From the NCBI RefSeq assembly GCF_003324485.1, contig NZ_QODK01000002.1:682001-746000 (forward strand): a stretch of 64,000 nt of DNA, in the 5' to 3' direction. The notes beneath the pieces are model-generated. The model made no database searches. It saw only the letters and a program-made list of their open reading frames with translations, and was not told where the DNA came from. Source of the DNA: Cohaesibacter intestini. Lineage in GTDB: Bacteria > Pseudomonadota > Alphaproteobacteria > Rhizobiales > Cohaesibacteraceae. This document shows positions 1 to 64,000 of this stretch, piece after piece (positions within the stretch are counted from its first letter, which is position 1; each line of letters begins with the position of its first letter). The translations under genes and the position numbers were made by a program.

Positions 1-146
1 TCGAAGGTGGTGCCTGCCGTATACAGAGCCGGGGTAAAGCCCTCAGGGCTGCCCTCGGAACAGTAAACCAGGGTTTTTGCCTGCACACTGGTTGCCATAA
101 CAGCAGCCAAAGCAGTCGCAGCCAGAGCTTTGGTAAGCAACTTCAT
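1..146 (-). CDS. dppA: Dipeptide ABC transporter substrate-binding protein, 5' part only
   Basis: Only the first 48 codons are in the window. The reading frame opens with a Sec signal peptide (positive MKLLTK, then an Ala-rich core ending in VQA) and continues as KTLVYCSEGSPEGFTPALYT. This is the characteristic mature N-terminus of DppA-type family 5 solute-binding proteins, which capture di- and oligopeptides in the periplasm for the DppBCDF importer. A GAGGGA ribosome site lies 7-8 nt before the ATG. The gene is cut by the window edge, so the binding cleft cannot be checked. It lies downstream of, and on the same strand as, an aminopeptidase P gene, which suits peptide use. Confidence 0.88.
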   Translation of the reverse strand, partial: MKLLTKALAATALAAVMATSVQAKTLVYCSEGSPEGFTPALYTAGTTF

Positions 147-338
147 TGTTTGATCCCTCTCAAATCATTATCATTGTGATGTTGCTGCTGACGATATGCT
201 GTTGGCGCTTCAATGCCGCAAGCATATCTCGTCAGCCTCTCGATTGGGTACCGGAAGCAAGGCTCCCAGGCACCCGAAAACGGTACACCAAAGTCGAGTA
301 CAAACTCATCAGAAATGCAACGCTTTTATTCAGAATTT

Positions 339-356
339 TTTGCCCAATTTGGCAAA
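339..356. promoter_or_regulatory. Short inverted repeat upstream of dppA
   Basis: TTTGCC, a 6-nt spacer and GGCAAA form a perfect dyad in the 283-nt gap between the aminopeptidase P gene and dppA, about 190 nt before the dppA start. It could be an operator, but no known factor was matched. The rest of the gap is AT-richer than its surroundings and should hold the dppA promoter. Confidence 0.25.
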
Positions 357-429
357 GAATCTTTGCAATTGTTTCGCGACAGGAAAAATTTTGTCATCTT
401 TGCCAAGGTGCACAAAAAAATCCTGTCGA

Positions 430-2241
430 TCAGTGGCTGATTGGCTCAGTATTTTTGCGAAGCCAATCGCGGGCAAGATCCTCAACCAGATCACCCATCT
501 CCGCCCGCACCCGCGCATGATAGGCATTCAGCCAGGCGATTTCATCGGCGTCCAGCAAAGCTGGGTCGATCAACTCGCGTGCAATGGGCACGAGGGTCAG
601 ATCCTGAAAGCCCATATACCCATTGTCCAGCCGGACAATCTCAACCAGATTTTCGATCCGGATGCCATAATGACCGGCTTCATAATAGCCCGGCTCATTG
701 CTGACAATCATCCCGGGCACCAGATCAAAGGCGCTGACAGGCTTGGCGATCCGCTGCGGCCCTTCATGGACGCACAGAACATGCCCGACACCATGCCCGG
801 TGCCATGGTCATAATCCATGCCATATTGCCAAAGTGGCTGACGGGCGATGACATCGATATGATGGCCGCGCGTGCCATCGGGGAAGGCCAGCATCGCCAG
901 CCGGATATGCCCTTTGAGCACCAAACTGTAAGCCTTGCGCACTGCATCGCTGACCGGCGCAAAGGCCATGGTGCGGGTGGCATCCGTGGTGCCACAATCG
1001 AACTGCCCACCACTATCAAGCAGGAAGATGGAGTTTTCGAGCAGCGGTTTGTTGCTCTCTTCATCGACGCTGTAATGGCACATGGCCCCGTTGGAATCCG
1101 AGGCCGCAATCGTCCCGAAGCTTGGCTGGCGAAAACCGTTCAATTTCTGCCGCTCTGCCAGTATATGATCGACCACCTCCAATTCGGTAATCGGATTGCC
1201 TGAGCGGGCCCGTTCGGCCACAGACCCGGCAAGCCAAGAAAGCGTCTGGATCCATGCGACAGAATCACGTTTGCAGGCCTCGGCCATGCCCGCCAGCTCA
1301 ACCTTGTTCTTCACCGCCTTGGCGATTGCCACCGGCCCGCGCTCGAACTGCACGACACCGCCAGCGGCTTCGACAGCCCGCACTGCCGCATAAGGGGCGA
1401 AATCAGGATCGATCAGGACCTTTTGTCCTTTGCCAATCAGGGCCTCAAGCTCGGTCAGGAAGGCATCTGGCGCAAGCAAGGCGATATCATCAAGGCCCTG
1501 CCCTTTTATCCCGTCGGGAAATTTCTGCTGATCGACGAACCACCGCACCGACCCATCGGCCCCAACGATCGAAAAGGAATGCGGCACCGGATTATAGTCC
1601 ACATCACCGCCGCGGACATTGAGCAGCCACGCAATGCCGTCAGGCTGCGTTTCCACCAGCCAATCAACGCCTTTCTTCCCCAGCAGACGCCCGATCCGCG
1701 CCCGCTTGTCCAGAGACGATTCGCCTGCAATCTGCTCCGGCAAACGGCTGATGGCAGCAGTTGGCTTGGCGGGTTGATCGCGCCAGATGAGATCGACAAG
1801 ATTGGTATCGACAACCGCGAGCTTGGCTCCGGCAGCTTGTGCCCCTGCGCTGAAGCGCTCCACCCAGCTTGCTGGCAGCAACATCGCATCATAGCCAACC
1901 GTCCATCCCTCAGCGGCATGTCCGGACAGCCATTGCTCGAGCGGCGCATCAATCAGATGCTCATAGCCAAACAGCTCGGGTGAGGTCTGCTCACGGACCT
2001 GCACGCTGTAGCGTCCATCAACGAACAGCAAAGCCGCATCCGCAGTCACCAGCCCCAAACCCGCGGACCCGGTAAAGCCGGTCATCCAGGCAAGGCGCTC
2101 GTCATGGGCTGCGCAATATTCCCCCTGATGGGCATCAAAGCGCGGCACGATATAGGCATCAAGTCCGCGTTCCTGCATCACCTGTCGCAGTTTGGCCAGC
2201 CGTTCACCAATGCTGGCCTCATCACCGATCGCAACTAGCAT
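430..2241 (-). CDS. pepP: Xaa-Pro aminopeptidase (aminopeptidase P, M24B)
   Basis: A cytoplasmic metallopeptidase that removes an N-terminal residue preceding proline. The start at 2241 (MLVAIGDEAS) is preferred over an in-frame start at 2280 because AGGAG sits 10 nt before it. This gives 603 residues, the size of the long three-domain aminopeptidase P type. Two creatinase-like N-terminal domains are followed by the pita-bread domain. Metal ligands are visible: Asp in LLDSGGQFDCGTTDATRT, His near 483 in HGTGHGVGH, Glu near 516 in NEPGYYEAG and Glu near 530 in RIENLVEI. It precedes dppA on the same strand with a 283-nt gap, so a shared transcript is uncertain. Confidence 0.93.
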   Translation of the reverse strand: MLVAIGDEASIGERLAKLRQVMQERGLDAYIVPRFDAHQGEYCAAHDERLAWMTGFTGSAGLGLVTADAALLFVDGRYSVQVREQTSPELFGYEHLIDAPLEQWLSGHAAEGWTVGYDAMLLPASWVERFSAGAQAAGAKLAVVDTNLVDLIWRDQPAKPTAAISRLPEQIAGESSLDKRARIGRLLGKKGVDWLVETQPDGIAWLLNVRGGDVDYNPVPHSFSIVGADGSVRWFVDQQKFPDGIKGQGLDDIALLAPDAFLTELEALIGKGQKVLIDPDFAPYAAVRAVEAAGGVVQFERGPVAIAKAVKNKVELAGMAEACKRDSVAWIQTLSWLAGSVAERARSGNPITELEVVDHILAERQKLNGFRQPSFGTIAASDSNGAMCHYSVDEESNKPLLENSIFLLDSGGQFDCGTTDATRTMAFAPVSDAVRKAYSLVLKGHIRLAMLAFPDGTRGHHIDVIARQPLWQYGMDYDHGTGHGVGHVLCVHEGPQRIAKPVSAFDLVPGMIVSNEPGYYEAGHYGIRIENLVEIVRLDNGYMGFQDLTLVPIARELIDPALLDADEIAWLNAYHARVRAEMGDLVEDLARDWLRKNTEPISH

Positions 2242-2330
2242 CGAATGGAATCTCCTGATTTGGAACCAAAAATCCCCCACCCAGACACAGCACCCCTGAA
2301 GATACCGGCCTGAATGGGGGACGTATCAGA

Positions 2331-3773
2331 TCAACCTGCAAAATTGTAGGCGGTCTTCACCGTGGTGTAGAATTCGGCGGCGTAACGTCCCTGCTCGCGC
2401 GAGCCATAGGACGAGCCTTTGCGGCCACCGAATGGCACATGATAATCCACCCCGGCAGTTGGCAGATTGACCATCACCATGCCCGCCTGCGACAGGCGCT
2501 TGAAGTCACGCGCCATTTTCAGATTTTGCGTGCAAATACCGGACGACAAGCCGAATTCGGTATCATTTGCCAACGCCAGACCCTCGTCGAAATCATCAAA
2601 CTTGATCACGCTGGCGCATGGACCAAAGATTTCCTCGCGGCTCACCCGCATCTGGTTGGTGGCATTGACGAACAAAGCCGGACGCTGATAATAGCCCTCG
2701 GCCTTGCCATTGACCTGCTCACCACCAATCACCTCGGCCCCCTCGCTGGCGGCAACAGCAACATAATCAAGGTTGCTATTGAGCTGAGACGAAGACGCTA
2801 CCGGTCCAATCTGAGTTGCCGGGTCGAGTGCATCGCCGACCACCAGAGCGGACATTGCCGCCTGCAGCTTGTCAACAAAGGCATCATGAATGCCCGACTG
2901 GACAATCAACCGCGACGAAGCGGTGCAGCGCTGACCAGTGGAGAAAAAGGCGCTGTTGAGGCAAGAGCCAACCGCAATATCGAGATCGGCATCATTCATC
3001 ACCACCATCGGGTTCTTGCCACCCATCTCGAGCTGAACCTTTTTCAACCCACGTGCTGCCTCCACCGCGATGGAGCGCCCCACCGGCACAGACCCGGTGA
3101 AGGAAATGGCATCAATATCCGGATGAGCCAACATCGCATTGCCGACCACAGACCCGGACCCCATGACAAGGTTGATGACGCCATCTGGACATCCCGCCTC
3201 GGCAAGAATTTCAACCAGAGCATGGGAGCAGCCCGGTGTCAGGTCCGCAGGCTTCAACACCACTGTGTTGCCATAGCAAAGGGCTGGAGCGATCTTCCAG
3301 GCCGGAATGGCAATCGGAAAATTCCATGGGGTGATCAGACCAACGACACCCACCGGCTCGCGGGTCACTTCCACATCAATGTCCGGCCGCACAGAGGCCA
3401 GAAGATCACCAGCATTGCGCAGGGCTTCACCAGCAAAGAACTTGAAGATCTGGGCTGCGCGCACGGTCTCGCCGATGCCTTCGGCCAGCGTTTTGCCCTC
3501 TTCGCGTGACAACAGCGCACCAAGCTCTTCCTTGCGTGCCAGAATAGTGGCACCGACCCGTTCCAGCAGATCAGCGCGCACCTGTGGCGAGGCCATCGCC
3601 CAAGCGGGCAGCGCCTGCCGGGCAGCGGCAACTGCCATCTCAACTTCGGCCTCTCCGGCGCGAGCATAAAGACCAATCACCTCTGCAAGATTGGACGGGT
3701 TCCGATTTTCATTGAAATCGGCACCACCAATCCAGCGTCCCCCAATTAGATTCTCGAACACCTTATCCGTCAT
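2331..3773 (-). CDS. NAD(P)-dependent aldehyde dehydrogenase, possibly alpha-ketoglutaric semialdehyde dehydrogenase type
   Basis: A 480-residue soluble aldehyde dehydrogenase oxidising an aldehyde to its acid. Visible landmarks: Asn151 in TPWNFP, the NAD-binding FTGS motif near 225, general base Glu249 in LEMGGKNP and nucleophile Cys283 in STGQRCTASS. Overall the sequence recalls the 2,5-dioxovalerate (alpha-ketoglutaric semialdehyde) branch used in sugar-acid and hydroxyproline catabolism, but the substrate cannot be fixed from sequence alone. A good ribosome site (GAGGGCGAG) precedes the ATG. No catabolic partner gene lies beside it. The inverted repeat at 3798-3813 upstream may be its operator. 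Confidence 0.85.
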   Translation of the reverse strand: MTDKVFENLIGGRWIGGADFNENRNPSNLAEVIGLYARAGEAEVEMAVAAARQALPAWAMASPQVRADLLERVGATILARKEELGALLSREEGKTLAEGIGETVRAAQIFKFFAGEALRNAGDLLASVRPDIDVEVTREPVGVVGLITPWNFPIAIPAWKIAPALCYGNTVVLKPADLTPGCSHALVEILAEAGCPDGVINLVMGSGSVVGNAMLAHPDIDAISFTGSVPVGRSIAVEAARGLKKVQLEMGGKNPMVVMNDADLDIAVGSCLNSAFFSTGQRCTASSRLIVQSGIHDAFVDKLQAAMSALVVGDALDPATQIGPVASSSQLNSNLDYVAVAASEGAEVIGGEQVNGKAEGYYQRPALFVNATNQMRVSREEIFGPCASVIKFDDFDEGLALANDTEFGLSSGICTQNLKMARDFKRLSQAGMVMVNLPTAGVDYHVPFGGRKGSSYGSREQGRYAAEFYTTVKTAYNFAG

Positions 3774-3797
3774 CTCGCCCTCTGCGTCTTTCTGTTG

Positions 3798-3813
3798 TGT
3801 ATTTTTGGATACA
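3798..3813. promoter_or_regulatory. Candidate operator TGTAT-N6-ATACA upstream of the aldehyde dehydrogenase
   Basis: A perfect TGTAT / ATACA dyad with a 6-nt spacer lies 25 nt upstream of the aldehyde dehydrogenase start, in a short AT-rich patch. Dyads of this type are typical of GntR-family operators, but no regulator gene is adjacent, so the assignment is inference. Confidence 0.35.
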
Positions 3814-3943
3814 ATATACCTATCTCCGATATAAACATATTTGCTCTCCCCTGCAAAGCGCGAAACGGAAACACTTGAGGAATTTACCGGCGCCCGAATT
3901 CAGCATCCCCTGTGCCGCCTCACCCATTGGTCTCGCCAGCCAC

Positions 3944-4252
3944 TCAGCCAAGGAACCCCTCAAGCCCGTCAGTGACCGGCAGAACCACCAAAGCCGGCTT
4001 GTCATAGGGGTGCAACGCGGCATACAGGGATTTCAGCGGCTCAAGGCAGGCCCTTTGCGTCTTGGCCAGAAGCAGAATCTCGGACTCTTCCTCCATCACG
4101 CCCTGCCACCGATAGAGAGACAGCATGCCCGGCAACAAATTGACGCAGGCCACCAGACGCGCCTCCAGCATTGCCTTGGCCAGCTTTTTGGCCACCTCCA
4201 ATGAAGGGCACGTGCCATAGACCATGACGATGTTGCTGTTTTTCTCACCCAT
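3944..4252 (-). CDS. cutA: Divalent-cation tolerance protein CutA, probably C-terminally truncated
   Basis: A small trimeric cytoplasmic protein linked to copper and divalent-cation tolerance. The start at 4252 (MGEKNSNIVMVYGTCPS) has a GGGAG ribosome site. The family pattern is clear: VACVNLLPGMLSLYRW, EILLLAKT and HPYDKPALVVLPV. The frame ends after LEGFLG at a TGA where the family normally has a Trp in a short Y/FLxW(I/V) ending. Reading through that TGA adds VAGETNG and stops at 3920-3922, which matches the usual CutA ending. The gene as written therefore makes 102 residues and lacks its last 8. Confidence 0.88.
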   Translation of the reverse strand: MGEKNSNIVMVYGTCPSLEVAKKLAKAMLEARLVACVNLLPGMLSLYRWQGVMEEESEILLLAKTQRACLEPLKSLYAALHPYDKPALVVLPVTDGLEGFLG

Positions 4253-4344
4253 TCCGAAGCTCTCCCAATTGGAAAATTGTTGCAACCATGCTACTTCACG
4301 AGGCGAAGCCTACCACACAGGCAGTTTAAAAACGGACCAATTCC

Positions 4345-5118
4345 ATGTCACGGCCCTTCGAAAAGATCGCCTTTCTCTCCACACCAACGGAAGAAGCAGA
4401 AAGGGCACGCATGCGACTGGCCCACCGGTATGGTTCCGTGCCGCCTGCGGATGCAGATGTCATTGTCGCCCTTGGTGGTGATGGATTGATGTTGCAAACC
4501 CTGCATCGTCACATGAATTCCGGCATTCCTATCTATGGCATGAATTTCGGCTCCATCGGCTTTCTGATGAATGAATTCCGGGAAGATGATCTGCTGGACC
4601 ATCTTCAAAAGGCCGAACCAAATGAAGTCCATCCACTGGCGATGAGGGCGACCGACTTCGACGGCAAGATCCATGAAGGACTTGCCATCAACGAAATTTC
4701 GGTTTTCCGCCAGACCGCACAAGCCGCCAAACTCGAAATTCACATCGATGGCAAGGTGCGAATGGAGGAACTGATCTGTGACGGCATTCTGGTCGCCACC
4801 CCCACGGGCAGCACTGCTTACAATCTCTCGGCCCACGGACCGATCCTGCCAATGGATTCGCCATTGCTGGCACTCACACCAATCAGCCCGTTCCGCCCCC
4901 GCCACTGGCGTGGTGCCCTGCTGCCCAATACGGCCGACGTGAAAATTGTCGTCAGGGAACCTGCCAAACGGCCACTGAGCGCCGTTGCCGACCATGTGGA
5001 ATTCCGCTCGATTGTCGAGGTAGACATACGCGAGGACGAGTCCAACACCTGCATCATTATGCTTGATCCGGAACAGGGCTGGGCAGAGCGTATCCTCACC
5101 GAACAGTTCCGCTACTGA
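4345..5118 (+). CDS. nadK: NAD kinase
   Basis: Phosphorylates NAD at the 2'-hydroxyl of the adenosine ribose to make NADP, using ATP or polyphosphate. At 257 residues it matches the short alphaproteobacterial form. Diagnostic motifs are visible: GGDG at 44-47 (catalytic Asp), NE in [10 protein letters not shown], and the conserved [18 protein letters not shown] segment that binds NAD and forms the active site. The gene lies divergent from cutA. The ribosome site is weak (GGAC). The 156 nt after it, up to the receiver-domain gene, hold no gene. Confidence 0.95.
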
Positions 5119-5274
5119 GGCCTTTTGCCGTAAGGCACCATCGCGCAAGACCTTACCAACCTAAGGCTTCCTTAACAGACGCCGGTTAGACTGGGCAGAA
5201 GAAAGGGGCGCTCCCTTGATTTTGCAAGATGTGCCTTACAGAAACAGCGCTGTTCATAACCAAGATGTAAGTCT

Positions 5275-5778
5275 ATGATCAATGTAGATCTGTCACAGCT
5301 CCGATTCCTGGTCGTCGATGACAATGCCCATATGCGCCGCGTTGTCAGAACTTTGATCCACGGATATGGAGCGCGTGAAGTCACCGAAGCAGAAGACGGG
5401 GCGGCTGGCCTGGAATTGTTTCAGACCAATCAGCCCGACATTGTAATCACCGATTGGTTCATGCCGATTTTTTCCGGCATCGAACTGACCCGCATGATGC
5501 GCAATCCGATGTCATCAGCCAACCCGACGGTGCCGATCATCATGTTGACGGGACATTCAGAGAAAAAGCGCGTGACCGAGGCGCGTGATGCAGGGGTAAC
5601 TGAGTTTTTGTGCAAACCGATTTCGGCCAACGCCCTCTACATTCGCGTGGCCTCCTGTCTGGTCAACCAACGCCCCTTCATCCAGGCGGCAGGCTTTTAC
5701 GGACCAGATCGCCGTCGATTTGCAAACCCGCTCTACAAGGGCAATGAAAGACGCAAAAGCGACGCCCACGCGGCATGA
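5275..5778 (+). CDS. Single-domain response regulator (CheY-like receiver)
   Basis: A 167-residue protein with one receiver domain and no output domain. Acidic pocket Asp15/Asp16, phospho-acceptor Asp60 in VITDWFMP, switch Thr92 in MLTGH and Lys114 in LCKP are all present. The C-terminal 40 residues (GPDRRRF...GNERRKSDAHAA) are basic and variable. The Hpt-type gene follows 80 nt later on the same strand, so the two probably belong to one phosphorelay. Whether it controls motility or another output cannot be told from the sequence. Confidence 0.92.
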   Translation: MINVDLSQLRFLVVDDNAHMRRVVRTLIHGYGAREVTEAEDGAAGLELFQTNQPDIVITDWFMPIFSGIELTRMMRNPMSSANPTVPIIMLTGHSEKKRVTEARDAGVTEFLCKPISANALYIRVASCLVNQRPFIQAAGFYGPDRRRFANPLYKGNERRKSDAHAA

Positions 5779-5859
5779 TCACGCCGCCCCGCGCGGCGCC
5801 AACAATGAGCAAGCCCGGCATCTCAAATGGACGGATGGGGCAAGCAGAGGACAGACCTG

Positions 5860-6360
5860 ATGGCGGACTATGAGATCATCAAGCCCAAAGTCGATCTACG
5901 CAAGAAGATCAAGATCCTGCCGAACAATAGCGACTATGATCCTGTCGCCAAGGCAGAACAGGCACTGCAACGCCTGTCAGTGAATTTTGGCACCTGGATG
6001 CAGGAAGAGGTTAAGAGGCTTCAAGCCGCCTGGAAGGATATCGAGGACAATGGCTATTCGGAAGACCGCCTGACCGCCCTGTTCCGCTCCGGCCACGACC
6101 TGAAGGGTCAGGCCCACACGATGGGCTTCCCGATTGCCGGCAACATTGCCGGATCGATGTGCGATCTGATCGAGAAAATTGAAGACCGGGATCAGCTGCC
6201 AATGGACATGCTGCGCAAGCATGTGCAAGCCATCAAGGCCGTGGTCAAGGAAGACGCTCGTGCTGAGGACAATGCCATTGGCAAAGCGCTGGCGCAGGAA
6301 CTGGCAGGCATCGCCGAAGATTGGATCGCCAAGATTGCTCCGGACAAGCTGGAAGACTGA
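5860..6360 (+). CDS. Hpt-domain (histidine phosphotransfer) protein
   Basis: A small 166-residue all-helical protein. The HDLKGQAHTMGFP segment with His79 is the histidine phosphotransfer signature (HxxKG), so it likely passes phosphoryl groups between receiver proteins. A start at 5860 (MADYEIIK) has AGAGGAC upstream; an earlier in-frame ATG at 5827 has no good ribosome site. It lies just downstream of the receiver gene and ends 22 nt before a perfect 19-bp terminator hairpin. The partner kinase is not in the window. Confidence 0.85.
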   Translation: MADYEIIKPKVDLRKKIKILPNNSDYDPVAKAEQALQRLSVNFGTWMQEEVKRLQAAWKDIEDNGYSEDRLTALFRSGHDLKGQAHTMGFPIAGNIAGSMCDLIEKIEDRDQLPMDMLRKHVQAIKAVVKEDARAEDNAIGKALAQELAGIAEDWIAKIAPDKLED

Positions 6361-6382
6361 TCGTACTTTTCAGAGAAGACCA

Positions 6383-6430
6383 CCAAAAGCAAAAAGGCTG
6401 CCTCGGACTGAGCAGCCTTTTTGCTTTTGG
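6383..6430. terminator. Bidirectional rho-independent terminator with perfect 19-bp stem
   Basis: The arms at 6383-6401 and 6412-6430 are perfectly complementary (CCAAAAGCAAAAAGGCTGC and its complement) around a 10-nt loop. Runs of A and T on the two sides allow termination in both directions between the convergent Hpt and DUF2336 genes. Confidence 0.9.
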
Positions 6431-6453
6431 TCTCATGTCTTTGTGCTTGGCAC

Positions 6454-7608
6454 TCAAGCCGCGCTAATTTGCCTGAAGGCAAAGCGTTTCTCACGCGCTT
6501 CATCGCGGGCGATTTGCGTCGCAAAGCGGCGCAGCAACGCATGCAGATCGTCCATCTCGTCATCAACAAGACCGTTATAGTCATTCAGGATGCGATCCAC
6601 CATCAAGCGGGCAAACCGCGCCCGAGAGGCCGCCGGATCGATTTCGCGCGACAGTTCCCCATAAGCAACCAGCGCCGCATGGACGGCCGGAACAATCCGT
6701 TCTGCCAGCCCGGCCTTCCGGCAAAGCGCAAGAACAACCCCTTCACTGGGATCTTCGACACTGGCCAATATTCTCTTCTGGTCCAGATCGGTCAGGCTGA
6801 CCATCGCGGCGATGAAAAGCTCCACATTGCCCATGCACAGACCACGGATCAGAATGTCGGCTGTCAACTGACCGGAAAGACGCAAATGCTCCACCAGCGC
6901 CAGCATCTCGGCCCTGTCCGCACAGCAAAAGGCCAGATCGACAGTCGCCTTGTCGCAGGCATCCTTGACCAGACTTTCCCGCCGCTCGCTGCTGACGAAA
7001 CTCTTGACCAGCCCCAACTGCTCCAGAGCATCCCCCAGCTGAACAATCAGTGTCTGACGGATATCAACCGGCAACCCCGGCAAATCCAGCAAGGCATTGC
7101 GCAACTCTGGCATTTGCCCAAACCGCTCAGCCAGCCGTCGCAAACTGAACACAGCCAATTGCGCACCGGGATTTGCCAGCATCGCGCGACAGGCTTCAGG
7201 GCCGGCAACCTCAGCCATCGCGGCTGACAATGACGGACTGATCGACGGCCGCGACGCAATGGCAAGCTGCATGGCGACACTGCCTTCAGCCACCAGATCC
7301 ACCAACTCCCCATCCAGCAGAACGGGGGAACAGGCCACGACGGGCAACGCCACAGAATCGATATCCTGAATAAGCGAGAGAATGACCTGACGCGGCGCAT
7401 GTGGCGACGTCGCCAATGCCTGACTGAGGGCCTCGCGTACCATCGGGGCGGGATCATCAAGCAGAATTGTCAGGGCCGTATCAGCAGCTTCTTTTTCGGA
7501 TGGCTCCAGCGGCGAATAGAGATAGGCCCGCGCCAGCGCACTGGTCGCCTCCGCGCGCCGTTCCACAGGAGCGGTGTCCATCCAGGAGAGAAACTTGGCT
7601 ACAATCAT
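6454..7608 (-). CDS. DUF2336 domain protein (HEAT-like repeat protein)
   Basis: A 384-residue, helix-rich cytoplasmic protein. Alternating short helices such as EALSQALATSPHAPRQVILSL, VAMQLAIASRPSISPSL and AVFSLRRLAERFG look like HEAT-type repeats, as in the alphaproteobacterial DUF2336 family of unknown function. The C-terminus (MVDRILNDYNGLVDDEMDDLHALLRR) is acidic. It is convergent with the receiver-Hpt pair. A later in-frame Met at residue 10 is an alternative start. No catalytic motif is visible. A signalling or motility role is suggested only by the neighbours. Confidence 0.75.
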   Translation of the reverse strand: MIVAKFLSWMDTAPVERRAEATSALARAYLYSPLEPSEKEAADTALTILLDDPAPMVREALSQALATSPHAPRQVILSLIQDIDSVALPVVACSPVLLDGELVDLVAEGSVAMQLAIASRPSISPSLSAAMAEVAGPEACRAMLANPGAQLAVFSLRRLAERFGQMPELRNALLDLPGLPVDIRQTLIVQLGDALEQLGLVKSFVSSERRESLVKDACDKATVDLAFCCADRAEMLALVEHLRLSGQLTADILIRGLCMGNVELFIAAMVSLTDLDQKRILASVEDPSEGVVLALCRKAGLAERIVPAVHAALVAYGELSREIDPAASRARFARLMVDRILNDYNGLVDDEMDDLHALLRRFATQIARDEAREKRFAFRQISAA

Positions 7609-7793
7609 CCCGACTAGTCCCCGGCCAAAGGCCTACGCATCACTTCAAAGGAACAACCCGGCACCGCCGCAAAAGGCAGAATGCAAGGTCATCTGAATCG
7701 GGAAAGTATGTGGTGAAGTGTCTTTGCACGCCATGCACCAGTGGTCACACGCAGTCCCGAGCCTTACTCGGACTCATTGTGGCCCAGCAACTC

Positions 7794-7809
7794 TTAACGA
7801 TCGGTTCAC
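7794..7809. promoter_or_regulatory. Weak CtrA-like half-conserved site
   Basis: TTAA-N7-TTCAC differs by one base from the CtrA consensus TTAA-N7-TTAAC. It lies about 190 nt upstream of the DUF2336 start, in the otherwise featureless 259-nt gap before the transglycosylase stop. One mismatch and the long distance make this tentative. Confidence 0.2.
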
Positions 7810-7867
7810 CATAAATGGAAAAGACAGAAGATCGATGGCATCCCGCCAACACCAACGCTGTGCTGGT

Positions 7868-9295
7868 TTAGCTATTCTTGGGTGTGTCCACGACACCTCT
7901 GTCCAGAAAAGCGGTGAGATCCAAAGCGCCAAAACGCCGACGCACCAAGTCCCGGCTCAGAATATCTTTCGACTGATCCCGTTCCCCGTTGGTCAAATCA
8001 AGGGGCTGGCGGTCCCGACTGGCCACCGGTTGCTGTGGCTTGGGCCGTGGCAAAGCGTTCCCCAGCGCTTCCACATAGGCATCAGCGGAAATCGGCTTTC
8101 GCTTGGGCAAGGGCATGGCAGCAGAAACCGGTTGGGTAACAGGCTGGTTTTCGATGGCTTCTGCTGCGCTCTGCGCTTTTGTTTCGCTGCTGGCCTTCAG
8201 GTTGCTGTCCGCCTCTGCCGCATAATCGGCAAAGACCCGGCTGACCCGCTCATTGATGGCGGATGAAGCTTTGTTGCTGGCGTCCAGCGCAAAACGCGAC
8301 TGGGTTGCAACAGCGTCGTGGTCGGTCGAGGACCGATAGCTCATGCCATAACGGCTCGGCATTGCGTCTGTCCGTGCCTGGTCTGGATCAGAGAAGAACG
8401 CATCCGGCTTGGTCACATCCGCATTGGCAGCACTCGTTCGAGAGGCACGCGACGTTGCCGTTGAGGCAAGATTATCCCCTGCCAGATCAATCACCCCCGG
8501 TGCCAAGGCCGCCTGCTGGGTGACTTGCTGAACAGATTGAGCAGAAGGGTCACTTTGGGCAAAGCGGCTTTCCTGCATCGAGGCCTTCGGCTTGAACCAA
8601 TTCCCCAGATTGAAGAAACGCGACAAGACGCTCTTTTTCTTCGGCTCCGCCCCGGTGAGATTCTCATAAACCTCGGAGACCGTTTTGGCCTCACCGCTGC
8701 GTTCAAAGAAAATGTTGCGGTTGGCAGCCGCCTGTTGCGGGAAGACCTTGTAGGCTTCAAGGTTGGGTTTGTCCTGCGCCAGCTCTACCAGCCGACCACC
8801 GCCCTGAGCCCCAAGAAAATGGGCAACATAAAGCTCACCGGAACTCGGGGTCCGATTGAGCCGCTCCGACAGGCTGGCCTCATTCTTCTGCGCCAAAGCC
8901 CCGGCCAGCATTGCCGAGGTTTTGGGATCGTTGCGCATTGCCAATATTTGCTGACGGACCTTCGGGTCCTGAACAACAAATTTCGAACCTGATTTGGTGA
9001 TATGCTGTGCCGCATCACCAAAGCCGAGCCTTGGCCCGTCTTCCTTCATCGTCTGCAGCCAGGTTTGCTCAACAAACTGAAACAGGCCAGTCGCCGATGA
9101 AGTCGGCGCCTTGGCGGTCGCGTTCAGACCGCTCTCCCGTTTTGCTGTTTGCACAAGATAGTCGAAGTTCGCACCGGTGGTGCGACTGGCCTCTTCAAAG
9201 GCCGTCCGAAATCTTGTTGGCATGTTGAGTGAAACCGAACTGGTCACTTCTCTCTCCAGATTGTGTGCAATTGCGCGCGTTTTGACCGATACCAT
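7868..9295 (-). CDS. Lytic transglycosylase SLT-domain protein
   Basis: A 475-residue peptidoglycan-cleaving enzyme candidate. The catalytic Glu54 is in AKRESGLNATA, followed by SSATGLFQFVEQTWL and later GELYVAHFLGAQGG, the usual SLT order. There is no obvious signal peptide at the N-terminus (MVSVKTRAIAHNLEREV...). The C-terminal half is Ala/Ser/Pro-rich and low in complexity, with a conserved-looking tail (RRFGALDLTAFLDRG). The start is uncertain because the ribosome site is weak; Met25 is an alternative. A CtrA-like box lies 64 nt upstream, so cell-cycle or motility control is plausible. Confidence 0.82.
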   Translation of the reverse strand: MVSVKTRAIAHNLEREVTSSVSLNMPTRFRTAFEEASRTTGANFDYLVQTAKRESGLNATAKAPTSSATGLFQFVEQTWLQTMKEDGPRLGFGDAAQHITKSGSKFVVQDPKVRQQILAMRNDPKTSAMLAGALAQKNEASLSERLNRTPSSGELYVAHFLGAQGGGRLVELAQDKPNLEAYKVFPQQAAANRNIFFERSGEAKTVSEVYENLTGAEPKKKSVLSRFFNLGNWFKPKASMQESRFAQSDPSAQSVQQVTQQAALAPGVIDLAGDNLASTATSRASRTSAANADVTKPDAFFSDPDQARTDAMPSRYGMSYRSSTDHDAVATQSRFALDASNKASSAINERVSRVFADYAAEADSNLKASSETKAQSAAEAIENQPVTQPVSAAMPLPKRKPISADAYVEALGNALPRPKPQQPVASRDRQPLDLTNGERDQSKDILSRDLVRRRFGALDLTAFLDRGVVDTPKNS

Positions 9296-9358
9296 CCGTC
9301 ACAAAGACAGCGAGACTCACTCTGGTTACAATTCATTAACGAGTCTGACCTGACATGG

Positions 9359-9374
9359 TTAATGAATGTTTAAC
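9359..9374. promoter_or_regulatory. CtrA-type binding site TTAA-N7-TTAAC
   Basis: TTAA, TGAATGT and TTAAC form an exact match to the CtrA full-site consensus known from Caulobacter and Rhizobiales. It lies 64 nt upstream of the transglycosylase start and 75 nt upstream of the divergent MaoC gene. An extra TTAAC half-site occurs about 22 nt away, in CATTAACGAG. Confidence 0.55.
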
Positions 9375-9448
9375 GAAAGAACAGGGTTGGCCAAGATTAC
9401 CCTTTTACGTAAACTGCCAAAAATCAAAAATTCCCCGAAGGAGGCCCC

Positions 9449-9913
9449 ATGGCAGGTTGCTATTATGAAGAGCTGGAAGTTGGCAGATGCTTCCACCACG
9501 AGATGCGACGCACCGTCACCGAGATGGACAATATGCTCTTTTCCAACATGACGCTGAATGCCCAGCCACTGCATATTGATCGCCATTTCTGTGAAACACA
9601 AACCGAGTGGGGCCAGCCATTGGTCAACAGCCTCTTCACCCTCGGCCTGATGATTGGCATTTCGGTACAGGAAACAACGCTGGGGACAACCATAGGCAAT
9701 CTGGGCATGACTGATGTCATCTTCCCGCACCCGCTCTTTCAGGGTGATACCGTGCGGGTCGAAACAGAGGTGAAGGACCGTCGAGAATCGAAGTCCCGCC
9801 CCACTGCAGGCATCGTCACCTTCGAACACCGTGCCTATAACCAGAGCGACAAGCTGGTGGCAAAATGCACCCGGCAGGCCTTTATGATGAAACGCCCGAC
9901 CGAGCCTCAATGA
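9449..9913 (+). CDS. MaoC-like hot-dog acyl-CoA hydratase
   Basis: A 154-residue single hot-dog domain enzyme expected to hydrate an enoyl-CoA. The hydratase signature appears as NAQPLHID (residues 38-44), with the catalytic Asp/His pair typical of the R-specific hydratase family. A strong AAGGAGG precedes the ATG. The CitE-like lyase gene starts 19 nt downstream, so the pair very likely forms an operon acting on one CoA-ester pathway (a hydratase product that the lyase then splits). The exact substrate, for example a mesaconyl- or malyl-type CoA, is not determinable here. Confidence 0.88.
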   Translation: MAGCYYEELEVGRCFHHEMRRTVTEMDNMLFSNMTLNAQPLHIDRHFCETQTEWGQPLVNSLFTLGLMIGISVQETTLGTTIGNLGMTDVIFPHPLFQGDTVRVETEVKDRRESKSRPTAGIVTFEHRAYNQSDKLVAKCTRQAFMMKRPTEPQ

Positions 9914-9932
9914 TTCACAAAAGGAGGGACCC

Positions 9933-10808
9933 ATGCGCTCCTATCTGTTCGTGCCCGGAGACAGCCCAAGGAAAATGGAAAAGGCCCTGACCGCCGGGGC
10001 CGACGTGTTGCTGATTGATCTGGAAGACTCGGTCAGCCTCGCCCAGAAGGAGACAGCCCGAAAGATCACCGCCACCTTCCTGAAGCAGCATATCCCAACC
10101 ACGGACCGCCCCAGCCTCTATGTTCGCGTCAATGCCCTCGACACCGACCTGACCGACGACGACCTTGCCATGATCGTGCCTTGTCAGCCGGATGGCATCA
10201 TGCTTCCCAAAAGTCAGTCGGGAAAATCAATCACCGCACTGGATGTCAAACTAAAGGCCGCCGAGGCGGTGGCCGGCGTCCCGCTAGACCGGATCAAGAT
10301 TATACCGGTCGCCACCGAGACGGCGACTGCAATTTTCAATCTCGGCACCTATGGCGGCTCGAGCCCTCGCCTCTCAGCCATGACCTGGGGCGCGGAAGAC
10401 CTCTCCGCAGACATTGGGGCGGAAAGCAACCGCGATGAAGCAGGAGCCTTCACCTCTCCCTTCAGACTGGTCCGAGACCTGTGCCTGATAGGCGCGGCCG
10501 CTGCTCAGGTCGACCCCGTGGACGGGGTCTATATCAACTTCCGCGACAGCGATGGTTTGCGGCAGGAATGCATCGAGGCAAGACGCGATGGTTTTGTCGG
10601 CAAGATGGCCATCCATCCGGCACAGGTGCCAATCATCAACGAGGTCTTCACCCCCGACGATACGGCAATTGAAAAGGCCCGCCGGATCGTTGAATCATTT
10701 TCTCAGGCAGGCGATGTAGGCGTCGTTGGCATTGACGGCGAGATGATCGACAGGCCGCATTTGAGACGCGCCGAAACCACTTTAAGACGCGCCGGATTAA
10801 TGAAATAA
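9933..10808 (+). CDS. HpcH/HpaI-CitE family CoA-ester lyase
   Basis: A 291-residue TIM-barrel lyase of the CitE-like/malyl-CoA lyase group, which cleaves or hydrolyses beta-hydroxyacyl-CoA esters using Mg2+. Visible motifs: RSYLFVPGDSPRKMEKAL at the start, LIDLEDSV (metal Asp/Glu region), MLPKSQSG, VATETATAIFNL and GAEDLSADIG. An AGGAGGGACCC ribosome site precedes the ATG. It follows the MaoC gene in the same operon. A citrate lyase role is unlikely because no citF or citD is present. A methylmalyl- or malyl-CoA lyase or thioesterase role is the more likely family function. Confidence 0.88.
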   Translation: MRSYLFVPGDSPRKMEKALTAGADVLLIDLEDSVSLAQKETARKITATFLKQHIPTTDRPSLYVRVNALDTDLTDDDLAMIVPCQPDGIMLPKSQSGKSITALDVKLKAAEAVAGVPLDRIKIIPVATETATAIFNLGTYGGSSPRLSAMTWGAEDLSADIGAESNRDEAGAFTSPFRLVRDLCLIGAAAAQVDPVDGVYINFRDSDGLRQECIEARRDGFVGKMAIHPAQVPIINEVFTPDDTAIEKARRIVESFSQAGDVGVVGIDGEMIDRPHLRRAETTLRRAGLMK

Positions 10809-10828
10809 GTCAAATATTTACTGGTACT

Positions 10829-10901
10829 TTCGGAATCAGGTCGACAGCCTGTTGAATCAGCTTCCGAACCAGTTGAATCAGACTGACAGAAACTTGAATC
10901 A
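10829..10901. repeat. Four-unit 21-nt periodic repeat with core TTGAATCA (GANTC)
   Basis: GAATC occurs at 10833, 10854, 10875 and 10896, exactly 21 nt apart each time. Three of the units share TTGAATCA. The array fills the space between the stop of the CitE-like gene and the terminator of the convergent flavin reductase gene. GANTC is the CcrM methylation site. The same octamer recurs near 14.2-14.3 kb. No open reading frame with a start codon explains the 21-nt period. Confidence 0.7.
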
Positions 10902-10950
10902 AAAACAAAAGGCGCCGGACTTTGTTTCTGAAGAAACGAGATCTGGCACC
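10901..10950 (-). terminator. Imperfect terminator of the flavin reductase transcript
   Basis: Read on the minus strand, GGTGCC pairs with GGCGCC (one wobble) around an inner GTTTC-TTCA-GAAAC hairpin and is followed by TTTTGTTTTT. It lies about 30 nt after the flavin reductase stop. Confidence 0.55.
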
Positions 10951-10978
10951 TTCCTTTCAGGATGGCCGTGTGAGGTCT

Positions 10979-11581
10979 TTAGTCTTTGGGTCGCGAGAGG
11001 GAAAAGACCTCATTGACCGTGGCATAATCCATGTAACCAAGACGACTCAAAAGCTGCATGGACGGGGCATCAACCTTGCCATCAACCAGCATCTCATCCT
11101 TGATATGAATCCCGATCACCTCGCCGATCACCATCTCATAGCTGCTATCGATGCCCTCATATTTATTGAGCCGCACCACCTCCAGCAAACGGCATTCGAG
11201 CGCGGCGGGAGCTTCCGCCACATAAGGTGCATCGATCAGTTGGCAGGGTGCCTCTGTGAGGCCCGCCAGCTCGAATTCGCTCACGTCCGGGTCAACAGGG
11301 GCGGAACTCTTATTCATCAAATCGCGCAGCTCATGGCTGACCATCGAGCAAGCAAAGACCCCTGTCTCCTCGATATTGGTCACCGAGTCCTTATGCCCTT
11401 GCGAGGAAAACATCACAAGATTGGGCTGAGCGGCAATGGCATTGAAGAAGCTGTAAGGCGCAAGGTTGGAAATTCCTGCCTTGCTTCTGGTGCTGATCCA
11501 GCCGATCGGTCGCGGCCCGACCAGAGCCTTGAAGGGATCATGCGGCAAGCCATGATCATTGGTGCGAGAATCGTAGAACAT
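10979..11581 (-). CDS. Flavin reductase family (FMN-binding split-barrel) protein
   Basis: A 200-residue FMN-binding protein of the flavin reductase / DIM6-NTAB family, with the hallmark GPRPIGWISTRS...NLAPYSFFNAIAAQPNLVMFSS. Such proteins reduce flavin for a partner oxygenase or act as flavoproteins themselves. The start at 11581 is chosen because GGAGG lies 5 nt before it, and the ATG overlaps the TAA of the upstream nitroreductase gene as TAATG, indicating translational coupling. The co-transcribed nitroreductase suggests a shared flavin-dependent reduction role. The substrate is unknown. Confidence 0.88.
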   Translation of the reverse strand: MFYDSRTNDHGLPHDPFKALVGPRPIGWISTRSKAGISNLAPYSFFNAIAAQPNLVMFSSQGHKDSVTNIEETGVFACSMVSHELRDLMNKSSAPVDPDVSEFELAGLTEAPCQLIDAPYVAEAPAALECRLLEVVRLNKYEGIDSSYEMVIGEVIGIHIKDEMLVDGKVDAPSMQLLSRLGYMDYATVNEVFSLSRPKD

Positions 11582-12153
11582 TACGGCCTCCAATGCGTAA
11601 CGATGGCATCCAGATCCGGGCGCGCCCGGTCGGCCTGCTCACCATGATAGGTCCCAATGTGAATGAAACCGACAATCTGCTCCTCACCTGCCAAACCGAG
11701 CTTGTCGCGCATTTTGTCATCGAAGGCATACCATTCAGTCAACCACTGGGCGGAAAATCCAAGAGCATGAGCCGCATGTACAAGATTCATGCAAACCGCC
11801 CCGGCAGACAAAAGCTGCTCGATCGGCGGCACCGGTGCGTCGGAGCGCGCATTGGAGACAACAGCAATCACCATCGGCGCACGCAGGAACCGTTCGCGCT
11901 CCACAGCCAGCCGACCTTCGTCTGCATCTGGGTCAATCTCCAACCACCGCTTCTCCAGAAAAACTCCGATTGTTTCACAAGCTTCCTGATCAAATCGGAT
12001 GAAGCGCCACGGAACCAGCTTCTTGTGATCGGGCACACGCGCGGCAGCAGTCAACATCTGCTGCACTTGCTCTTCACGCGGTGCGGGCGCTTCAAGGAAG
12101 GCCGCAAGGACACTGCGACGCGTCAGCAGATGATCAAGCAAAGGATTGGTCAT
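11581..12153 (-). CDS. Nitroreductase family flavoprotein
   Basis: A 190-residue FMN-dependent oxidoreductase. The N-terminal LLTRRSV matches the RRSxR-like FMN phosphate contact. RVPDHKKLVPWRFI, MNLVHAAHALGFSAQWLTEWYAFDD and the C-terminal GFIHIGTYHGE are typical of the small nitroreductase group. A start at 12153 with AGGAGAA is far better than the upstream in-frame codon. It overlaps the flavin reductase gene by one base. The physiological substrate is not evident. The related BluB and NfsB types differ in the active-site loop. Confidence 0.88.
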   Translation of the reverse strand: MTNPLLDHLLTRRSVLAAFLEAPAPREEQVQQMLTAAARVPDHKKLVPWRFIRFDQEACETIGVFLEKRWLEIDPDADEGRLAVERERFLRAPMVIAVVSNARSDAPVPPIEQLLSAGAVCMNLVHAAHALGFSAQWLTEWYAFDDKMRDKLGLAGEEQIVGFIHIGTYHGEQADRARPDLDAIVTHWRP

Positions 12154-12483
12154 ACGTAATTCTCCTTTAAGAACTAACCCATACCTAAGTAGCCCACGCT
12201 GCTGAAACCAGTAGCATTTGCTTTTTTGCCCAGAAATGACCACCTTTGCCATCTATCGCAGCGGGAAGACTAGGGTAGATTGGCAAGCAGGACTGCACGA
12301 GCCGATCAAGACAATCTCTGTGAAACAGAAGCATGATTCTACCGAGGCAGCAATTGCTCTGACCATCTTGCCAATGCTAAAGAAAACCAACCAATGCGAT
12401 GAGTCGGACGCAAAGCGCACTGGCACCACCAGAACAGCCGCAGCGTCTCGACGAAACAGGATTTGGAAGGCAAGGACATACCA
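12154..12483. other. Intergenic region with a CGGGAAGACTAGGG element
   Basis: This 330-nt divergent gap holds no convincing gene. It contains the 14-mer CGGGAAGACTAGGG at 12262-12275, which occurs identically at 22800-22813 upstream of the PilZ gene. It may be a promoter element of the exported-protein operon. Confidence 0.4.
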
Positions 12484-13704
12484 GTGAACAATCGGGACCT
12501 ATTTTCTTGGACCGGAAAGATTGCCGCCCTGCTGCAATGGTTCCTCGTCGCCACCCTTTTGACCGTAGCACCATACTCACCAGCACAGGCGCAATCCGCG
12601 GCCAAACCACTTAATCTTGGTGATATCATTCAGAAGAGCACCGCAGGCAACAGCGCCCCGCGTTCCTATCTGAAACTGCCGGAAACGGTTCCCGTGCCAG
12701 CAGCCAAACCCGCGATGAACCAGCAGGAAGCGGCACCCGGCCAGATTGCCCCCGGCACGCTCAATGGCCAATCGACGGATCAAAACACCGCACAGGCACC
12801 CGACCAGACACCACAACAAGCAGAAGAAACGCCCGAACAACAAAACCAGTCGGCAACCGATCCGACTGTGCTACAGCCAATGCCGCAACAGAACAGCCCG
12901 GCTGAACCAGTGGCCCCGGTGATTGATGAGACCGGTGTCGCAACTCTGCAACTCACTGCTCTGCTGTCCGAACAGGGCGAAGTGCTGCAACGGGGTGTCA
13001 ACTGGCGGATCTTTGCTGAAAAGCGTAACGCCAACGGCACGCTGCAAACCGTTCAGACACTGGATGGCGGCACGGTCACGGTCGAACTCAAAACCGGCAG
13101 CTACATTGTCTATGCCGGCTATGGCTATGCCAATCTGACCAAACGGATCACCCTGGAGCGCCCGGGATCCTACTCCGACAGTTTCATCCTGAATGCTGGC
13201 GCGGTGCGCCTGAATGCAGTCGCCTCAGGTGACATCCCCCTCGATAGCAGCATCCTGACCTTCGATATCTACACCCGCAACGACAGCAATGGCGGCGGCC
13301 AGCAACTGGTCGCCAAGAATGTTAAACCCGGCCATGTCGTCAAGATGAGTGAAGGCACCTATCACGTTGTCTCCAGCTATGGCTCATCCAACGCCATTGT
13401 CCGCGGCGACGTCCAGATCGAGTCTGGAAAGCTGATCAACGTAACGATGATCCACAATGCAGCCAAAGTCACCCTGCGGCTGGTATCCGAACCCGGCGGC
13501 GAGGCTTTGGCCAACACCATCTGGACGGTTTTGACACCGGGAGGCGATGTGGTCAAACAGGCCATTGGTGCCTTCCCGACCCTTGCATTGTCAGCGGGCG
13601 ACTATACGGCCATCGCCAAACAGAATGACGCGATATACAACCGCGACTTCTCCGTCGACCCCGGCCTTGATCGTGACATCGAGGTCTTGGCTGAAGCCCA
13701 ATGA
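12484..13704 (+). CDS. Exported Pro/Gln-rich hypothetical protein with repeated beta domains
   Basis: A 406-residue protein. The GTG at 12484 is preferred (AAGGA 7 nt upstream) over a TTG at 12463. A signal peptide is visible (hydrophobic ALLQWFLVATLLTVAP ending in AQAQS). Residues about 80-145 are rich in Pro, Gln, Glu and Thr, a flexible linker. The rest consists of repeated beta-rich units with a recurring V-x-L-x-x-G-x-Y/T-x-V pattern (LKTGSYIVYAGYG, MSEGTYHVVSSYG, LSAGDYTAIAKQ), resembling carboxypeptidase-regulatory-like folds. It is probably periplasmic or surface-exposed. The function is not recognised. The next gene overlaps by four bases (ATGA). Confidence 0.78.
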   Translation: MNNRDLFSWTGKIAALLQWFLVATLLTVAPYSPAQAQSAAKPLNLGDIIQKSTAGNSAPRSYLKLPETVPVPAAKPAMNQQEAAPGQIAPGTLNGQSTDQNTAQAPDQTPQQAEETPEQQNQSATDPTVLQPMPQQNSPAEPVAPVIDETGVATLQLTALLSEQGEVLQRGVNWRIFAEKRNANGTLQTVQTLDGGTVTVELKTGSYIVYAGYGYANLTKRITLERPGSYSDSFILNAGAVRLNAVASGDIPLDSSILTFDIYTRNDSNGGGQQLVAKNVKPGHVVKMSEGTYHVVSSYGSSNAIVRGDVQIESGKLINVTMIHNAAKVTLRLVSEPGGEALANTIWTVLTPGGDVVKQAIGAFPTLALSAGDYTAIAKQNDAIYNRDFSVDPGLDRDIEVLAEAQ

Positions 13705-14186
13705 ACTCCGAACCAACGGCTCAAGACTTACCCGTCATCGGCATGGGCAAGTCCGAAGGCGCGCCGCCCCAAACATGGGCCGGTCGGCTAAAGGCTTTGC
13801 TTTGGGCGCAAAGGCCGACCAGATTCCCCGAAGGACCGGAGCCCGGACCTGCTTCAGGACCAGAAACCCACACCACGTCCATCGCCTTTGACGCATCCTT
13901 TGACGATCTCAAAGTCACCTGCCATTTTGCCTATCACTTCGACCCGGCCTGCACGCTGTCTTTGTTGATGGACACCGAAGAAGGCTATCATCTCTTCTGG
14001 TTTGAGCGCCGGGCCTACAGCCTCAAACACGCCTTCCAAGCGCTCTTCAATGCCTGCCAGCAGGCCGACATAACTGTTCCAGTGGCCGGCCTCCACCCTC
14101 GCGCCCAATGGCAGTCAAGCACCCGCGATTGCGACTGCGTCCGAATCCCCGGCGCAGGCGAACACCACCCCTGCACACTGCCTTAA
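13701..14186 (+). CDS. Hypothetical protein coupled to the exported protein
   Basis: A 161-residue protein starting within the stop of the preceding gene (ATGA), so it is translationally coupled to it. There is no signal peptide or membrane segment. The N-terminal third is Pro/Gly-rich (PEGPEPGPASGPE). The centre (IAFDASFDDLKVTCHFAYHF, LLMDTEEGYHLFWFERRAYS) looks folded, and the tail has three Cys (RDCDCVRIP, HHPCTLP). I do not recognise a family. The coupling suggests it helps or partners the exported protein. Confidence 0.6.
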   Translation: MNSEPTAQDLPVIGMGKSEGAPPQTWAGRLKALLWAQRPTRFPEGPEPGPASGPETHTTSIAFDASFDDLKVTCHFAYHFDPACTLSLLMDTEEGYHLFWFERRAYSLKHAFQALFNACQQADITVPVAGLHPRAQWQSSTRDCDCVRIPGAGEHHPCTLP

Positions 14187-14202
14187 AGCGACAGGCGCCA
14201 AT

Positions 14203-14330
14203 TGAATCAACATCTCAACAAACCGATTCATTCTTTCAAACAGCCAGCTCAACCTCTTGAAAGCACATAAAAAAGGGCGGCACCCCAAGATGCCGCCCTT
14301 GTTGAATCAAAGTCGCAAGGACTTGAATCA
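14203..14330. repeat. Second cluster of TTGAATCA/GANTC elements flanking a terminator
   Basis: GANTC occurs at 14205, 14225 (as GATTC), 14304 and 14325. The last two are 21 nt apart with TTGAATCA cores, the same period as in the 10.8-kb array. The pairs sit on either side of the thrS terminator, again between convergent genes. Confidence 0.6.
14267..14300 (-). terminator. Rho-independent terminator of thrS
   Basis: A 10-bp perfect stem (14273-14282 with 14291-14300, AAGGGCGGCA type) with an 8-nt loop is followed on the minus strand by a T-run. It lies about 50 nt after the thrS stop. Confidence 0.88.
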
Positions 14331-14350
14331 GTTTCTGATAGACAAACAGC

Positions 14351-16306
14351 TTATTCAGCTGCTTCATTTGCCGCAGCATCGCGGGCGCGACGCAAATCCG
14401 GCGCGATGGCTTCATCGACCAGCGACGCAATCGCCTCATCCAGCGACATAGACGTCTGGTATTTGGAGCCAAGCCGACGGATCGACACACTTTTCTCTTC
14501 GGCTTCTTTCTTACCGCAAACCAAAAGGGCCGGAACCTTCGCCAGCGAATGCTCGCGGACCTTGTAGTTGATCTTCTCGTTGCGCAGATCCAACTCGACA
14601 TTCAGACCAGCGGCGGTGAGCTTTTCCTTCACCTCACGGGCATAGTCATCCGCATCTGACGTGATGGTCGCGACCACCACCTGCAGCGGCGCCAGCCAAA
14701 GCGGGAAGTGACCGGCATAATGCTCGATCAGAATACCGCAGAAGCGTTCGAGCGAGCCGAACAGGGCACGGTGGATCATCACCGGAGCGACTTTGTTGCC
14801 ATCGGTATCGATATAGAAGGCACCCAGACGACCCGGCAGATTGAGGTCAACCTGAACCGTACCGCACTGCCAATCACGACCGATGGCATCACGCAGCACA
14901 TATTCGAGCTTGGGACCATAGAAAGCCCCCTCACCCGGATTGAGCGTCCAGTCCTGACCGGCTGCATTGACGGCCGTCTTCAGCGCCTCTTCCGCCGCAT
15001 CCCAGACCGCATCAGAGCCAACGCGCTTTTCAGGACGGTCGGAGAATTTCACCCGGATATCCTCAAAGCCGAAGTCCTTGTAGATCGACATGATCTGCTC
15101 GTTCATATCGACGCAGACTTCGGTGATCTGATCTTCGGCGGAGAAGATATGGGCGTCATCCTGCGTGAAGTGACGCACGCGCATCATACCATGCAAGGCA
15201 CCTGATGGCTCATAGCGATGCACCTTGCCAAACTCGGCAATCTTCAAGGGCAGGTCACGATAGGATTTGAGACCATTCTTGAAAATCTGCACGTGGCCCG
15301 GGCAGTTCATCGGCTTGCAGCAATAGGTCCGCTCGTCCGGCGTCTGGGTGGTGAACATGTTTTCACCGAACTTCTCCCAGTGACCGGACTGCTCCCACAG
15401 GGTCTTTTCCATCATGTCAGGGCTGTTGACTTCCTTATAGCCCCAGTCTTTCTGACGGCGACGCATATAGGCGATCAGATTCTGGAACAGGGTCCAGCCC
15501 TTTTCGTGCCAGAAGACCGACCCCGGTGCCTCTTCCTGAAAATGGAACAAGTCCATTTCACGACCCAACTTGCGGTGGTCACGCTTTTCAGCTTCTTCCA
15601 GACGGGTGAGATAGGCTTTCAGATCCTTCTCATTGGCCCAAGCGGTGCCATAGATGCGGCTCAGCATCGCATTGTTGGAATCACCGCGCCAATAGGCACC
15701 CGCCACCTTCATCAGTTTGAAGGCGGTGCCAATCTGGCCCGTGGAGGTCATGTGCGGCCCACGGCACAGATCAAGCCAGTCGCCCTGACGATAGATTTTC
15801 AGATCTTCGCCTTCGGGAATCGCGTCGACAAGCTCAACCTTGTAGCTTTCTCCCAAATCGGAGAAATGCTTCTTGGCTACATCACGGCTCCAGACTTCTT
15901 TGGTGAAAGGCGCATTGCGCTTGATGATCTCGGCCATTTTCAATTCAATGGCGACCAGATCTTCCGGCGTGAAAGGCTCTTCGCGGGCAAAGTCGTAATA
16001 AAAACCATTGTCGATAACCGGACCAATGGTGACTTGCGTGCCGGGGAACAATTCCTGCACGGCTTCGGCCATCACATGGGCGGCATCGTGACGGATCAGC
16101 TCAAGCGCGGCGTCATCCGTACGGGTCACAATCTCAATGGCCGCATCAGCGGTGATCGGATCGGCAAGATCCGTCAAGTCGCCATTCAGTTTCATGGCGA
16201 CGGCCTTTTTGGCCAGAGATTTGGAAATACCCGCAGCGACATCGGCGCCAGTAATACCAGCTTCAACTTCGCGTACAGATCCATCGGGGAAAGTCAGATT
16301 GACCAT
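14351..16306 (-). CDS. thrS: Threonyl-tRNA synthetase
   Basis: A class II synthetase of 651 residues that charges tRNA-Thr. Domains in order: an N-terminal TGS domain ([17 protein letters not shown]), the editing domain with [10 protein letters not shown] (HxxxH) and a later CxxxH-type segment ([11 protein letters not shown]), the catalytic core with motif 2 ([28 protein letters not shown]) and motif 3 ([31 protein letters not shown]), then an anticodon-binding domain. The ribosome site CAGGAGACACTT precedes the ATG. Length and motif order are normal. No T-box leader is seen upstream, as expected for Proteobacteria. Confidence 0.98.
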
Positions 16307-16419
16307 AAGTGTCTCCTGCTCAACTCCTGCCTACAATGCAGGTAAGCGTTGCTATTAATCGAAATCGATCAGTTTGAGGCCCTGGTCAGGACGGGAAACC
16401 GGATATCACTCCCAGACAA

Positions 16420-16728
16420 TCACTCTGAGTCACCCAGCTTGGTTGCCGGATCGATATGGTCACCACCCCAAAGGCCGTAACGCCATGGTTTATACCAGCA
16501 TGCGCCATCAGGCAACAGCTCAGGCACCGGATCAAAGCCGCTATGTCCCCATGGATGACATCTCAGGATCCGCGCCAGTCCCATCCAGCCACCAGCCCAA
16601 AAGCCAAACCGCCGGATTGCCTCTTCGGTATAGTGACTGCAAGTCGGCCCATACCGACATTGCCGGCCCATGAAGGGCGAGAGAAAAATCTGATAGAGCT
16701 TGATCAGCCCAATGGCGAGATACTTCAT
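16420..16728 (-). CDS. yidD: Membrane protein insertion efficiency factor YidD
   Basis: A 102-residue inner-membrane-associated protein that helps YidC-dependent insertion. The family pattern is intact: IGLIKLYQIFLSPFMGRQCRYGPTCSHYTEEAI, with the conserved Cys pair (CRYGPTC), and later GWMGLARILRCHPWGHSGFDPVP. It is longer than the minimal form because of a C-terminal tail after the core. It starts 28 nt after the Fe-S scaffold gene on the same strand, and the two probably share a transcript. Confidence 0.95.
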   Translation of the reverse strand: MKYLAIGLIKLYQIFLSPFMGRQCRYGPTCSHYTEEAIRRFGFWAGGWMGLARILRCHPWGHSGFDPVPELLPDGACWYKPWRYGLWGGDHIDPATKLGDSE

Positions 16729-16756
16729 GCGTCATCCCGTGCCGCGCGTCGGTGGG

Positions 16757-17197
16757 TCAAGATGCCTCACCCACAGCTTCGATCTTGTCGACCGCTTCTT
16801 CCACCGCATCAAAAACCAACAGCATTGAAGCATGACGCGCTGGATAATCGCGCACCGGTTCGAGATATTTCAGATCGTCCCATTTGCCCTCAGGAGGGGA
16901 ACCCTTTTCCTTCAGCATCGCTTGCATGGTCCGCCGCAAAGCGCGCATTTCCGCGCCATCAGCCCCAATGATCAACCGTCCGACCACCGAGGCCGCAGCC
17001 TGTCCCAATGCACACGCATTGACCATCTGGCCATAATCAACGATCTTGCCATTCTCCATCACCAGATCGACCTCGACGGTCGATCCACACAATTTGCTGT
17101 GTGCCTTGGCAGATGCCTGCGGCTCTGGCAACCGCTCCAATCTTGGAATATTCCCGGCAAATTCCAGAATTTTCTTGTTGTAAATCGCATCCAGCAT
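16757..17197 (-). CDS. IscU/NifU-like iron-sulfur cluster assembly scaffold protein
   Basis: A 146-residue member of the NifU N-terminal/IscU fold. Two of the three usual cluster-ligand cysteines are visible, in HSKLCGSTVEVDL and in VNACALGQAAASVV. Where IscU has its third Cys after RH, this protein has RHASMLLVFD, so that ligand is Ala. From memory the same substitution is usual in the rhizobial branch, which argues for a diverged scaffold-like role rather than a damaged gene. The start ATG at 17197 has only a weak ribosome site. Confidence 0.85.
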   Translation of the reverse strand: MLDAIYNKKILEFAGNIPRLERLPEPQASAKAHSKLCGSTVEVDLVMENGKIVDYGQMVNACALGQAAASVVGRLIIGADGAEMRALRRTMQAMLKEKGSPPEGKWDDLKYLEPVRDYPARHASMLLVFDAVEEAVDKIEAVGEAS

Positions 17198-17322
17198 AGC
17201 AAAATTTCACGTTTTTGAGGGGTCTATGGATCCAGAACTGGTCTTCCATCCTATAACGCCTATATGGGAAGCAAGACAAGAAAGTCACGCAACTTTGCAC
17301 ATCGTGGCCGCCAGAAGTGTGT

Positions 17323-17336
17323 TATGTTATAACATA
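17323..17336. promoter_or_regulatory. Zur-like palindrome upstream of folE
   Basis: TATGTTATAACATA is a perfect 14-bp palindrome in the divergent gap between the Fe-S scaffold gene and folE, about 95 nt before the folE start. It closely resembles the alphaproteobacterial Zur (zinc uptake regulator) box as I remember it. Binding is inferred. Confidence 0.5.
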
Positions 17337-17431
17337 TCATGTGCGCATTGCTAAATTGCTGCTGACAAAAGTGGAAAAAAGTGCATGATGGCGCAGCTAT
17401 CTTCAGACACCTTAAGGGATATTGAGGTGGT

Positions 17432-18193
17432 ATGATAGTTGGTAGACAAACATCATGCCGGACAGAAAAGGCATGCAGGTCTGATATGGATATGATTGTC
17501 GATACCAAGGATAAAGAGCAGATCTCGAATTCGGGGCACGGAACGATCTTGAAAAAGAATATCAACCAGGAAAATCTGCATACCTTCCCCGGTGCTGAGC
17601 GCAGAGAAGATTGGGCCTTGTGCGAACGACCCAGCCGGGAAGAAGCAGAAGCCGCTGTGCGCACCCTGATCCGCTGGATTGGTGACAATCCGGATCGTGA
17701 AGGGTTGACAGATACCCCGGCCCGGGTGGTCAAGGCCTATGAGGACCTGTATAGCGGCTATCGCCTCGATCCTGCTGCCCCTTTGGCGCGGGTTTTTGAA
17801 GAGGTCAATGGTTATCAAGACATGGTGCTGCTGCGCGATGTGGAATTCTCTTCCGCGTGCGAACATCACATGGTGCCTTTCGTCGGCAAGGCGCATGTCG
17901 CCTATTATCCGCGCAATGGCGTCGTTGGCCTGTCCAAGCTGGCCCGTGTGATTGACAGCTTTGCCCGCCGTCTCCAAACGCAGGAAAACTTGACCGCTCA
18001 GATCTTCGATACGATCCAGACAACGCTCAATCCGCTGGGCATCGCCTTGATGATCGAGGCGGAGCATATGTGCATGTCGATGCGTGGCGTCCAGAAGAAA
18101 GGCGTCTCTACAGTCACCACCCGCTTTACCGGCGTGTTCGAGGAAGACATTGCAAAACAGAACCGGTTTATGAAACTGGTGACCGATCGTTAG
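17432..18193 (+). CDS. folE: GTP cyclohydrolase I
   Basis: Converts GTP to 7,8-dihydroneopterin triphosphate, the first step to folate. The zinc ligands of the type IA enzyme are present: Cys and His in [10 protein letters not shown] and Cys in EHMCMSMRG, followed by [15 protein letters not shown]. It has 253 residues from the first ATG, about 45 more than typical; the extra N-terminus is polar, and a later ATG at 17486 could be the real start. A terminator follows at 18224. The upstream Zur-like palindrome is unexpected, because Zur usually controls the zinc-independent FolE2. Confidence 0.95.
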
Positions 18194-18223
18194 AGACCCC
18201 TCTGCCAGTATCGTTCCACGACC

Positions 18224-18252
18224 AAAAGGGGCCGCATCGCCCCTTTTCTTTT
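18224..18252 (+). terminator. Rho-independent terminator of folE
   Basis: A 9-bp stem AAAAGGGGC / GCCCCTTTT with loop CGCATC is followed by CTTTT, 30 nt after the folE stop. Confidence 0.85.
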
Positions 18253-18327
18253 GCCCGAATTTTGCGTAGGCCAGATCAGACAAGACCAGACCGGACCGGA
18301 CCGAACCATCAAACAGGAAGCGTTTCC

Positions 18328-18777
18328 ATGTGCCAGCCATTTTCATCCCAACAAGGCAAAGACAAGCAACAGATCGAACTGGGCCATGACTTTCTGCCAA
18401 AGTTTGACAAGGACGGCCTGATTGCCTGCATTGTGACCGATGCCGACAGCGGCGACGTGGTAATGTTCGCCTACATGAACGCCCAAAGCCTGCACCTGAC
18501 TCTGGAAACAGCCGAGGCCCATTACTGGAGCCGATCTCGTCAGGAGCTTTGGCACAAGGGCGCGACCAGCGGCAACGTGCAGGACGTGATCGAACTCAGA
18601 ACCGACTGTGATCAGGATGCCATCTGGATCAAGGTCCGCACCCGCGGCGCCACTGCCAATTGCCATCAAGGATACAAATCCTGCTTCTATCGCGCAGCCA
18701 GCCTCGAAAATGGCAAATCCAGCCTCACATTCCGTGAAGAAAAGCCGCTTTTCGACCCTGAAAAAGTCTATAAATGA
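18328..18777 (+). CDS. hisI: Phosphoribosyl-AMP cyclohydrolase
   Basis: Third step of histidine synthesis, opening the adenine ring of PR-AMP. The start at 18328 (MCQPFSSQQ) has an AGGAA site; the longer upstream frame is a read-in from the folE region. The 149 residues contain the family signature: MFAYMNAQSLHLTLETAEAHYWSRSRQELWHKG, then the Mg/Zn site region LRTDCDQDAIWIKV and the cysteines of ANCHQGYKSCFYR. No hisE is fused or adjacent. A (GACCG)-type pentanucleotide repeat lies just upstream, at 18276-18306. Confidence 0.95.
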   Translation: MCQPFSSQQGKDKQQIELGHDFLPKFDKDGLIACIVTDADSGDVVMFAYMNAQSLHLTLETAEAHYWSRSRQELWHKGATSGNVQDVIELRTDCDQDAIWIKVRTRGATANCHQGYKSCFYRAASLENGKSSLTFREEKPLFDPEKVYK

Positions 18778-18904
18778 CGCAGGGGATTCCTGATTTTCAC
18801 ACCGAATTCACGCCAAAATCACCGCAAATTGCCTGTTAACCTCCTTATTGTTAGTGGTTTCTTGAACCCCTCCTTCTTAAAATACCTCTCAGGAGGGCAC
18901 GCCC

Positions 18905-19903
18905 ATGCTGGCACAAGTGCTGGACATATTTGGCCGCAACGGCTCTGACTTGCAGGAACAGGACGTCGATCCTGCGTCCCCAAGACTATTTGCAGCACCG
19001 CTTGGCTTGGCACTGGGCGGCGGCGCAGCCAAAGGCTGGTCGCATATTGGCGTCCTGCGTGCTTTGGAAGAAGCCGGTATCCGGCCTGACATCATCGCAG
19101 GCACCTCGATTGGCGCAGTGGTTGGCGGCTGTTATCTGGCAGGCGAGCTGGATCGACTGGAAGAATTTGCCCGCAGCCTAACCAAGCGCCGCCTGCTCGG
19201 CCTGCTCGATGTATCCTTCTCGGGCAAAAGCCTCATCAGTGGCGCTCGCCTGACCAAACTGCTTCGCCGATATCTTGAGGACATCCAGATCGAGGATCTC
19301 GATCGCCCCTTTATGGCGGTTGCCACCGAATTGTCGACCGGCCACGAAATCTGGTTGCGCAAAGGCCATCTGGTCACTGCGATGCAGGCCTCCTATGCGC
19401 TTCCCGGCATATTCAATCCGGTCAATGTCAACGGCCGTCATCTGGTCGATGGCGCATTGGTCAATCCAGTGCCGGTTTCGCTGGCCCGTGCCATGGGAGC
19501 CCGCGTTGTCATCGCGGTCAACCTCAGCTCGGACACATTCGGGCGCGGCACCATCATCCCGCATGCCCATGATGAAGATGACCGCATTCAACCCCATCCC
19601 GACAACGACCCCATCACCCCGGCAAGCGGTCCCTTGGGCAGCATTCGCAACCTGATCTATGGCCGTGAGGCAGACAGCCAGAGCATTTCCTCCATCATGT
19701 TCGACGCCTACACGATCATTCAGGATCGGATCAGCCGGTCCCGTCTGGCTGGAGACCCACCAGACCTGACGATCAATCCGCGCCTGCATGAGATCGGAAT
19801 GTTCGATTTTCAGCGCGCGGACGAGTCCATTCAGGCCGGCTATGACGCCGCCCAGCGCGCCATTCGCGAACTGTCCGATCTCTCCGATGACCTCAAGGCT
19901 TAG
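18905..19903 (+). CDS. Patatin-like phospholipase (RssA/NTE family)
   Basis: A 332-residue serine lipase/esterase candidate. The catalytic dyad and oxyanion elements are all present: GGGAAKG at 38-44, the nucleophile Ser68 in GTSIG, and Asp182 in DGALVNP. There is no signal peptide, so it is probably cytoplasmic or peripheral at the inner membrane. A strong AGGAGGG ribosome site precedes the ATG. The C-terminus after residue 215 is a lineage-specific extension. The substrate is not predictable. A hairpin terminator lies 34 nt after the stop. Confidence 0.92.
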   Translation: MLAQVLDIFGRNGSDLQEQDVDPASPRLFAAPLGLALGGGAAKGWSHIGVLRALEEAGIRPDIIAGTSIGAVVGGCYLAGELDRLEEFARSLTKRRLLGLLDVSFSGKSLISGARLTKLLRRYLEDIQIEDLDRPFMAVATELSTGHEIWLRKGHLVTAMQASYALPGIFNPVNVNGRHLVDGALVNPVPVSLARAMGARVVIAVNLSSDTFGRGTIIPHAHDEDDRIQPHPDNDPITPASGPLGSIRNLIYGREADSQSISSIMFDAYTIIQDRISRSRLAGDPPDLTINPRLHEIGMFDFQRADESIQAGYDAAQRAIRELSDLSDDLKA

Positions 19904-19936
19904 GAGCCTGGGAACAACGATAGGTAAGACAACAAA

Positions 19937-19962
19937 AAGGCAGGATCTCTCCTGCCTTCTCT
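19937..19962 (+). terminator. Hairpin terminator after the patatin gene
   Basis: An 8-bp AAGGCAGG / CCTGCCTT stem with loop ATCTCT is followed by T-rich CTCTTCTGT. It lies between the convergent patatin and CBS genes. Confidence 0.75.
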
Positions 19963-20041
19963 TCTGTCAGAATATTGCAGTCCCGACTCTAGGTTTGTGT
20001 CCCGGATCAGGGGGCTTGGCTTGGGGCCTTGAGCGCCTTGA

Positions 20042-20470
20042 TCAGGCGCTGGCAATATAGGCCCGCATTTCATCGGCCTCTTTTTCCGCTTCCAGAATAC
20101 GCTGCTTGACCACATCGCCGATCGACACAAGCCCGACAACCTTGCCTCCCTCCATCACCGGCATGTGACGAAAGCGTCCCGACGTCATGTGGGCCATGAC
20201 TGTGGCAATGGTGTCGCCTTCACGACAGGTCATGACTTTGTTGGTCATGTGGGCGCTTGCCGGATCAGCCAATATGCTGGCCCCATGGTCGCTCAACGCC
20301 CGCACGATATCGCGCTCGGACAGGATCCCCTGCAGGCTTTCCCCTTCCGAAATCAGGACGACGCCGATCTTTTCGTCACGCAACAGTTTGACGATGTCAG
20401 ACAAGGGACAAGAAGGCGACTTTGAAAAAATGTCGCGCCCTTTCTGGTCAAGAATCTGTGAAATTGTCAT
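20042..20470 (-). CDS. CBS-domain pair protein
   Basis: A 142-residue soluble protein made of two CBS motifs: about residues 10-60 (LSDIVKLLRDEKIGVVLISEG...GILSERDIVRAL) and 75-130 (VMTCREGDTIATVMAHMTSGRFRHMPVMEGGKVVGLVSIGDVV). Such stand-alone pairs bind adenosyl nucleotides and act as regulators. The start at 20470 (MTISQILDQ) has GAGGGGAAAG immediately before it; a start five codons earlier is less likely. The gene stands alone, convergent with the patatin gene, and its target is unknown. Confidence 0.9.
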   Translation of the reverse strand: MTISQILDQKGRDIFSKSPSCPLSDIVKLLRDEKIGVVLISEGESLQGILSERDIVRALSDHGASILADPASAHMTNKVMTCREGDTIATVMAHMTSGRFRHMPVMEGGKVVGLVSIGDVVKQRILEAEKEADEMRAYIASA

Positions 20471-20616
20471 GCTCTTTCCCCTCATGATATGGCATCTGCC
20501 CCGCTGCGAGCCTGAGGCTTCTATGCGGGATCTGGTTGTGTGTTTTTGAAAGTCTGCGACGAAATGCGCCAGAAGGCAAGCGTCTGGATGAAATTGAGTT
20601 ATTACAAGCGCGTGAG

Positions 20617-20650
20617 CAAAAGAAAAGCGAGGATCGAACTCGATCCTCGC
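20617..20650 (-). terminator. Terminator of the rhomboid gene
   Basis: An 11-bp perfect stem (20627-20637 with 20640-20650, GCGAGGATCGA type) with a minimal loop is followed on the minus strand by TTTTCTTTT. It lies 35 nt after the rhomboid stop. Confidence 0.88.
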
Positions 20651-20684
20651 CGCTATGTTCCAATCCGTCAGATTGCCGCCAAAC

Positions 20685-21482
20685 CTACTTGATCACCTTG
20701 AGATGATCAGGTTGTTTCTTGGGCGGATCTTTTTTCGGTCTTTTGGGTGGGCGTGAAAAGGGATCGAGATACGGGAATACCAGCAAACCGGACACAAAGC
20801 CCCCAAGATGGGCCTCCCAGGCAACCTGTCCGCCCCCACCCATCAGGCCAAAGACCAGATTGAGCACCAGCCAGATACCAAGGAACATCATGGCCTGCTG
20901 ATTGTGGCGCAGCTGTTTCAGCGTCAGACACGGCGAAGTGTGCCGGGATTGCAAGGCAGCAAAACCACCATAACCACGATTAAAGGCAAACCGCGCGGAC
21001 GCTGCCATCGCACCAGACAGGACGGCCGACACGCCGACCAGCGGCGACGAACTACCTATATGCAGCACCAGATGCACCAAAGCGCCCGCAGCCGCAGTAA
21101 TGATAAAGAAGAGCGCAAAATTGACCGTGCCGATGCGCCGCAACACCACCGTTGCAAAAGCCGCCATCCAGACCAGATTGAGAATCAAGTGCATCCAGCT
21201 GCCATGCAGAAAGGCATAGGTCACGAAGGTCCAGATGTCCCCCGGGAACCCGCCGGGAAAATCGAAGGCCTGTCCTGCCTCGCTGTAGCGGATCGGCAAA
21301 AATGAAAAGCCCAGCAACAAGTCCTGTCGCAACGCCGGGGAGAGTACGAAATCCTGCAGGCCATGCAGCACAATCATGATCGCGCCCAACACCATGATCG
21401 GCATTGGCAGGTTGAACATCGGTTCGCGCGGTGGCGGCATGCCATTGGGCATATGCCAATTGCCTCTTGGATTGAGTGCCAT
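20685..21482 (-). CDS. Rhomboid family intramembrane serine protease
   Basis: A 265-residue inner-membrane protein with about six membrane segments. The active site is recognisable: HGSWMHLILN (His93, His98, Asn102), nucleophile Ser152 in LVGVSAVLSG and His225 in AHLGGFVSG. A Pro-rich cytoplasmic N-terminus (MPNGMPPPREP) and a basic Lys/Pro-rich C-terminal tail frame the core. The ribosome site AAGGAAAG is good. Rhomboids cleave membrane segments of substrate proteins. No substrate is evident nearby. Its terminator is at 20617-20650. Confidence 0.93.
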   Translation of the reverse strand: MALNPRGNWHMPNGMPPPREPMFNLPMPIMVLGAIMIVLHGLQDFVLSPALRQDLLLGFSFLPIRYSEAGQAFDFPGGFPGDIWTFVTYAFLHGSWMHLILNLVWMAAFATVVLRRIGTVNFALFFIITAAAGALVHLVLHIGSSSPLVGVSAVLSGAMAASARFAFNRGYGGFAALQSRHTSPCLTLKQLRHNQQAMMFLGIWLVLNLVFGLMGGGGQVAWEAHLGGFVSGLLVFPYLDPFSRPPKRPKKDPPKKQPDHLKVIK

Positions 21483-21993
21483 GGTCTTTCCTTGTCTTCA
21501 GCAGCCCGGATCTGATCGCGCCGGGTCCGTCTCACATCATGCTTTTTGGCATTTGGGGTGCCGTTCCAACTTATCAAGCAGGAACTGGACCAACCCTGCC
21601 CTGTTCAGGTTTCAGGGACCAAGATTAGACAGAAAAGCGTTAACAGCGTGGCAAAGGCAAAAAGAAAGCCACCCGCCGGTCTCTCTGGACCAATCCGGAT
21701 GGCTTGACGCCTCCTGAACTCCGTCAGGAAAGTTTGAAGAGCCGCGATGCGAAGACTGATAGGAGTCCGTCATACGCATCGTGGAAGCTGTTAAGATCTT
21801 GTTTACACTCCCTGCCAAGGGCGCGCAAGCGCAAGTCTTTATTAACCTTAATTGCCAAGGCAAAGTCTTGGACGCTGCGCCGCGCCACTTGGCACGCCCT
21901 CTGCTTGGTAAGCGTTAATGACAAACAACGAAGCAGAGTCTGTATCAGCTTGAGACAAACCTGATCCCGACCCGCCCCAAAAAGAGAAACAAG
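21483..21993. other. Intergenic region between rhomboid and PAS genes
   Basis: In this 511-nt divergent gap I see no convincing coding frame on either strand. It has several TTAA-containing stretches near 21840-21920 (for example ATTAACCTTAATT), but none has CtrA spacing. It should contain both divergent promoters. Confidence 0.5.
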
Positions 21994-22680
21994 ATGAAAC
22001 ATCAGGTAACGCGTGATCTCTTCACCTATTGGGACAGCCTGCGAGGCGGCAGGCCAGCACCGGAGCGTAGCGACATCGACCCGGCCGAAATCCATCAGAT
22101 TCTTGGTGACACATTCATTCTGGAATATGAGAATGAGGACCAGCTAACCTTCCGTCTGGCCGGTACCCGGCTATGCGGTTCCTTCTGTCGAGAGCTCAAG
22201 GGGCGGAGTTTTCTCGACATCTGGAGCCAGGAAGACATTGCCAGCGTCAGATTGCTACTGACCGCCGTGGCGGAAGACGAGGCCGCTGCTGTGATCGGCT
22301 TTGAGGGCAAGACAGAGCGCGACCAGACCCTCAACTTTGAAACAATCCTGCTGCCATTGCGTCATTTTGGCCAGACAAAGAGTCGCATTCTGGGCGCAGC
22401 AAGCCCGGTCGAGATGCCATACTGGGTTGGAATCTGGCCATTGACCGAGCTGAGCATTTCGTCCATGCGCCTGATCTGGCCCGATGAACGCCCTGCTTTC
22501 ATGCGCCACTCACAAAAGGACTCCGCTCCCAAAGGGCGTCACGGCATTGCCCCTTCCACCCTTGCCATTCCGAACCCGGTGGCTGGCCGCCCGATGTCCC
22601 GACCCAATACCCGGTCAGCAGTACAGTCCGAACAGCGCTTTGGTCATCTTCGGGTCATTGAAGGGGGACGCAGCGAATAA
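21994..22680 (+). CDS. PAS-domain protein (PAS_5 family)
   Basis: A 228-residue protein whose first 150 residues match the alphaproteobacterial PAS_5 pattern: LFTYWDSLRGGRPAPERSDIDPAEIHQILGDTFILEYENEDQLTFRLAGTRLCGSFCRELKGRSFLDIW. This is normally a stand-alone sensory or ligand-binding fold. The C-terminal 60 residues are polar and probably unstructured. No kinase, GGDEF or EAL domain is attached. The tandem-PilZ gene follows 208 nt later on the same strand, consistent with a signalling context. The ligand is unknown. Confidence 0.82.
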   Translation: MKHQVTRDLFTYWDSLRGGRPAPERSDIDPAEIHQILGDTFILEYENEDQLTFRLAGTRLCGSFCRELKGRSFLDIWSQEDIASVRLLLTAVAEDEAAAVIGFEGKTERDQTLNFETILLPLRHFGQTKSRILGAASPVEMPYWVGIWPLTELSISSMRLIWPDERPAFMRHSQKDSAPKGRHGIAPSTLAIPNPVAGRPMSRPNTRSAVQSEQRFGHLRVIEGGRSE

Positions 22681-22799
22681 TTTTTGAAAGTTAACGCCGC
22701 AAACCACGGAATTTCACAGCACAGAAAGGGGCTCAACACACGGATTGTTGGTCCCTTTTTTCTTTGCCTGCACAAATTGCAACGGATTACCAATCGGTA

Positions 22800-22813
22800 C
22801 GGGAAGACTAGGG
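22800..22813 (+). promoter_or_regulatory. Recurrent CGGGAAGACTAGGG element
   Basis: This 14-mer is identical to 12262-12275. Shorter relatives (AAGACTAGG, TAGACTGGG, GGACTAGG) occur at 30173-30181 before the zinc-finger gene, near 5188 before the receiver gene, and again at about 22834. A promoter or regulator site is possible. Confidence 0.35.
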
Positions 22814-22888
22814 CTTTGTTAACTATAACCGGACTAGGATGGCTCTAGTACGTCCATGTTGTTTGTTTATGGCGAGAAAGCAGTCTTG

Positions 22889-23497
22889 ATGTCGGCAATT
22901 CTCCAAAAATCTACCTTGCCTCGAGTGATCGAGCGCCGTCGCCACCAGCGTGTTAAGGTGAACCTGCTTGGCCGCTTTATGCTGGAGAACAAGACGGAAT
23001 ATCCCTGCCAGGTGATCAATATGTCCCCTGGTGGCGTTGCGCTGATCACCCCGATCCGTGGGGAAATCGGTGAACGGGTGATTGCTTATATCGACCATAT
23101 TGGTCGGATCGAGGGGAAAATTGTACGCAAGATCGAAGGTGGTTTCGCAATCACCATCGACGCCACGTCGCGCAAACGCGACAAACTCGCCTCACAATTG
23201 ACCTGGCTGGCCAATCGACACATTCTTGATCTACCAGAAGACCGCCGTCACGAACGTCGCACACCAAAGACACCCATTACGAAACTGATCACCGAGGACG
23301 GCGAAGAGCATATCTGTCGCGTTCTCGACCTGTCTCTGTCTGGTGCGGCCATCAAGACCAAGGTCCGCCCCCCTCTTGGCAAGCCAGTCAAGATCGGCAA
23401 GATCCGTGCCCGCGTGGTGCGCCACCTTGACGACGGGCTGGCGGTTGAATTTGCCGCTGTTCAGGACAGCAAGAATATCGACGACAATCTGCGTTGA
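22889..23497 (+). CDS. Tandem PilZ-domain protein
   Basis: A 202-residue protein with two PilZ-like units. The first has RRRHQRVKV...CQVINMSPGGVALIT; the second has RRHERRTPK...CRVLDLSLSGAAIKT. Both keep the c-di-GMP signature pair RxxxR and (D/N)xSxxG, so each may bind c-di-GMP. There is no membrane segment or other output domain. A start at 22889 (MSAILQKST) is preferred over the earlier 22856. PilZ proteins usually control motility, polysaccharide or cell-surface output. The target here is unknown. Confidence 0.85.
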   Translation: MSAILQKSTLPRVIERRRHQRVKVNLLGRFMLENKTEYPCQVINMSPGGVALITPIRGEIGERVIAYIDHIGRIEGKIVRKIEGGFAITIDATSRKRDKLASQLTWLANRHILDLPEDRRHERRTPKTPITKLITEDGEEHICRVLDLSLSGAAIKTKVRPPLGKPVKIGKIRARVVRHLDDGLAVEFAAVQDSKNIDDNLR

Positions 23498-24127
23498 ATG
23501 TCCCCAACTCCGATCAAAGACTGGCCATCGGTCCACTGACCGGTGACGGCATCCTTATGGCCAAGACTTGAAAGCATGCGACACGGGATCAGCCAGACAT
23601 ATTCTGCTTACCCAATGGCCAACCAGAAACTGCCCTTCACAGGCCGCTGAACACCAGCAGTGACATTCCCCATTCTTTTTTCGAAAAAATCAAAAAAAAT
23701 TTTGCGCTTTTCAGAGCTGAAATTCGGCGACCATTGCCCAATCTTCGCATCATCGAGAGCCTGAAGCGCTAAAAAGGCCGCCCCATTTTCGGAGCAGCGC
23801 TACGGTCGGCCTGTGTTCGTTTCCCTTCGACACCGCCAACGCCCTCCCGCCGCCAACATCCTAATCTCACCATAACATAATGAAATACTTTGCTTTTCTC
23901 CGATCTCTACAATTTTAGAAAAAGCTGCTTCAATTTTTCGCCTAAATAGGTGAAAAACAAGATTGAATTTTATTCGAAGTAAATTAAAAAATTATTTAAA
24001 GTAAAATCAAAATAAAATCCATTGCTACTCAATTTTTATATTTATTTTATTCAAATATAACAACTGAAGTTTCAAGTATATAAAAATGGATAATCTATAA
24101 ATCTCCCTACAACGACGGGAGATTACC
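23498..24127. other. Intergenic region ending in a strongly AT-rich island
   Basis: The gap is 630 nt without a gene. From about 23870 to 24110 the sequence becomes very AT-rich (runs such as AAATTAAAAAATTATTTAAA) in an otherwise GC-rich window. It directly precedes the BTLCP gene and likely carries its promoter; silencer binding (MucR/Ros or H-NS-like) is an inference. Confidence 0.55.
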
Positions 24128-24709
24128 ATGAAGAAAAGCATCTGGGGATTTGCATTTCTTAGCGTAGCCATCATCACTCTTACCATGCCTGTTCAGGCGG
24201 CTCGCTACTCACCATTCATGTCCATCAAGGGCAAAACCTCTGCGCCAATTGGCCATGTCAATTTCTGCCGATCGAATCCGGTGGAATGCAACAAAAAGTT
24301 CCGGGTGGACCGCGCTGTCAAGCTGTCGCAATCCAACTGGGCGCAGCTCATCAGCATCAACGGCCATGTCAATCAAACAGTGCGTCCGGTAACCGATAGT
24401 GAACAATATCGCGAAGAAGAACTATGGACCTATCCAGCCGGTGCCGGCGATTGTGAAGATTATGCGCTGTTGAAACGCCGCATGCTGATCAATGCAGGCT
24501 GGCCAGAAACCGCTCTTCTCATCACCGTGGTGAAAGAAGTCAATGGCAATGGTCATGCCGTGCTGACCGTACGCACCGACCGCGGCGATCTTATTCTAGA
24601 CAATCAGGATCCGCGCATCCTGCCATGGGACAAAACCCCATACCGCTATATCAAACGTCAGGCAGCTCTTCAGCCTTCTGCGTGGATCGCGATTGACGAT
24701 CCAAGATAA
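24128..24709 (+). CDS. Transglutaminase-like cysteine proteinase (BTLCP, C93 type)
   Basis: A 193-residue exported protein with signal peptide MKKSIWGFAFLSVAIITLTMPVQA. The catalytic triad of bacterial transglutaminase-like cysteine proteinases is visible: Cys109 in GDCEDYALLK, His143 in GNGHAVLTV and Asp158 in LILDNQ. Relatives include the periplasmic LapG protease of biofilm adhesin release, but no lapD-like or giant adhesin gene is in the window, so a LapG role is not claimed. The gene follows the AT-rich island and ends before a strong terminator. Confidence 0.9.
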   Translation: MKKSIWGFAFLSVAIITLTMPVQAARYSPFMSIKGKTSAPIGHVNFCRSNPVECNKKFRVDRAVKLSQSNWAQLISINGHVNQTVRPVTDSEQYREEELWTYPAGAGDCEDYALLKRRMLINAGWPETALLITVVKEVNGNGHAVLTVRTDRGDLILDNQDPRILPWDKTPYRYIKRQAALQPSAWIAIDDPR

Positions 24710-24806
24710 CCTTTCCTTGCGACAAGACAATCGCCTCAAGCAAGGAAGGACACCTCAAAGGAACCTGATCACAATCCCCATACCCGTCCAAACGATCAGG
24801 TTTTTT

Positions 24807-24841
24807 GGGCCAGCCGCCCCCACGGCTGGCCCCTTTTTTTG
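24807..24841 (+). terminator. Strong rho-independent terminator
   Basis: A 10-bp GC-rich stem GGGCCAGCCG / CGGCTGGCCC (24807-24816, 24823-24832) is followed by a run of eight T. It lies about 100 nt after the BTLCP stop. Confidence 0.92.
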
Positions 24842-24894
24842 TTTCGGGTCAAGGCAGGCCTTCTCGCGAGAAGCGAAACCGGCTCAGACTTGCC

Positions 24895-25422
24895 TCAGAG
24901 AGGCTTCAGATTCTTGGCGAAGGCTTTCCAGTTTGCCACATAACGGGCAGCCGACTCGGTCAGCTTGCTGATCGCTTCTTCATCTAGCACCCGCACCACC
25001 TTGCCCGGCGCACCCATCACAAGGGAATTGTCCGGAATGACCTTGTCCTCGGTGATCAGGCAATTGGCACCGATCAGGCAATTCTTGCCAATCTTGACGC
25101 GATTGAGGATGGTCGAGCCCATGCCGATCAGCGTGTTATCGCCGATGGTACAGCCATGCAGAATCACATTGTGACCAATCGTGCAGTCGGCACCAATTTC
25201 GACAGGGCAGCCGGGATCGGTGTGAAGGGTGCAATTTTCCTGCACATTGCTGCGCTCGCCAATGGTCAGTGGTTCATTGTCCCCACGCAACATTGCGCCA
25301 AACCAGACGCTGGCATCGCGCTTCATGATCACTTTGCCAATCAGATCTGCAGAAGGCGCCACCCAATAGGCTCCCTCTTCTGGCAGGTCTGGCTGAAATT
25401 CTCCCAACTGATACAGGGCCAC
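24895..25422 (-). CDS. Gamma-type carbonic anhydrase family protein
   Basis: A 175-residue left-handed beta-helix protein with hexapeptide repeats (IGADCTIGHNVILHGCTIGDNTLIGMGSTILNRVKIGKNCLIGANCLI). His residues of the metal site (LHTDPG, GHNVILHG) and the Arg/Asp/Gln segment (RGDNEPLTIGERSNVQENC) match the gamma-carbonic anhydrase/YrdA group. It starts with GTG at 25422. Enzymatic activity is not proven in this subgroup; many bind zinc without strong activity. It stands alone between the BTLCP terminator and a small membrane gene. Confidence 0.9.
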   Translation of the reverse strand: MALYQLGEFQPDLPEEGAYWVAPSADLIGKVIMKRDASVWFGAMLRGDNEPLTIGERSNVQENCTLHTDPGCPVEIGADCTIGHNVILHGCTIGDNTLIGMGSTILNRVKIGKNCLIGANCLITEDKVIPDNSLVMGAPGKVVRVLDEEAISKLTESAARYVANWKAFAKNLKPL

Positions 25423-25553
25423 GATAGTCGCCTTTCATTTCTAGAGCTTTGAAGTCATTACCAATCAGGATACAGACTTCTCCGCATCATCGAAACCACG
25501 CTCTTTGGGCAAGCCGGCACATGCGCACAAGACGATGGCCGCACCATCCCCCG

Positions 25554-25895
25554 TCAGCTTATGACCCAGGCGGCCCCAAGAAAGGTGTTCATCAGCAACA
25601 CACCCGAACAGGCGCTCCAGATACCGGCAATGGCCGAAGAGCCGAACAACCAGCCAATCGGCCGGTTTTCCAGCCGTCGTCCTCGCAAGGCATTGCGCAT
25701 GATGATGAACGGTCCGGCAAAGGTACACATAACGACCGACGACAACACACCGGGAAAACTGCGCGCGGACACCCGGAAACCAGCCGGGCGCTGGGCAATC
25801 ATTTGATAGAGCGTGGAGAGAATGCCAGCACAAACGAATCCGACACATGTCACATAGACCAACGCAAACACTTCCAGTCCACCGACAGTACTCAT
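25554..25895 (-). CDS. Small integral membrane protein (DUF6949-like)
   Basis: A 113-residue protein with three or four hydrophobic segments: GLEVFALVYVTCVGFVCAGIL, PGVLSSVVMCTFAGPFIIM, and a C-terminal pair GWLFGSSAIAGIWSACSGVLLM. The loop RNALRGRRLENRPIGW is basic. A start at 25895 with GAGGA is better than the longer upstream frame. It recalls a short Hyphomicrobiales family of unknown function (DUF6949, from memory). No enzyme motif is visible. Confidence 0.7.
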   Translation of the reverse strand: MSTVGGLEVFALVYVTCVGFVCAGILSTLYQMIAQRPAGFRVSARSFPGVLSSVVMCTFAGPFIIMRNALRGRRLENRPIGWLFGSSAIAGIWSACSGVLLMNTFLGAAWVIS

Positions 25896-26208
25896 GACCC
25901 AAATCCTCACTGGGTCTTGGCGGCATCCCAAACAGCTGCATGCTCCCGACCCTTTTTGAAACAGTTTCAGGCGACAAATGGCGGAAAACAGCCCCTCGCC
26001 CTTCAAATCGAACCATCCCGTGTCATGCTGGGACAGCCGATCTGTTATTGAGCAAGGCGGTGCAAAGGACGTGCCGCAGCTCAGACGATAGCTGTACACA
26101 TGGCAGATTGATGGGGCGATTGGGTAAAGGTATGCTCGCGGACAGGGCATGCGTGATTCACCCACGCCTGCACCGCCTCTCAGCAGATCAATGGCAAAAA
26201 GGTAACAA

Positions 26209-26910
26209 ATGGCACAGCCCCTGGAAGAGCATGGCTCCCCTCAACGCTGGATTTTCTTCTTTCTGGTATTCGGGCTGATTGGCATAACAATCCTGTTCAT
26301 CATTAGCCGGGTGTTTCAGTATTCCGGTCCGGCCTTGGTCAATTCTCCCTACAGCACGGACAAGCGTCTGCTGGCTTTCGAACTCGGAGATACCCGCTTT
26401 TACATCCCGGAAAACACAATCCGTCACCCTGAGCAACGCAATGGTCAGCGGGTCAACAAGCTCGACCTGATCATGCTGTGGCCGGGCCTCGATGGCTTCG
26501 ACCTCGACAATCAGGTCGCCTTTTACGATGTGTCGGAAAAGTCAAAGCTGATCTTCGTTTCACTCAGCCATCAGGACGAGGTGCTGTCGAGCTCGGACCG
26601 TCTGTATGCGGTCTACAGCCAGTATTTTGTTGGCGAGCCAATCAAGGCGGAGGGTGGGTTGATCGGCTTTGCCATGGCCCCGGATTCCAGCTTTGCCGGG
26701 GAAAGGATCTATTTCAAACCCGATGATCACAATCCCTTTGCCGCCCGCTGCATCACGCCGGTGGAGAAGAGTCCCACCTTCTGTCTGCGCGATCTCAAAC
26801 TCAACGACACGACCCAGCTGACCTATCGGTTCCGACGCCCTCTACTGGCCGAGTGGCGTGCATTGGATGCAAAGATCAAACAGCGGGTCAGCGCCTTCAT
26901 CCGCAAGTGA
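26209..26910 (+). CDS. Membrane-anchored hypothetical protein
   Basis: A 233-residue protein with one N-terminal membrane anchor (IFFFLVFGLIGITILFIISRVF), so the rest should face the periplasm. The soluble part (DTRFYIPENTIRH, NKLDLIMLWPGLDGF, CITPVEKSPTFCLRDLKL) contains two Cys that could form a disulfide. The ribosome site AAAAGGTAACAA is good. I do not recognise a named family; the pattern looks like a conserved rhizobial hypothetical. A bidirectional terminator follows. Confidence 0.7.
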   Translation: MAQPLEEHGSPQRWIFFFLVFGLIGITILFIISRVFQYSGPALVNSPYSTDKRLLAFELGDTRFYIPENTIRHPEQRNGQRVNKLDLIMLWPGLDGFDLDNQVAFYDVSEKSKLIFVSLSHQDEVLSSSDRLYAVYSQYFVGEPIKAEGGLIGFAMAPDSSFAGERIYFKPDDHNPFAARCITPVEKSPTFCLRDLKLNDTTQLTYRFRRPLLAEWRALDAKIKQRVSAFIRK

Positions 26911-26933
26911 GATGAAAGGACGACACAAAAGAA

Positions 26934-26962
26934 AAGCCGCATGAGAAGCTCCCATGCGGCTT
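26934..26962. terminator. Bidirectional hairpin terminator
   Basis: A 10-bp perfect stem AAGCCGCATG / CATGCGGCTT with a 9-nt loop sits between the convergent anchored protein and DUF3126 genes. Confidence 0.85.
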
Positions 26963-26987
26963 GATAACTACTCGAATGCGTTCGATT

Positions 26988-27203
26988 CTAGTCTTCTTCG
27001 AGATCGAATTCCAGAATGGCCATCGAGAAATTGTAGGACAGGTCACCATCTTCTTCATCACGGAAGAGAACACCGACAAACTCGTCTTCTACATACACTT
27101 CGGCAGAATCATCCTTGCGCGGCCGCACCCGAACCTCAAGGCTCGGAGACTGCAAGGTCGCACGCATGAATTTCTGAACTTTCGCCAATTCGGTCTTTTC
27201 CAA
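26988..27203 (-). CDS. DUF3126 family protein, TTG start
   Basis: A 71-residue acidic protein (EVRVRPRKDDSAEVYVEDEFVGVLFRDEEDGDLSYNFSMAILEFDLEED) typical of DUF3126, a small alphaproteobacterial family of unknown function. The start is taken as TTG at 27203, because a perfect AGGAGG (27209-27214) lies 5 nt before it and the resulting N-terminus (M-EKTELAKVQKFMR) fits the family. An earlier in-frame TTG at 27218 has no such site. It is monocistronic and convergent with the anchored protein. Confidence 0.85.
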   Translation of the reverse strand: MEKTELAKVQKFMRATLQSPSLEVRVRPRKDDSAEVYVEDEFVGVLFRDEEDGDLSYNFSMAILEFDLEED

Positions 27204-27415
27204 ATTCGCCTCCTGCAATTGATGACCCCGCCGGGCAGGGCCATGTCCATAGTCAAGGGGACCCTACCGGAGGAAGGGAAGACCCGAACATTGATTTTGG
27301 TTGACCGCTGATCTCGCACAGCGTCCGGGCAGAGTAAAGCCGCTTTCCACACCAATCTTGTCTTTTCGCCCCCATTGCACCGAATGGCCGCAGCGGAGAC
27401 GATGTCAACTATGGA

Positions 27416-28240
27416 TTACGGCGCCTCTTTGAGCAACTGGTTCATGCTGCGTGATGGTTCTGCGCATCCAGCCTGACCAACAACGCGGGCCGGAACGCCC
27501 GCAACGGTGCTGTTGGGTGGAACATCCTTGAGGACCACCGACCCGGCAGCAACCCGTGAGCAATGGCCAACCTCTATGTTGCCAAGCACCTTCGCGCCAG
27601 CCCCGATCAACACGCCATGACGGATCTTTGGATGACGATCGCCATCTTCCTTGCCCGTCCCGCCCAGCGTGACACCCTGCAGAATGGAGACATCATCCTC
27701 GATGACCGCCGTACCGCCAACCACCACGCCGGTAGCATGATCGAAAAAGATACCCTTGCCGAACGGCACCTTGGGGTGAATATCCACCTGAAACACCGCC
27801 GATGCGACGCTCTGCAAATAGAGGGCAAAATCCTGCCGCCCCTGAGACCAAAGCCAATGGGCCAGCCGGTGGGTTTGGATGGCCTGAAAGCCCTTGAAAT
27901 AGAGCAAGGGATCGATGAAGCGGTCACAGGCGGGATCGCGATCAACCACAGCGACAATGTCAGCCCGCATCGCTTCGCTGATCGAAGGATCGGAGGCATA
28001 GGCCTCACGATAGGCCTGACGAATGACTTCGGAATCCATGGCCGGATTGTGCAGACGATCCACCAGCCGGTGAATGACCGCATTTTCCAGTTTCCGGTGG
28101 CTGAGGATGGTCGAATAGATGAAGCTGCTCAGCACCGGCTCGGCGCGCACCACATCTTCGGCCTCTGCCCGCACCCGGTGCCAGACAGGATCGACCAGAT
28201 CCAATTGGTCTTCGCTTCGCTTCACACTTGCTTCAGCCAT
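27416..28240 (-). CDS. cysE: Serine O-acetyltransferase
   Basis: Acetylates L-serine with acetyl-CoA, feeding cysteine synthase. The 274 residues comprise an N-terminal helical domain (VWHRVRAEAEDVVRAEPVLSSFIYSTIL) and a left-handed beta-helix with catalytic His in DIHPKVPFGKGIFFDHATG and the hexapeptide run VEDDVSILQGVTLGGTG...HGVLIGAGAKVLGN. A GAGGCAGATGAAGC ribosome site precedes the ATG. The C-terminal tail, normally involved in cysteine feedback and cysteine synthase binding, ends in LLKEAP rather than the usual Ile, so complex formation is uncertain. Confidence 0.95.
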   Translation of the reverse strand: MAEASVKRSEDQLDLVDPVWHRVRAEAEDVVRAEPVLSSFIYSTILSHRKLENAVIHRLVDRLHNPAMDSEVIRQAYREAYASDPSISEAMRADIVAVVDRDPACDRFIDPLLYFKGFQAIQTHRLAHWLWSQGRQDFALYLQSVASAVFQVDIHPKVPFGKGIFFDHATGVVVGGTAVIEDDVSILQGVTLGGTGKEDGDRHPKIRHGVLIGAGAKVLGNIEVGHCSRVAAGSVVLKDVPPNSTVAGVPARVVGQAGCAEPSRSMNQLLKEAP

Positions 28241-28401
28241 GCTTCATCTGCCTCTTCTAAGCCTATGGAAGACTTTCAAACCCATTTCATTGTCGCTAGA
28301 CATAATGAACAAAGAGATGCCCTGCAAGGTCTGCGACCCCAGTTTGGACTGCGCTCTTGCGGGATACCTACCAACTCCTTTTCAGCAAAGATACCATATT
28401 C

Positions 28402-29202
28402 ATGAGCGACATCACAATTCACGACAAGATCCTTCTTGAGCGCTCCGGCCCCATCGGACGCATCGTCATCAACAACGAAGCCAAGCGCAACGCCATGTCA
28501 CTCGATATGTGGCAGGCCATTCCCGGTGCGGTCAAAGCCCTCGATGATGAGGCCGAGATACACGTGATTGTGATCATCGGGGCTGGCGATGTGGCCTTCA
28601 TTTCCGGAGCGGATGTCACTGAGTTTGATGTGGTGCGCAAGGATACGGCATCGGCCACCCGCTACGACGACATCACCGCCGAGTGTTATCGCTCGGTGCG
28701 CAATGCCAAAAAGCCGACCATCGCGCTGGTCAAGGGTTTCTGCATGGGCGCCGGCCTTGGCCTCGCGGCGGCCTGTGATTTGCGCCTGTCCAATGAGAGC
28801 GGCAAGTTCGGCATTCCCGCCGGGCGCCTTGGCGTTGGCTATCCCACCAAAGCCATTGCCGACATCGTCAATATCGTTGGCCCGGCCAAGGCCAAGGAGC
28901 TTTATCTCACCGCCAAGGTGCTGGATGCCACCGAGGCCGACGCCATGGGGTTGCTGAATGAAATCTATGCGGATGAGGAATTTTCCGAAAAGGTCGAGAA
29001 ATACTGCCTCAATGTCGCCCGTCTCGCCCCGTTGAGCGCCCAGTATCACAAGGCGGCCATCAATGCGGCCTTCGGACAGGTTGATCATCTGTCGATGGAC
29101 GAGTTGCGCTCCATGGCAACCACCTGCCTCGACAGTGACGATTATGCCGAAGGCCTGCGAGCCTTTGCGGAAAAGCGCAAGCCCGTCTTTGTTGGCAAGT
29201 AA
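28402..29202 (+). CDS. Enoyl-CoA hydratase/isomerase family protein
   Basis: A 266-residue crotonase-fold protein. The oxyanion-hole segments are clear: GAGDVAFISGADVTEF and KGFCMGAGLGLAAACDLRLSNESGKFGIPAGRLGVGYP. In the second segment the hydratase Glu positions are replaced by Gly/Pro residues, so the reaction may differ from classic hydration (inference). The start at 28402 (MSDITIHDK) has a poor ribosome site. It is a single gene between cysE (divergent) and an alpha/beta hydrolase (convergent). The substrate is unknown. Confidence 0.85.
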   Translation: MSDITIHDKILLERSGPIGRIVINNEAKRNAMSLDMWQAIPGAVKALDDEAEIHVIVIIGAGDVAFISGADVTEFDVVRKDTASATRYDDITAECYRSVRNAKKPTIALVKGFCMGAGLGLAAACDLRLSNESGKFGIPAGRLGVGYPTKAIADIVNIVGPAKAKELYLTAKVLDATEADAMGLLNEIYADEEFSEKVEKYCLNVARLAPLSAQYHKAAINAAFGQVDHLSMDELRSMATTCLDSDDYAEGLRAFAEKRKPVFVGK

Positions 29203-29247
29203 CCAAACACCCTTCAAGCAGGCCGTCACCTGACATCGCGCCGAGGA

Positions 29248-29997
29248 TCAATCCTCAGCAAAGAAAGCCAGCGCGGCCTGTTTGAACACCTTGTCCCCGA
29301 CAGCCACCATATGGTCACGACCGGGAATGTCGACCGCCCGCGCATCGGGCAAGACGTCAGCCAGTTCCTGCGCAGATCCGGCAATCACGTCGCGTGTACC
29401 AACCGCCACCAAGGCAGGCACAGACAAGGTAGACAGTTCCTCGACAGCGATTTTCTGCCGTGCTGACGCCATGCAGGCTGCCAGAGCCAGCCGGTCACTC
29501 CCGGTCTGATCGGCAAAATCACGAAATGCCTTGCCAGCCACATGCTTGATTGGCACACCGGGTTCCTCGCGCAAGGCCTTGATGATTGGCGCCGGATCAC
29601 CGGTGCCATGGATCATGCTACCGCCAAGACCACCAAACACCACCTTGCGCACCCGCTCGGGATATTTAAGGCTCAAGAAGGCCGAGATCCGCGCCCCCAT
29701 CGAATAGCCAATCACAAAGGCGCTCTCCAGCCCCATATGATCAAGAAGAGCCTTCGCATCCTCTGCCATGATCGGCGAGGTATACAGCTCTGGATCATAC
29801 AGCTTTTCGCTCTCCCCATGGCCACGATTATCAATGGCAATCACCCGATATCCCGCATCGGTCAGGGTCTTGACCCAACCGGGATTGACCCAGTTGACCA
29901 TCTTGTTCGACCCGAAGCCGTGGATGAGCAGAACCGGTTCACCGACCCCTTCATCAAGATAGGAAAGCGTATATCCGTCTGACGTGAATTCTGGCAT
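29248..29997 (-). CDS. Alpha/beta-fold hydrolase
   Basis: A 249-residue serine hydrolase. The strand-turn VLLIHGFGSN gives the oxyanion HG, the nucleophile is Ser99 in IGYSMGAR, and the catalytic His is in GRDHMVAVG near the C-terminus, with an Asp in VGTRDVIAG. There is no signal peptide. The closest general types are esterases, haloperoxidase-like and 3-oxoadipate enol-lactonase-like enzymes; the substrate cannot be set. A short GAGGAT-CA-ATCCTC hairpin overlaps its stop codon. Confidence 0.88.
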   Translation of the reverse strand: MPEFTSDGYTLSYLDEGVGEPVLLIHGFGSNKMVNWVNPGWVKTLTDAGYRVIAIDNRGHGESEKLYDPELYTSPIMAEDAKALLDHMGLESAFVIGYSMGARISAFLSLKYPERVRKVVFGGLGGSMIHGTGDPAPIIKALREEPGVPIKHVAGKAFRDFADQTGSDRLALAACMASARQKIAVEELSTLSVPALVAVGTRDVIAGSAQELADVLPDARAVDIPGRDHMVAVGDKVFKQAALAFFAED

Positions 29998-30240
29998 GGT
30001 AGGCTGGCATTCATTCTGTTTGTATCAAAAGGTGAAGCGCACAGAGCGCAAGACCCGTTCTTAGCAGGTTGACGCGAAAGAGCAACCATCCAAAGGAAGT
30101 GAAGCCCCCTTCCTCCTCCTTCCCCTTACCATGGCACAGGGAATCAGGGATAGTCCGAAGGATAAACGAGGCAAGACTAGGATTTGTCGTCAAGGAGCGC
30201 TATGGTCCTGCCACTGCGAGGAGAGAAGAAAGGCAAGTCA

Positions 30241-30474
30241 ATGGCCGGTCAGACCATTCCCCATTTCAAGAATGACGATGGCGTGTCCACCATCGAAATC
30301 GGGGTGCGTGAGTTCCAATGCATGGGAGCAACGCCGCCACAGGACCATCCCCATGTCTATCTCGATATGGGCAAGGCGGACGAAATTGTCTGCCCCTATT
30401 GCTCAACCCTCTATAAATTCAATGACAAGCTGGCGCCGGGCAAAACCGTACCGGACGGCTGTCTGCACAAATAG
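30241..30474 (+). CDS. Zinc-finger CHCC protein (NDUFS6-like)
   Basis: A 77-residue protein with a single zinc site: Cys27 (EFQCMGA), His in DHPHVYLDM, then CPYCSTLYKF (Cys51 and Cys54). This is the zf-CHCC fold found in the 13-kDa complex I accessory subunit and its alphaproteobacterial homologues, so it may attach to NADH dehydrogenase. The start at 30241 (MAGQTIPHF) is chosen over an upstream frame. An AAGACTAGG element lies 60 nt upstream. No nuo gene is in the window. Confidence 0.88.
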   Translation: MAGQTIPHFKNDDGVSTIEIGVREFQCMGATPPQDHPHVYLDMGKADEIVCPYCSTLYKFNDKLAPGKTVPDGCLHK

Positions 30475-30600
30475 CCAATCCTGCCCCCCTAGCCAGTGGT
30501 CATGAGCAACCGCGCCGTTTCAGCGGAGCCAGTTCCCCTTGGATCAAGTCCATCGGAGGTCGCTTGCATGTCGGGAACCGGCAGCGAGGGAAAGAACATC

Positions 30601-31806
30601 ATGAGCGAGCATTTGCCAATCATCGTTGTTGGAGCCGGCCCCGGAGGTCTCGCCACGGCGATAGCCTTGGCACACAAAAATATCCCGACCCTGTTGCTGG
30701 AGCGCAGCACCTTGCCCAACGAGGTCGGTGCTGGTCTGCAAATGTCCCCAAATGCCTCTGGTCTTTTGCAAAATTGGGGCGTCTGGCAGATGCTGGACAT
30801 GCAGGCAGTCACTCCAAACCGAATCCGTATTCAGTCGGGTGTGTCTGGCAATCAGTTGACCGAGATTTCCACCCGCGAGATTTCCAATCGCTATGGCGCT
30901 CCATACATGGTTGTGCACCGGGCCGATCTGCAAACCGCTCTCTATCAACGCGCCAGCCAGATGGACCTGATCGAAATCGTCGATGGCTGCGACATGCGCG
31001 AAGTCAGCGAAACCGAAGAATATGTCGAACTGCGCTGCGAACTTGCCAGTGGCGAACAACGCCTCTTTCGCGGATCTGCCCTGATTGGCGCAGACGGCGT
31101 CTGGTCGCGCATCCGCAGTGATTATGTTGGATCCGGCGAGGCAGCCTATAGCGGCAAGACCGCATGGCGCACCACCCTGCCCATCCAGATGGCCCCGCCC
31201 AGCATCGATTGCGCCAATGTCGGCCTCTGGCTCGCCCCCAATGCCCATCTGGTCCATTATCCGATTGTTGGCGGCCACATGATGAACATCGTCGCCATCG
31301 TCAAGGATGACTGGAAAGAAGAGGGTTGGAATGTACCTGGCGATCCGCGCTGGCTCAACCAGCGCTTTGCCCGATGGCCCCGCGAAATCCGCGAGCTTCT
31401 GGCCGAGCGGGAAGACTGGCTCAAATGGGCGCTCTGTGGCCAAAATCCAAACCGGCCATGGACCAAAGGCAAGGTGGCGCTGATCGGGGATGCCGCCCAC
31501 GCCATGCTGCCTTTCATGGCGCAAGGCGCGGCTATGGCGCTTGAAGATGCAGCCATTCTGGCCCGCGCCTTGAACGAGCTCGACGGCCCGATGGATGTCC
31601 GCCTCAAAGCCTATGAAATGGCGCGCAAGGCACGGGTTTGTAAGGTCGTGGCCAAGGCTCGCCGCAATGGTGACATCTATCATCTCGATGGCCTGATGGC
31701 GACGGCACGCAACATGACCATGCGCCTGATGCCAAAACAGCGGCTTCTGAGCCAGTTTGACTGGATCTATCGCTGGACACCGGAAAGTGTCACATTCGAC
31801 ACCTGA
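30601..31806 (+). CDS. FAD-dependent monooxygenase (salicylate hydroxylase-like)
   Basis: A 401-residue group A flavoprotein hydroxylase. The N-terminal GAGPGG (residues 11-16) binds FAD. A middle motif GADGVWSRIR (DG motif) and the late GDAAHAMLPFMAQGAAMALEDA (GD motif, near residue 295) complete the fingerprint of aromatic hydroxylases using NAD(P)H and O2. The start at 30601 has GAGGGAAAG upstream. No aromatic-degradation cluster adjoins it, so the substrate (salicylate, hydroxybenzoate or other) is open. Confidence 0.9.
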   Translation: MSEHLPIIVVGAGPGGLATAIALAHKNIPTLLLERSTLPNEVGAGLQMSPNASGLLQNWGVWQMLDMQAVTPNRIRIQSGVSGNQLTEISTREISNRYGAPYMVVHRADLQTALYQRASQMDLIEIVDGCDMREVSETEEYVELRCELASGEQRLFRGSALIGADGVWSRIRSDYVGSGEAAYSGKTAWRTTLPIQMAPPSIDCANVGLWLAPNAHLVHYPIVGGHMMNIVAIVKDDWKEEGWNVPGDPRWLNQRFARWPREIRELLAEREDWLKWALCGQNPNRPWTKGKVALIGDAAHAMLPFMAQGAAMALEDAAILARALNELDGPMDVRLKAYEMARKARVCKVVAKARRNGDIYHLDGLMATARNMTMRLMPKQRLLSQFDWIYRWTPESVTFDT

Positions 31807-31833
31807 CCCATTGTCCCGGCAGCTTTATCAATA

Positions 31834-32550
31834 TCAATGTCCGCCGCGCAGCTTTTCATCCGCCTGAGGCTGCTGCTGCTTGCGAAGAGCGACAAAATCC
31901 TTCAGTTCCTTGCCGGGTTCATGCGGGAAGTGCGCCTCGCACATACGCAAGGCTTCGATATGATCGACCCGAAAGGACCGGAAGCCCTCGCGCAGTTCAC
32001 ACCAAGCCAGCAAGGTCCAGACCTGCCCCCAGAAATAGAGCCCCAAAGGCCGCACCCGACGGGCTGAGCTTTTGCCCTCAAGACTGATGTAATCCAGATC
32101 GAGATAGTGACGGTCCCGGCTCGCCCGCCGCAACTCATCAAGCAAGCCCCGCTCCCGCTCACCGGTTCGAAACGACAAGGCATAGAGCTGCGTTTCATTG
32201 ATCAGGCTGCGCATGCCTGCAGGAATGACCGCATCAATCTTGACCAGAGCTTCCGCTGCACCCTTGGCCAGATCCTCACTGGCCCATGTCTGAACCATCC
32301 GCGCCCCCAACACCAGAGCGGTGACTTCATCGGCCGTGAAGGTCAGAGGCGGCATGTGATAGTCGCTCGACAGCAGATAACCGACCCGGGCCTCCCCCTC
32401 GATCGGCACCCCGCAGCCCTGCAAATGCGCCAGATCGCGATAGATGGTCCGCTTGGAGACTTCCAGCTGATCGGCAATGGCCTGCGCGGTCAGCAATCGC
32501 CCACCGCGCAAGGCTTGCACAATTTCAAACAAACGATCCGCCCGTCGCAT
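31834..32550 (-). CDS. YafY-type transcriptional regulator (HTH-11 plus WYL)
   Basis: A 238-residue regulator. The N-terminal helix-turn-helix (residues about 5-60: RLFEIVQALRGGRLLTAQAIADQLEVSKRTIYRDLAHLQ) is followed by a WYL domain (LDLDYISLEGKSSARRVRPLGLYFWGQVWTLLAWCELREGFRSFRVDHI), which senses a ligand, often nucleic acid or nucleotide. A good ribosome site, AAGGGGAGA, is present. It lies 57 nt after a VOC-family gene on the same strand, a common pairing in which the regulator may control the VOC gene. Confidence 0.92.
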   Translation of the reverse strand: MRRADRLFEIVQALRGGRLLTAQAIADQLEVSKRTIYRDLAHLQGCGVPIEGEARVGYLLSSDYHMPPLTFTADEVTALVLGARMVQTWASEDLAKGAAEALVKIDAVIPAGMRSLINETQLYALSFRTGERERGLLDELRRASRDRHYLDLDYISLEGKSSARRVRPLGLYFWGQVWTLLAWCELREGFRSFRVDHIEALRMCEAHFPHEPGKELKDFVALRKQQQPQADEKLRGGH

Positions 32551-32607
32551 GACAGTCTCCCCTTAAATTCAGGACGAGCCTAAAGCCAAGCAGACCGCCA
32601 GACAAGA

Positions 32608-32997
32608 TCATGGCTGATGCAAACCAATCGGCGTGCCTTCACAATCGGCGATGGTTGTAATATCCCCCATGTCACCGGGCAAAGACGATTTGGGCAACAG
32701 AATCTTGCCTCCCAAACCCTCGACACGTGACAAGGCACCATCAATGTCAGAGGTGTAGAGATAAACCAGAACACCGCCATTGGCTGGCAGGATGTTGACA
32801 GCAGGCGTAATCGCACCGGTTACTCCTGCGTCGCCCTCTTTTGGGAACATCGCAAACGGCTTGGCCTGATCCCCATCGCCCATGGTGTCACGGATAAGGG
32901 TGATCTGCAGCAAGTCCTCGAAAAACTTGACGGATTTCTCGAAATCGATGGCAGGAATGGAAAACCAGGTGGCGGCATTGATAGGAAGATTTGTCAT
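32608..32997 (-). CDS. VOC (glyoxalase/bleomycin-resistance-like) family protein
   Basis: A 129-residue protein with the paired beta-alpha-beta-beta-beta units of the vicinal oxygen chelate fold (AATWFSIPAIDFEKSVKFFEDLLQI, then GGVLVYLYTSDIDGALSRVEGLGGKIL and a final DCEGTPIGLHQP). Metal ligands are only partly recognisable, so the enzymatic role is uncertain. It is the first gene of a likely two-gene unit with the YafY-type regulator. The GGAGAGAG ribosome site is good. Confidence 0.88.
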   Translation of the reverse strand: MTNLPINAATWFSIPAIDFEKSVKFFEDLLQITLIRDTMGDGDQAKPFAMFPKEGDAGVTGAITPAVNILPANGGVLVYLYTSDIDGALSRVEGLGGKILLPKSSLPGDMGDITTIADCEGTPIGLHQP

Positions 32998-33047
32998 CTC
33001 TCTCTCCAGTTTGATCGCGGCCTCATCGCCGCTTGAGACCCACCATA

Positions 33048-33087
33048 ATGAAAGGCTGCTGACAGCATGGTGTCAGCAGCCTTTCAT
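33048..33087 (-). terminator. Perfect 17-bp hairpin downstream of the subtilase gene
   Basis: The arms at 33048-33064 and 33071-33087 are fully complementary with a 6-nt loop (GCATGG). It follows the subtilase stop and tandem repeat on the minus strand. The T-run is short, so it may act as an RNA-stabilising end or a weak terminator. Confidence 0.7.
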
Positions 33088-33114
33088 GTCTTTGCACTTT
33101 TCCAAGGCTTCTTT

Positions 33115-33189
33115 AGTTAGCCATTCTCAGTTGGCCATTCTCAGTTAGCCATTCTCAGTTCGCATTCTCAGTTCGCATTCTCAGTTCGC
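33115..33189. repeat. 14/13-nt tandem repeat over the subtilase stop codon
   Basis: Three copies of AGTTAGCCATTCTC (one with a G variant) are followed by two 13-nt copies of AGTTCGCATTCTC and a partial AGTTCGC. The last units contain the end of the subtilase frame, so unit loss or gain would leave the protein intact but alter the 3' region. Confidence 0.85.
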
Positions 33190-34740
33190 TTGGGCCGACT
33201 GGGTAACGTTGGTTACGGCCTTGAAGGCGTCAAGCCGCCCAAAGCCGAAGTCCCGGTCGCGCCCCGTCTCGCCCAGATCCAGCGCCGAGCGCGCCAGACG
33301 CTCCTTGATGGCTCGCACAGCAAGGTCAGGTTCACGCCCCAGCATCAAGGCAACCGACCCGGAAATATAGGCTGTTGCCATCGATGTACCGGTTTGCAGT
33401 CCATACCCGTCCAGTCCGGCAGCCACCAGCACATCGACGCCAGGCGCAGCCAGTTCCACATGCGTTCCGCGATTGGCAAAATCATAAAGGCCATCATCCT
33501 CATCGGTGGCGGTCACCGCAATCACATTGTCATAAGCCGCCGGATAAGCTGCAGGCGCATCCGCCCCCTCATTGCCAGCAGCAGCCACCATGATGACACC
33601 TTTGGCATCTGCTGCGTCGACTGCAGCTGCCAGAAGAGAATCCTGCCGCCCTGCAAAGCTGAGATTGAGAATCTTGGCGCCATTGGCCACCGCCCAGTCG
33701 ATGCCACGCACGATGTCGTAGCTGTCGCCCACCATGTGACCTGCCTCGTTGAACCGGAAAACCTGCGCCGACATCAAAGCCACGTCCCGCGCAACGCCTT
33801 TCATACCCGATTGCGCAGCAATGATCGAGGCCACAGCCGTGCCGTGGTCGGCATTGAGTGTCGCGCCATCAGCCTCAGGGAAGGCCGAGAAACTTTCGGT
33901 CACCTGCCCACCAATCGCCGGATGATCAGCTCTGATGCCGCTATCGATCACCGCCAGCTTAACCCCTTCACCGCTTTCACCATCGGTCAAGCGGGTCAGT
34001 CCCATCTTGGCGAAGGCATATTGCAGCTCGGCAAAAGGATCAGCGCTTTCGACCTGATTGTCCGCGGATGGATAGTAGTAATAGTTGGGTTGAGCGCGGA
34101 AAACCCGCTCATCAGTCGCCATGCGCAACGCTTCCTGCGGCGACATGCTCTCCGGATAGGCTACTTTCAAAACCACCTGATCCAGCAGCGCGACCCGCGT
34201 CTGCTCAAGTCGCGTCAATCCATATTGCTCAAGAAAGGCTTCAACGGTGGCCTGAGTCAGACCGGGTCGCAGGGTCACGACAAAATCCTTGTCACTCGAC
34301 CAGGGTTTATCGCCAATGGAATAGATGCGCGGCTTGGCCCGCGCCACGCGCAGCACCTCAGGCAGCACAATGCGTGGATTGTAACGCGGTGGCTTGGGAT
34401 TGCGCGCTTGCTGTGCCGGTCGTTTGGTCCGATTGGGCCGTTTCGTCACCTTGGGCCGCTTGGTGCGCACAGGTTTCTTGGTCTGTGGTGGCGGCGCGTC
34501 ATAGACCGGAGCCTCGCGCTGACGCTGGCGTTCCCGCTCCCGCACCCCTTGAATGATGGTGATACCAAGCCCGATAGCCGGACCGATCAGATTGCTGCCG
34601 CCCCGGTCCCGGTGTTTGGGTTTGCGAACGCTCTCACTGTAATAGTCATTGGCGTGAGATGGCGCGACAAAGTCTGGGCTCAGCAACAACAGGCACCCTA
34701 GCCCCATACAGGTCAATGTTTGAAAAGCTGCTCGTTTCAT
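33181..34740 (-). CDS. Exported S8 subtilase with pro-domain
   Basis: A 519-residue secreted serine protease. Start at 34740 with GGGGAGAGAC; signal peptide about residues 1-30. Residues 86-120 form a Lys/Arg/Pro-rich linker (KKPVRTKRPKVTKRP...). Residues about 152-220 (DFVVTLRPGLTQATVEAFLEQYG...RAQPNYYY) look like an inhibitor-I9 type pro-domain. The peptidase domain has the triad Asp266 (AVIDSGIRADHP), His299 (NADHGTAVASIIA) and Ser453 (GTSMATAYISG), with Asn390 in AAAGNEG. It is encoded after the ECF sigma and anti-sigma genes in the same direction, so a role in that signalling unit is likely. Confidence 0.92.
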   Translation of the reverse strand: MKRAAFQTLTCMGLGCLLLLSPDFVAPSHANDYYSESVRKPKHRDRGGSNLIGPAIGLGITIIQGVRERERQRQREAPVYDAPPPQTKKPVRTKRPKVTKRPNRTKRPAQQARNPKPPRYNPRIVLPEVLRVARAKPRIYSIGDKPWSSDKDFVVTLRPGLTQATVEAFLEQYGLTRLEQTRVALLDQVVLKVAYPESMSPQEALRMATDERVFRAQPNYYYYPSADNQVESADPFAELQYAFAKMGLTRLTDGESGEGVKLAVIDSGIRADHPAIGGQVTESFSAFPEADGATLNADHGTAVASIIAAQSGMKGVARDVALMSAQVFRFNEAGHMVGDSYDIVRGIDWAVANGAKILNLSFAGRQDSLLAAAVDAADAKGVIMVAAAGNEGADAPAAYPAAYDNVIAVTATDEDDGLYDFANRGTHVELAAPGVDVLVAAGLDGYGLQTGTSMATAYISGSVALMLGREPDLAVRAIKERLARSALDLGETGRDRDFGFGRLDAFKAVTNVTQSAQAN

Positions 34741-34904
34741 TGTCTCTCCCCGATCGTTCGACAATAAACCACCAATTATCAAGATCAGCGCTGCACCCGG
34801 TCTCTGGTAACGGGTCGCCGCCCTGTCTCATTGTCAGAAATTGCGATGGATAATAGCACAAAATGATGCGCAAGACTGCGCACCATCAAGCAAACGTGAT
34901 CCGG

Positions 34905-35597
34905 TCACTGGCTAACCGAGGCAAATTTAACCAGATCCGTGCTGTCTTTCAGGGCCTTGAGTACCACCTCAGCACCGCCTTCTGGCAGCTTGGTGTTGGG
35001 CACCATCAGCTCGAAAAAACCGCCAGCCTTCGGCCCGGCAACGATCACGGCATGTTGAGATTTCAGAAGCTTGGCAACATCGGCCATGCTTGCCTCACTC
35101 TTGAAGGCGATGAGGAACCGGGCGCCGGATTGCTGCGCGGCTTGCTCTGGTCCAGAGGCGGTTTTGAACTGACCGGACGCAGAAGGAGCAGCGGGTGCTC
35201 CGGGGCCAGTCTGCACAAGAGCACCGATAATCACCCCTTGGGCGACGATCACCACGGCAGCGGCAGCGGCGGCCAGTTGCATGCCGGGGCTTGCGAAATT
35301 ACCCAGAACGTCCTGAATACGCTGCCACACGCCTTTGGCTGCGGCCTGAACCGGCGCTTCCTTTGCTTCGAGCGCATCAATTCCGGCCATCAGACGGTCG
35401 AGCCCGCCGGGCATCGGCGCACCAAGGGCCGCATGCTGTTCGGCAATTGCCGTGTCTTCCTCGGCGATCAAATCCAACTGCATCCGCATCTCGGGGTTGG
35501 CCGCCAGATAGGCTTCCACCTGCTCTGATTCATGCGACTCCAACAGGCCTTTGGCATACCAAGGCAGGAGCTTTTCAATTTCCGGATCATAAGTCAT
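34905..35597 (-). CDS. Membrane-spanning anti-sigma factor with a pro-domain-like C-terminus
   Basis: A 230-residue protein starting 44 nt after the ECF sigma gene; start 35597 with GAGGACA. The N-terminal cytoplasmic part (EKLLPWYAKGLLESHESEQVEAYLAANPEMRMQLDLI) is a helical anti-sigma domain without the HxxxCxxC zinc motif. One membrane segment lies at about 106-128. The periplasmic part has an Ala/Pro/Gly linker and a C-terminal domain (160-230: RFLIAFKSEASMADVAKLLKSQHAVIV...VVLKALKDSTDLVKFASV). Its pattern of strands and helices matches the pro-domain of the neighbouring subtilase. It is expected to hold the sigma factor inactive until cleaved. Confidence 0.8.
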   Translation of the reverse strand: MTYDPEIEKLLPWYAKGLLESHESEQVEAYLAANPEMRMQLDLIAEEDTAIAEQHAALGAPMPGGLDRLMAGIDALEAKEAPVQAAAKGVWQRIQDVLGNFASPGMQLAAAAAAVVIVAQGVIIGALVQTGPGAPAAPSASGQFKTASGPEQAAQQSGARFLIAFKSEASMADVAKLLKSQHAVIVAGPKAGGFFELMVPNTKLPEGGAEVVLKALKDSTDLVKFASVSQ

Positions 35598-35641
35598 GTC
35601 TTTGTCCTCAACACTGGTATCCATAGGTCACGCCTTGTCCC

Positions 35642-36211
35642 TCATGGCCAGCCCCGGTCAAGACCGGCTTTGCGCATGAGTTCGGACAGTTTCTTTCGAG
35701 CATGAAACACCCGTGTCTTCACCGTATTGTCCGGAACCCCCAGAATCACGGCAATCTCCTTGATCGCCTTTTCCTGATAATAAACGAGATCAATCACTTC
35801 CCGATGCTCATCGCTGAGCTTGTTGATGCAGACCCGCAAGGCTGCGGCCTTATCCTGCTTCAGGGTCGTGACCTCCGGCGTGTCGCTGTCATCTTCCAGT
35901 CCGGATGCATAATCGTCATCCAGCTCGGCGTCCGAGCGCTTGCGCAGGAGCGAGATGGCCTTGTTGCGTCCGATGGAAATGATCCAGGACGAAACCTGAC
36001 TGCGTCCTTCAAACCTGTCGGCAGCTCGCCAGACATCGATGAAGGTCTCGTTCACAAGTTCCTCTGCCACCGCCTCGCTTTTCACGAAACGCAGCAAATA
36101 ACGATAAAGCCGAAGATGATGCCTCTGATACAGAAGCGCTATGGCTTTGCGATCATTGCGCGCAACCCCAGCCAGAAGCTCCAGGTCACGGGCATTTTCC
36201 GATCCAGACAT
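35642..36211 (-). CDS. ECF-family RNA polymerase sigma factor
   Basis: A 189-residue group 4 sigma factor. Region 2 (LLYQRHHLRLYRYLLRFVKSEAVAEELVNETFIDVWRAADRFEGRSQVSSWIISIGRNKAISLLRKR) and region 4 (CINKLSDEHREVIDLVYYQEKAIKEIAVILGVPDNTVKTRVFHARKKL) are complete, joined by an acidic linker. The start at 36211 (MSGSENARD) has GAGGATCG before it; a longer frame upstream is unlikely. The anti-sigma gene follows at once. A TTGAACC-N16-CGAC motif ends 30 nt before the start codon, consistent with autoregulation. Confidence 0.92.
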   Translation of the reverse strand: MSGSENARDLELLAGVARNDRKAIALLYQRHHLRLYRYLLRFVKSEAVAEELVNETFIDVWRAADRFEGRSQVSSWIISIGRNKAISLLRKRSDAELDDDYASGLEDDSDTPEVTTLKQDKAAALRVCINKLSDEHREVIDLVYYQEKAIKEIAVILGVPDNTVKTRVFHARKKLSELMRKAGLDRGWP

Positions 36212-36240
36212 GCGATCCTCGATTTCACTGTCATACCTGT

Positions 36241-36267
36241 GTCGTCTCACAGCGCAGTTTGGTTCAA
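36241..36267 (-). promoter_or_regulatory. Candidate ECF promoter of the sigma operon
   Basis: On the minus strand TTGAACC (36267-36261), 16 nt and CGAC (36244-36241) form a -35/-10 pair. CGAC lies 30 nt before the sigma start codon, leaving room for a short leader with the ribosome site. The same pair recurs at three places in the divergent gene group. Confidence 0.7.
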
Positions 36268-36581
36268 AGAAATGAAAAATTCTTTGTCTCCCTGCACCTC
36301 CCCTATTAATGGCACAGCTTTGGCGAAAACCCAACGGCTGCATGTTTGCAGCGTTGCGTCCATGTGACGGCGAGCTGCAAAGAGCATCCCGGCCGATCAT
36401 CAATAGTGGATGAACATCTGACACCGCCCATTTATGGCTGCTTCTCCCTCGATGCCCCTCTCACTCCCCCTTTCCTCCCGGTCCAAACCATTAGAAAAGC
36501 CACATCTCAAGATAGGATGGAAAAAATTTATTCAGCAAATTCAATGCCTTTTTAAAAACACCGAAAAAACTCCGAACATTT

Positions 36582-36608
36582 TTGAACCCTTTTGCCGCCC
36601 GCTGCGAC
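36582..36608 (+). promoter_or_regulatory. Candidate ECF promoter of BA14K-1
   Basis: TTGAACC (36582-36588), 16 nt and CGAC (36605-36608) lie 97 nt before the BA14K-1 start. Spacing and both elements match the sigma-gene site exactly. Confidence 0.7.
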
Positions 36609-36704
36609 TGATGAGTATAGGCGGCAGAAAACACCGCCACACAGTTTCAAAAAAGCGACACACAAGACCTTCAGATCAGACACACACCCTTTCGGAGAGA
36701 AACC

Positions 36705-37037
36705 ATGTTCAAGAAAACCATTATGACCATCGCCACCATCGCAACCGTAACCGCTGGCGCAACCTTCGCCTTGCCAACCTCAGAAGCCGAAGCCGCCGGT
36801 GGCCGCCGCGCAGCAGCCTTTGCCTTCGGTGCCGTCGCTGGCTTGACCGTCGGAGCCATCGCAGCCAACCGCCATAACCACTATTATCGCCACCATGCTC
36901 CGGCACCAGTCTATTACGGTCGCCCGGCACCCTGGACCCCGGCCTGGTATGATTACTGCTCTGCCCGCTACCGGTCCTTCAACCCGCATACCGGCTACTT
37001 CATCTCTTACGGTGGCCGTCAACGCTTCTGCCGCTAA
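36705..37037 (+). CDS. BA14K family exported protein, copy 1
   Basis: A 110-residue secreted protein with signal peptide MFKKTIMTIATIATVTAGATFALPTSEAEA, a Gly/Ala-rich hydrophobic stretch (AAFAFGAVAGLTVGAIAA) and the C-terminal BA14K signature (PAPWTPAWYDYCSARYRSFNPHTGYFISYGGRQRFCR), with two conserved Cys. The family is named after the Brucella 14-kDa immunoreactive, lectin-like antigen. The ribosome site CGGAGAGAAACC is nearly identical to that of copy 2, showing recent duplication. It is preceded by the ECF-like motif and followed by a terminator. Confidence 0.9.
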   Translation: MFKKTIMTIATIATVTAGATFALPTSEAEAAGGRRAAAFAFGAVAGLTVGAIAANRHNHYYRHHAPAPVYYGRPAPWTPAWYDYCSARYRSFNPHTGYFISYGGRQRFCR

Positions 37038-37080
37038 AAGTGTAGGACCACGCGACATCCTCCCTTTTGACCTTCCCCTT

Positions 37081-37108
37081 GGGCTGCCTTTCCGGCAGCC
37101 CTTTTTTT
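37081..37108 (+). terminator. Terminator of BA14K-1
   Basis: An 8-bp GGGCTGCC / GGCAGCCC stem with loop TTTCC is followed by seven T, 43 nt after the stop. Confidence 0.92.
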
Positions 37109-37155
37109 GTGCCCCTTCCCGGCGCTCCTCCCCCCAAATAGGCCGCTGCAAACAA

Positions 37156-37182
37156 TTGAACCAATTGGCCTTTCAGAGCGAC
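37156..37182 (+). promoter_or_regulatory. Candidate ECF promoter of the small exported ORF
   Basis: TTGAACC (37156-37162), 16 nt and CGAC (37179-37182) lie 71 nt before the ATG at 37253. This is the third copy of the sigma-type motif; it supports the short ORF being a real gene. Confidence 0.65.
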
Positions 37183-37252
37183 CTACGAGAAAGGCCATAT
37201 CCCAAGAAAAGACCATTCCATCCACCCCGAACCAGACAAGTCAGGATCCACC

Positions 37253-37477
37253 ATGCCCCGTCAAACCAAATTCATTGCCTTCTTGGTGGCTATCGTTGGA
37301 GCCCTGATTTTCTCTTTGCCGGATCAAGCCTGCAAATTGTCAGGCGGCCGCAAACTCGCAGAAGCGGCAGGCGTCATTGTCGAGCGCAGCAGCACCAAAG
37401 TCACCCAACGCGCCTCTGCTCAGACTCAGCCCCAGTTGCACATCATCTTTCTCGAAAAGGCCGCGAAAAAAGTTTGA
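37253..37477 (+). CDS. Small exported hypothetical protein between BA14K genes
   Basis: A 74-residue frame starting with a signal-peptide-like segment (MPRQTKFIAFLVAIVGALIFSLPDQA) similar in shape to those of the BA14K neighbours, but without the BA14K domain. The remaining 48 residues (CKLSGGRKLAEAAG...LHIIFLEKAAKKV) are basic and end with one Cys at the cleavage point; the pre-Cys sequence DQA is not a standard lipobox. Codon choice looks like that of the neighbours. The ECF-like motif upstream supports expression. It may be a degenerate BA14K copy that kept only its signal peptide. Confidence 0.5.
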   Translation: MPRQTKFIAFLVAIVGALIFSLPDQACKLSGGRKLAEAAGVIVERSSTKVTQRASAQTQPQLHIIFLEKAAKKV

Positions 37478-37500
37478 ACCATTCCGGCCACCACCGCGTC
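37474..37500 (+). promoter_or_regulatory. Candidate ECF promoter of BA14K-2
   Basis: TTGAACC (37474-37480), 16 nt and CGTC (37497-37500) lie 92 nt before the BA14K-2 ATG and overlap the last codons of the small exported ORF. The -10 element differs at one base from the other three. Confidence 0.65.
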
Positions 37501-37591
37501 GTATCAATGTGAGGGACGCAACGACGCAACAAAGAGCGCCGATCACGGAATTAAGCCAAAAGCAATTGTTTAACCTAAACGGAGAGAGACC

Positions 37592-37951
37592 ATGTTTAAG
37601 AAAGCCATCACCACTTTTGCTCTGGTTGCCACACTCGCAACCGCCGCTACCTTTGCCGCCCCAACCACCGAAGCCGAAGCCCGCGGGCGTGGCGGAGCCT
37701 TCGTGGCAGGCGCCATTACCGGACTTGCCGTTGGCACCATCGCCCACGCCCGCCACCGTCACCATGGCCACCGCTATTACGGCCATCGTTATTATGGCCC
37801 GCGCTATCGCCCGCATCGCGCTCGCTATTATGGTCGTCCGGCCCCTTGGACCCGTGCCTGGTACCGCTACTGCTCCAGCAAGTATCGGTCGTTCAATCCG
37901 CGCACCGGTTACTTCACCTCCTATGGCGGTCGCAAACGGTTCTGCCGCTAA
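37592..37951 (+). CDS. BA14K family exported protein, copy 2
   Basis: A 119-residue secreted protein with signal peptide MFKKAITTFALVATLATAATFAAPTTEAEA, a Gly-rich segment (RGRGGAFVAGAITGLAVG), a His/Tyr/Arg-rich stretch (RHRHHGHRYYGHRYYGPRYRPHR) and the BA14K signature APWTRAWYRYCSSKYRSFNPRTGYFTSYGGRKRFCR. The His-rich part could bind metal or carbohydrate (inference). It shares promoter motif, ribosome site and signal peptide pattern with copy 1. A 13-bp GC-rich hairpin follows. Confidence 0.9.
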   Translation: MFKKAITTFALVATLATAATFAAPTTEAEARGRGGAFVAGAITGLAVGTIAHARHRHHGHRYYGHRYYGPRYRPHRARYYGRPAPWTRAWYRYCSSKYRSFNPRTGYFTSYGGRKRFCR

Positions 37952-37984
37952 ACGCCGAACCTTCCCAAGACATCTCAAAGGCAT

Positions 37985-38018
37985 TGTGCCGCCATGCGCT
38001 GTTGTGCATGGCGGCACA
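37985..38018 (+). terminator. Hairpin after BA14K-2
   Basis: A 13-bp stem (37985-37997 with 38006-38018, TGTGCCGCCATGC type) with an 8-nt loop. It lacks a T-run, so it may be a weak terminator or a stabilising 3' structure. Confidence 0.5.
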
Positions 38019-38138
38019 GCCGCTTGAGGCAAACATCAAAATTATGTGAGCACCGCACCCCATTTCCGCCACTTAAATCCGTATCCTGTCTGCATGGGCT
38101 ATCGCACTGGTTGACATCCAAACCTCCAAGGAGCACCA

Positions 38139-38546
38139 ATGATCAGACGAAATCTATCAATTTATCTGCTAGTTGCTGCGATTCTCCCTGCGCTGATGAT
38201 CACCGTTCCAACCTCGGACGCGCAGGCCAGAAGCCGCACAGGGGCTTTCGTTGCCGGCATTGTGATCGGCGCCGCTGGCGCTGCCGCGCTTTATCACCAC
38301 AGCAACAAGCGTTGGAATCGTGCCCGCAACCACTATCACCGCACCTTTCGCAGAGGGTGCCACACCCATAATGGCGTGCGCCATTGCCACCGCGCCCGCT
38401 CCTATCGGGCCTCACCGGTTTATTCCGGGCGCCCCAGACCATGGACTCGGGCATGGTATCGCTATTGCTCCAACAAATACCGGTCTTTCAATCCACGGAC
38501 TGGCTATTTCACCACCTATAGCGGCCGCAAGCGCTTTTGCCGGTAA
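38139..38546 (+). CDS. BA14K family exported protein, copy 3
   Basis: A 135-residue secreted protein: signal peptide MIRRNLSIYLLVAAILPALMITVPTSDAQA, then RTGAFVAGIVIGAAGAAALYHHSNKRW, a His/Arg-rich segment with two extra Cys (RRGCHTHNGVRHCHRARS) and the BA14K end RPWTRAWYRYCSNKYRSFNPRTGYFTTYSGRKRFCR. Unlike copies 1 and 2 it has a different leader (AAGGAGCACCA) and no TTGAACC-N16-CG(A/T)C motif was found upstream, so it is probably under other control. Confidence 0.9.
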   Translation: MIRRNLSIYLLVAAILPALMITVPTSDAQARSRTGAFVAGIVIGAAGAAALYHHSNKRWNRARNHYHRTFRRGCHTHNGVRHCHRARSYRASPVYSGRPRPWTRAWYRYCSNKYRSFNPRTGYFTTYSGRKRFCR

Positions 38547-38579
38547 GCTCCAGCAGCATATATCCTGAAACATGACAGA

Positions 38580-38609
38580 CCCCCTTGCAGCTTATGCTTG
38601 GGGGTTTTT
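38580..38609 (+). terminator. Terminator of BA14K-3
   Basis: CCCCC (38580-38584) and GGGGG (38600-38604) pair around an imperfect inner stem and are followed by five T. Confidence 0.7.
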
Positions 38610-38760
38610 CATTGCATGATTGATGGACAGGGTCGGACATTTTGCCGACAAGCGGCTTTTCTTTCTGCCAAGGACCATGCATCATCGGTCGCACAGCAGG
38701 CGAAGTGCTTCCCGTGACGCCAACCGCGCCTGCGCCGATCAGATCTGCAAGGAAAGACCC

Positions 38761-39039
38761 ATGGACGCAGCCGCCTATTTCAGTTTCATCCTCACCGTCA
38801 TGTTCAGCCCGCCGGGCATCGCCAATTTCGTGATCTGCACGATATTGCGCAACCGCCTCCATGCAAGCATTGCAGCGGTGGTGGCTGCCAGTGGCTTCAT
38901 GTTTCTCAATCAGGCCTGGTTTGCCAAACAGGCGGTCAGCCATTACAGCCTGATGGCCATTCTTGCGGTGGTCGCCATGATGATCACCTCGCATCTGGCC
39001 TTCACCATTGGTGAGAAAATCCTTCGGGCAAAAAAATAG
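38761..39039 (+). CDS. Small integral membrane protein
   Basis: A 92-residue protein with two to three hydrophobic segments (FSFILTVMFSPPGIANFVICTIL, ASIAAVVAASGFMFLN, LMAILAVVAMMITSHLAFTI). The ATG at 38761 has an AAGGAAAG site, better than a longer frame from 38620. No family was recognised. It is followed by a bidirectional terminator shared with the SLC13 gene. Confidence 0.65.
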   Translation: MDAAAYFSFILTVMFSPPGIANFVICTILRNRLHASIAAVVAASGFMFLNQAWFAKQAVSHYSLMAILAVVAMMITSHLAFTIGEKILRAKK

Positions 39040-39070
39040 CCCGCTTTTTCAAGCGAGCCGCACAATAGAA

Positions 39071-39102
39071 AAAACCAGGGCACCACGAGGTGTCCTGGTT
39101 TT
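39071..39102. terminator. Bidirectional terminator
   Basis: A 14-bp stem AAAACCAGGGCACC / GGTGTCCTGGTTTT (one wobble) with loop ACGA lies between the convergent small membrane gene and SLC13 gene. Confidence 0.88.
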
Positions 39103-39159
39103 TGATTTCTTTCCCGTTCAGGACCGATGCATTGCACCGGCCCCTTGTCGGCCAATCGA

Positions 39160-41016
39160 TTAGAATGGCAGGAACATTGGGATTGCGACCAGCGATACAA
39201 GGAACGCCAGGATCTGCAGTGGCAGACCAACAATCGCAAAGTCAACGAAGCGATAGTTGCCTGGTTCCAGAACCAGCATGTTCACTGGGGAAGCAACCGG
39301 CGTAGCGAATGCGGTAGAAGCAGCAATCGCAACACCCATCATGATTGGGTATGGAGACACGCCCATGGCCTGTGCAGCACCAATCGCGATTGGAGCGAGC
39401 AGAACAGAGGTCGCGGTGTTGGAAATAACCTGAGAGAACAGGGAGGTGATGACGAAGATCGCTGCCAGAAGGACATATGGACCACTATCACCAACCGCTG
39501 CCAGCAGCGTATTCACAACGAATTCCAGACCACCGGAAGACTTCAGAGCCGTTGCCATTGGCAACATACCGGCAATGAGAACCAGCGACTGCCAGTTGAT
39601 AACCTTGTAGGTATCTTTGCCGTCCACGCACTTGGTCAGAACCATCAGCACGGAAGCGATCAGAATGGCGATCACGGATGGCACCAGCTTGAAGACCAGC
39701 AGGGCCAGCATGAAGGCAACAACGGCAACGGAAACCCATGCCAGATGTGGCTTGGCAACAACGTCTTCGATTTCTTCTGGCAGCGAAGCAACCAGGAAGT
39801 CTTTGGAGCGTTTGTTGAGGGTTTTGATGTTGTTCCAGTCACCAGCAACCAGCAGCTGATCGCCAAACTCGAGTTTGGTTTCAGCAAAGTTGCCTTCCAG
39901 CGGCTGACCACGACGCATGACGCCAACGGCACCAAGGTTGTGACGCTTACGGAAGTTGCTTTCTTTCAGGTTCTGACCAACCAGCTCGGAATTCTGGGTG
40001 ACGATGAGGTCAGCCAGGCCGAGTTCACGAGCGGACAGATGGAAGTCATCTTCGCTCTTAGGCATCAGGGTCAGGCCGAGTTCTTTCAGCTTGCCTTCGT
40101 CCAGATCAGCAGCCTTCACACCATAGACCACATCGCCAGCAGCGAATGGGATAGCGGAATGTGCAGAAACCAGTTTGTTGCCATTTTTAGCCTGTTGCAG
40201 ACCAAAGACGGAAACACCAAGCTGGGTACGCAGCAGAGCGTCTACAGCGGTTTTACCAACAAGACCGGAATTGTCGTTGATTTTCAGACGAACAGCGCGA
40301 CCTTCGATTTCATAACGCTGCAGGAAGGAAAGGATCGAGCCAGCTTTGACTTCTTCTTCGCCTTCGACAACGTCTTTACGACCAACTTTTTTCAGCAGCG
40401 CGCCGCCGAACAGTGCGAAGTAACCAACACCCAGTGCCAGAATGACCAAGCCGATTGGGGTGAAGGTGAAGAATTCGAAAGGCTCCAGACCAGCACGTTT
40501 CAGCTGGTCAGCTGCAACGATGTTTGGAGGGGTACCGATCAGGGTCAACATACCACCGATCAAAGCACCGAAGGACAGAGGCATCAGCACTTCCTGGCGC
40601 TTCATGTTTGCACGCTGTGCAAGACGGATAGCAACAGGAATGAAGATGGCCACGGCGCCCGTGGAGCTCATGAATGCGGAGATGATCGCAACAGCGGTCA
40701 TCAGAAGCGCGATCAGCTTGACGCGTCCTGTACCGGCCCATTCAACGATCTTATCGCCCATGGCGTAGGACACGCCGGTCTGAGCAAGACCTTCACCAAC
40801 CAGGAACAAGCCACCGATAAGGAGAACAACGGTTGCCCCGAAGCCGGCCACGCCCTGTTTGGCGGAGATGATTGGATCGCCACCGGTGATCTTGTGACCA
40901 AGTACCAGTGCGAAGATTACGAGAATAGCGACAAGGTCGAGACGGACTTTATCGCTGACGAACATAATGATGGCGATAGCCAACACAGCAAATACGTAGA
41001 TTGTGTTCGGTTCCAT
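39160..41016 (-). CDS. SLC13/DASS-type permease with two TrkA-C (RCK_C) domains
   Basis: A 618-residue inner-membrane transporter. Two halves of membrane segments (residues about 1-195 and 400-618) flank a cytoplasmic insert with two RCK_C units (LKINDNSGLVGKTAVDALL... and LIVTQNSELVGQNLKESNF...). Both transport signatures are visible: SSTGAVAIFIPVAIRLA with IGTPPNIVAADQL in the first half, and VISNTATSVLLAPIAIGAA in the second. Relatives take up sulfate, dicarboxylates or other anions with sodium; the substrate here is not determinable. Codon use is markedly biased, suggesting high expression. Confidence 0.92.
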   Translation of the reverse strand: MEPNTIYVFAVLAIAIIMFVSDKVRLDLVAILVIFALVLGHKITGGDPIISAKQGVAGFGATVVLLIGGLFLVGEGLAQTGVSYAMGDKIVEWAGTGRVKLIALLMTAVAIISAFMSSTGAVAIFIPVAIRLAQRANMKRQEVLMPLSFGALIGGMLTLIGTPPNIVAADQLKRAGLEPFEFFTFTPIGLVILALGVGYFALFGGALLKKVGRKDVVEGEEEVKAGSILSFLQRYEIEGRAVRLKINDNSGLVGKTAVDALLRTQLGVSVFGLQQAKNGNKLVSAHSAIPFAAGDVVYGVKAADLDEGKLKELGLTLMPKSEDDFHLSARELGLADLIVTQNSELVGQNLKESNFRKRHNLGAVGVMRRGQPLEGNFAETKLEFGDQLLVAGDWNNIKTLNKRSKDFLVASLPEEIEDVVAKPHLAWVSVAVVAFMLALLVFKLVPSVIAILIASVLMVLTKCVDGKDTYKVINWQSLVLIAGMLPMATALKSSGGLEFVVNTLLAAVGDSGPYVLLAAIFVITSLFSQVISNTATSVLLAPIAIGAAQAMGVSPYPIMMGVAIAASTAFATPVASPVNMLVLEPGNYRFVDFAIVGLPLQILAFLVSLVAIPMFLPF

Positions 41017-41226
41017 GGCAGGCCCATTTGCATGTGAGTAGAAATTAGGCGGAATTTAGACAGCCACAGAATAGTCCAGCTGCAACCCAGCTGCCACTAG
41101 CTTAAAGGCCCTGTTGCACCCGGTTTAAGCGTTGCAACCTCCGTAAAAAGGCCGACATTCGCCCCTTTTGCACCCAAACGGGGTGCAGTCGGAAACGGGT
41201 GCAACTGTTGCAAGGAGAAAGAAGGG
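41017..41226. other. Region with recurring TTGCA/TGCAA motifs between the tRNA and SLC13 gene
   Basis: Within about 120 nt the sequence holds GTTGCACCC, GTTGCAACC, TTTGCACCC, GGGTGCAG, GGTGCAACTGTTGCAAG. Some pairs form short hairpins (for example TGCACCC and GGGTGCA). No ORF is evident. It may be the SLC13 leader or a regulatory array. Confidence 0.35.
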
Positions 41227-41257
41227 AGCGGATAGCGAAAAGATCAGGAAATCCGCT
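41227..41257 (-). terminator. Hairpin directly after tRNA-Leu
   Basis: A 7-bp stem AGCGGAT / ATCCGCT begins immediately after the encoded CCA of the tRNA and is followed on the minus strand by CCCTTCTTT. Confidence 0.55.
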
Positions 41258-41343
41258 TGGTGCGGGCACCGGGACTCGAACCCGGACGATCTAGGATCGA
41301 GGGATTTTAAGTCCCTTGCGTCTACCAATTCCGCCATGCCCGC
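41258..41343 (-). tRNA. tRNA-Leu (anticodon TAA)
   Basis: An 86-nt tRNA including an encoded CCA end. The 7-bp acceptor stem is GCGGGCA / TGCCCGC. The anticodon stem-loop AGGGA-CTTAAAA-TCCCT gives anticodon TAA (reads UUA/UUG). A long variable arm (CGATCCTAGATCG) marks a class II tRNA, and the T-arm has GGTTCGAGTCC. No integrase or duplicated 3' end that would mark an integrated element was seen. Confidence 0.97.
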
Positions 41344-41548
41344 AAATAAAGCTCGTTGATACGAGTCGGATCATTGCTAATGCGTAGTTTGGGCAATTGC
41401 AAGCAAGTGGATTACCGCGATCCACAAGCTCAGAAGGGGTCTAACGTTACAAATACACAAGAAAATGGGCACCCGAAGAAGCCTCGAATGCCCATGAAAC
41501 AATTGTGAAACACTATTTTAACGTTCCAAATTCGCCAAACGACTCAGC

Positions 41549-42055
41549 CTAACCTTCATGTCCCTTGGCGATTGGAGCCTGAAATTGCAGCCCCATATCC
41601 CATGGGAAATAGATCCATGTGTCCTGCGAAACTTCAGTCACGAAGGTGTCGACCAGCGGTCGTCCCATCGGCTTGGCATAGACAGTTGCGAAGTGCGCTT
41701 TGGGCAGCATTGCGCGCACCACTTTGGCAGTTTTGCCCGTATCGACCAGATCGTCGATGATCAGCACGCCTTCGCCTTCCCCCCCATGAACATCGACCAC
41801 AGACGGGTCGATGGGCTTGATCACATCCATCTCGCCCTGACTCTCATAGTCATGATAGGAAGCCACACAGACCGTATCGATCATCCGCACTCCGAGTTCA
41901 CGGGCAATGATCGCGGCAGGCACCAAACCGCCACGGGTGATGCAGACAATCGCCTTCCATTCAGCGACGCCCTTCAAACGCCAGGCAAGGGCGCGGCAAT
42001 CGCGGTGAAACTGTTCCCAATAGACGGGGAATGCATTGTTGGACGCTTCAGACAT
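41549..42055 (-). CDS. gpt: Xanthine-guanine phosphoribosyltransferase
   Basis: Salvages xanthine/guanine with PRPP to XMP/GMP. At 168 residues it is of normal length. The PRPP-binding motif [13 protein letters not shown] lies at about 97-109; [21 protein letters not shown] and the aromatic end [11 protein letters not shown] are typical of Gpt. AAGGATTGAAATCCG precedes the ATG. It follows the molybdopterin-binding protein gene on the same strand with a gap of about 70 nt, an order I recall from other Hyphomicrobiales. Confidence 0.95.
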
Positions 42056-42127
42056 CGGATTTCAATCCTTCCAAGAGACAAGAGGGTTGCAGCCATCGAC
42101 AGGCCCGGCAAGGCCCCGCCGGACGAC

Positions 42128-42886
42128 CTAAAATTGCTTTTGTTGCTGGTCTTTGAGTTCTTCAATCAGCGCTTCGACGGCCAGTTTTGCAGCCATCAGC
42201 GTTTTCTGGTCCCGACTGCGCAGGACGATATTGGTCGCGAACAGATCATCACGGATATAGGGATAGGAGCCGATAACCACGCCGGGATGGGCCTTTTGCA
42301 CCTCGCCCAGACGTCCGGCCACGATCCCCTCGCCCAATCCGGTATCGATTGTAACACTTTCGATCTGGCTGCCGGCTTCCAGAGTGGGCGCAATGGCATC
42401 CATCATGGCCTGCATGACCGAAGGGACGCCGGCCATCACATGCACATTGCCCAACCGGAAGCCCGGCGCACTGGAAACCTTGTTCTCGATCAGATCAGCC
42501 CCAAATGGGATTCGCGCCATGCGCTTGCGGGCGTCATTGAAATCGGCCCCTGGCATTTTGGCATAGTGAGCCTCAAGAATCGCCATCGCGCGCGGGTCGT
42601 GATCGATTCCCACACCAAAGGCTGCGGCCACCGCATCCGCAGTGATGTCATCATGGGTTGGCCCGATGCCGCCAGTTGTAAAGACATAATCATACTGCGC
42701 CCGCAGCGCGTTGACCGCATCAATGATCGCTTCCATATCGTCAGAGACGATCCGGACCTCTTTTAAATCGATGCCAAGCTGGGTGAGATAATCCGCAATG
42801 AAGCCGACATTCCGGTCTTTGGTGCGACCGGACAGGATCTCGTCCCCGATCACCAATATGGCGGCTGTCTTGATTTTTGCATCCAT
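42128..42886 (-). CDS. CinA N-terminal / molybdopterin-binding domain protein
   Basis: A 252-residue protein with the CinA-N/MoaB-like fold: AAILVIGDEILSGRTKDRNVGFIADYLTQLG, then DYVFTTGGIGPTHDDITADAVAAAFG and MAGVPSVMQAMMDAI. It lacks the C-terminal nicotinamide-nucleotide deamidase part of full CinA. A start at 42886 (MDAKIK) is favoured because the GAGGA site is about 10 nt away; the ATG at 42892 is too close to it. Relatives are proposed to act on nucleotides such as FAD or ADP-ribose. The role here is open. Confidence 0.88.
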   Translation of the reverse strand: MDAKIKTAAILVIGDEILSGRTKDRNVGFIADYLTQLGIDLKEVRIVSDDMEAIIDAVNALRAQYDYVFTTGGIGPTHDDITADAVAAAFGVGIDHDPRAMAILEAHYAKMPGADFNDARKRMARIPFGADLIENKVSSAPGFRLGNVHVMAGVPSVMQAMMDAIAPTLEAGSQIESVTIDTGLGEGIVAGRLGEVQKAHPGVVIGSYPYIRDDLFATNIVLRSRDQKTLMAAKLAVEALIEELKDQQQKQF

Positions 42887-43159
42887 TGCCATAGATCCTC
42901 TATTGGAGCATGATCTGCTTGCACTGTGGCAGCACAGCTCGCCAGTACGGTGCGTTTCGTACGGCACAGAGCCAGTCACAGGGCGCGTTGAATGCACTTC
43001 GCTTTAACCCATGCGCGCCTTTGCCACAAGATGCGGTTGATTCTCTCGCCCCAACTCTCAACAAATAGATAGGTTAGATTCGCCACAATGATCCGGCATG
43101 ACCCTACCGCACCGCCAATCGCACGCAAACTCAGATCATAGCGCACTAGAAAAAAGATC

Positions 43160-43861
43160 ATGTTATTCGAAAGCCCCCTCATCTCCGGTCGTCTTATCCA
43201 GCGTTACAAGCGTTTCCTTGCCGATATCGAACTCGAAGATGGCTCGATCATCACCGCCCATTGCGCCAATCCCGGCTCGATGCTCGGCCTCAAGGATCCC
43301 GGCACGCGCGTCTGGCTGTCAAAATCGAACAACCCCAAGCGCAAGCTTGCCTATAGCTGGGAGCTGCTGCAGTTGGACGATGCAATGATCGGCATCAACA
43401 CCGCCCTTCCCAATCGCATCGTCGAAGAAGCCATTCTGGCCGACAAGATCCCCGAGGTGAGCGGCTATCAGACCCTCAGGCGGGAAGTGAAATACGGCAA
43501 AAACAGCCGCATCGATCTGCTGCTCGAAGATCCGGACAAGGCCGACTGCTATGTGGAGGTGAAGAATGTCCACCTCCTGCGGCAAGCGGGGCTGGCAGAA
43601 TTTCCGGATTCGGTCACCAAGCGAGGTGCCAAGCATCTGGTTGAATTGGGGGACATGGTCGAAGAAGGCAAGCGAGCTGTGATGCTCTATCTGGTCAATC
43701 GTACGGACTGTGATCGCTTTGCTCTTGCTGATGACATTGATCCTGCTTATGCCACAGCCTTCACTCAGGCCCGCGCCCGAGGTGTGGAAGCACTGGTTTA
43801 TGCCTGTGATATTACGGAGCAGGGTATTCATCTCTCCCATGCCCTGTCCTTTGCCGATTGA
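43160..43861 (+). CDS. sfsA: DNA/RNA nuclease SfsA (sugar fermentation stimulation protein)
   Basis: A 233-residue protein with the SfsA pattern: LISGRLIQRYKRFLADIELEDGSIITAHCANPGSMLGLKDPG, the nuclease-like core RREVKYGKNSRIDLLLEDPDKADCYVEVKNVHLL with Asp/Glu/Lys of a PD-(D/E)xK fold, and KRGAKHLVELGDMVEEGKRAVMLYLVNR. It is divergent from the CinA-like gene and followed by map and radC on the same strand, as in related genomes. The ribosome site is weak. Confidence 0.95.
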   Translation: MLFESPLISGRLIQRYKRFLADIELEDGSIITAHCANPGSMLGLKDPGTRVWLSKSNNPKRKLAYSWELLQLDDAMIGINTALPNRIVEEAILADKIPEVSGYQTLRREVKYGKNSRIDLLLEDPDKADCYVEVKNVHLLRQAGLAEFPDSVTKRGAKHLVELGDMVEEGKRAVMLYLVNRTDCDRFALADDIDPAYATAFTQARARGVEALVYACDITEQGIHLSHALSFAD

Positions 43862-43959
43862 CAGAGAATACAAAAAGCGGAACATAGTCCCCAATCAGGG
43901 CTGAACGGCGATCAACATGTCTCAGCCAAACAAAGAAGACGACAAACGGAACCGACCCA

Positions 43960-44796
43960 ATGGTAAATTATATTGCGGCCACCGATGGCCCAATGCGCAA
44001 CACTGGTGACATCAGACTCTTTGGTGAAGAGGCTTTCGAAGGCATGCGTCGCGCCGGGCAATTGGCAGCCCGCGCCCTTGATGGCGTAGCAGAAATGATT
44101 GCCCCCGGCGTCACCACCCAAGCCATTGATGATTACATCCGCACCTTTTGCGAAGAAAACAATGCCCTGCCCGCAACCCTTAACTATCGTGGTTATACCA
44201 AATGCAGCTGCACTTCCATCAACCATGTGGTCTGCCATGGTATCCCCAATGACAAACCCCTGAAGGAAGGCGACATTGTCAATGTCGATGTCACCTATAT
44301 TCTGGATGGCTGGCATGGAGACAGCTCACGCATGTATCCGGTCGGCCAGATCAAGCGGGCGGCTGAGCGGCTGATCGACGTCACCTATGAAGCACTGCAA
44401 ATCGGCATCGCGACTGCCAAGCCCGGCAACACGACCGGTGACATTGGCGCCGCCATTCAGGAATTTGCTGAGCGGGAACGCTGCGGCGTCGTGCGCGATT
44501 TCTGCGGCCATGGCCTTGGACGCCTGTTTCACGACGCGCCCAACATCCTTCATTATGGTCGCAAGGGTGAAGGAGTGGAGCTGAAGCCCGGCATGATCTT
44601 TACCATTGAGCCGATGATCAATCTGGGAAAACCTCATGTGAAGGTGCTCAACGACGGCTGGACAGCGGTCACCCGCGACCGGTCCCTGTCGGCGCAGTTC
44701 GAGCATTCCGTGGGCATCACCGACGATGGCTGTGAAATCTTCACCTTGTCGCCGGCAGGCTACGACAAGCCCCCCTATCTGACGCCCAACAGCTAG
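43960..44796 (+). CDS. map: Methionine aminopeptidase, type I
   Basis: Removes the initiator methionine from nascent proteins. The 278 residues contain the metal-ligand set of the pita-bread fold: Asp in VNVDVTYILDGWHGDSSRMY (two Asp), His in CGHGLGRLFHDAP, Glu in TIEPM and Glu in AQFEHSVGIT. The N-terminal extension (MVNYIAATDGPMRNTGDIRL) is slightly longer than in E. coli. radC starts 9 nt after the stop, so the two are probably co-transcribed. Confidence 0.96.
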   Translation: MVNYIAATDGPMRNTGDIRLFGEEAFEGMRRAGQLAARALDGVAEMIAPGVTTQAIDDYIRTFCEENNALPATLNYRGYTKCSCTSINHVVCHGIPNDKPLKEGDIVNVDVTYILDGWHGDSSRMYPVGQIKRAAERLIDVTYEALQIGIATAKPGNTTGDIGAAIQEFAERERCGVVRDFCGHGLGRLFHDAPNILHYGRKGEGVELKPGMIFTIEPMINLGKPHVKVLNDGWTAVTRDRSLSAQFEHSVGITDDGCEIFTLSPAGYDKPPYLTPNS

Positions 44797-44805
44797 GGAG
44801 AGCCG

Positions 44806-45504
44806 ATGCGCGGTTTGAAGGATTCAGCAGGCACACCCCATTATGTGGGACACAGGGACAGGCTTCGCGGCAAATTTCGCGAAGCCGGTGCCGAAGCGCT
44901 GCATGATTACGAGTTGCTCGAGTTGCTTCTGTTTCGCAGCATTCCACGCCGGGACACCAAACCACTGGCAAAAGCCCTGATCAACCGTTTCGGCTCCTTC
45001 GCTGAAGTCCTCTCAGCCCCTGAAAAGTTGTTGCTGGAAATGGATGGCATTGGCCAGTCCGTTGTCACCGATCTAAAGCTCGTGCAGGCCGCCGCCGCCC
45101 GCTTTGCCTCTGATCAGGTCAAGGACCGCCCCGTCTTGTCCTCATGGCAGGCCGTGCTCGATCATTGCCGCACAGCAATGGCCTTTAATGACATCGAACA
45201 ATTCCGCATTCTCTTTCTTGACAAGAAGAACGCCCTGATCGCCGACGAGGTGCAGCAGACCGGCACGGTCGATCATACCCCCGTCTATATCCGCGAAGTG
45301 GTCAAACGGGCGCTGGAACTGTCAGCCACTGCGATCATTATGGTCCACAATCACCCCAGCGGCGACCCCACCCCGTCACGGGCTGACATCGAGATGACCA
45401 AACAGGTAGCAGACGCTGCTGACCCCTTGGGCATTTCCCTCCATGACCACATCATCGTCGCCCGCAATGGTCACACGAGTTTCCGCGGTCTCGGCCTGAT
45501 CTGA
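44806..45504 (+). CDS. radC: RadC family JAB-domain protein
   Basis: A 232-residue protein with an N-terminal helix-hairpin-helix region ([39 protein letters not shown]) and a C-terminal JAB/MPN+ metallo domain, with the metal motif [18 protein letters not shown] and a preceding Glu in [17 protein letters not shown]. Despite the name, a repair role is unproven in most bacteria. Good ribosome site AGGGAGAGCCG; coupled to map. Confidence 0.94.
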
Positions 45505-45966
45505 CCTTTCAAATTCTGCCCGAAACACAGATACGCACTATTGCTGCGACCAAATATCCTGCGCCGCACCCATTTTTTATTTGCAATGCAGTATTTGCAC
45601 GTGACCATCACCCAATTGCCAAGATTATCTAAGACTTTCGTCACAAAACACAGTGACCTTTGCACAATTTACAGCCAGCCGCGCGGATATATTCCACAAA
45701 AACCGACTATTTCGCAATCAACCTTCCAAAAGGCTGCTATTTCGACGCCATTTGTACCGAAAGCCCCATATCATTTGACCATATTTTGGGCACTTATCCC
45801 GAAAAACAGCAATAATGATCAAATTTAAGCTCGAAACATTTGTGTCCGTCCCCGCTTCTTGCTAAAAAGTTGTCCGGGACACAGATCTCAACACAAAAAT
45901 AAGCATCACATTCCAAACAAAATAAGTGGTGACCAAGCCACCGAGACCTCAGGAACAGCGAGTCAA
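45505..45966. other. AT-rich intergenic leader of the liv operon
   Basis: A 462-nt region without a supported gene, richer in A and T than its surroundings. Short frames on the plus strand here lack ribosome sites. It contains an imperfect inverted repeat TGTCC...GGACA near 45842-45882. It should hold the livH promoter and any leucine-responsive site; none was matched with confidence. Confidence 0.5.
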
Positions 45967-46881
45967 ATGGAATATTTTATACAACAGCTGATCAATGGCA
46001 TCACATTGGGGTCGATCTACGGCCTGATCGCCATTGGTTACACCATGGTTTATGGCATCATCGGCATGATCAACTTTGCCCATGGTGACATCTTCATGGT
46101 CGGTGCCTTTATTGCACTGATTACCCTTCTGGCCATCACCGCCATGGGCGTCACCTTTCTGCCGATCGCGCTGCTGATCGTGCTGATTGTTTCGATGCTG
46201 ATGACCTCGGTTTGGGGCTGGAGCGTCGAACGCCTTGCTTACCGCCCGTTGCGCGGTTCGTTCCGACTGGCTCCACTCATCACCGCGATCGGCATGTCCA
46301 TTGTGCTTCAGAACTTCGTTCAGATCGTTCAGGGCGCGCGCGTCAAGCCGCTGCCGCCCCAGATCACCGGCGGGTTCCAGTTGATGGAAAAAGACGGGTT
46401 CGTTGTTCAGCTGTCCTACATGCAGATCCTGATCATCGTCACCACGGTCTGCTTGATGGCCGGCTTCACATTGCTGATCAACAAGACCTCTCTTGGCCGC
46501 GCCCAGCGCGCCTGTGAGCAGGATCAGAAGATGGCAGCACTGCTTGGCGTCAATGTCGACCGCACCATCTCGCTGACCTTCGTTATGGGGGCGGCTCTGG
46601 CATCGGTCGCGGGCATCATGTTCCTGCTTTACTATGGCGTGATCGACTTCTTCATCGGCTTCCTGGCCGGGGTGAAGGCCTTCACCGCAGCGGTTCTGGG
46701 CGGCATTGGCTCTTTGCCGGGCGCAATGCTTGGCGGCCTGTTGATCGGCCTGATCGAGACCTTCTGGTCCGGTTACTTCTCCGTTGAATACAAGGATGTG
46801 GCAGCCTTCTCGATCCTGGCAATCGTCCTGATCTTCCTGCCATCCGGCTTGCTCGGCAAGCCAGAAGTGGAGAAGGTCTGA
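45967..46881 (+). CDS. livH: Branched-chain amino acid ABC transporter permease LivH
   Basis: An inner-membrane permease of 304 residues with about eight membrane segments. The family opening MEYFIQQLINGITLGSIYGLIAIGYTMVYGIIGMINFAHGDIFMVGAF is almost canonical, and the EAA-like loop appears as GRAQRACEQDQKMAALLGVNVD. The start at 45967 is chosen to match this opening. livM starts 1 nt after its stop. With livM, livG, livF and livK it imports leucine, isoleucine, valine or related amino acids. Confidence 0.96.
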   Translation: MEYFIQQLINGITLGSIYGLIAIGYTMVYGIIGMINFAHGDIFMVGAFIALITLLAITAMGVTFLPIALLIVLIVSMLMTSVWGWSVERLAYRPLRGSFRLAPLITAIGMSIVLQNFVQIVQGARVKPLPPQITGGFQLMEKDGFVVQLSYMQILIIVTTVCLMAGFTLLINKTSLGRAQRACEQDQKMAALLGVNVDRTISLTFVMGAALASVAGIMFLLYYGVIDFFIGFLAGVKAFTAAVLGGIGSLPGAMLGGLLIGLIETFWSGYFSVEYKDVAAFSILAIVLIFLPSGLLGKPEVEKV

Positions 46882-46882
46882 T

Positions 46883-48175
46883 ATGTCTGCAGCACCTCAA
46901 AGCCGCATCCAGTCCGCATTGAAAGATGCAGGTCTGGCGGCGCTCGTCACCCTTGCGCTGGCCTGTATCATGGTCGGCATGAAAACCGAGACTGTCCCCG
47001 GTGGCCTCGCCCTCAAAACCGAGTGGCCCCTGGTTGCCACCATGGTTGCGGTGGTGTTTGCTGGTCGCCTGCTGATGGGCCTGTTCATCTGGCAGGGCAA
47101 CAATGCCATCGCCGATGCCACCAAATCCCTGATGCCGAAAACCGACACCCTGACCAAGATCGGAACCTTCATTGGTCCGGCATTGCTGGTCTTCGCCGTC
47201 ACCCTGCCCTTCTATGGCAACCGCTATGCGATTGACCTTGGCATTCTGGTCCTGACCTACATCATGCTTGGTTGGGGTCTGAACATCGTGGTCGGCCTGG
47301 CTGGCCTGCTCGATCTGGGCTATGTCGCCTTCTATGCCGTGGGGGCCTATTCCTACGCCCTGCTGGCCCAGTATTTTGACCTCTCCTTCTGGATTTGTCT
47401 GCCACTGGCCGGGATTCTTGCCGCATTTTGGGGCATCATCCTCGGTTTCCCGGTGCTGCGTTTGCGCGGCGACTACCTCGCCATCGTAACCTTGGCATTT
47501 GGTGAGATCATTCGTGTCGTGCTGCTCAACTGGTATGAGTTTACCGGAGGTCCGGACGGCATTTCGCGTATTCCGCGTCCCAGCTTCTTTGGTCTGGAAT
47601 TCACTCGCAAGAATGGCTTTGCCGATTTCTTCGGGCTGGATTATTCCTCGCTGCACCGGGTGATCTTCCTGTTCTATCTCATCCTTGCGCTGGCCTTGTT
47701 GACCAACTTCATCACCATGCGCCTGCGTCGCCTGCCGATTGGCCGTGCATGGGAAGCTTTGCGCGAAGACGAGATTGCCTGTCGCTCGCTTGGCATCAAC
47801 ACCACCAACACCAAACTGACTGCCTTCTCGCTGGGCGCCATGTTTGGCGGCTTTGCCGGTGCCTTCTTTGCAACCCGTCAGGGTTTCATCTCACCGGAAA
47901 GCTTCACCTTCATCGAGTCGGCAATCATCCTCGCCATTGTGGTTCTGGGTGGTCTGGGCAGCCAGTTGGGTGTCGTCATTGCCTCGATCTTCATGATCGG
48001 CGGCTTTGAGGTCTTCCGAGAACTGGAAGAGCTGCGCATGCTGGTCTTCGGCCTTCTGATGGTTGTCATCATGGTTTGGAAACCGCGTGGTCTGGTTTCC
48101 AGTCGACAGCCATCCGTCTATTTGAAAGAAAAGAAAGCCGTATCCGGCGATCTCGTTGCGGAGGGTGAAGGATGA
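46883..48175 (+). CDS. livM: Branched-chain amino acid ABC transporter permease LivM
   Basis: The second permease subunit, 430 residues. An N-terminal extension with two extra membrane segments precedes the core, which begins near AIDLGILVLTYIMLGWGLNIVVGLAGLLDLGYVAFYAVGAYSYAL. The cytoplasmic coupling loop is ALREDEIACRSLGINTTNTKL. The final segments (VVLGGLGSQLGVVIASIFMIGG...FGLLMVVIMVWKPRGL) are typical. It overlaps livG by four bases (ATGA). Confidence 0.95.
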   Translation: MSAAPQSRIQSALKDAGLAALVTLALACIMVGMKTETVPGGLALKTEWPLVATMVAVVFAGRLLMGLFIWQGNNAIADATKSLMPKTDTLTKIGTFIGPALLVFAVTLPFYGNRYAIDLGILVLTYIMLGWGLNIVVGLAGLLDLGYVAFYAVGAYSYALLAQYFDLSFWICLPLAGILAAFWGIILGFPVLRLRGDYLAIVTLAFGEIIRVVLLNWYEFTGGPDGISRIPRPSFFGLEFTRKNGFADFFGLDYSSLHRVIFLFYLILALALLTNFITMRLRRLPIGRAWEALREDEIACRSLGINTTNTKLTAFSLGAMFGGFAGAFFATRQGFISPESFTFIESAIILAIVVLGGLGSQLGVVIASIFMIGGFEVFRELEELRMLVFGLLMVVIMVWKPRGLVSSRQPSVYLKEKKAVSGDLVAEGEG

Positions 48176-49041
48176 GAAGCTGGCAAGACAACCCAATCCT
48201 CACCGTTGAGCATCTCACGATGCGCTTCGGTGGTCTGGTGGCGATCAACGACCTGTCCTTCGAGGTCGGTCGCAAGGACATCACCGCCCTGATCGGCCCC
48301 AACGGCGCTGGCAAGACCACGGTCTTCAACTGCGTCACCGGCTTCTACAAGCCGACCGAAGGCTGCATCACCATGAACAGGGCCAATGGCGAGCAATTCC
48401 TGCTGGAGCGGATGCCCGACTTCCAGATTTCCCACCATGCCCGCGTGGCAAGGACCTTCCAGAATATCCGCCTGTTTGGCGGCATGACCGTTCTGGAAAA
48501 TCTGATGATTGCCCAGCATAACAAACTGATGGTCGATTCCCTCTTCACCATTGGTGGCGTACTGGGACTGGGCTCCTTCCGCCGCTCGGAACAGGACTCG
48601 ATCGAGAAGGCCAAAACTTGGCTCGAACGCATCGATCTGATTGACCGGGCCGACGATCCGGCAGCGGACCTGCCTTACGGCGACCAGCGTCGCCTCGAGA
48701 TTGCCCGTGCCATGTGCACCAATCCCGAGCTGCTCTGCCTCGACGAGCCCGCAGCTGGTCTTAACCCAAAGGAAACGCTGGAACTCAATCAGCTGCTTCT
48801 GTCTATCCGCGAACTTGACGACACCGCAGTTCTGCTGATCGAGCATGACATGTCGATGGTGATGCAGATTTCCGATCACGTGGTCGTGCTTGATTATGGC
48901 GTCAAGATCTCTGATGGGGACGCACAGTTCGTGCAGAATGACCCGCATGTCATCGCCGCCTATCTCGGTGTGGATGACGATGAGGTCGAGATTGCCGAAG
49001 CGGAAGCCCATATTGCCCACCAAGAGGAGACAATCTCATGA
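48172..49041 (+). CDS. livG: Branched-chain amino acid ABC transporter ATPase LivG
   Basis: A 289-residue ATPase. Walker A is GPNGAGKTT, the Q-loop is in ARTFQNIRLFGGMTVLEN, the signature segment LPYGDQRRLEIARAM replaces LSGGQ as is usual for LivG, and Walker B is LLCLDEPAAGLNP. The final His-switch is in IEHDMSMVM. It overlaps both livM and livF by four bases, so the operon is tightly coupled. Confidence 0.96.
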   Translation: MRSWQDNPILTVEHLTMRFGGLVAINDLSFEVGRKDITALIGPNGAGKTTVFNCVTGFYKPTEGCITMNRANGEQFLLERMPDFQISHHARVARTFQNIRLFGGMTVLENLMIAQHNKLMVDSLFTIGGVLGLGSFRRSEQDSIEKAKTWLERIDLIDRADDPAADLPYGDQRRLEIARAMCTNPELLCLDEPAAGLNPKETLELNQLLLSIRELDDTAVLLIEHDMSMVMQISDHVVVLDYGVKISDGDAQFVQNDPHVIAAYLGVDDDEVEIAEAEAHIAHQEETIS

Positions 49042-49763
49042 GCGAGCCACTCCTCAGCCTCAGAGGGATCAAAACCTACTATGGCAAGATCATCGCCCTT
49101 CGCGGCATCGATATCGATGTCAATGAAGGGGAGATCGTGACCATCATCGGAGCCAACGGTGCCGGCAAGTCCACCACCATGATGACCGTCTGCGGCATCG
49201 CCAAGGCTCGTGAAGGCACCATCACCTATAATGGCGAAGACATCACCCGTCTGCCGACCCACGAAATCGCTCATCGCTCGATTGCCCAGTCCCCGGAAGG
49301 CCGCCGCATTTTTGGCCGCATGACGGTGATGGAAAATCTGCTGATGGGGGCTTCGGTCATCAATTATGCGCATATGGACGAAGATCTGCGTATGGTGTAC
49401 GACCTCTTCCCGATCCTCGAGAAGCGGCAAAACCAGCGCGGCGGCACCCTGTCCGGTGGCGAACAGCAGATGCTGGCGATTGCCCGCGCCCTGATGTCCC
49501 GCCCAAAACTGCTGATGCTCGACGAACCATCCCTTGGTCTTGCACCGCTGGTCGTCAAGCAGATCTTCGAGGTCATCAAGGAACTGAATGAAAAACAGGG
49601 CCTGACCGTTTTCCTCGTTGAGCAGAATGCCTTTCACGCCCTTCGCCTTGCCCATCGTGGCTATGTCATGATCAACGGGCAAATCACCCTTTCGGGTGGC
49701 GGCCATGAATTGCTGGAAAATCCAGAAGTTCAGGCAGCCTACCTCGAAGGCGGCAGACACTGA
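49038..49763 (+). CDS. livF: Branched-chain amino acid ABC transporter ATPase LivF
   Basis: The second ATPase, 241 residues. Walker A GANGAGKST, Q-loop in RSIAQSPEGRRIFGRMTVMENL, signature LSGGEQQMLAIARALM, Walker B LLMLDEPSLGLAPL and switch His replaced by Gln in LVEQNAFHAL, as usual for LivF. It is coupled to livG (ATGA) and followed after 17 nt by a small membrane gene. Confidence 0.96.
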   Translation: MSEPLLSLRGIKTYYGKIIALRGIDIDVNEGEIVTIIGANGAGKSTTMMTVCGIAKAREGTITYNGEDITRLPTHEIAHRSIAQSPEGRRIFGRMTVMENLLMGASVINYAHMDEDLRMVYDLFPILEKRQNQRGGTLSGGEQQMLAIARALMSRPKLLMLDEPSLGLAPLVVKQIFEVIKELNEKQGLTVFLVEQNAFHALRLAHRGYVMINGQITLSGGGHELLENPEVQAAYLEGGRH

Positions 49764-49780
49764 GACCAAGGAGAAACACC

Positions 49781-50125
49781 ATGTCTTTGCTCTGGGAAAA
49801 TTCCTTCTTGGCCTTTTTCTTTCTCACCGTCCTAATCGGCGGTGGTGCAGCCTGGATGTCCGGTCGGGGGATTGCCCTGTCCTGGCGTCCGCCCTTTCAA
49901 ATCGCGATTTATATGCTGCTGCTGGCGCTTGTCGTTCGCTTTCTGCATTTCTCGCTGTTCGAAGGCACCCTACTCTCGCTGCATTTCTACATTATCGACT
50001 TTGCAGTCCTGCTGGCCGCCTGCTGGCTTGGTTACCGCTACACGCGGACCAATCAGATGGTCAACCAGTATAACTGGCTGTATGAGAAGGTGAGCCCGCT
50101 CAGCTGGCGGGACAAGCAGGGCTAA
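49781..50125 (+). CDS. Small membrane protein in the liv operon (DUF6867-like)
   Basis: A 114-residue protein with three hydrophobic segments (FLAFFFLTVLIGGGAAWMSG, FQIAIYMLLLALVVRFLHFSLF, FYIIDFAVLLAACWLGYRY) and a conserved-looking end MVNQYNWLYEKVSPLSWRDK. From memory it matches DUF6867, a Hyphomicrobiales family found between livF and livK. Position and co-direction suggest an accessory role in the transporter (inference). The ribosome site is AAGGAGAAACACC. Confidence 0.78.
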   Translation: MSLLWENSFLAFFFLTVLIGGGAAWMSGRGIALSWRPPFQIAIYMLLLALVVRFLHFSLFEGTLLSLHFYIIDFAVLLAACWLGYRYTRTNQMVNQYNWLYEKVSPLSWRDKQG

Positions 50126-50350
50126 TCCCCTGTAACGAGGTTGGAAGCGACGGCTACCCGCCGCTTCTCCGTCTCGGAACAAGACCATATTCCAATGGTT
50201 TAGCTCTAAAGACGACAAAAAAGGGATTGAATATTCAAAAAAATTCAGCCCTAATTCGACAGACCGTAAGGTTCAATAAAAAAATCACACCAGAATATTG
50301 TGGTCGACGCGATCGCAATGGAACGCACAAACATCTCACGGGAGATTTTC

Positions 50351-51457
50351 ATGAAAAAAGCACTTTTGGCAGGCGTCGCACTTGCAGGCTCTCTGGCTTT
50401 GTCCAGCGCAGCTTATGCCGACATCATTATTGCTACCGCTGGCCCAATGACCGGTCAGTATGCATCCTTCGGTCAGCAGATGAAAATCGGCGCTGAGCAG
50501 GCTGTTGCCGACATCAACGCTGCCGGTGGCATCAATGGCGAAAAGCTCGTTCTGGAAGTTGGCGATGACGCCTGCGACCCGAAACAGGCTGTTGCTGTTG
50601 CCAACCAGATGGCAGGCAAAGGCGTGGTCTTCATGGCTGGCCACTTCTGCTCCGGTTCTTCTATCCCGGCTTCCGCTGTTTATGCTGAAGAAGGCATCGT
50701 CCAGATTTCGCCTGCTTCCACCAACCCGAAATTCACCGACGAGCGTCCAAATCCGGATGGCGGCACCTATCGTGTTTGCGGTCGTGATGACCAGCAGGGC
50801 GAAGTGGCAGGCAAACTGCTGTTTGAAGAGTTTGGCGACAAGAACATTGCTGTCATCCACGACAAAACCGCTTACGGCAAAGGCCTGGCTGACCAGACCC
50901 TCGCCAACCTTGAGAAGCTCGGCGGCAAGTCTATGATGTATGAAGCCTACACTGCAGGCGAGAAAGACTATACCGCACTGGTTTCCAAACTGAAGCAGGC
51001 CAAAATCGACGCGCTTTATGTCGGCGGCTATCACACCGAAGCCGGCCTGATCGTGCGTCAGATGCGTGAGCAGGGCATGGACACCGTGCTGATCTCCGGT
51101 GACGCTCTGGTGACCGACGAATATTGGTCCATCACCGGTGACGCTGGCGAAGGCACCCTGATGACCTTCTCGCCGAACCCATCTGACAACCCGGAAGCCG
51201 CTCCTGTTGTAGAGAAATTCAAAGCCGCTGGCAAAACCACCGAAGGCTATGTTCTTTACACCTACGCAGCAATCCAGGCTTGGGCTGATGCCGTCACCGC
51301 AGCAGGCTCCACGGATTATGACGCCGTGAATGCCGAATTGAACAAAGGCGATTTCTCCACCGTTCTGGGCAATCTGTCCTTCGATGAAAAAGGCGACGTG
51401 ACCCTGCCAGGCTATGTCTGGTACAAGTGGAGCAAAGGCAAATACGACTATAAATAA
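50351..51457 (+). CDS. livK: Branched-chain amino acid ABC transporter substrate-binding protein
   Basis: A 368-residue periplasmic binding protein with signal peptide MKKALLAGVALAGSLALSSAAYA and the type I family opening ADIIIATAGPMTGQYASFGQQMKIGAEQAVADINAAGGINGEKL. HFCSGSSIPASAVYAEEGI and KTAYGKGLADQTLANLEK are typical for Leu/Ile/Val-binding proteins. Two Cys (GDDACDPK, GHFCSG) may form a disulfide. A 225-nt gap precedes it, so it likely has its own promoter; codon bias suggests high expression. A terminator follows. Confidence 0.96.
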   Translation: MKKALLAGVALAGSLALSSAAYADIIIATAGPMTGQYASFGQQMKIGAEQAVADINAAGGINGEKLVLEVGDDACDPKQAVAVANQMAGKGVVFMAGHFCSGSSIPASAVYAEEGIVQISPASTNPKFTDERPNPDGGTYRVCGRDDQQGEVAGKLLFEEFGDKNIAVIHDKTAYGKGLADQTLANLEKLGGKSMMYEAYTAGEKDYTALVSKLKQAKIDALYVGGYHTEAGLIVRQMREQGMDTVLISGDALVTDEYWSITGDAGEGTLMTFSPNPSDNPEAAPVVEKFKAAGKTTEGYVLYTYAAIQAWADAVTAAGSTDYDAVNAELNKGDFSTVLGNLSFDEKGDVTLPGYVWYKWSKGKYDYK

Positions 51458-51506
51458 TCGGTTGATCAGCCTTGCTGATATCCCGACTTTCTAGTTGATC
51501 GCCACG

Positions 51507-51541
51507 AAGGCTCCCGAACAGTGTGTTTCGGGGGCCTTTTC
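51507..51541 (+). terminator. Terminator after livK
   Basis: A 12-bp stem AAGGCTCCCGAA / TTCGGGGGCCTT (one wobble) with an 8-nt loop is followed by TT, about 50 nt after the livK stop. Confidence 0.8.
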
Positions 51542-51593
51542 CGTCCCGACCCCATCGCTCTGAGGGCCACTTCCGACACGTCAGAGAGGCACC

Positions 51594-52517
51594 ATGCTCG
51601 CCTATCTCGCGCTCGCATCCGCCATGATGCTGACCGGCATCAATGTGGCTCTGGGCAAACTCATCATCGTGGAAATGTCTCCCGCTTCCTTCGCAATGCT
51701 CCGCTTTGTGGTGGCAAGCCTGTGTCTTGTGCCTCTGGCCATGCGCGAACGCGAAGGCTGGCAAAGTCTCAGAAGCCTGTCGCCAAGAGCCTGGGGTGAA
51801 ATCGGCCTGTTGTCATTGTTCGGTGTCGTCGGCTTCACCACCCTGATGCTGATCGGCATCCAATATACCTCGGCCATCAATGCTGGCATCATCGCCTCGG
51901 CCTTGCCTGCCATTATCGCCCTTCTCAGTTGGCTGATCCTCAAGGAAGTGATTTCACGCCAAAAGGCCCTGTCGGTGTCCCTCGCGGTCCTGGGGATCGC
52001 CTGCCTCAATCTGGCCAGCCCCCACGGCGCGCCTCCAGCCGGTCTGAACAACGCCTCTAACTGGTTATTCACCCTGATCGGCAACGCCTTTATTTTGGCG
52101 GGCGTCACCTCCGAGGCGGTCTTTGCCATCCTCACCCGCCGCTACGCTGCCCGCATTCCGCCATGGACCCTGACGATGATCGTCCATCTGTTGGCGATCC
52201 CGATCACCATTCCCATCCTATTCATGCAAGACGGCGGCTGGCATTTGCCCGATACTGATTGGCACTTCTGGTTGCTCAGCCTCTATTACATCCTGACGGC
52301 AAGCGTCTTGTCCTTCTATCTCTGGTGCATTGGCATCAAGACCATTCCTGCATCCACCAGCGCCCTATTCACGGCACTGGTGCCGGTCACGGCCATGCTA
52401 ATCGCCGTCTTGGTTCTTGGCGAACACCTCTCTATTGTGCAAATCATGGGTCTGCTGGCCATCTTGACGTCCCTCGCCATCGGACTCAAACCCGCCCCAA
52501 CCTCACTCCGGGACTGA
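51594..52517 (+). CDS. DMT-superfamily (EamA) transporter
   Basis: A 307-residue inner-membrane protein with ten predicted membrane segments in two EamA repeats (first: ASAMMLTGINVALGKLIIVEMSPASFAMLRFVVASL; second: NAFILAGVTSEAVFAILTRRYA...STSALFTALVPVTAMLIAVLVLGEHLSIVQIMGLLAIL). It likely exports a metabolite or amino acid. The P1 peptidase gene starts 4 nt after its stop, so the two form an operon, which points toward an amino-acid or peptide-derived substrate (inference). Confidence 0.92.
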   Translation: MLAYLALASAMMLTGINVALGKLIIVEMSPASFAMLRFVVASLCLVPLAMREREGWQSLRSLSPRAWGEIGLLSLFGVVGFTTLMLIGIQYTSAINAGIIASALPAIIALLSWLILKEVISRQKALSVSLAVLGIACLNLASPHGAPPAGLNNASNWLFTLIGNAFILAGVTSEAVFAILTRRYAARIPPWTLTMIVHLLAIPITIPILFMQDGGWHLPDTDWHFWLLSLYYILTASVLSFYLWCIGIKTIPASTSALFTALVPVTAMLIAVLVLGEHLSIVQIMGLLAILTSLAIGLKPAPTSLRD

Positions 52518-52521
52518 CGAC

Positions 52522-53562
52522 ATGCTCAATCTGATCACCGACATTGAAGGCATCCGGATCGGTCATGCCAGCGACAAGACGCTCAAATCCGGCACGACTG
52601 CCCTTCTCTGCGACTGGCCTATGGTGGCCTCCTGTGCAGTCATGGGCGGTGCACCGGGCACCCGCGACACCGATCTGCTGAGCCCCGATCAGACGGTTGA
52701 AGCCGTCGACGGCCTTGTTCTGTCCGGCGGGTCTGCCTTTGGTCTTGATGCCGCTGGCGGCGTACAGGGATGGCTCAGGCAACAGGGGCGCGGCTTTGCC
52801 ATCGGACCGGTCAATGTGCCCATCGTGCCAGCCGCCATCCTGTTTGACCTGATCAATGGCGGCAACAAGGAATGGGGGCGTCAGAGCCCCTATTGGGACA
52901 TGGGCTGGCAAGCGGCAGAAACCGCCAGTGACCGGTCATTCGACATCGGAACAGCAGGCGCTGGCACCGGCGCGCTGACAGCGGGCCTTAAGGGTGGCTT
53001 GGGCTCGGCCTCCGATGAAGACCAGCATGGCATCCGGATCGCCGCTCTGGTGGCCGTCAACGCCCTTGGCCGGGCCACCATGGGGGACAGTCGCCATTTC
53101 TGGGCAGCGCCCTTCGAACAGGGCAATGAATTTGGTGGGTTGGGCCTGCCCCCACACCTGACACCGGACATGCAGGCCCCCTTCACCAAAATGGACGCCA
53201 TGCAGACCGGACTCTCTCTGGAAGGCCTTGAGACAGACGATCTGAGCAAACCCGGCGGCAACACCACCATCGGCATCATCGCCACCGATGCAGCCCTGAC
53301 CAAGGCCCAGGCCAAGCGTCTGGCCATCATGGCCCACGATGGCTTTGCCCGCGCGCTCTGGCCCTCCCACACCCCACTTGATGGCGACATGATCTTTGCC
53401 CTTTCCAACGGGCAAAAACCGCTTCCCGCCGCAGACGACGCCTTCATCAACTTGGGCGCCCGGGCAGCAGCTGTCATGGCCCGCGCAATCGCCCGCGGCG
53501 TCTATGCCGCCAAAAGTGCACAAGGGGATCTCTTTCCCAGCTGGCAAGACAAGCATGGATGA
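52522..53562 (+). CDS. P1 family (DmpA-like) aminopeptidase/amidase
   Basis: A 346-residue self-processing N-terminal nucleophile hydrolase. The DmpA signatures are visible: LITDIEGIRIGHASD at the start, VLSGGSAFGLDAAGGVQGWLRQQGRGF and the processing/nucleophile site GGNTTIGIIATDAALTKAQ, where Thr takes the place of the Ser found in DmpA. Members act as L-aminopeptidases or D-amidases/esterases on short peptides. It is coupled to the DMT transporter gene and lies near an AsnC regulator and a D-amino acid dehydrogenase. Confidence 0.9.
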   Translation: MLNLITDIEGIRIGHASDKTLKSGTTALLCDWPMVASCAVMGGAPGTRDTDLLSPDQTVEAVDGLVLSGGSAFGLDAAGGVQGWLRQQGRGFAIGPVNVPIVPAAILFDLINGGNKEWGRQSPYWDMGWQAAETASDRSFDIGTAGAGTGALTAGLKGGLGSASDEDQHGIRIAALVAVNALGRATMGDSRHFWAAPFEQGNEFGGLGLPPHLTPDMQAPFTKMDAMQTGLSLEGLETDDLSKPGGNTTIGIIATDAALTKAQAKRLAIMAHDGFARALWPSHTPLDGDMIFALSNGQKPLPAADDAFINLGARAAAVMARAIARGVYAAKSAQGDLFPSWQDKHG

Positions 53563-53731
53563 TTCAGCCCGGACAGGCATACGGGACAGCCACAAGCAAC
53601 GCGCAGACATGACCTAGACAAAGGGCCAACGAAAAAGAAAGAAAACGCCGTTTGAGACGCCTTTTCCCTGATTTTTTTCACAATCACGGGCAATTGGAAT
53701 CATAAAATTCCGCTCAAGGGACAAGGTTTGC

Positions 53732-53743
53732 ATATTTAAATAT
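53732..53743. promoter_or_regulatory. AT palindrome upstream of the AsnC-type regulator
   Basis: ATATTTAAATAT is a perfect 12-bp palindrome 59 nt before the regulator start. AT-rich palindromes are usual Lrp/AsnC targets, so autoregulation is possible. Confidence 0.3.
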
Positions 53744-53801
53744 ATACAAACCCCTAGATTCTTTGTAGCGTTCGAATGAAATCTTCCCAAGAGAGCGAAA
53801 T

Positions 53802-54275
53802 ATGGAAAAATTGACACTCGATTCTGGCGATATTCGGATACTCAAGGTTTTGCAAAATGATGCATCCTTGTCGATCGCCGAAATTGCCAAGCTTGCCGGA
53901 ATGTCCCAGACCCCATGCTGGCGCAGAATCAAGAAGCTGAAAGAAACAGGCGTCCTCAAGCAAGTCACCGCAATCATTGATCGCGAGTCCGTCGGGTTGG
54001 GATTCGTGTCCTACGCCTTTGTCAAACTGACCGTGCCAAGCCGCAAGAATATGGAAGAGTTCGACAAGCTCGTCGCCGTGTGGCCCGAAGTCGTAACCTG
54101 CGAGCGCATCACCGGCGCGGTGGACTATCTGGTCAAGGTGATCACCGAAGACATCAAGGCCTATGACAACTTTCTCTGCTACAAGCTGCTGAATTCAGAA
54201 CTCGTCTCGGATGTGCAGTCACGCATCGTGGTTGCGACCGTCAAGGAAACGGCATCGCTGCCGCTCAGTGAGTGA
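53802..54275 (+). CDS. Lrp/AsnC family transcriptional regulator
   Basis: A 157-residue regulator. The N-terminal HTH (DIRILKVLQNDASLSIAEIAKLAGMSQTPCWRRIKKLKETGVLKQ, residues about 8-52) is followed by the RAM ligand-binding domain (GLGFVSYAFVKLTVPSRKNMEEFDKLVAVWPEVVTCERITGAVDYLVKV). It is convergent with the D-amino-acid dehydrogenase gene, 21 nt away, and probably controls it in response to an amino acid. The start at 53802 is supported by AGAGCGAAAT. Confidence 0.94.
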   Translation: MEKLTLDSGDIRILKVLQNDASLSIAEIAKLAGMSQTPCWRRIKKLKETGVLKQVTAIIDRESVGLGFVSYAFVKLTVPSRKNMEEFDKLVAVWPEVVTCERITGAVDYLVKVITEDIKAYDNFLCYKLLNSELVSDVQSRIVVATVKETASLPLSE

Positions 54276-54296
54276 AGGGAAAGCGAGTGACCCCAC

Positions 54297-55550
54297 TCAC
54301 TTGAAGCGTTTGCTGGAAAAGGCGCTGCGGTCCAGTCCACCTTCCCTTCCAAGCATGAGGTCAGCCATCATGCGACCGGTCGCCGGGCCGGTTGCAAAGC
54401 CCATATGGCCGTGTCCGAAATTGAAGTAGAGACCGTCATGCTTGTCCGCCTTTTCAACCAGCGGCAGGGAATCGGGAAAACAGGGCCGTGATCCCATCCA
54501 GGGTTCTTCATCCACCGGTTTGCCAAGCGGATACAAATGCCGCGCATGATCTGTTGCACGATAGATTTGCGACGGTGTCTTGCGGCTGTCCCGATGCGCA
54601 AATTCAATGCCCGAGGTCAACCGGATGCCGCGCTCGGTCGGGGTCATCAAAAATCCGACATCCTCATCCACGATGGGCCGGTTGAGCACCGCCCCGTCGC
54701 GACTTTCAAAATGCTGGTGATAGCCGCGTTTGGCCGCCAGCGGAAAGTGATAGCCCATCGGCTTGACCAGATCGAGGCTCCATGGCCCCAAAGCCACCAC
54801 CACCTTCGGCGCAGTCAGATCACCGGTCTCGCCCGTCACCCGCCAGACATCACCGGCCTGCCGTAGTGTCTGGGCGTCTCCGGTGTAGAAGTCCCCACCA
54901 CGCTTGATGAACAGCTCCGCATAAGCCTTGGTCACGCGCTTGGGTGAGCCGACATTGACACAGCCCTTCCAGAAGATGCCGTGATCGTTATCGCCAAAAT
55001 CGATATAAGGTTCCAGCGCCTCAAGACCGCTTCTGTCCACCACCTCATAATCGACGCCAAACTCGTCTGCATAGCCGCGCGCAGTCGCCGTACCGGCAAA
55101 GGTCTTGGCGCTGTGATACAGATGGATCCAGCCTGTATGGCGAAATTCGCTGGCGATGTCGGCTTCCTTGGCAAAATAGGCATGTTCATCAGCCGAGCAT
55201 TGCCGCAGGGGCTGAACCCCGCGCGCATAGCGATCGATGCCCGCCGGGTTTGACAGCAGCCACATCCGAAAGAGCCAGCTCGTCAGCCGCGGCATGAAGG
55301 TCGGATGGTAATGCATGTGGATCTTGCGATTGGAGGCGAATTTCAGCACTTCAAGCGGATTGCTGGGAATGGTCAGAGGCACCATTCCGTCCTGTTCGAT
55401 GATCCCGGCATTGCCGTGCGAGGTTTCTTCCCCCGGCCCGCGCCGATCCACCAGCGCCACATTCAACCCGCTCTCCTGCAGATGCAGCGCGGTGCTGATG
55501 CCGACCATTCCGGCACCCAAAATGATCACGTCATGGTTTATGTGGCTCAT
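54297..55550 (-). CDS. dadA: D-amino acid dehydrogenase-like FAD oxidoreductase
   Basis: A 417-residue flavoprotein of the DadA/DAO group, which oxidises D-amino acids to 2-oxo acids and passes electrons to the respiratory chain. The N-terminal FAD motif is VIILGAGMVGISTALHLQESGLNVALVDRRGPGEETSHGNAGII. Later segments such as KVVVALGPWSLDLVKPMGYHFPLAAKRGYHQHF and the final YFNFGHGHMGFATGPATGRMMADL are typical. The start at 55550 (MSHINHD) has AGGAGAA. The nearby AsnC regulator is the likely controller. Substrate range is unproven. Confidence 0.88.
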   Translation of the reverse strand: MSHINHDVIILGAGMVGISTALHLQESGLNVALVDRRGPGEETSHGNAGIIEQDGMVPLTIPSNPLEVLKFASNRKIHMHYHPTFMPRLTSWLFRMWLLSNPAGIDRYARGVQPLRQCSADEHAYFAKEADIASEFRHTGWIHLYHSAKTFAGTATARGYADEFGVDYEVVDRSGLEALEPYIDFGDNDHGIFWKGCVNVGSPKRVTKAYAELFIKRGGDFYTGDAQTLRQAGDVWRVTGETGDLTAPKVVVALGPWSLDLVKPMGYHFPLAAKRGYHQHFESRDGAVLNRPIVDEDVGFLMTPTERGIRLTSGIEFAHRDSRKTPSQIYRATDHARHLYPLGKPVDEEPWMGSRPCFPDSLPLVEKADKHDGLYFNFGHGHMGFATGPATGRMMADLMLGREGGLDRSAFSSKRFK

Positions 55551-55921
55551 GGCTTTTCTCCTAAAGCTGCGACTGCGCGGCTGGTGGTCTGTGCTCCACC
55601 GGAGCATCCACCTCTTCCAGTCCGACCTCACAAGTGCCAATCCTGTTCATCAGACGACAAACGGATGAAATTCAGCTGAGTGTGTCACGGAGAAAGAAGC
55701 AGGTCCAGACAAAAATGTATCCAATATCCAAAATGAGAAACAAGCTATACATACGACAAAGCTTGCCTTCCATAACCGATCTCATTATATCATCACATAG
55801 ACATCATTTAGGCAACATAAGCAACAAGGACAAGGCCTTCTCTTCTTGCTCAACCTTGCCCCATATGCTAGGCGCATGACCAACACTTCTCTTTGATGTC
55901 AGACAGACAGGACCGCAGGCC
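55551..55921. other. Divergent intergenic region between dadA and rpe
   Basis: No gene is supported in these 371 nt. The dadA-proximal half is AT-rich, with TGTATCCAATATCC near 55714 and a GTATAGC/ATACATAC stretch near 55745-55755, possible AsnC-type binding sequences. The rest leads into the rpe promoter. Confidence 0.45.
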
Positions 55922-56599
55922 ATGGCACGCCCCATTCAGATCGCCCCATCCATTCTCGCCTCCGATTTCGCCCGCTTTGGCGAAGAGGTCAAAGCCATCG
56001 ACGAAGCAGGCTGCGACTGGGTCCATGTGGACGTCATGGATGGTCATTTCGTGCCAAACATCACCTTCGGCCCGCACGTGGTCAAGGCGATCCGCCCTTA
56101 TACCGATAAGGTCATTGACACCCATCTGATGATCGCCCCGTGCGACCCGTATCTGGAAGATTTCGCCGCCGCTGGCTCTGACCTGATCACCGTGCATGCT
56201 GAAGCTGGACCGCATCTGGACCGCTCACTGCAGGCCATCAAGGCGCTTGGCAAAAAAGCGGGTGTTTCGCTCAACCCGGCCACCCCTGAAAATGTCATCG
56301 AATATGTGCTCGACAAGGTCGACATGGTGCTCTTGATGAGCGTTAATCCCGGCTTTGGCGGCCAGTCTTTCATCCCATCTACCGTGGAGAAAACCGCCCG
56401 CGTCAAGGCCATGATCGGCGATCGTGACATCGACATCCAGATTGATGGTGGCATCACCACCGAGACCGCGCCACTGGTTGCAGCTGCCGGGGCGAACATC
56501 CTTGTCGCTGGCTCTGCCGTCTTCAAAGGCCAAGGCGTTGAAGGATATCGTGAAAATATCGCCCGCATCCGCGAAGCGGCTGAAAAGGCCCAGAACTGA
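55922..56599 (+). CDS. rpe: Ribulose-phosphate 3-epimerase
   Basis: Interconverts D-ribulose 5-phosphate and D-xylulose 5-phosphate in the pentose phosphate and Calvin routes. The 225-residue TIM barrel has the full signature: [66 protein letters not shown] and [30 protein letters not shown]. Metal ligands (His, Asp, His, Asp) are in place. purB follows 73 nt later on the same strand. Confidence 0.97.
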
Positions 56600-56672
56600 T
56601 TTTTGTTTCAGTATGGCCGATCATTGGTTCGGCCCGTCCCTTCCCTCTCACTTGCTATAGACAGGCTCGCTC

Positions 56673-58004
56673 ATGATCCCTCGTTATTCCCGCCCCGCAA
56701 TGGTCGACATCTGGTCGCCTGAAACCAAGTTCCGCATCTGGTTCGAAATCGAAGCTCATGCCTGTGACGCTTTGGCCAAACTCGGTGTCATTCCCGAGTC
56801 TGCCGCCAAGACCATCTGGGAAAAAGGCGGCGCGGCCACCTTCGATATCGACCGGATCGACGAAATCGAGCGCGAAACCAAGCATGACGTCATTGCTTTT
56901 CTCACCCATCTGGCTGAAATCGTTGGCGACGACGCCCGTTTCGTCCATCAGGGCATGACCTCGTCTGACGTGCTCGATACCTGCTTCAACGTCCAGCTGA
57001 CCCGCGCCGCAGACCTGCTGCTGGCTGACATCGACGCCTTGCTGGCCGCGCTCAAGCGCCGTGCCATGGAACATAAAGACACCGTCTGCATCGGCCGCTC
57101 CCATGGCATTCATGCCGAACCTGTGACCTTTGGCCTCAAGATGGCTGAAGCCTATGCCGAGTTTGACCGTTGCAAGACCCGCCTGCTGGCAGCCCGCGAA
57201 GAAATCGCCACCTGCGCCATTTCCGGCGCGGTCGGCACCTTCGCCAACATCGACCCGGCGGTTGAAGAACATGTGGCCGACGCCATGGGCCTTCAGCCTG
57301 AGCCTGTGTCCACGCAGGTCATCCCACGCGACCGCCATGCGCAATTCTTCGCCACTTTGGGTGTCATTGCTTCCTCCATCGAGCGCGTCTCGACCGAGAT
57401 CCGTCACCTGCAGCGCACTGAAGTGCTCGAAGCAGAGGAATTCTTCTCCAAGGGCCAGAAGGGCTCTTCGGCCATGCCGCATAAGCGCAATCCGATTCTG
57501 ACGGAAAATCTCACCGGCCTTGCACGCATTGTGCGCTCTGCCGTCACCCCTGCTCTGGAAAATGTCGCCCTGTGGCATGAGCGTGATATTTCCCACTCCT
57601 CTGTCGAGCGGATGATTGGCCCTGATGCGACCGTGACGCTTGATTTCGCCTTGGTGCGCCTGACCGGTGTCATCGACAAACTGCTGGTCTATCCCGAGCG
57701 CATGCTGGGCAACATGAACAGCCTTGGTGGTCTGGTCCACTCCCAGCGCATCCTGCTGGCGCTGACACAGGCAGGCTCGTCTCGCGAAGACGCCTATCGC
57801 CTTGTCCAGCGCAACGCCATGAAGGTCTGGGAAAGCTATCACATGGCTGGCAACGCCACCGTTGATTTTCTTACCGAACTGCTTGCGGACGAAGATGTCC
57901 GCAAATATCTCTCGGAAGAGCAAATCAAGGATCGCTTCGACCTTGGCTATCACACCAAAAATGTCGACGTGATCTTCAAGCGCGTCTTTGGTGCCAGCGA
58001 ATAA
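56673..58004 (+). CDS. purB: Adenylosuccinate lyase
   Basis: Acts twice in purine synthesis, splitting SAICAR and adenylosuccinate to release fumarate. The 443 residues contain RYSRPAMVDIWSPETKFRIWFEIEAHACDAL at the start, HQGMTSSDVLDTCF, the catalytic His region GRSHGIHAEPVTFG and the fumarase-superfamily signature GSSAMPHKRNPI, with catalytic Ser on its flexible loop. It is separate from the purC-S-Q-L operon at 61-64 kb. A hairpin follows the stop. Confidence 0.97.
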   Translation: MIPRYSRPAMVDIWSPETKFRIWFEIEAHACDALAKLGVIPESAAKTIWEKGGAATFDIDRIDEIERETKHDVIAFLTHLAEIVGDDARFVHQGMTSSDVLDTCFNVQLTRAADLLLADIDALLAALKRRAMEHKDTVCIGRSHGIHAEPVTFGLKMAEAYAEFDRCKTRLLAAREEIATCAISGAVGTFANIDPAVEEHVADAMGLQPEPVSTQVIPRDRHAQFFATLGVIASSIERVSTEIRHLQRTEVLEAEEFFSKGQKGSSAMPHKRNPILTENLTGLARIVRSAVTPALENVALWHERDISHSSVERMIGPDATVTLDFALVRLTGVIDKLLVYPERMLGNMNSLGGLVHSQRILLALTQAGSSREDAYRLVQRNAMKVWESYHMAGNATVDFLTELLADEDVRKYLSEEQIKDRFDLGYHTKNVDVIFKRVFGASE

Positions 58005-58020
58005 GCAATTCTTGCGTGAA

Positions 58021-58048
58021 GACAGGCCGGGATTTTTTCCGGCCTGTC
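58021..58048 (+). terminator. Hairpin terminator after purB
   Basis: A 10-bp perfect stem GACAGGCCGG / CCGGCCTGTC with an 8-nt T-rich loop; the following sequence is only moderately T-rich. Confidence 0.7.
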
Positions 58049-58129
58049 CTCCCTTCCAGCTTGTTGCTTGACAGTGCGCGCCACATCTGGTGATGACGCA
58101 GGACCAAATCAAACCGGCAGGACCCGATC

Positions 58130-58687
58130 ATGAAAATTTCCCAAACTGACATTCTGCTGATCCCCGGCTATGGCGACACTTTGCCAGGCCATTGGCTCAT
58201 GCGCTGGCGCGACAAGATGCCGACCGCCCGTGAAGTCAAGCAGGACGACGTCCATAATCCATCCAAGGATGCGTGGATGACCAATCTGCTGGCCGAAATC
58301 GAGGCCTCCACCCGCCCTGTGGTTCTGGTGGCCCATTCGCTCGGCTGCATTCTGGTGGCCCATGGCGCTGAAAGCCTGAAAGGCAAGATCGCCGGTGCCT
58401 ATCTGGTCGCCCCGAGCGACTGGGACCGAGAAGGTCTGATCGATGGCTTTGACGGTGGCGACTTCGTGCCAATCCCGAAGAATACCCTGCCCTTCCCGGC
58501 CCATGTTGTTGGCAGCCGCAACGATCCCTATTGCGATCATCAACGCTCGCAGGAAATGGCCAAAGATTGGGGGGCGCATTTTCAGGATGCAGGCGACGCA
58601 GGCCATATCACGCTGGAAAGCGGCCATGGCCCGTGGCCCGAAGGCATGATGTCCTTTGCCGGCTTTCTCAGCAAGCTGGACGGCTAG
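58130..58687 (+). CDS. RBBP9/YdeN-type alpha/beta hydrolase
   Basis: A 185-residue serine hydrolase of the small RBBP9/YdeN family. Visible: ILLIPGYGDTLPGHWLMRW, nucleophile Ser in LVAHSLGCILVAHGA, Asp in VGSRNDPYCD and His in DAGHITLESGHGPWPEG. Size and motif order fit the family; the bacterial substrate is unknown. It is a single gene after purB, ending before a bidirectional terminator. Confidence 0.92.
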   Translation: MKISQTDILLIPGYGDTLPGHWLMRWRDKMPTAREVKQDDVHNPSKDAWMTNLLAEIEASTRPVVLVAHSLGCILVAHGAESLKGKIAGAYLVAPSDWDREGLIDGFDGGDFVPIPKNTLPFPAHVVGSRNDPYCDHQRSQEMAKDWGAHFQDAGDAGHITLESGHGPWPEGMMSFAGFLSKLDG

Positions 58688-58700
58688 CGCCTTTACAACA

Positions 58701-58738
58701 AAAAAAGCCTGCCCCAATCCCATGGAGCAGGCTTTTTT
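58701..58738. terminator. Bidirectional rho-independent terminator
   Basis: A 12-bp stem AAAAAAGCCTGC / GCAGGCTTTTTT with a 14-nt loop separates the convergent hydrolase and small membrane genes. Confidence 0.92.
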
Positions 58739-58757
58739 GTAAGCGAACCGTGGCCGG

Positions 58758-58979
58758 TCATGCCGTCGCAGCAGGTCCCTTCTTGCCAATCGCGGCATCA
58801 ATACGCTTGGCCACAAACCACGACACCGGCATGGCCAGAATGGCGCCAGCAGCCACAAAACCGATAAAGAACATCGGATCGAAGTCCAGCGTCCCGGACA
58901 TGGTCAGCGGCACAAGCGCGAAAATTCCCGCCAGTGTCGGGGCAATGATGATGTAAAACAGCACAGTCAGTTTCAGCAT
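58758..58979 (-). CDS. Small two-segment membrane protein
   Basis: A 73-residue protein with two hydrophobic segments (LTVLFYIIIAPTLAGIFALVPL and MFFIGFVAAGAILAMPVSWFV) and a basic end (AKRIDAAIGKKG). The start at 58979 has GGGAGAGA. Short proteins of this type are common in alphaproteobacteria; some have been labelled CTP synthetase in databases, which the sequence does not support. Function unknown. Confidence 0.75.
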   Translation of the reverse strand: MLKLTVLFYIIIAPTLAGIFALVPLTMSGTLDFDPMFFIGFVAAGAILAMPVSWFVAKRIDAAIGKKGPAATA

Positions 58980-59144
58980 GATAGTCTCTCCCAAGGAACT
59001 GGGTGCAACCGGTCCTACTCTCCCCGAATGGCAGTTGCACACGCCAAATTCATATATGCACGATGGGTGCATAATAACGTGCACGCGCTGATCTATATCA
59101 AAGCAACCTGCGACCTTTTGGTCGCTTCTGCGTCCGGATCCGGC

Positions 59145-59936
59145 TCAGTCTGAGGCCAGATCTGCCATGGTCTGCTCAATACCCTGTGCAAGGAACCCCG
59201 CTTCCGACCCGACAGCAATCAACTGGAAGCCATAGCTGGCAAACAGCTTGGCATAATGGGCGTTGGTTGCATAAATCCCACACAACTTGCCATGCGCCTT
59301 GGCGGCCGCAATCACTCTTTTGAGCGCAGTGACCGTTACCTCATGGTCGAAATCCACTGCCTTGCCCTCCAGCAATGTCAGCGACAGATCCGCCGGTCCG
59401 ACAAACACTCCGTCAATCCCGTCAGTCGCCAGAATATCCTCCAGATTATCGAGCGCCTCACGGGTTTCGATCATCGCCAAGGCAAAACAGCTGTCATTGC
59501 CGTCGACCACATAATCAAAGAGATTGCTAAAGCCATAGGTCCGGCAGGCCTGAAATGGTCCATAAGAGCGCTCGCCCAGCGGGGTATATTTCACCGCCTT
59601 GACCAAAGCTTCGGCCTGTTCCTTGGTGTTGATCATTGGCGCGACGATGGCTTGTGCACCAAAATCGAGCGCCCGCGACGCGGTGGCAAAATCCCCGACC
59701 GGAATGCGAACAATCGGCGCTGTGCCACAATGGGCAATCGCCCCGGTCATTTCCTGCGCATCGGAAAAGCCGATAGCCCCATGCTGCATGTCAACCAGCA
59801 CGGCAGGAAAGCCCCCTTGAGCAAGAATCTCGGCAGCCTGCCGGCTGGCCAGCACACACCAGCCAAAATAGAGTGGCTCGTCCTTGTTAACCGCCGCATC
59901 GACTGCGCGACGCATTAAGGTGTGATTGTCCGTCAT
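59145..59936 (-). CDS. HpcH/HpaI family aldolase
   Basis: A 263-residue class II pyruvate-type aldolase with a TIM barrel. Visible: LYFGWCVLASRQAAEILAQGGFPAVLVDMQHGAIGF (active-site His), AIVAPMINTKEQAEALVKAVKYTPLGERSYGP (Arg/metal site region), ALAMIETREALDNLEDILATDGIDGVFVGPADLSL (Glu and Asp metal ligands). Relatives split 4-hydroxy-2-oxoheptanedioate or related 2-keto-3-deoxy acids. Start at 59936 with GGGGAGG. No pathway partner adjoins it, so the substrate is open. Confidence 0.9.
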   Translation of the reverse strand: MTDNHTLMRRAVDAAVNKDEPLYFGWCVLASRQAAEILAQGGFPAVLVDMQHGAIGFSDAQEMTGAIAHCGTAPIVRIPVGDFATASRALDFGAQAIVAPMINTKEQAEALVKAVKYTPLGERSYGPFQACRTYGFSNLFDYVVDGNDSCFALAMIETREALDNLEDILATDGIDGVFVGPADLSLTLLEGKAVDFDHEVTVTALKRVIAAAKAHGKLCGIYATNAHYAKLFASYGFQLIAVGSEAGFLAQGIEQTMADLASD

Positions 59937-60047
59937 GATGAGCCTCCCCGTAGGATATCCGGTTCACAGGGCTTTGTGAGACAGCAGAGCAATGCCATCC
60001 AACTGGCGCGGCTGCGCGACAACAAAAGCAGTGAACCAGAGCAAGAA

Positions 60048-60078
60048 AAAAGGCTGATGAGTTGCTCATCAGCCTTTT
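60048..60078 (-). terminator. Terminator of the zeta-subunit gene
   Basis: A 14-bp perfect stem AAAAGGCTGATGAG / CTCATCAGCCTTTT with a 3-nt loop is followed on the minus strand by further T, about 65 nt after the DUF1476 stop. Confidence 0.9.
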
Positions 60079-60143
60079 CACAAAATCAAATTTACGGACC
60101 ATTGTCCAGTCACCCCCTGTGTCGCAGGGGGCACGAACAGCAA

Positions 60144-60467
60144 TCAGGCTTCGCCCTTCAACTGCTCGATGGCCACGGCCATCAACTCGGACATGGTGCG
60201 GCGGATCTGATGCTCTGACTGATCAACTTTATACTCGGAAAAGTCGGCAACGATCTTGCGATAGACATCTTCCTCGCCTGGCTCTTCAAAGTCGGAACGC
60301 ACCACTTCCTTGGCATATTCCACAGCGGCCACTTCATCGAGACCCATCTTTCCAGCCGCCCAAAGACCGAGCAATTTGTTCCGGCGAGCTGTCGCTTTGA
60401 AGCGCAGTTCTTCGTCATGCGCAAATCTGGCTTCAAATGCATCTTCTCGCTTGTCAAAAGTCGTCAT
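60144..60467 (-). CDS. F1-ATPase zeta inhibitor (DUF1476)
   Basis: A 107-residue helical protein: TTFDKREDAFEARFAHDEELRFKATARRNKLLGLWAAGKMGL...AKEVVRSDFEEPGEEDVYRKIVADF. This is the alphaproteobacterial zeta subunit, which inserts its N-terminal helix in the F1 rotor interface to block ATP hydrolysis (known from Paracoccus). The start at 60467 is chosen for GGGGAG and family length. Its position divergent from purC is normal in this order, far from the atp operons. Confidence 0.93.
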   Translation of the reverse strand: MTTFDKREDAFEARFAHDEELRFKATARRNKLLGLWAAGKMGLDEVAAVEYAKEVVRSDFEEPGEEDVYRKIVADFSEYKVDQSEHQIRRTMSELMAVAIEQLKGEA

Positions 60468-61075
60468 ATGGCTACTCCCCGATCCGACCGTTTTCGTCGC
60501 TCTGTTGCCCCCACCTATACTGAGCATAGGACAAAAGACAACAGGTGCGTCCTCTGTTTCCCACCGACTTTGGTCTGAGATTGGGCCCAGCTGGCCCAAC
60601 GGACGGGGTTTCCTCCCCTTTTCGGTGAAACTCGATTATTACAGTTCCAATGTAGGGTGACTTATCCGCCTTCTCAACAGGCAATGAACGCATTTTCCAA
60701 TCATCGGGCGATCATCCGCTGCTAAGCGGAGAGCAACCCATGCTTTCAGGCCAAAAACTCGCCGCAACAAGTGATTCAACGATTGTGATTTCATGCGGAA
60801 TTCGCTAAGCAGCGAGCCATGGGGCCTATCAGAACGGCAGGGTTGAAGATCCATGATCAACACCCCCATATGCGCCCTCAAATAGGCTATAGTTCCGTAG
60901 CGCAAAGCCTGATTCTCCGGAACCGGAGAGTGTCCAAAGCGCTCCTGCCAGCCTGAAGACGCCCGACGTCGGTTGGCAGTCACAGTTTCAATGGGATCGG
61001 CCCACTTGACAACAGGCCCGGCTCCATACCAGCAAATCCGCCCACCTACGGGCTAAACAACATGGTAGAACGCTC
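60468..61075. other. Divergent leader between the zeta gene and the purine operon
   Basis: A 608-nt gap. Frames on the minus strand at 60639-60983 and 60472-60693 have no ribosome site or recognisable content and are not called. A CTCCGG-AA-CCGGAG hairpin lies near 60915. No purine riboswitch fold was recognised. It should hold the purC promoter. Confidence 0.5.
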
Positions 61076-61843
61076 ATGAATCGTCGTCGCAGGATCTACG
61101 AAGGCAAAGCCAAAATTCTTTATGAAGGTCCAGAACCGGGCACCCTGGTCGCCCACTTCAAGGACGATGCCACCGCTTTCAACAACAAGAAGCACGAAGT
61201 CATCGACGGCAAGGGCGTTCTGAACAACCGCATCTCGGAATATATTTTTTCCAACCTCAACGAGATCGGCATCCAGACCCACTTCATCCGCCGCCTCAAT
61301 ATGCGCGAGCAGCTGATCAAGGAATGCGAAATCATTCCTCTTGAGGTCATTGTCCGCAACGTGGCTGCAGGCTCCATAGCCAAACGTCTCGGCATTGAAG
61401 AAGGCACCCAGCTGCCTCGCTCGGTCATTGAATTCTGTTACAAGAATGACAGCCTCGATGACCCGATGGTGTCTGAGGAACACATCACCGCCTTTGGTTG
61501 GGCCAGCCCGCAGGAAATTGATGACATCATGGCGCTGGCCATCCGCATCAACGACTATCTGTGTGGCATGTTCCGCGCTGTCGGCATCCGCCTTGTCGAT
61601 TTCAAAATCGAATGTGGCCGCTACTTCGAAGGCGACACCATGCGTGTCATTCTCGCCGATGAGATTTCGCCCGATTCCTGCCGCCTGTGGGACATCGAAT
61701 CCAACGACAAGCTGGATAAGGACCGCTTCCGCCGCGATATGGGCGGCATGCTGGAAGCCTATCAGGAAGTGGCCAAGCGCCTCGGCATCATGATCAACAG
61801 CAATCCTGAGCACAAGGGCACCGGCCCGGTTCTCGTCAAGTAA
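61076..61843 (+). CDS. purC: Phosphoribosylaminoimidazole-succinocarboxamide synthase
   Basis: Joins CAIR and aspartate to form SAICAR using ATP. The 255 residues show the family signatures: [68 protein letters not shown] and [34 protein letters not shown]. The start at 61076 has a weak ribosome site but fits the family N-terminus. First gene of purC-purS-(small membrane protein)-purQ-purL. Confidence 0.97.
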
Positions 61844-61854
61844 AGCGACCTATC

Positions 61855-61880
61855 AGAAGGCAGGGCCACCCCTGCCTTCT
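61855..61880 (+). terminator. Hairpin between purC and purS
   Basis: An 11-bp stem AGAAGGCAGGG / CCCTGCCTTCT with a 4-nt loop, 12 nt after the purC stop. The run of T after it is poor, so it may allow partial read-through to purS. Confidence 0.5.
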
Positions 61881-61948
61881 TCCATCATACTCCGCCTCTT
61901 CTTTTCCGCCGCGCTATGGACGGTCAGGACAAAAAGGAACTCTCCAAA

Positions 61949-62191
61949 ATGAAAGCACGTATCACCGTTACCCTGAAAAACGGCGTTCTCGACCCTCAGG
62001 GCAAAGCGATCGAAGGCGCTCTGGGTGCGCTGGGTTTTGATGGTGTTGACCAGGTTCGTCAGGGCAAGGTGATCGACATCGAGCTTGCCGACAGCACCAA
62101 CAAGGCCGCAGCCGAGGCCAAACTGGCCGATATGTGCGAAAAGCTGCTCGCCAACACGGTGATCGAAAATTACCAGATCGACATCCTGTAA
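61949..62191 (+). CDS. purS: Phosphoribosylformylglycinamidine synthase subunit PurS
   Basis: An 80-residue ferredoxin-like protein (KARITVTLKNGVLDPQGKAIEGALGALGFDGVDQVRQGKVIDIEL...MCEKLLANTVIENYQIDIL) that bridges PurL and PurQ in the three-part FGAM synthase. The start at 61949 has AAGGAA 10 nt upstream. It lies in the standard place before purQ and purL. Confidence 0.96.
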   Translation: MKARITVTLKNGVLDPQGKAIEGALGALGFDGVDQVRQGKVIDIELADSTNKAAAEAKLADMCEKLLANTVIENYQIDIL

Positions 62192-62245
62192 TCCTTCAGG
62201 ACTGTCATTTCGGTCTTTCGACGAGACGACAGAGACGGAAACAGC

Positions 62246-62434
62246 ATGACCCTCAATGCCAATGACCAAGATCTGACCTCCGACAGCCCCTCCCCGGTCA
62301 AAGCCGAAGAGACGCAGATCCTCGACCAGCGGGCGGAAGCGGCAAAAGCCATCCGTTTCATGGCGGTCAAGGCAGCGATTTTCATTCTCATCCCCGTCAT
62401 AGCCTCCGCGCTCGCCGTCTTTTTCCTTTTGTAG
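62246..62434 (+). CDS. Small membrane protein in the purSQL cluster
   Basis: A 62-residue protein with a polar acidic N-terminus ([24 protein letters not shown]) and one C-terminal membrane segment ([24 protein letters not shown]). From memory, a protein of this kind between purS and purQ is conserved in Hyphomicrobiales and named for its association with FGAM synthase. Function unknown; position suggests co-expression with the purine genes. Confidence 0.75.
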
Positions 62435-62475
62435 CTGACCCATCCGGTCAGCCCATTCCTTCAGGAGCAGGACCC

Positions 62476-63165
62476 ATGAAAACTGCGATCCTCGTTTTTC
62501 CCGGAACCAACCGTGAGCATGACATGGCAGCCGCCGCGCGCTCCGTGTCCGGCACAGACCCGATGATGGTCTGGCATGCTGAAACCGAAATCCCCGAAGC
62601 CGATCTGATCATTCTGCCCGGCGGCTTTTCCTATGGTGACTATCTGCGCTCCGGGGCCATTGCCGCCCGCTCGCCGATCGTTGCCGACCTTTTGGAAAAA
62701 GCCAAAAAAGGCGTCCGCATTCTGGGCGTCTGCAACGGCTTCCAGATCCTGACCGAAACCGGCATCCTGCCCGGTGCCCTGATGCGCAATGCGGGCCTGC
62801 ATTTCATCTGCAAGGAAACTCTGCTGCGCGTCGAGCGCGCCGACACGATCTTTACCAAGGCCTATCAGCCAAATCAGGTGGTTCGATGCCCGGTCGCCCA
62901 TCATGATGGCAACTTCTTTGCCGATGACGAAACCCTCAAGACGCTCGAAGGCGATGGCCGCGTGCTGTTCCGCTATTGCGATGCAGAAGGGGCAACCACC
63001 CCGGACGCCAACATCAATGGCTCGCTCAACAACATTGCCGGCATCATGAATGCCCGTGGCACCATCCTTGGCATGATGCCACATCCGGAAAATCTGATTG
63101 AAGACCTGCATGGCGGCCTTGATGGCCGTGGCCTGTTTGAAAGCCTGTTGGAGAAGGTGGCATGA
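62476..63165 (+). CDS. purQ: Phosphoribosylformylglycinamidine synthase subunit PurQ
   Basis: The glutaminase subunit, 229 residues. Triad: Cys in [11 protein letters not shown], His and Glu in [25 protein letters not shown] and [20 protein letters not shown] are typical of the class I amidotransferase fold. It supplies ammonia to PurL through PurS. The ribosome site AGGAGCAGGACCC is strong, and the gene overlaps purL by four bases (ATGA). Confidence 0.97.
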
Positions 63166-64000
63166 TCCAGAACGAAATCCAGATCACCGACGAACTGATT
63201 GCCGCCCATGGCCTCAAACCGAGTGAATATGAGCATATTCTCGAGTTGATCGGTCGCATCCCGACCTTCACTGAGCTTGGCATTTTCTCGGCCATGTGGA
63301 ACGAGCATTGCTCTTACAAAAGCTCGAAAAAATGGCTCCGCACCCTGCCGACCAAAGGCCCGCGCGTGTTGCAAGGCCCCGGCGAGAATGCCGGTGTGGT
63401 CGACATTGATGACGGGCAGACCGTGGTCTTCAAAATGGAAAGCCACAACCACCCCTCCTATATCGAGCCTTATCAGGGTGCAGCCACCGGTGTTGGTGGC
63501 ATCCTGCGCGATGTCTTCACCATGGGCGCGCGCCCGATTGCTGCGATGAATGCCCTGCGCTTCGGCATGCCCGATCATGAGCGCACCCGACATGTGGTGT
63601 CCGGCGTCGTTGCCGGTGTCGGCGGCTATGGCAACAGCTTCGGCGTGCCGACCGTTGGCGGCGAAGTCAATTTTGACGCCTCTTACAATGGCAACTGTCT
63701 GGTGAATGCCTTTGCCGCAGGTCTTGCGGATGCTGACAAGATCTTCCTGTCCGAAGCCAAGGGCGTCGGCATGCCGGTTGTCTATCTTGGCGCCAAAACC
63801 GGCCGTGACGGCGTTGGCGGGGCGACCATGGCCTCAGCAGAGTTTGACGAGGACAGCGAAGAGAAGCGTCCTACCGTTCAGGTTGGCGACCCCTTCAGCG
63901 AAAAGCGCCTGATGGAAGCCACCCTCGAGTTGATGCAGACCGGTGCCGTTATCGCCATTCAGGATATGGGGGCCGCTGGCCTCACCTGTTCGGCCGTTGA
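63162..64000 (+). CDS. purL: Phosphoribosylformylglycinamidine synthase subunit PurL, 5' part
   Basis: The first 279 residues of the ATP-dependent synthetase subunit. It begins [18 protein letters not shown] and shows [25 protein letters not shown], then [46 protein letters not shown] (ATP/metal site), [21 protein letters not shown] and [16 protein letters not shown]. It overlaps the purQ stop (ATGA) and is cut by the window end. This is the short PurL type that needs PurQ and PurS. Confidence 0.97.

Follow-up and report, generated by a model that had tools for sequence, protein, structure and literature searches.

The nearest described kind of system found for the locus reported here is the set of S. 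meliloti ECF26 sigma factors, as far as the consulted sections of PMC6180224 cover them. Briefly, RpoE1, RpoE4 and RpoE6 have a downstream membrane anti-sigma factor and small regulons, several are autoregulated, RpoE6 controls and is divergent to the serine protease gene SMa0142, and the activation mechanism of ECF26 factors is termed hypothetical (PMC6180224). The rpoE4 promoter, read by eye from Table 1 of the same source, is TGGAATA-N16-CGTC. Two Brucella systems in the consulted part of PMC8315932 were also compared: the B. abortus general stress sigma factor RpoE1, which acts via NepR and PhyR and is mentioned as regulating a ba14k gene, and BcrS/AbcS (ECF16), an autoregulated ECF factor with an anti-sigma partner, few direct targets, the consensus (T/C)GTAAC-N17-CGAA and HOCl as its signal.

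The present locus belongs to the 4.79 Mb source genome of Cohaesibacter intestini, and the window is the whole 64 kb stretch of its DNA that was analysed. Leftwards from position 36211 the gene order was ECF sigma factor, membrane anti-sigma factor and exported S8 protease, and rightwards BA14K-1, a 74-aa exported-type ORF, BA14K-2 and BA14K-3. The features are as follows.

33181..34740, minus strand: exported S8 (subtilisin-type) protease, 519 aa (PF00082 1.7e-46)
34072..34326, minus strand: propeptide region of the S8 protease, about residues 139-223
34905..35624, minus strand: predicted membrane anti-sigma factor, 239 aa, with an N-terminal anti-sigma-type domain and a periplasmic domain
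34908..35129, minus strand: periplasmic domain of the anti-sigma factor, residues 166-239, with a predicted subtilase-propeptide-like fold (beta-alpha-beta-beta-alpha-beta)
35642..36211, minus strand: ECF sigma factor, 189 aa (PF04542 7e-18, PF08281 2e-14; NF009168 3e-77, over cut-off)
36241..36267, minus strand: site 1, TTGAACC-N16-CGAC, candidate promoter of the sigma/anti-sigma operon, ending 29 nt before the sigma start codon
36582..36608, plus strand: site 2, candidate promoter upstream of BA14K-1, ending 96 nt before the start codon
36705..37037, plus strand: BA14K-1, exported-type, 110 aa (PF07886 2e-12)
37081..37101, plus strand: terminator-like hairpin and T-run 3' of BA14K-1
37156..37182, plus strand: site 3, candidate promoter upstream of the 74-aa exported-type ORF, ending 70 nt before the start codon
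37253..37477, plus strand: small exported-type ORF, 74 aa
37474..37500, plus strand: site 4, candidate promoter upstream of BA14K-2, ending 91 nt before the start codon
37592..37951, plus strand: BA14K-2, exported-type, 119 aa (PF07886 6e-11)
38139..38546, plus strand: BA14K-3, 135 aa (PF07886 1e-11)

Sigma-70 regions 2 and 4 only were found in the 189-aa sigma factor (PF04542 at residues 27-93 and PF08281 at residues 124-175, both over cut-off), and this predicted domain content is that of an ECF (group IV) factor. Its closest named relatives by sigma identity were those of Cohaesibacter marisflavi (85%) and C. haloalkalitolerans (83%) among the best 80 of 585 loci, a set from which the window's own record is possibly absent. 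The adjoining gene is predicted to encode the cognate anti-sigma-type protein. Anti-sigma models matched this 239-aa protein below their cut-offs, and a long hydrophobic helix at residues 113-138 of the structure model was taken as the membrane segment. The zf-HC2 domain was detected in 33 of 40 members of the anti-sigma family at E up to 1 (best 1.2e-5) and was below all thresholds in the window protein itself. The protease matched PF00082 with 159 bits and carried the Asp, His and Ser motifs VIDSG (264), HGTA (299) and GTSMA (451). The C-terminal BA14K motif PF07886 scored 47.2, 42.6 and 44.6 bits in the three BA14K genes against a cut-off of 26. Homologues of the 74-aa ORF were present in genomes G175 (59% identical) and G205 (partial, 50%).

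A scan of both strands of the window found exactly four matches to TTGAACC-N16-CG(A/T)C, where 0.07 were expected and at most one occurred in 100 dinucleotide shuffles. The preliminary description, which had named these four sites and no other full match in the window, was therefore correct in their coordinates, strands, 16-nt spacer and CGAC or CGTC ends. Site 4 overlaps the stop codon of the 74-aa ORF, and sites 3 and 4 are kept in the closest relative, genome G175. The hairpin behind BA14K-1 is compatible with the 74-aa ORF having a promoter of its own, and it is not evidence by itself because the region held five such terminator-like sites against 4.4 expected from shuffles.

Like the ECF26 systems, the locus pairs a sigma factor with a membrane anti-sigma factor, has a serine protease nearby and appears autoregulated with a small regulon, and the rpoE4 promoter resembles its TTGAACC-N16-CGWC in shape. 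The S8 ORF beside the pSymA sigma factor (RpoE6) was 37% identical to the window protease over 293 aa. The cross-species ECF26 consensus in the consulted sections of PMC6180224 is however GGAATA at -35 and GT at -10, with which the CGWC of the window is partly compatible and its TTGAACC is not. The window sigma factor was 32% identical to RpoE6 over 148 aa and, because of this low identity and the differing -35, was not filed under ECF26. The window protease also lies downstream in the same direction, whereas that of RpoE6 is divergent, and the predicted targets are small exported proteins, unlike those given for ECF26. With Brucella RpoE1 the locus shares a BA14K gene under an ECF sigma factor, but it has an S8-linked sigma factor, a membrane anti-sigma factor and a local BA14K cluster in place of NepR and PhyR. 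The likeness to BcrS/AbcS lies in autoregulation, the anti-sigma partner and the few direct targets, and the two differ in consensus, targets and signal (PMC8315932, consulted part).

Across the source genome the exact pattern matched 15 times against two for the reversed pattern, and spacers of 13-15 and 17-19 nt gave 29 matches, or 4.8 per spacing (N16 excess, p=0.0008). Seven of the 15 were good promoter candidates, comprising the four local sites and three unlinked sites located 39, 44 and 78 nt upstream of exported-type proteins of 92, 153 and 154 aa, and for each of the three a homologue preceded by a site was present in another genome of the genus (L106; L141 and, by eye, L085; L151). 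The other eight look like background, as six were inside ORFs with coding-like codon use, one was in an ORF without coding-like codon use (L011) and one was upstream of an ORF without a signal peptide (L003). Since eight of 15 matches look like background, the bare pattern is not specific genome-wide and was rejected as a marker. The preliminary description had held that a motif common outside promoters would refute it, and the eight background matches weigh against the promoter reading. A stricter pattern with flank bases added and the first base free gave ten matches against one reversed, namely the seven candidates with L001, L003 and L350, the last having no ORF of at least 45 aa starting within 160 nt. 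The pattern with its flanks is much more specific than the bare pattern.

Two observations on this genome are added. Two further BA14K genes at C1:467652-468421 had no site, and therefore the regulon does not take in every BA14K gene. At C3:428480-430905 (L211) a match with a 15-nt spacer (C3:429680) was located upstream of an exported protein, assigned by eye as VWA-type, with a good ribosome-binding site, and it may be a further true target.

We regard it as very likely that the four sites are promoters read by the local ECF sigma factor, which would drive its own operon and, in trans, a regulon of exported proteins, and would itself be held by the anti-sigma factor. RNA polymerase with the sigma factor (35642-36211) would read TTGAACC as the -35 element and gCGWC with a downstream A as the -10 element. 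The unit so expressed would consist of the sigma and anti-sigma genes and probably the S8 protease gene. Acting in trans, the sigma factor would induce BA14K-1, BA14K-2 and the 74-aa protein at the locus as well as the unlinked 92-, 153- and 154-aa exported proteins, and BA14K-3, which is without its own site, is perhaps transcribed by read-through from BA14K-2. The membrane anti-sigma factor would hold the sigma factor until an envelope signal frees it.

The sigma gene was present in 15 of 18 Cohaesibacter genomes, and the exact site was upstream of it in all 15. A profile scan found a site upstream of a BA14K gene at all 15 sigma loci as well, ten exact and five with one base changed at position 1 or 2. 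The preliminary description had proposed scanning the genome and related genomes, and the 15 sigma-bearing genomes together held 121 N16 sites against 61.8 per other spacing (371 over six spacings, p=1e-9). The three genomes of the genus without a sigma match, which are 100%, 90% and 64% complete, held 10 against 7.8 (47 over six, p=0.29). The N16 over-representation is thus confined to genomes with the sigma gene. These counts bear on a different reading, in which the sites serve another regulator, or another ECF sigma factor of shared specificity, and the local sigma gene is merely one target. In S. meliloti, promoters are cross-recognised among ECF factors belonging to the same group (consulted parts of PMC6180224 and PMC10880074), and each genome of the genus has further first-look sigma candidates, none of them matching at E 1e-50. 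Against this, the N16 excess is gone in the three genomes without a match to this sigma factor, the exact site directly precedes this sigma gene in other families too, and the constancy of orientation and spacing suits a promoter more than an operator. We consider a different reader of the sites improbable and retain the local sigma factor in that role.

When 51 unique sites selected by their exact core were aligned, 26 of the loci used having been picked as exported-gene sites, a purine preceded CGWC in 51 of 51, an A stood three bases 3' of CGWC in 50 of 51, and an A/T-rich stretch was located upstream, beyond the original pattern. BA14K loci away from the sigma gene or in sigma-less genomes had no site among those scanned (L019, L020, L321, L322, L331). 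In genome G199 two BA14K genes unlinked to the sigma gene carry similar sites (L318, L333; L100, L101), and therefore BA14K control does not need linkage.

The association with exported proteins was assessed with a rule that took an ATG 15-140 nt downstream, an ORF of at least 55 aa, four of six ribosome-binding-site bases and a crude home-made signal-peptide rule. Twenty-seven of 101 non-local N16 sites, which were all such sites from 18 genomes, followed the rule, against one of 60 wrong-spacing controls, which were part of the matches listed and came from three genomes (Fisher p=1e-5, with orthologues among the 27 so that these are non-independent). Without the ribosome-binding-site condition the counts were 30/101 and 7/60 (p=0.006). 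The single control that followed the rule was L211, and it was counted against the test. The 27 sites led to 13 families of exported-type proteins, mostly small; two were the unlinked BA14K genes of G199, and one (L093) came from G203, an incomplete genome in which no sigma gene was found. Six regulon proteins that were searched against Pfam had no family match at E 0.01. A flank model, trained solely on 29 sigma-locus sites and with the core bases omitted as a guard against circularity, separated 28 exported-gene sites (the 27 and L105) from 73 others with an AUC of 0.906, and some high-scoring others (such as L085 and L092) looked by eye like members overlooked by the simple rule.

An autoregulated ECF sigma factor with a small-protein regulon including BA14K, as first proposed, is supported by the 15 of 15 loci, the exact spacing, the dependence of the excess on the sigma gene and the association with exported-protein starts. 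The regulon had been called local, and this part fails, as three unlinked genes in the same genome and the 13 exported-type families across the genus carry the site; a purely local regulon was rejected on these unlinked sites. Two of the four sites in the window precede paralogous genes, as would be expected if the sites were copies of a duplicated BA14K upstream region, or a chance or spread repeat, with no regulatory role. Yet sites also precede non-homologous genes of the 13 families and the divergent sigma gene, no common sequence is apparent by eye in the four spacers, and sites are kept across species while their spacers change, so that duplication or chance is very improbable as their origin and the promoter reading is kept. 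As a separate observation, several Cohaesibacter genomes have the site in front of genes for a family of small proteins, membrane-bound or exported and mostly of 87-90 aa, that end in a CIAxKGxxTCxP-like sequence (L074, L082, L087, L116, L132, L140, L148, L157), and no member was downstream of the 15 exact sites in the window genome.

Relatives of the anti-sigma factor were found in 54 of 199 genomes of the order. Twenty loci were taken from these, four of them from the genus, and among the other 16 the exact site faced the sigma gene in eight and no BA14K neighbour was found at E 1e-3. A larger set of named loci was formed from the best 80 of 585 confirmed matches in a search with a 20-sequence sigma alignment, and 79 of these had at least 150 nt upstream of the sigma gene. 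In 24 of the 79, including 22 outside Cohaesibacter, the exact site was located 46-93 nt upstream of the sigma gene, with 33 exact sites in all in 1.8 Mb of strand. The site-bearing loci outside the genus include Bosea, Phreatobacter, Rhodoplanes, a Beijerinckiaceae and several Hyphomicrobiaceae records. The site before the sigma gene recurs in other Hyphomicrobiales.

In the remaining 55 of the 79 loci, many from Bradyrhizobium and kin, the exact site was missing from the 250 nt that precede the sigma gene; three of them had a form altered at the first base. L263, L301 and other Bradyrhizobium loci had orthologous sigma and anti-sigma genes, with an S8 gene in many, and no TTGAACC site in these 250 nt; their promoter must therefore differ or lie elsewhere. 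Ten loci that lack a nearby site (Bradyrhizobium, Tardiphaga, Afipia, Nitrobacter, Rhodopseudomonas, Rhodoblastus) were also scanned over 3 kb with the site profile; no score exceeded 10 at nine of them, and L244 had a site 440 nt upstream.

An S8 gene lay downstream of the sigma gene, with the same orientation, in 61 of 73 named loci, and BA14K neighbours at E 1e-5 occurred only at the two Cohaesibacter loci and at none of the 78 other named loci, all among the best 80 of 585. BA14K was accordingly rejected as the conserved core, and the old module is therefore taken to be sigma factor, anti-sigma factor and S8 protease. Judged from gene neighbourhoods, these three appear to form a widely conserved module, often with a putative self-promoter, and recruitment of BA14K would be, as far as seen, a lineage-specific trait of Cohaesibacter. 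The preliminary description of the regulon had left the anti-sigma and S8 genes of this module unmentioned.

The periplasmic domain of the anti-sigma factor (34908-35129) and the propeptide of the S8 protease (34072-34326) look like the same kind of domain. The domain was modelled with pLDDT 94-98 from residue 171 on, and its predicted fold appears to resemble that of subtilase propeptides and propeptide-type inhibitors such as pro-subtilisin and POIA1. Unlike these, it is fused to a membrane anti-sigma factor. PF22148 matched three of 40 anti-sigma members with E values no higher than 1 (the best 0.0019); L237 scored 18.9 bits against the curated cut-off of 21, and the window member had no match. 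Three of eight S8 proteases scanned had PF22148 over cut-off and the window protease lacked it; in the propeptide comparison some relatives' propeptides were mis-cut. A PDB sequence search with the anti-sigma profile returned only chance matches.

The likeness in kind between the two domains suggests a sensor that docks the protease. By this extension of the regulon reading, the anti-sigma periplasmic domain would mimic the S8 propeptide and dock the S8 protease, whose state (folded, active or titrated by substrates) would set cleavage of the anti-sigma factor and release of the sigma factor; we hold this as a tentative proposal, somewhat less probable than its opposite. Slightly more doubtful still is that the locus represents a new sensor design, in which an anti-sigma factor carrying a propeptide copy in the periplasm reads the S8 protease. 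Once envelope damage had activated this protease or drawn it away, the protease would release or cleave the anti-sigma factor, and the freed sigma factor would induce scattered small exported proteins including BA14K.

The preliminary description knew of no described regulon linking such a sigma factor to BA14K proteins. For an S8-neighbouring ECF factor this stands, as no paper making that link was found in the open-access literature, but the ba14k gene mentioned under Brucella RpoE1 (PMC8315932, consulted part) narrows the claim. The same open-access literature yielded no paper linking a propeptide-like domain to an anti-sigma factor, and none on Cohaesibacter and sigma factors; a paper on anti-sigma factors and subtilases dealt with proteolysis of the sigma factor itself. 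An autoregulated ECF circuit is of a known kind, and novelty appears to lie in the motif and targets and perhaps in the sensor.

BA14K proteins are known mainly as Brucella antigens, and to our knowledge their function is poorly known. A conserved promoter that links them to regulon proteins without a family is a first handle on the function of both, and deleting the sigma gene alone should be enough to switch all of them. Searching other Cohaesibacter genomes for the site with its flanks should help in listing their regulon members. If propeptide mimicry is true, it would explain why a subtilase lies beside this sigma factor in so many Hyphomicrobiales, and the sensor would be directly testable.
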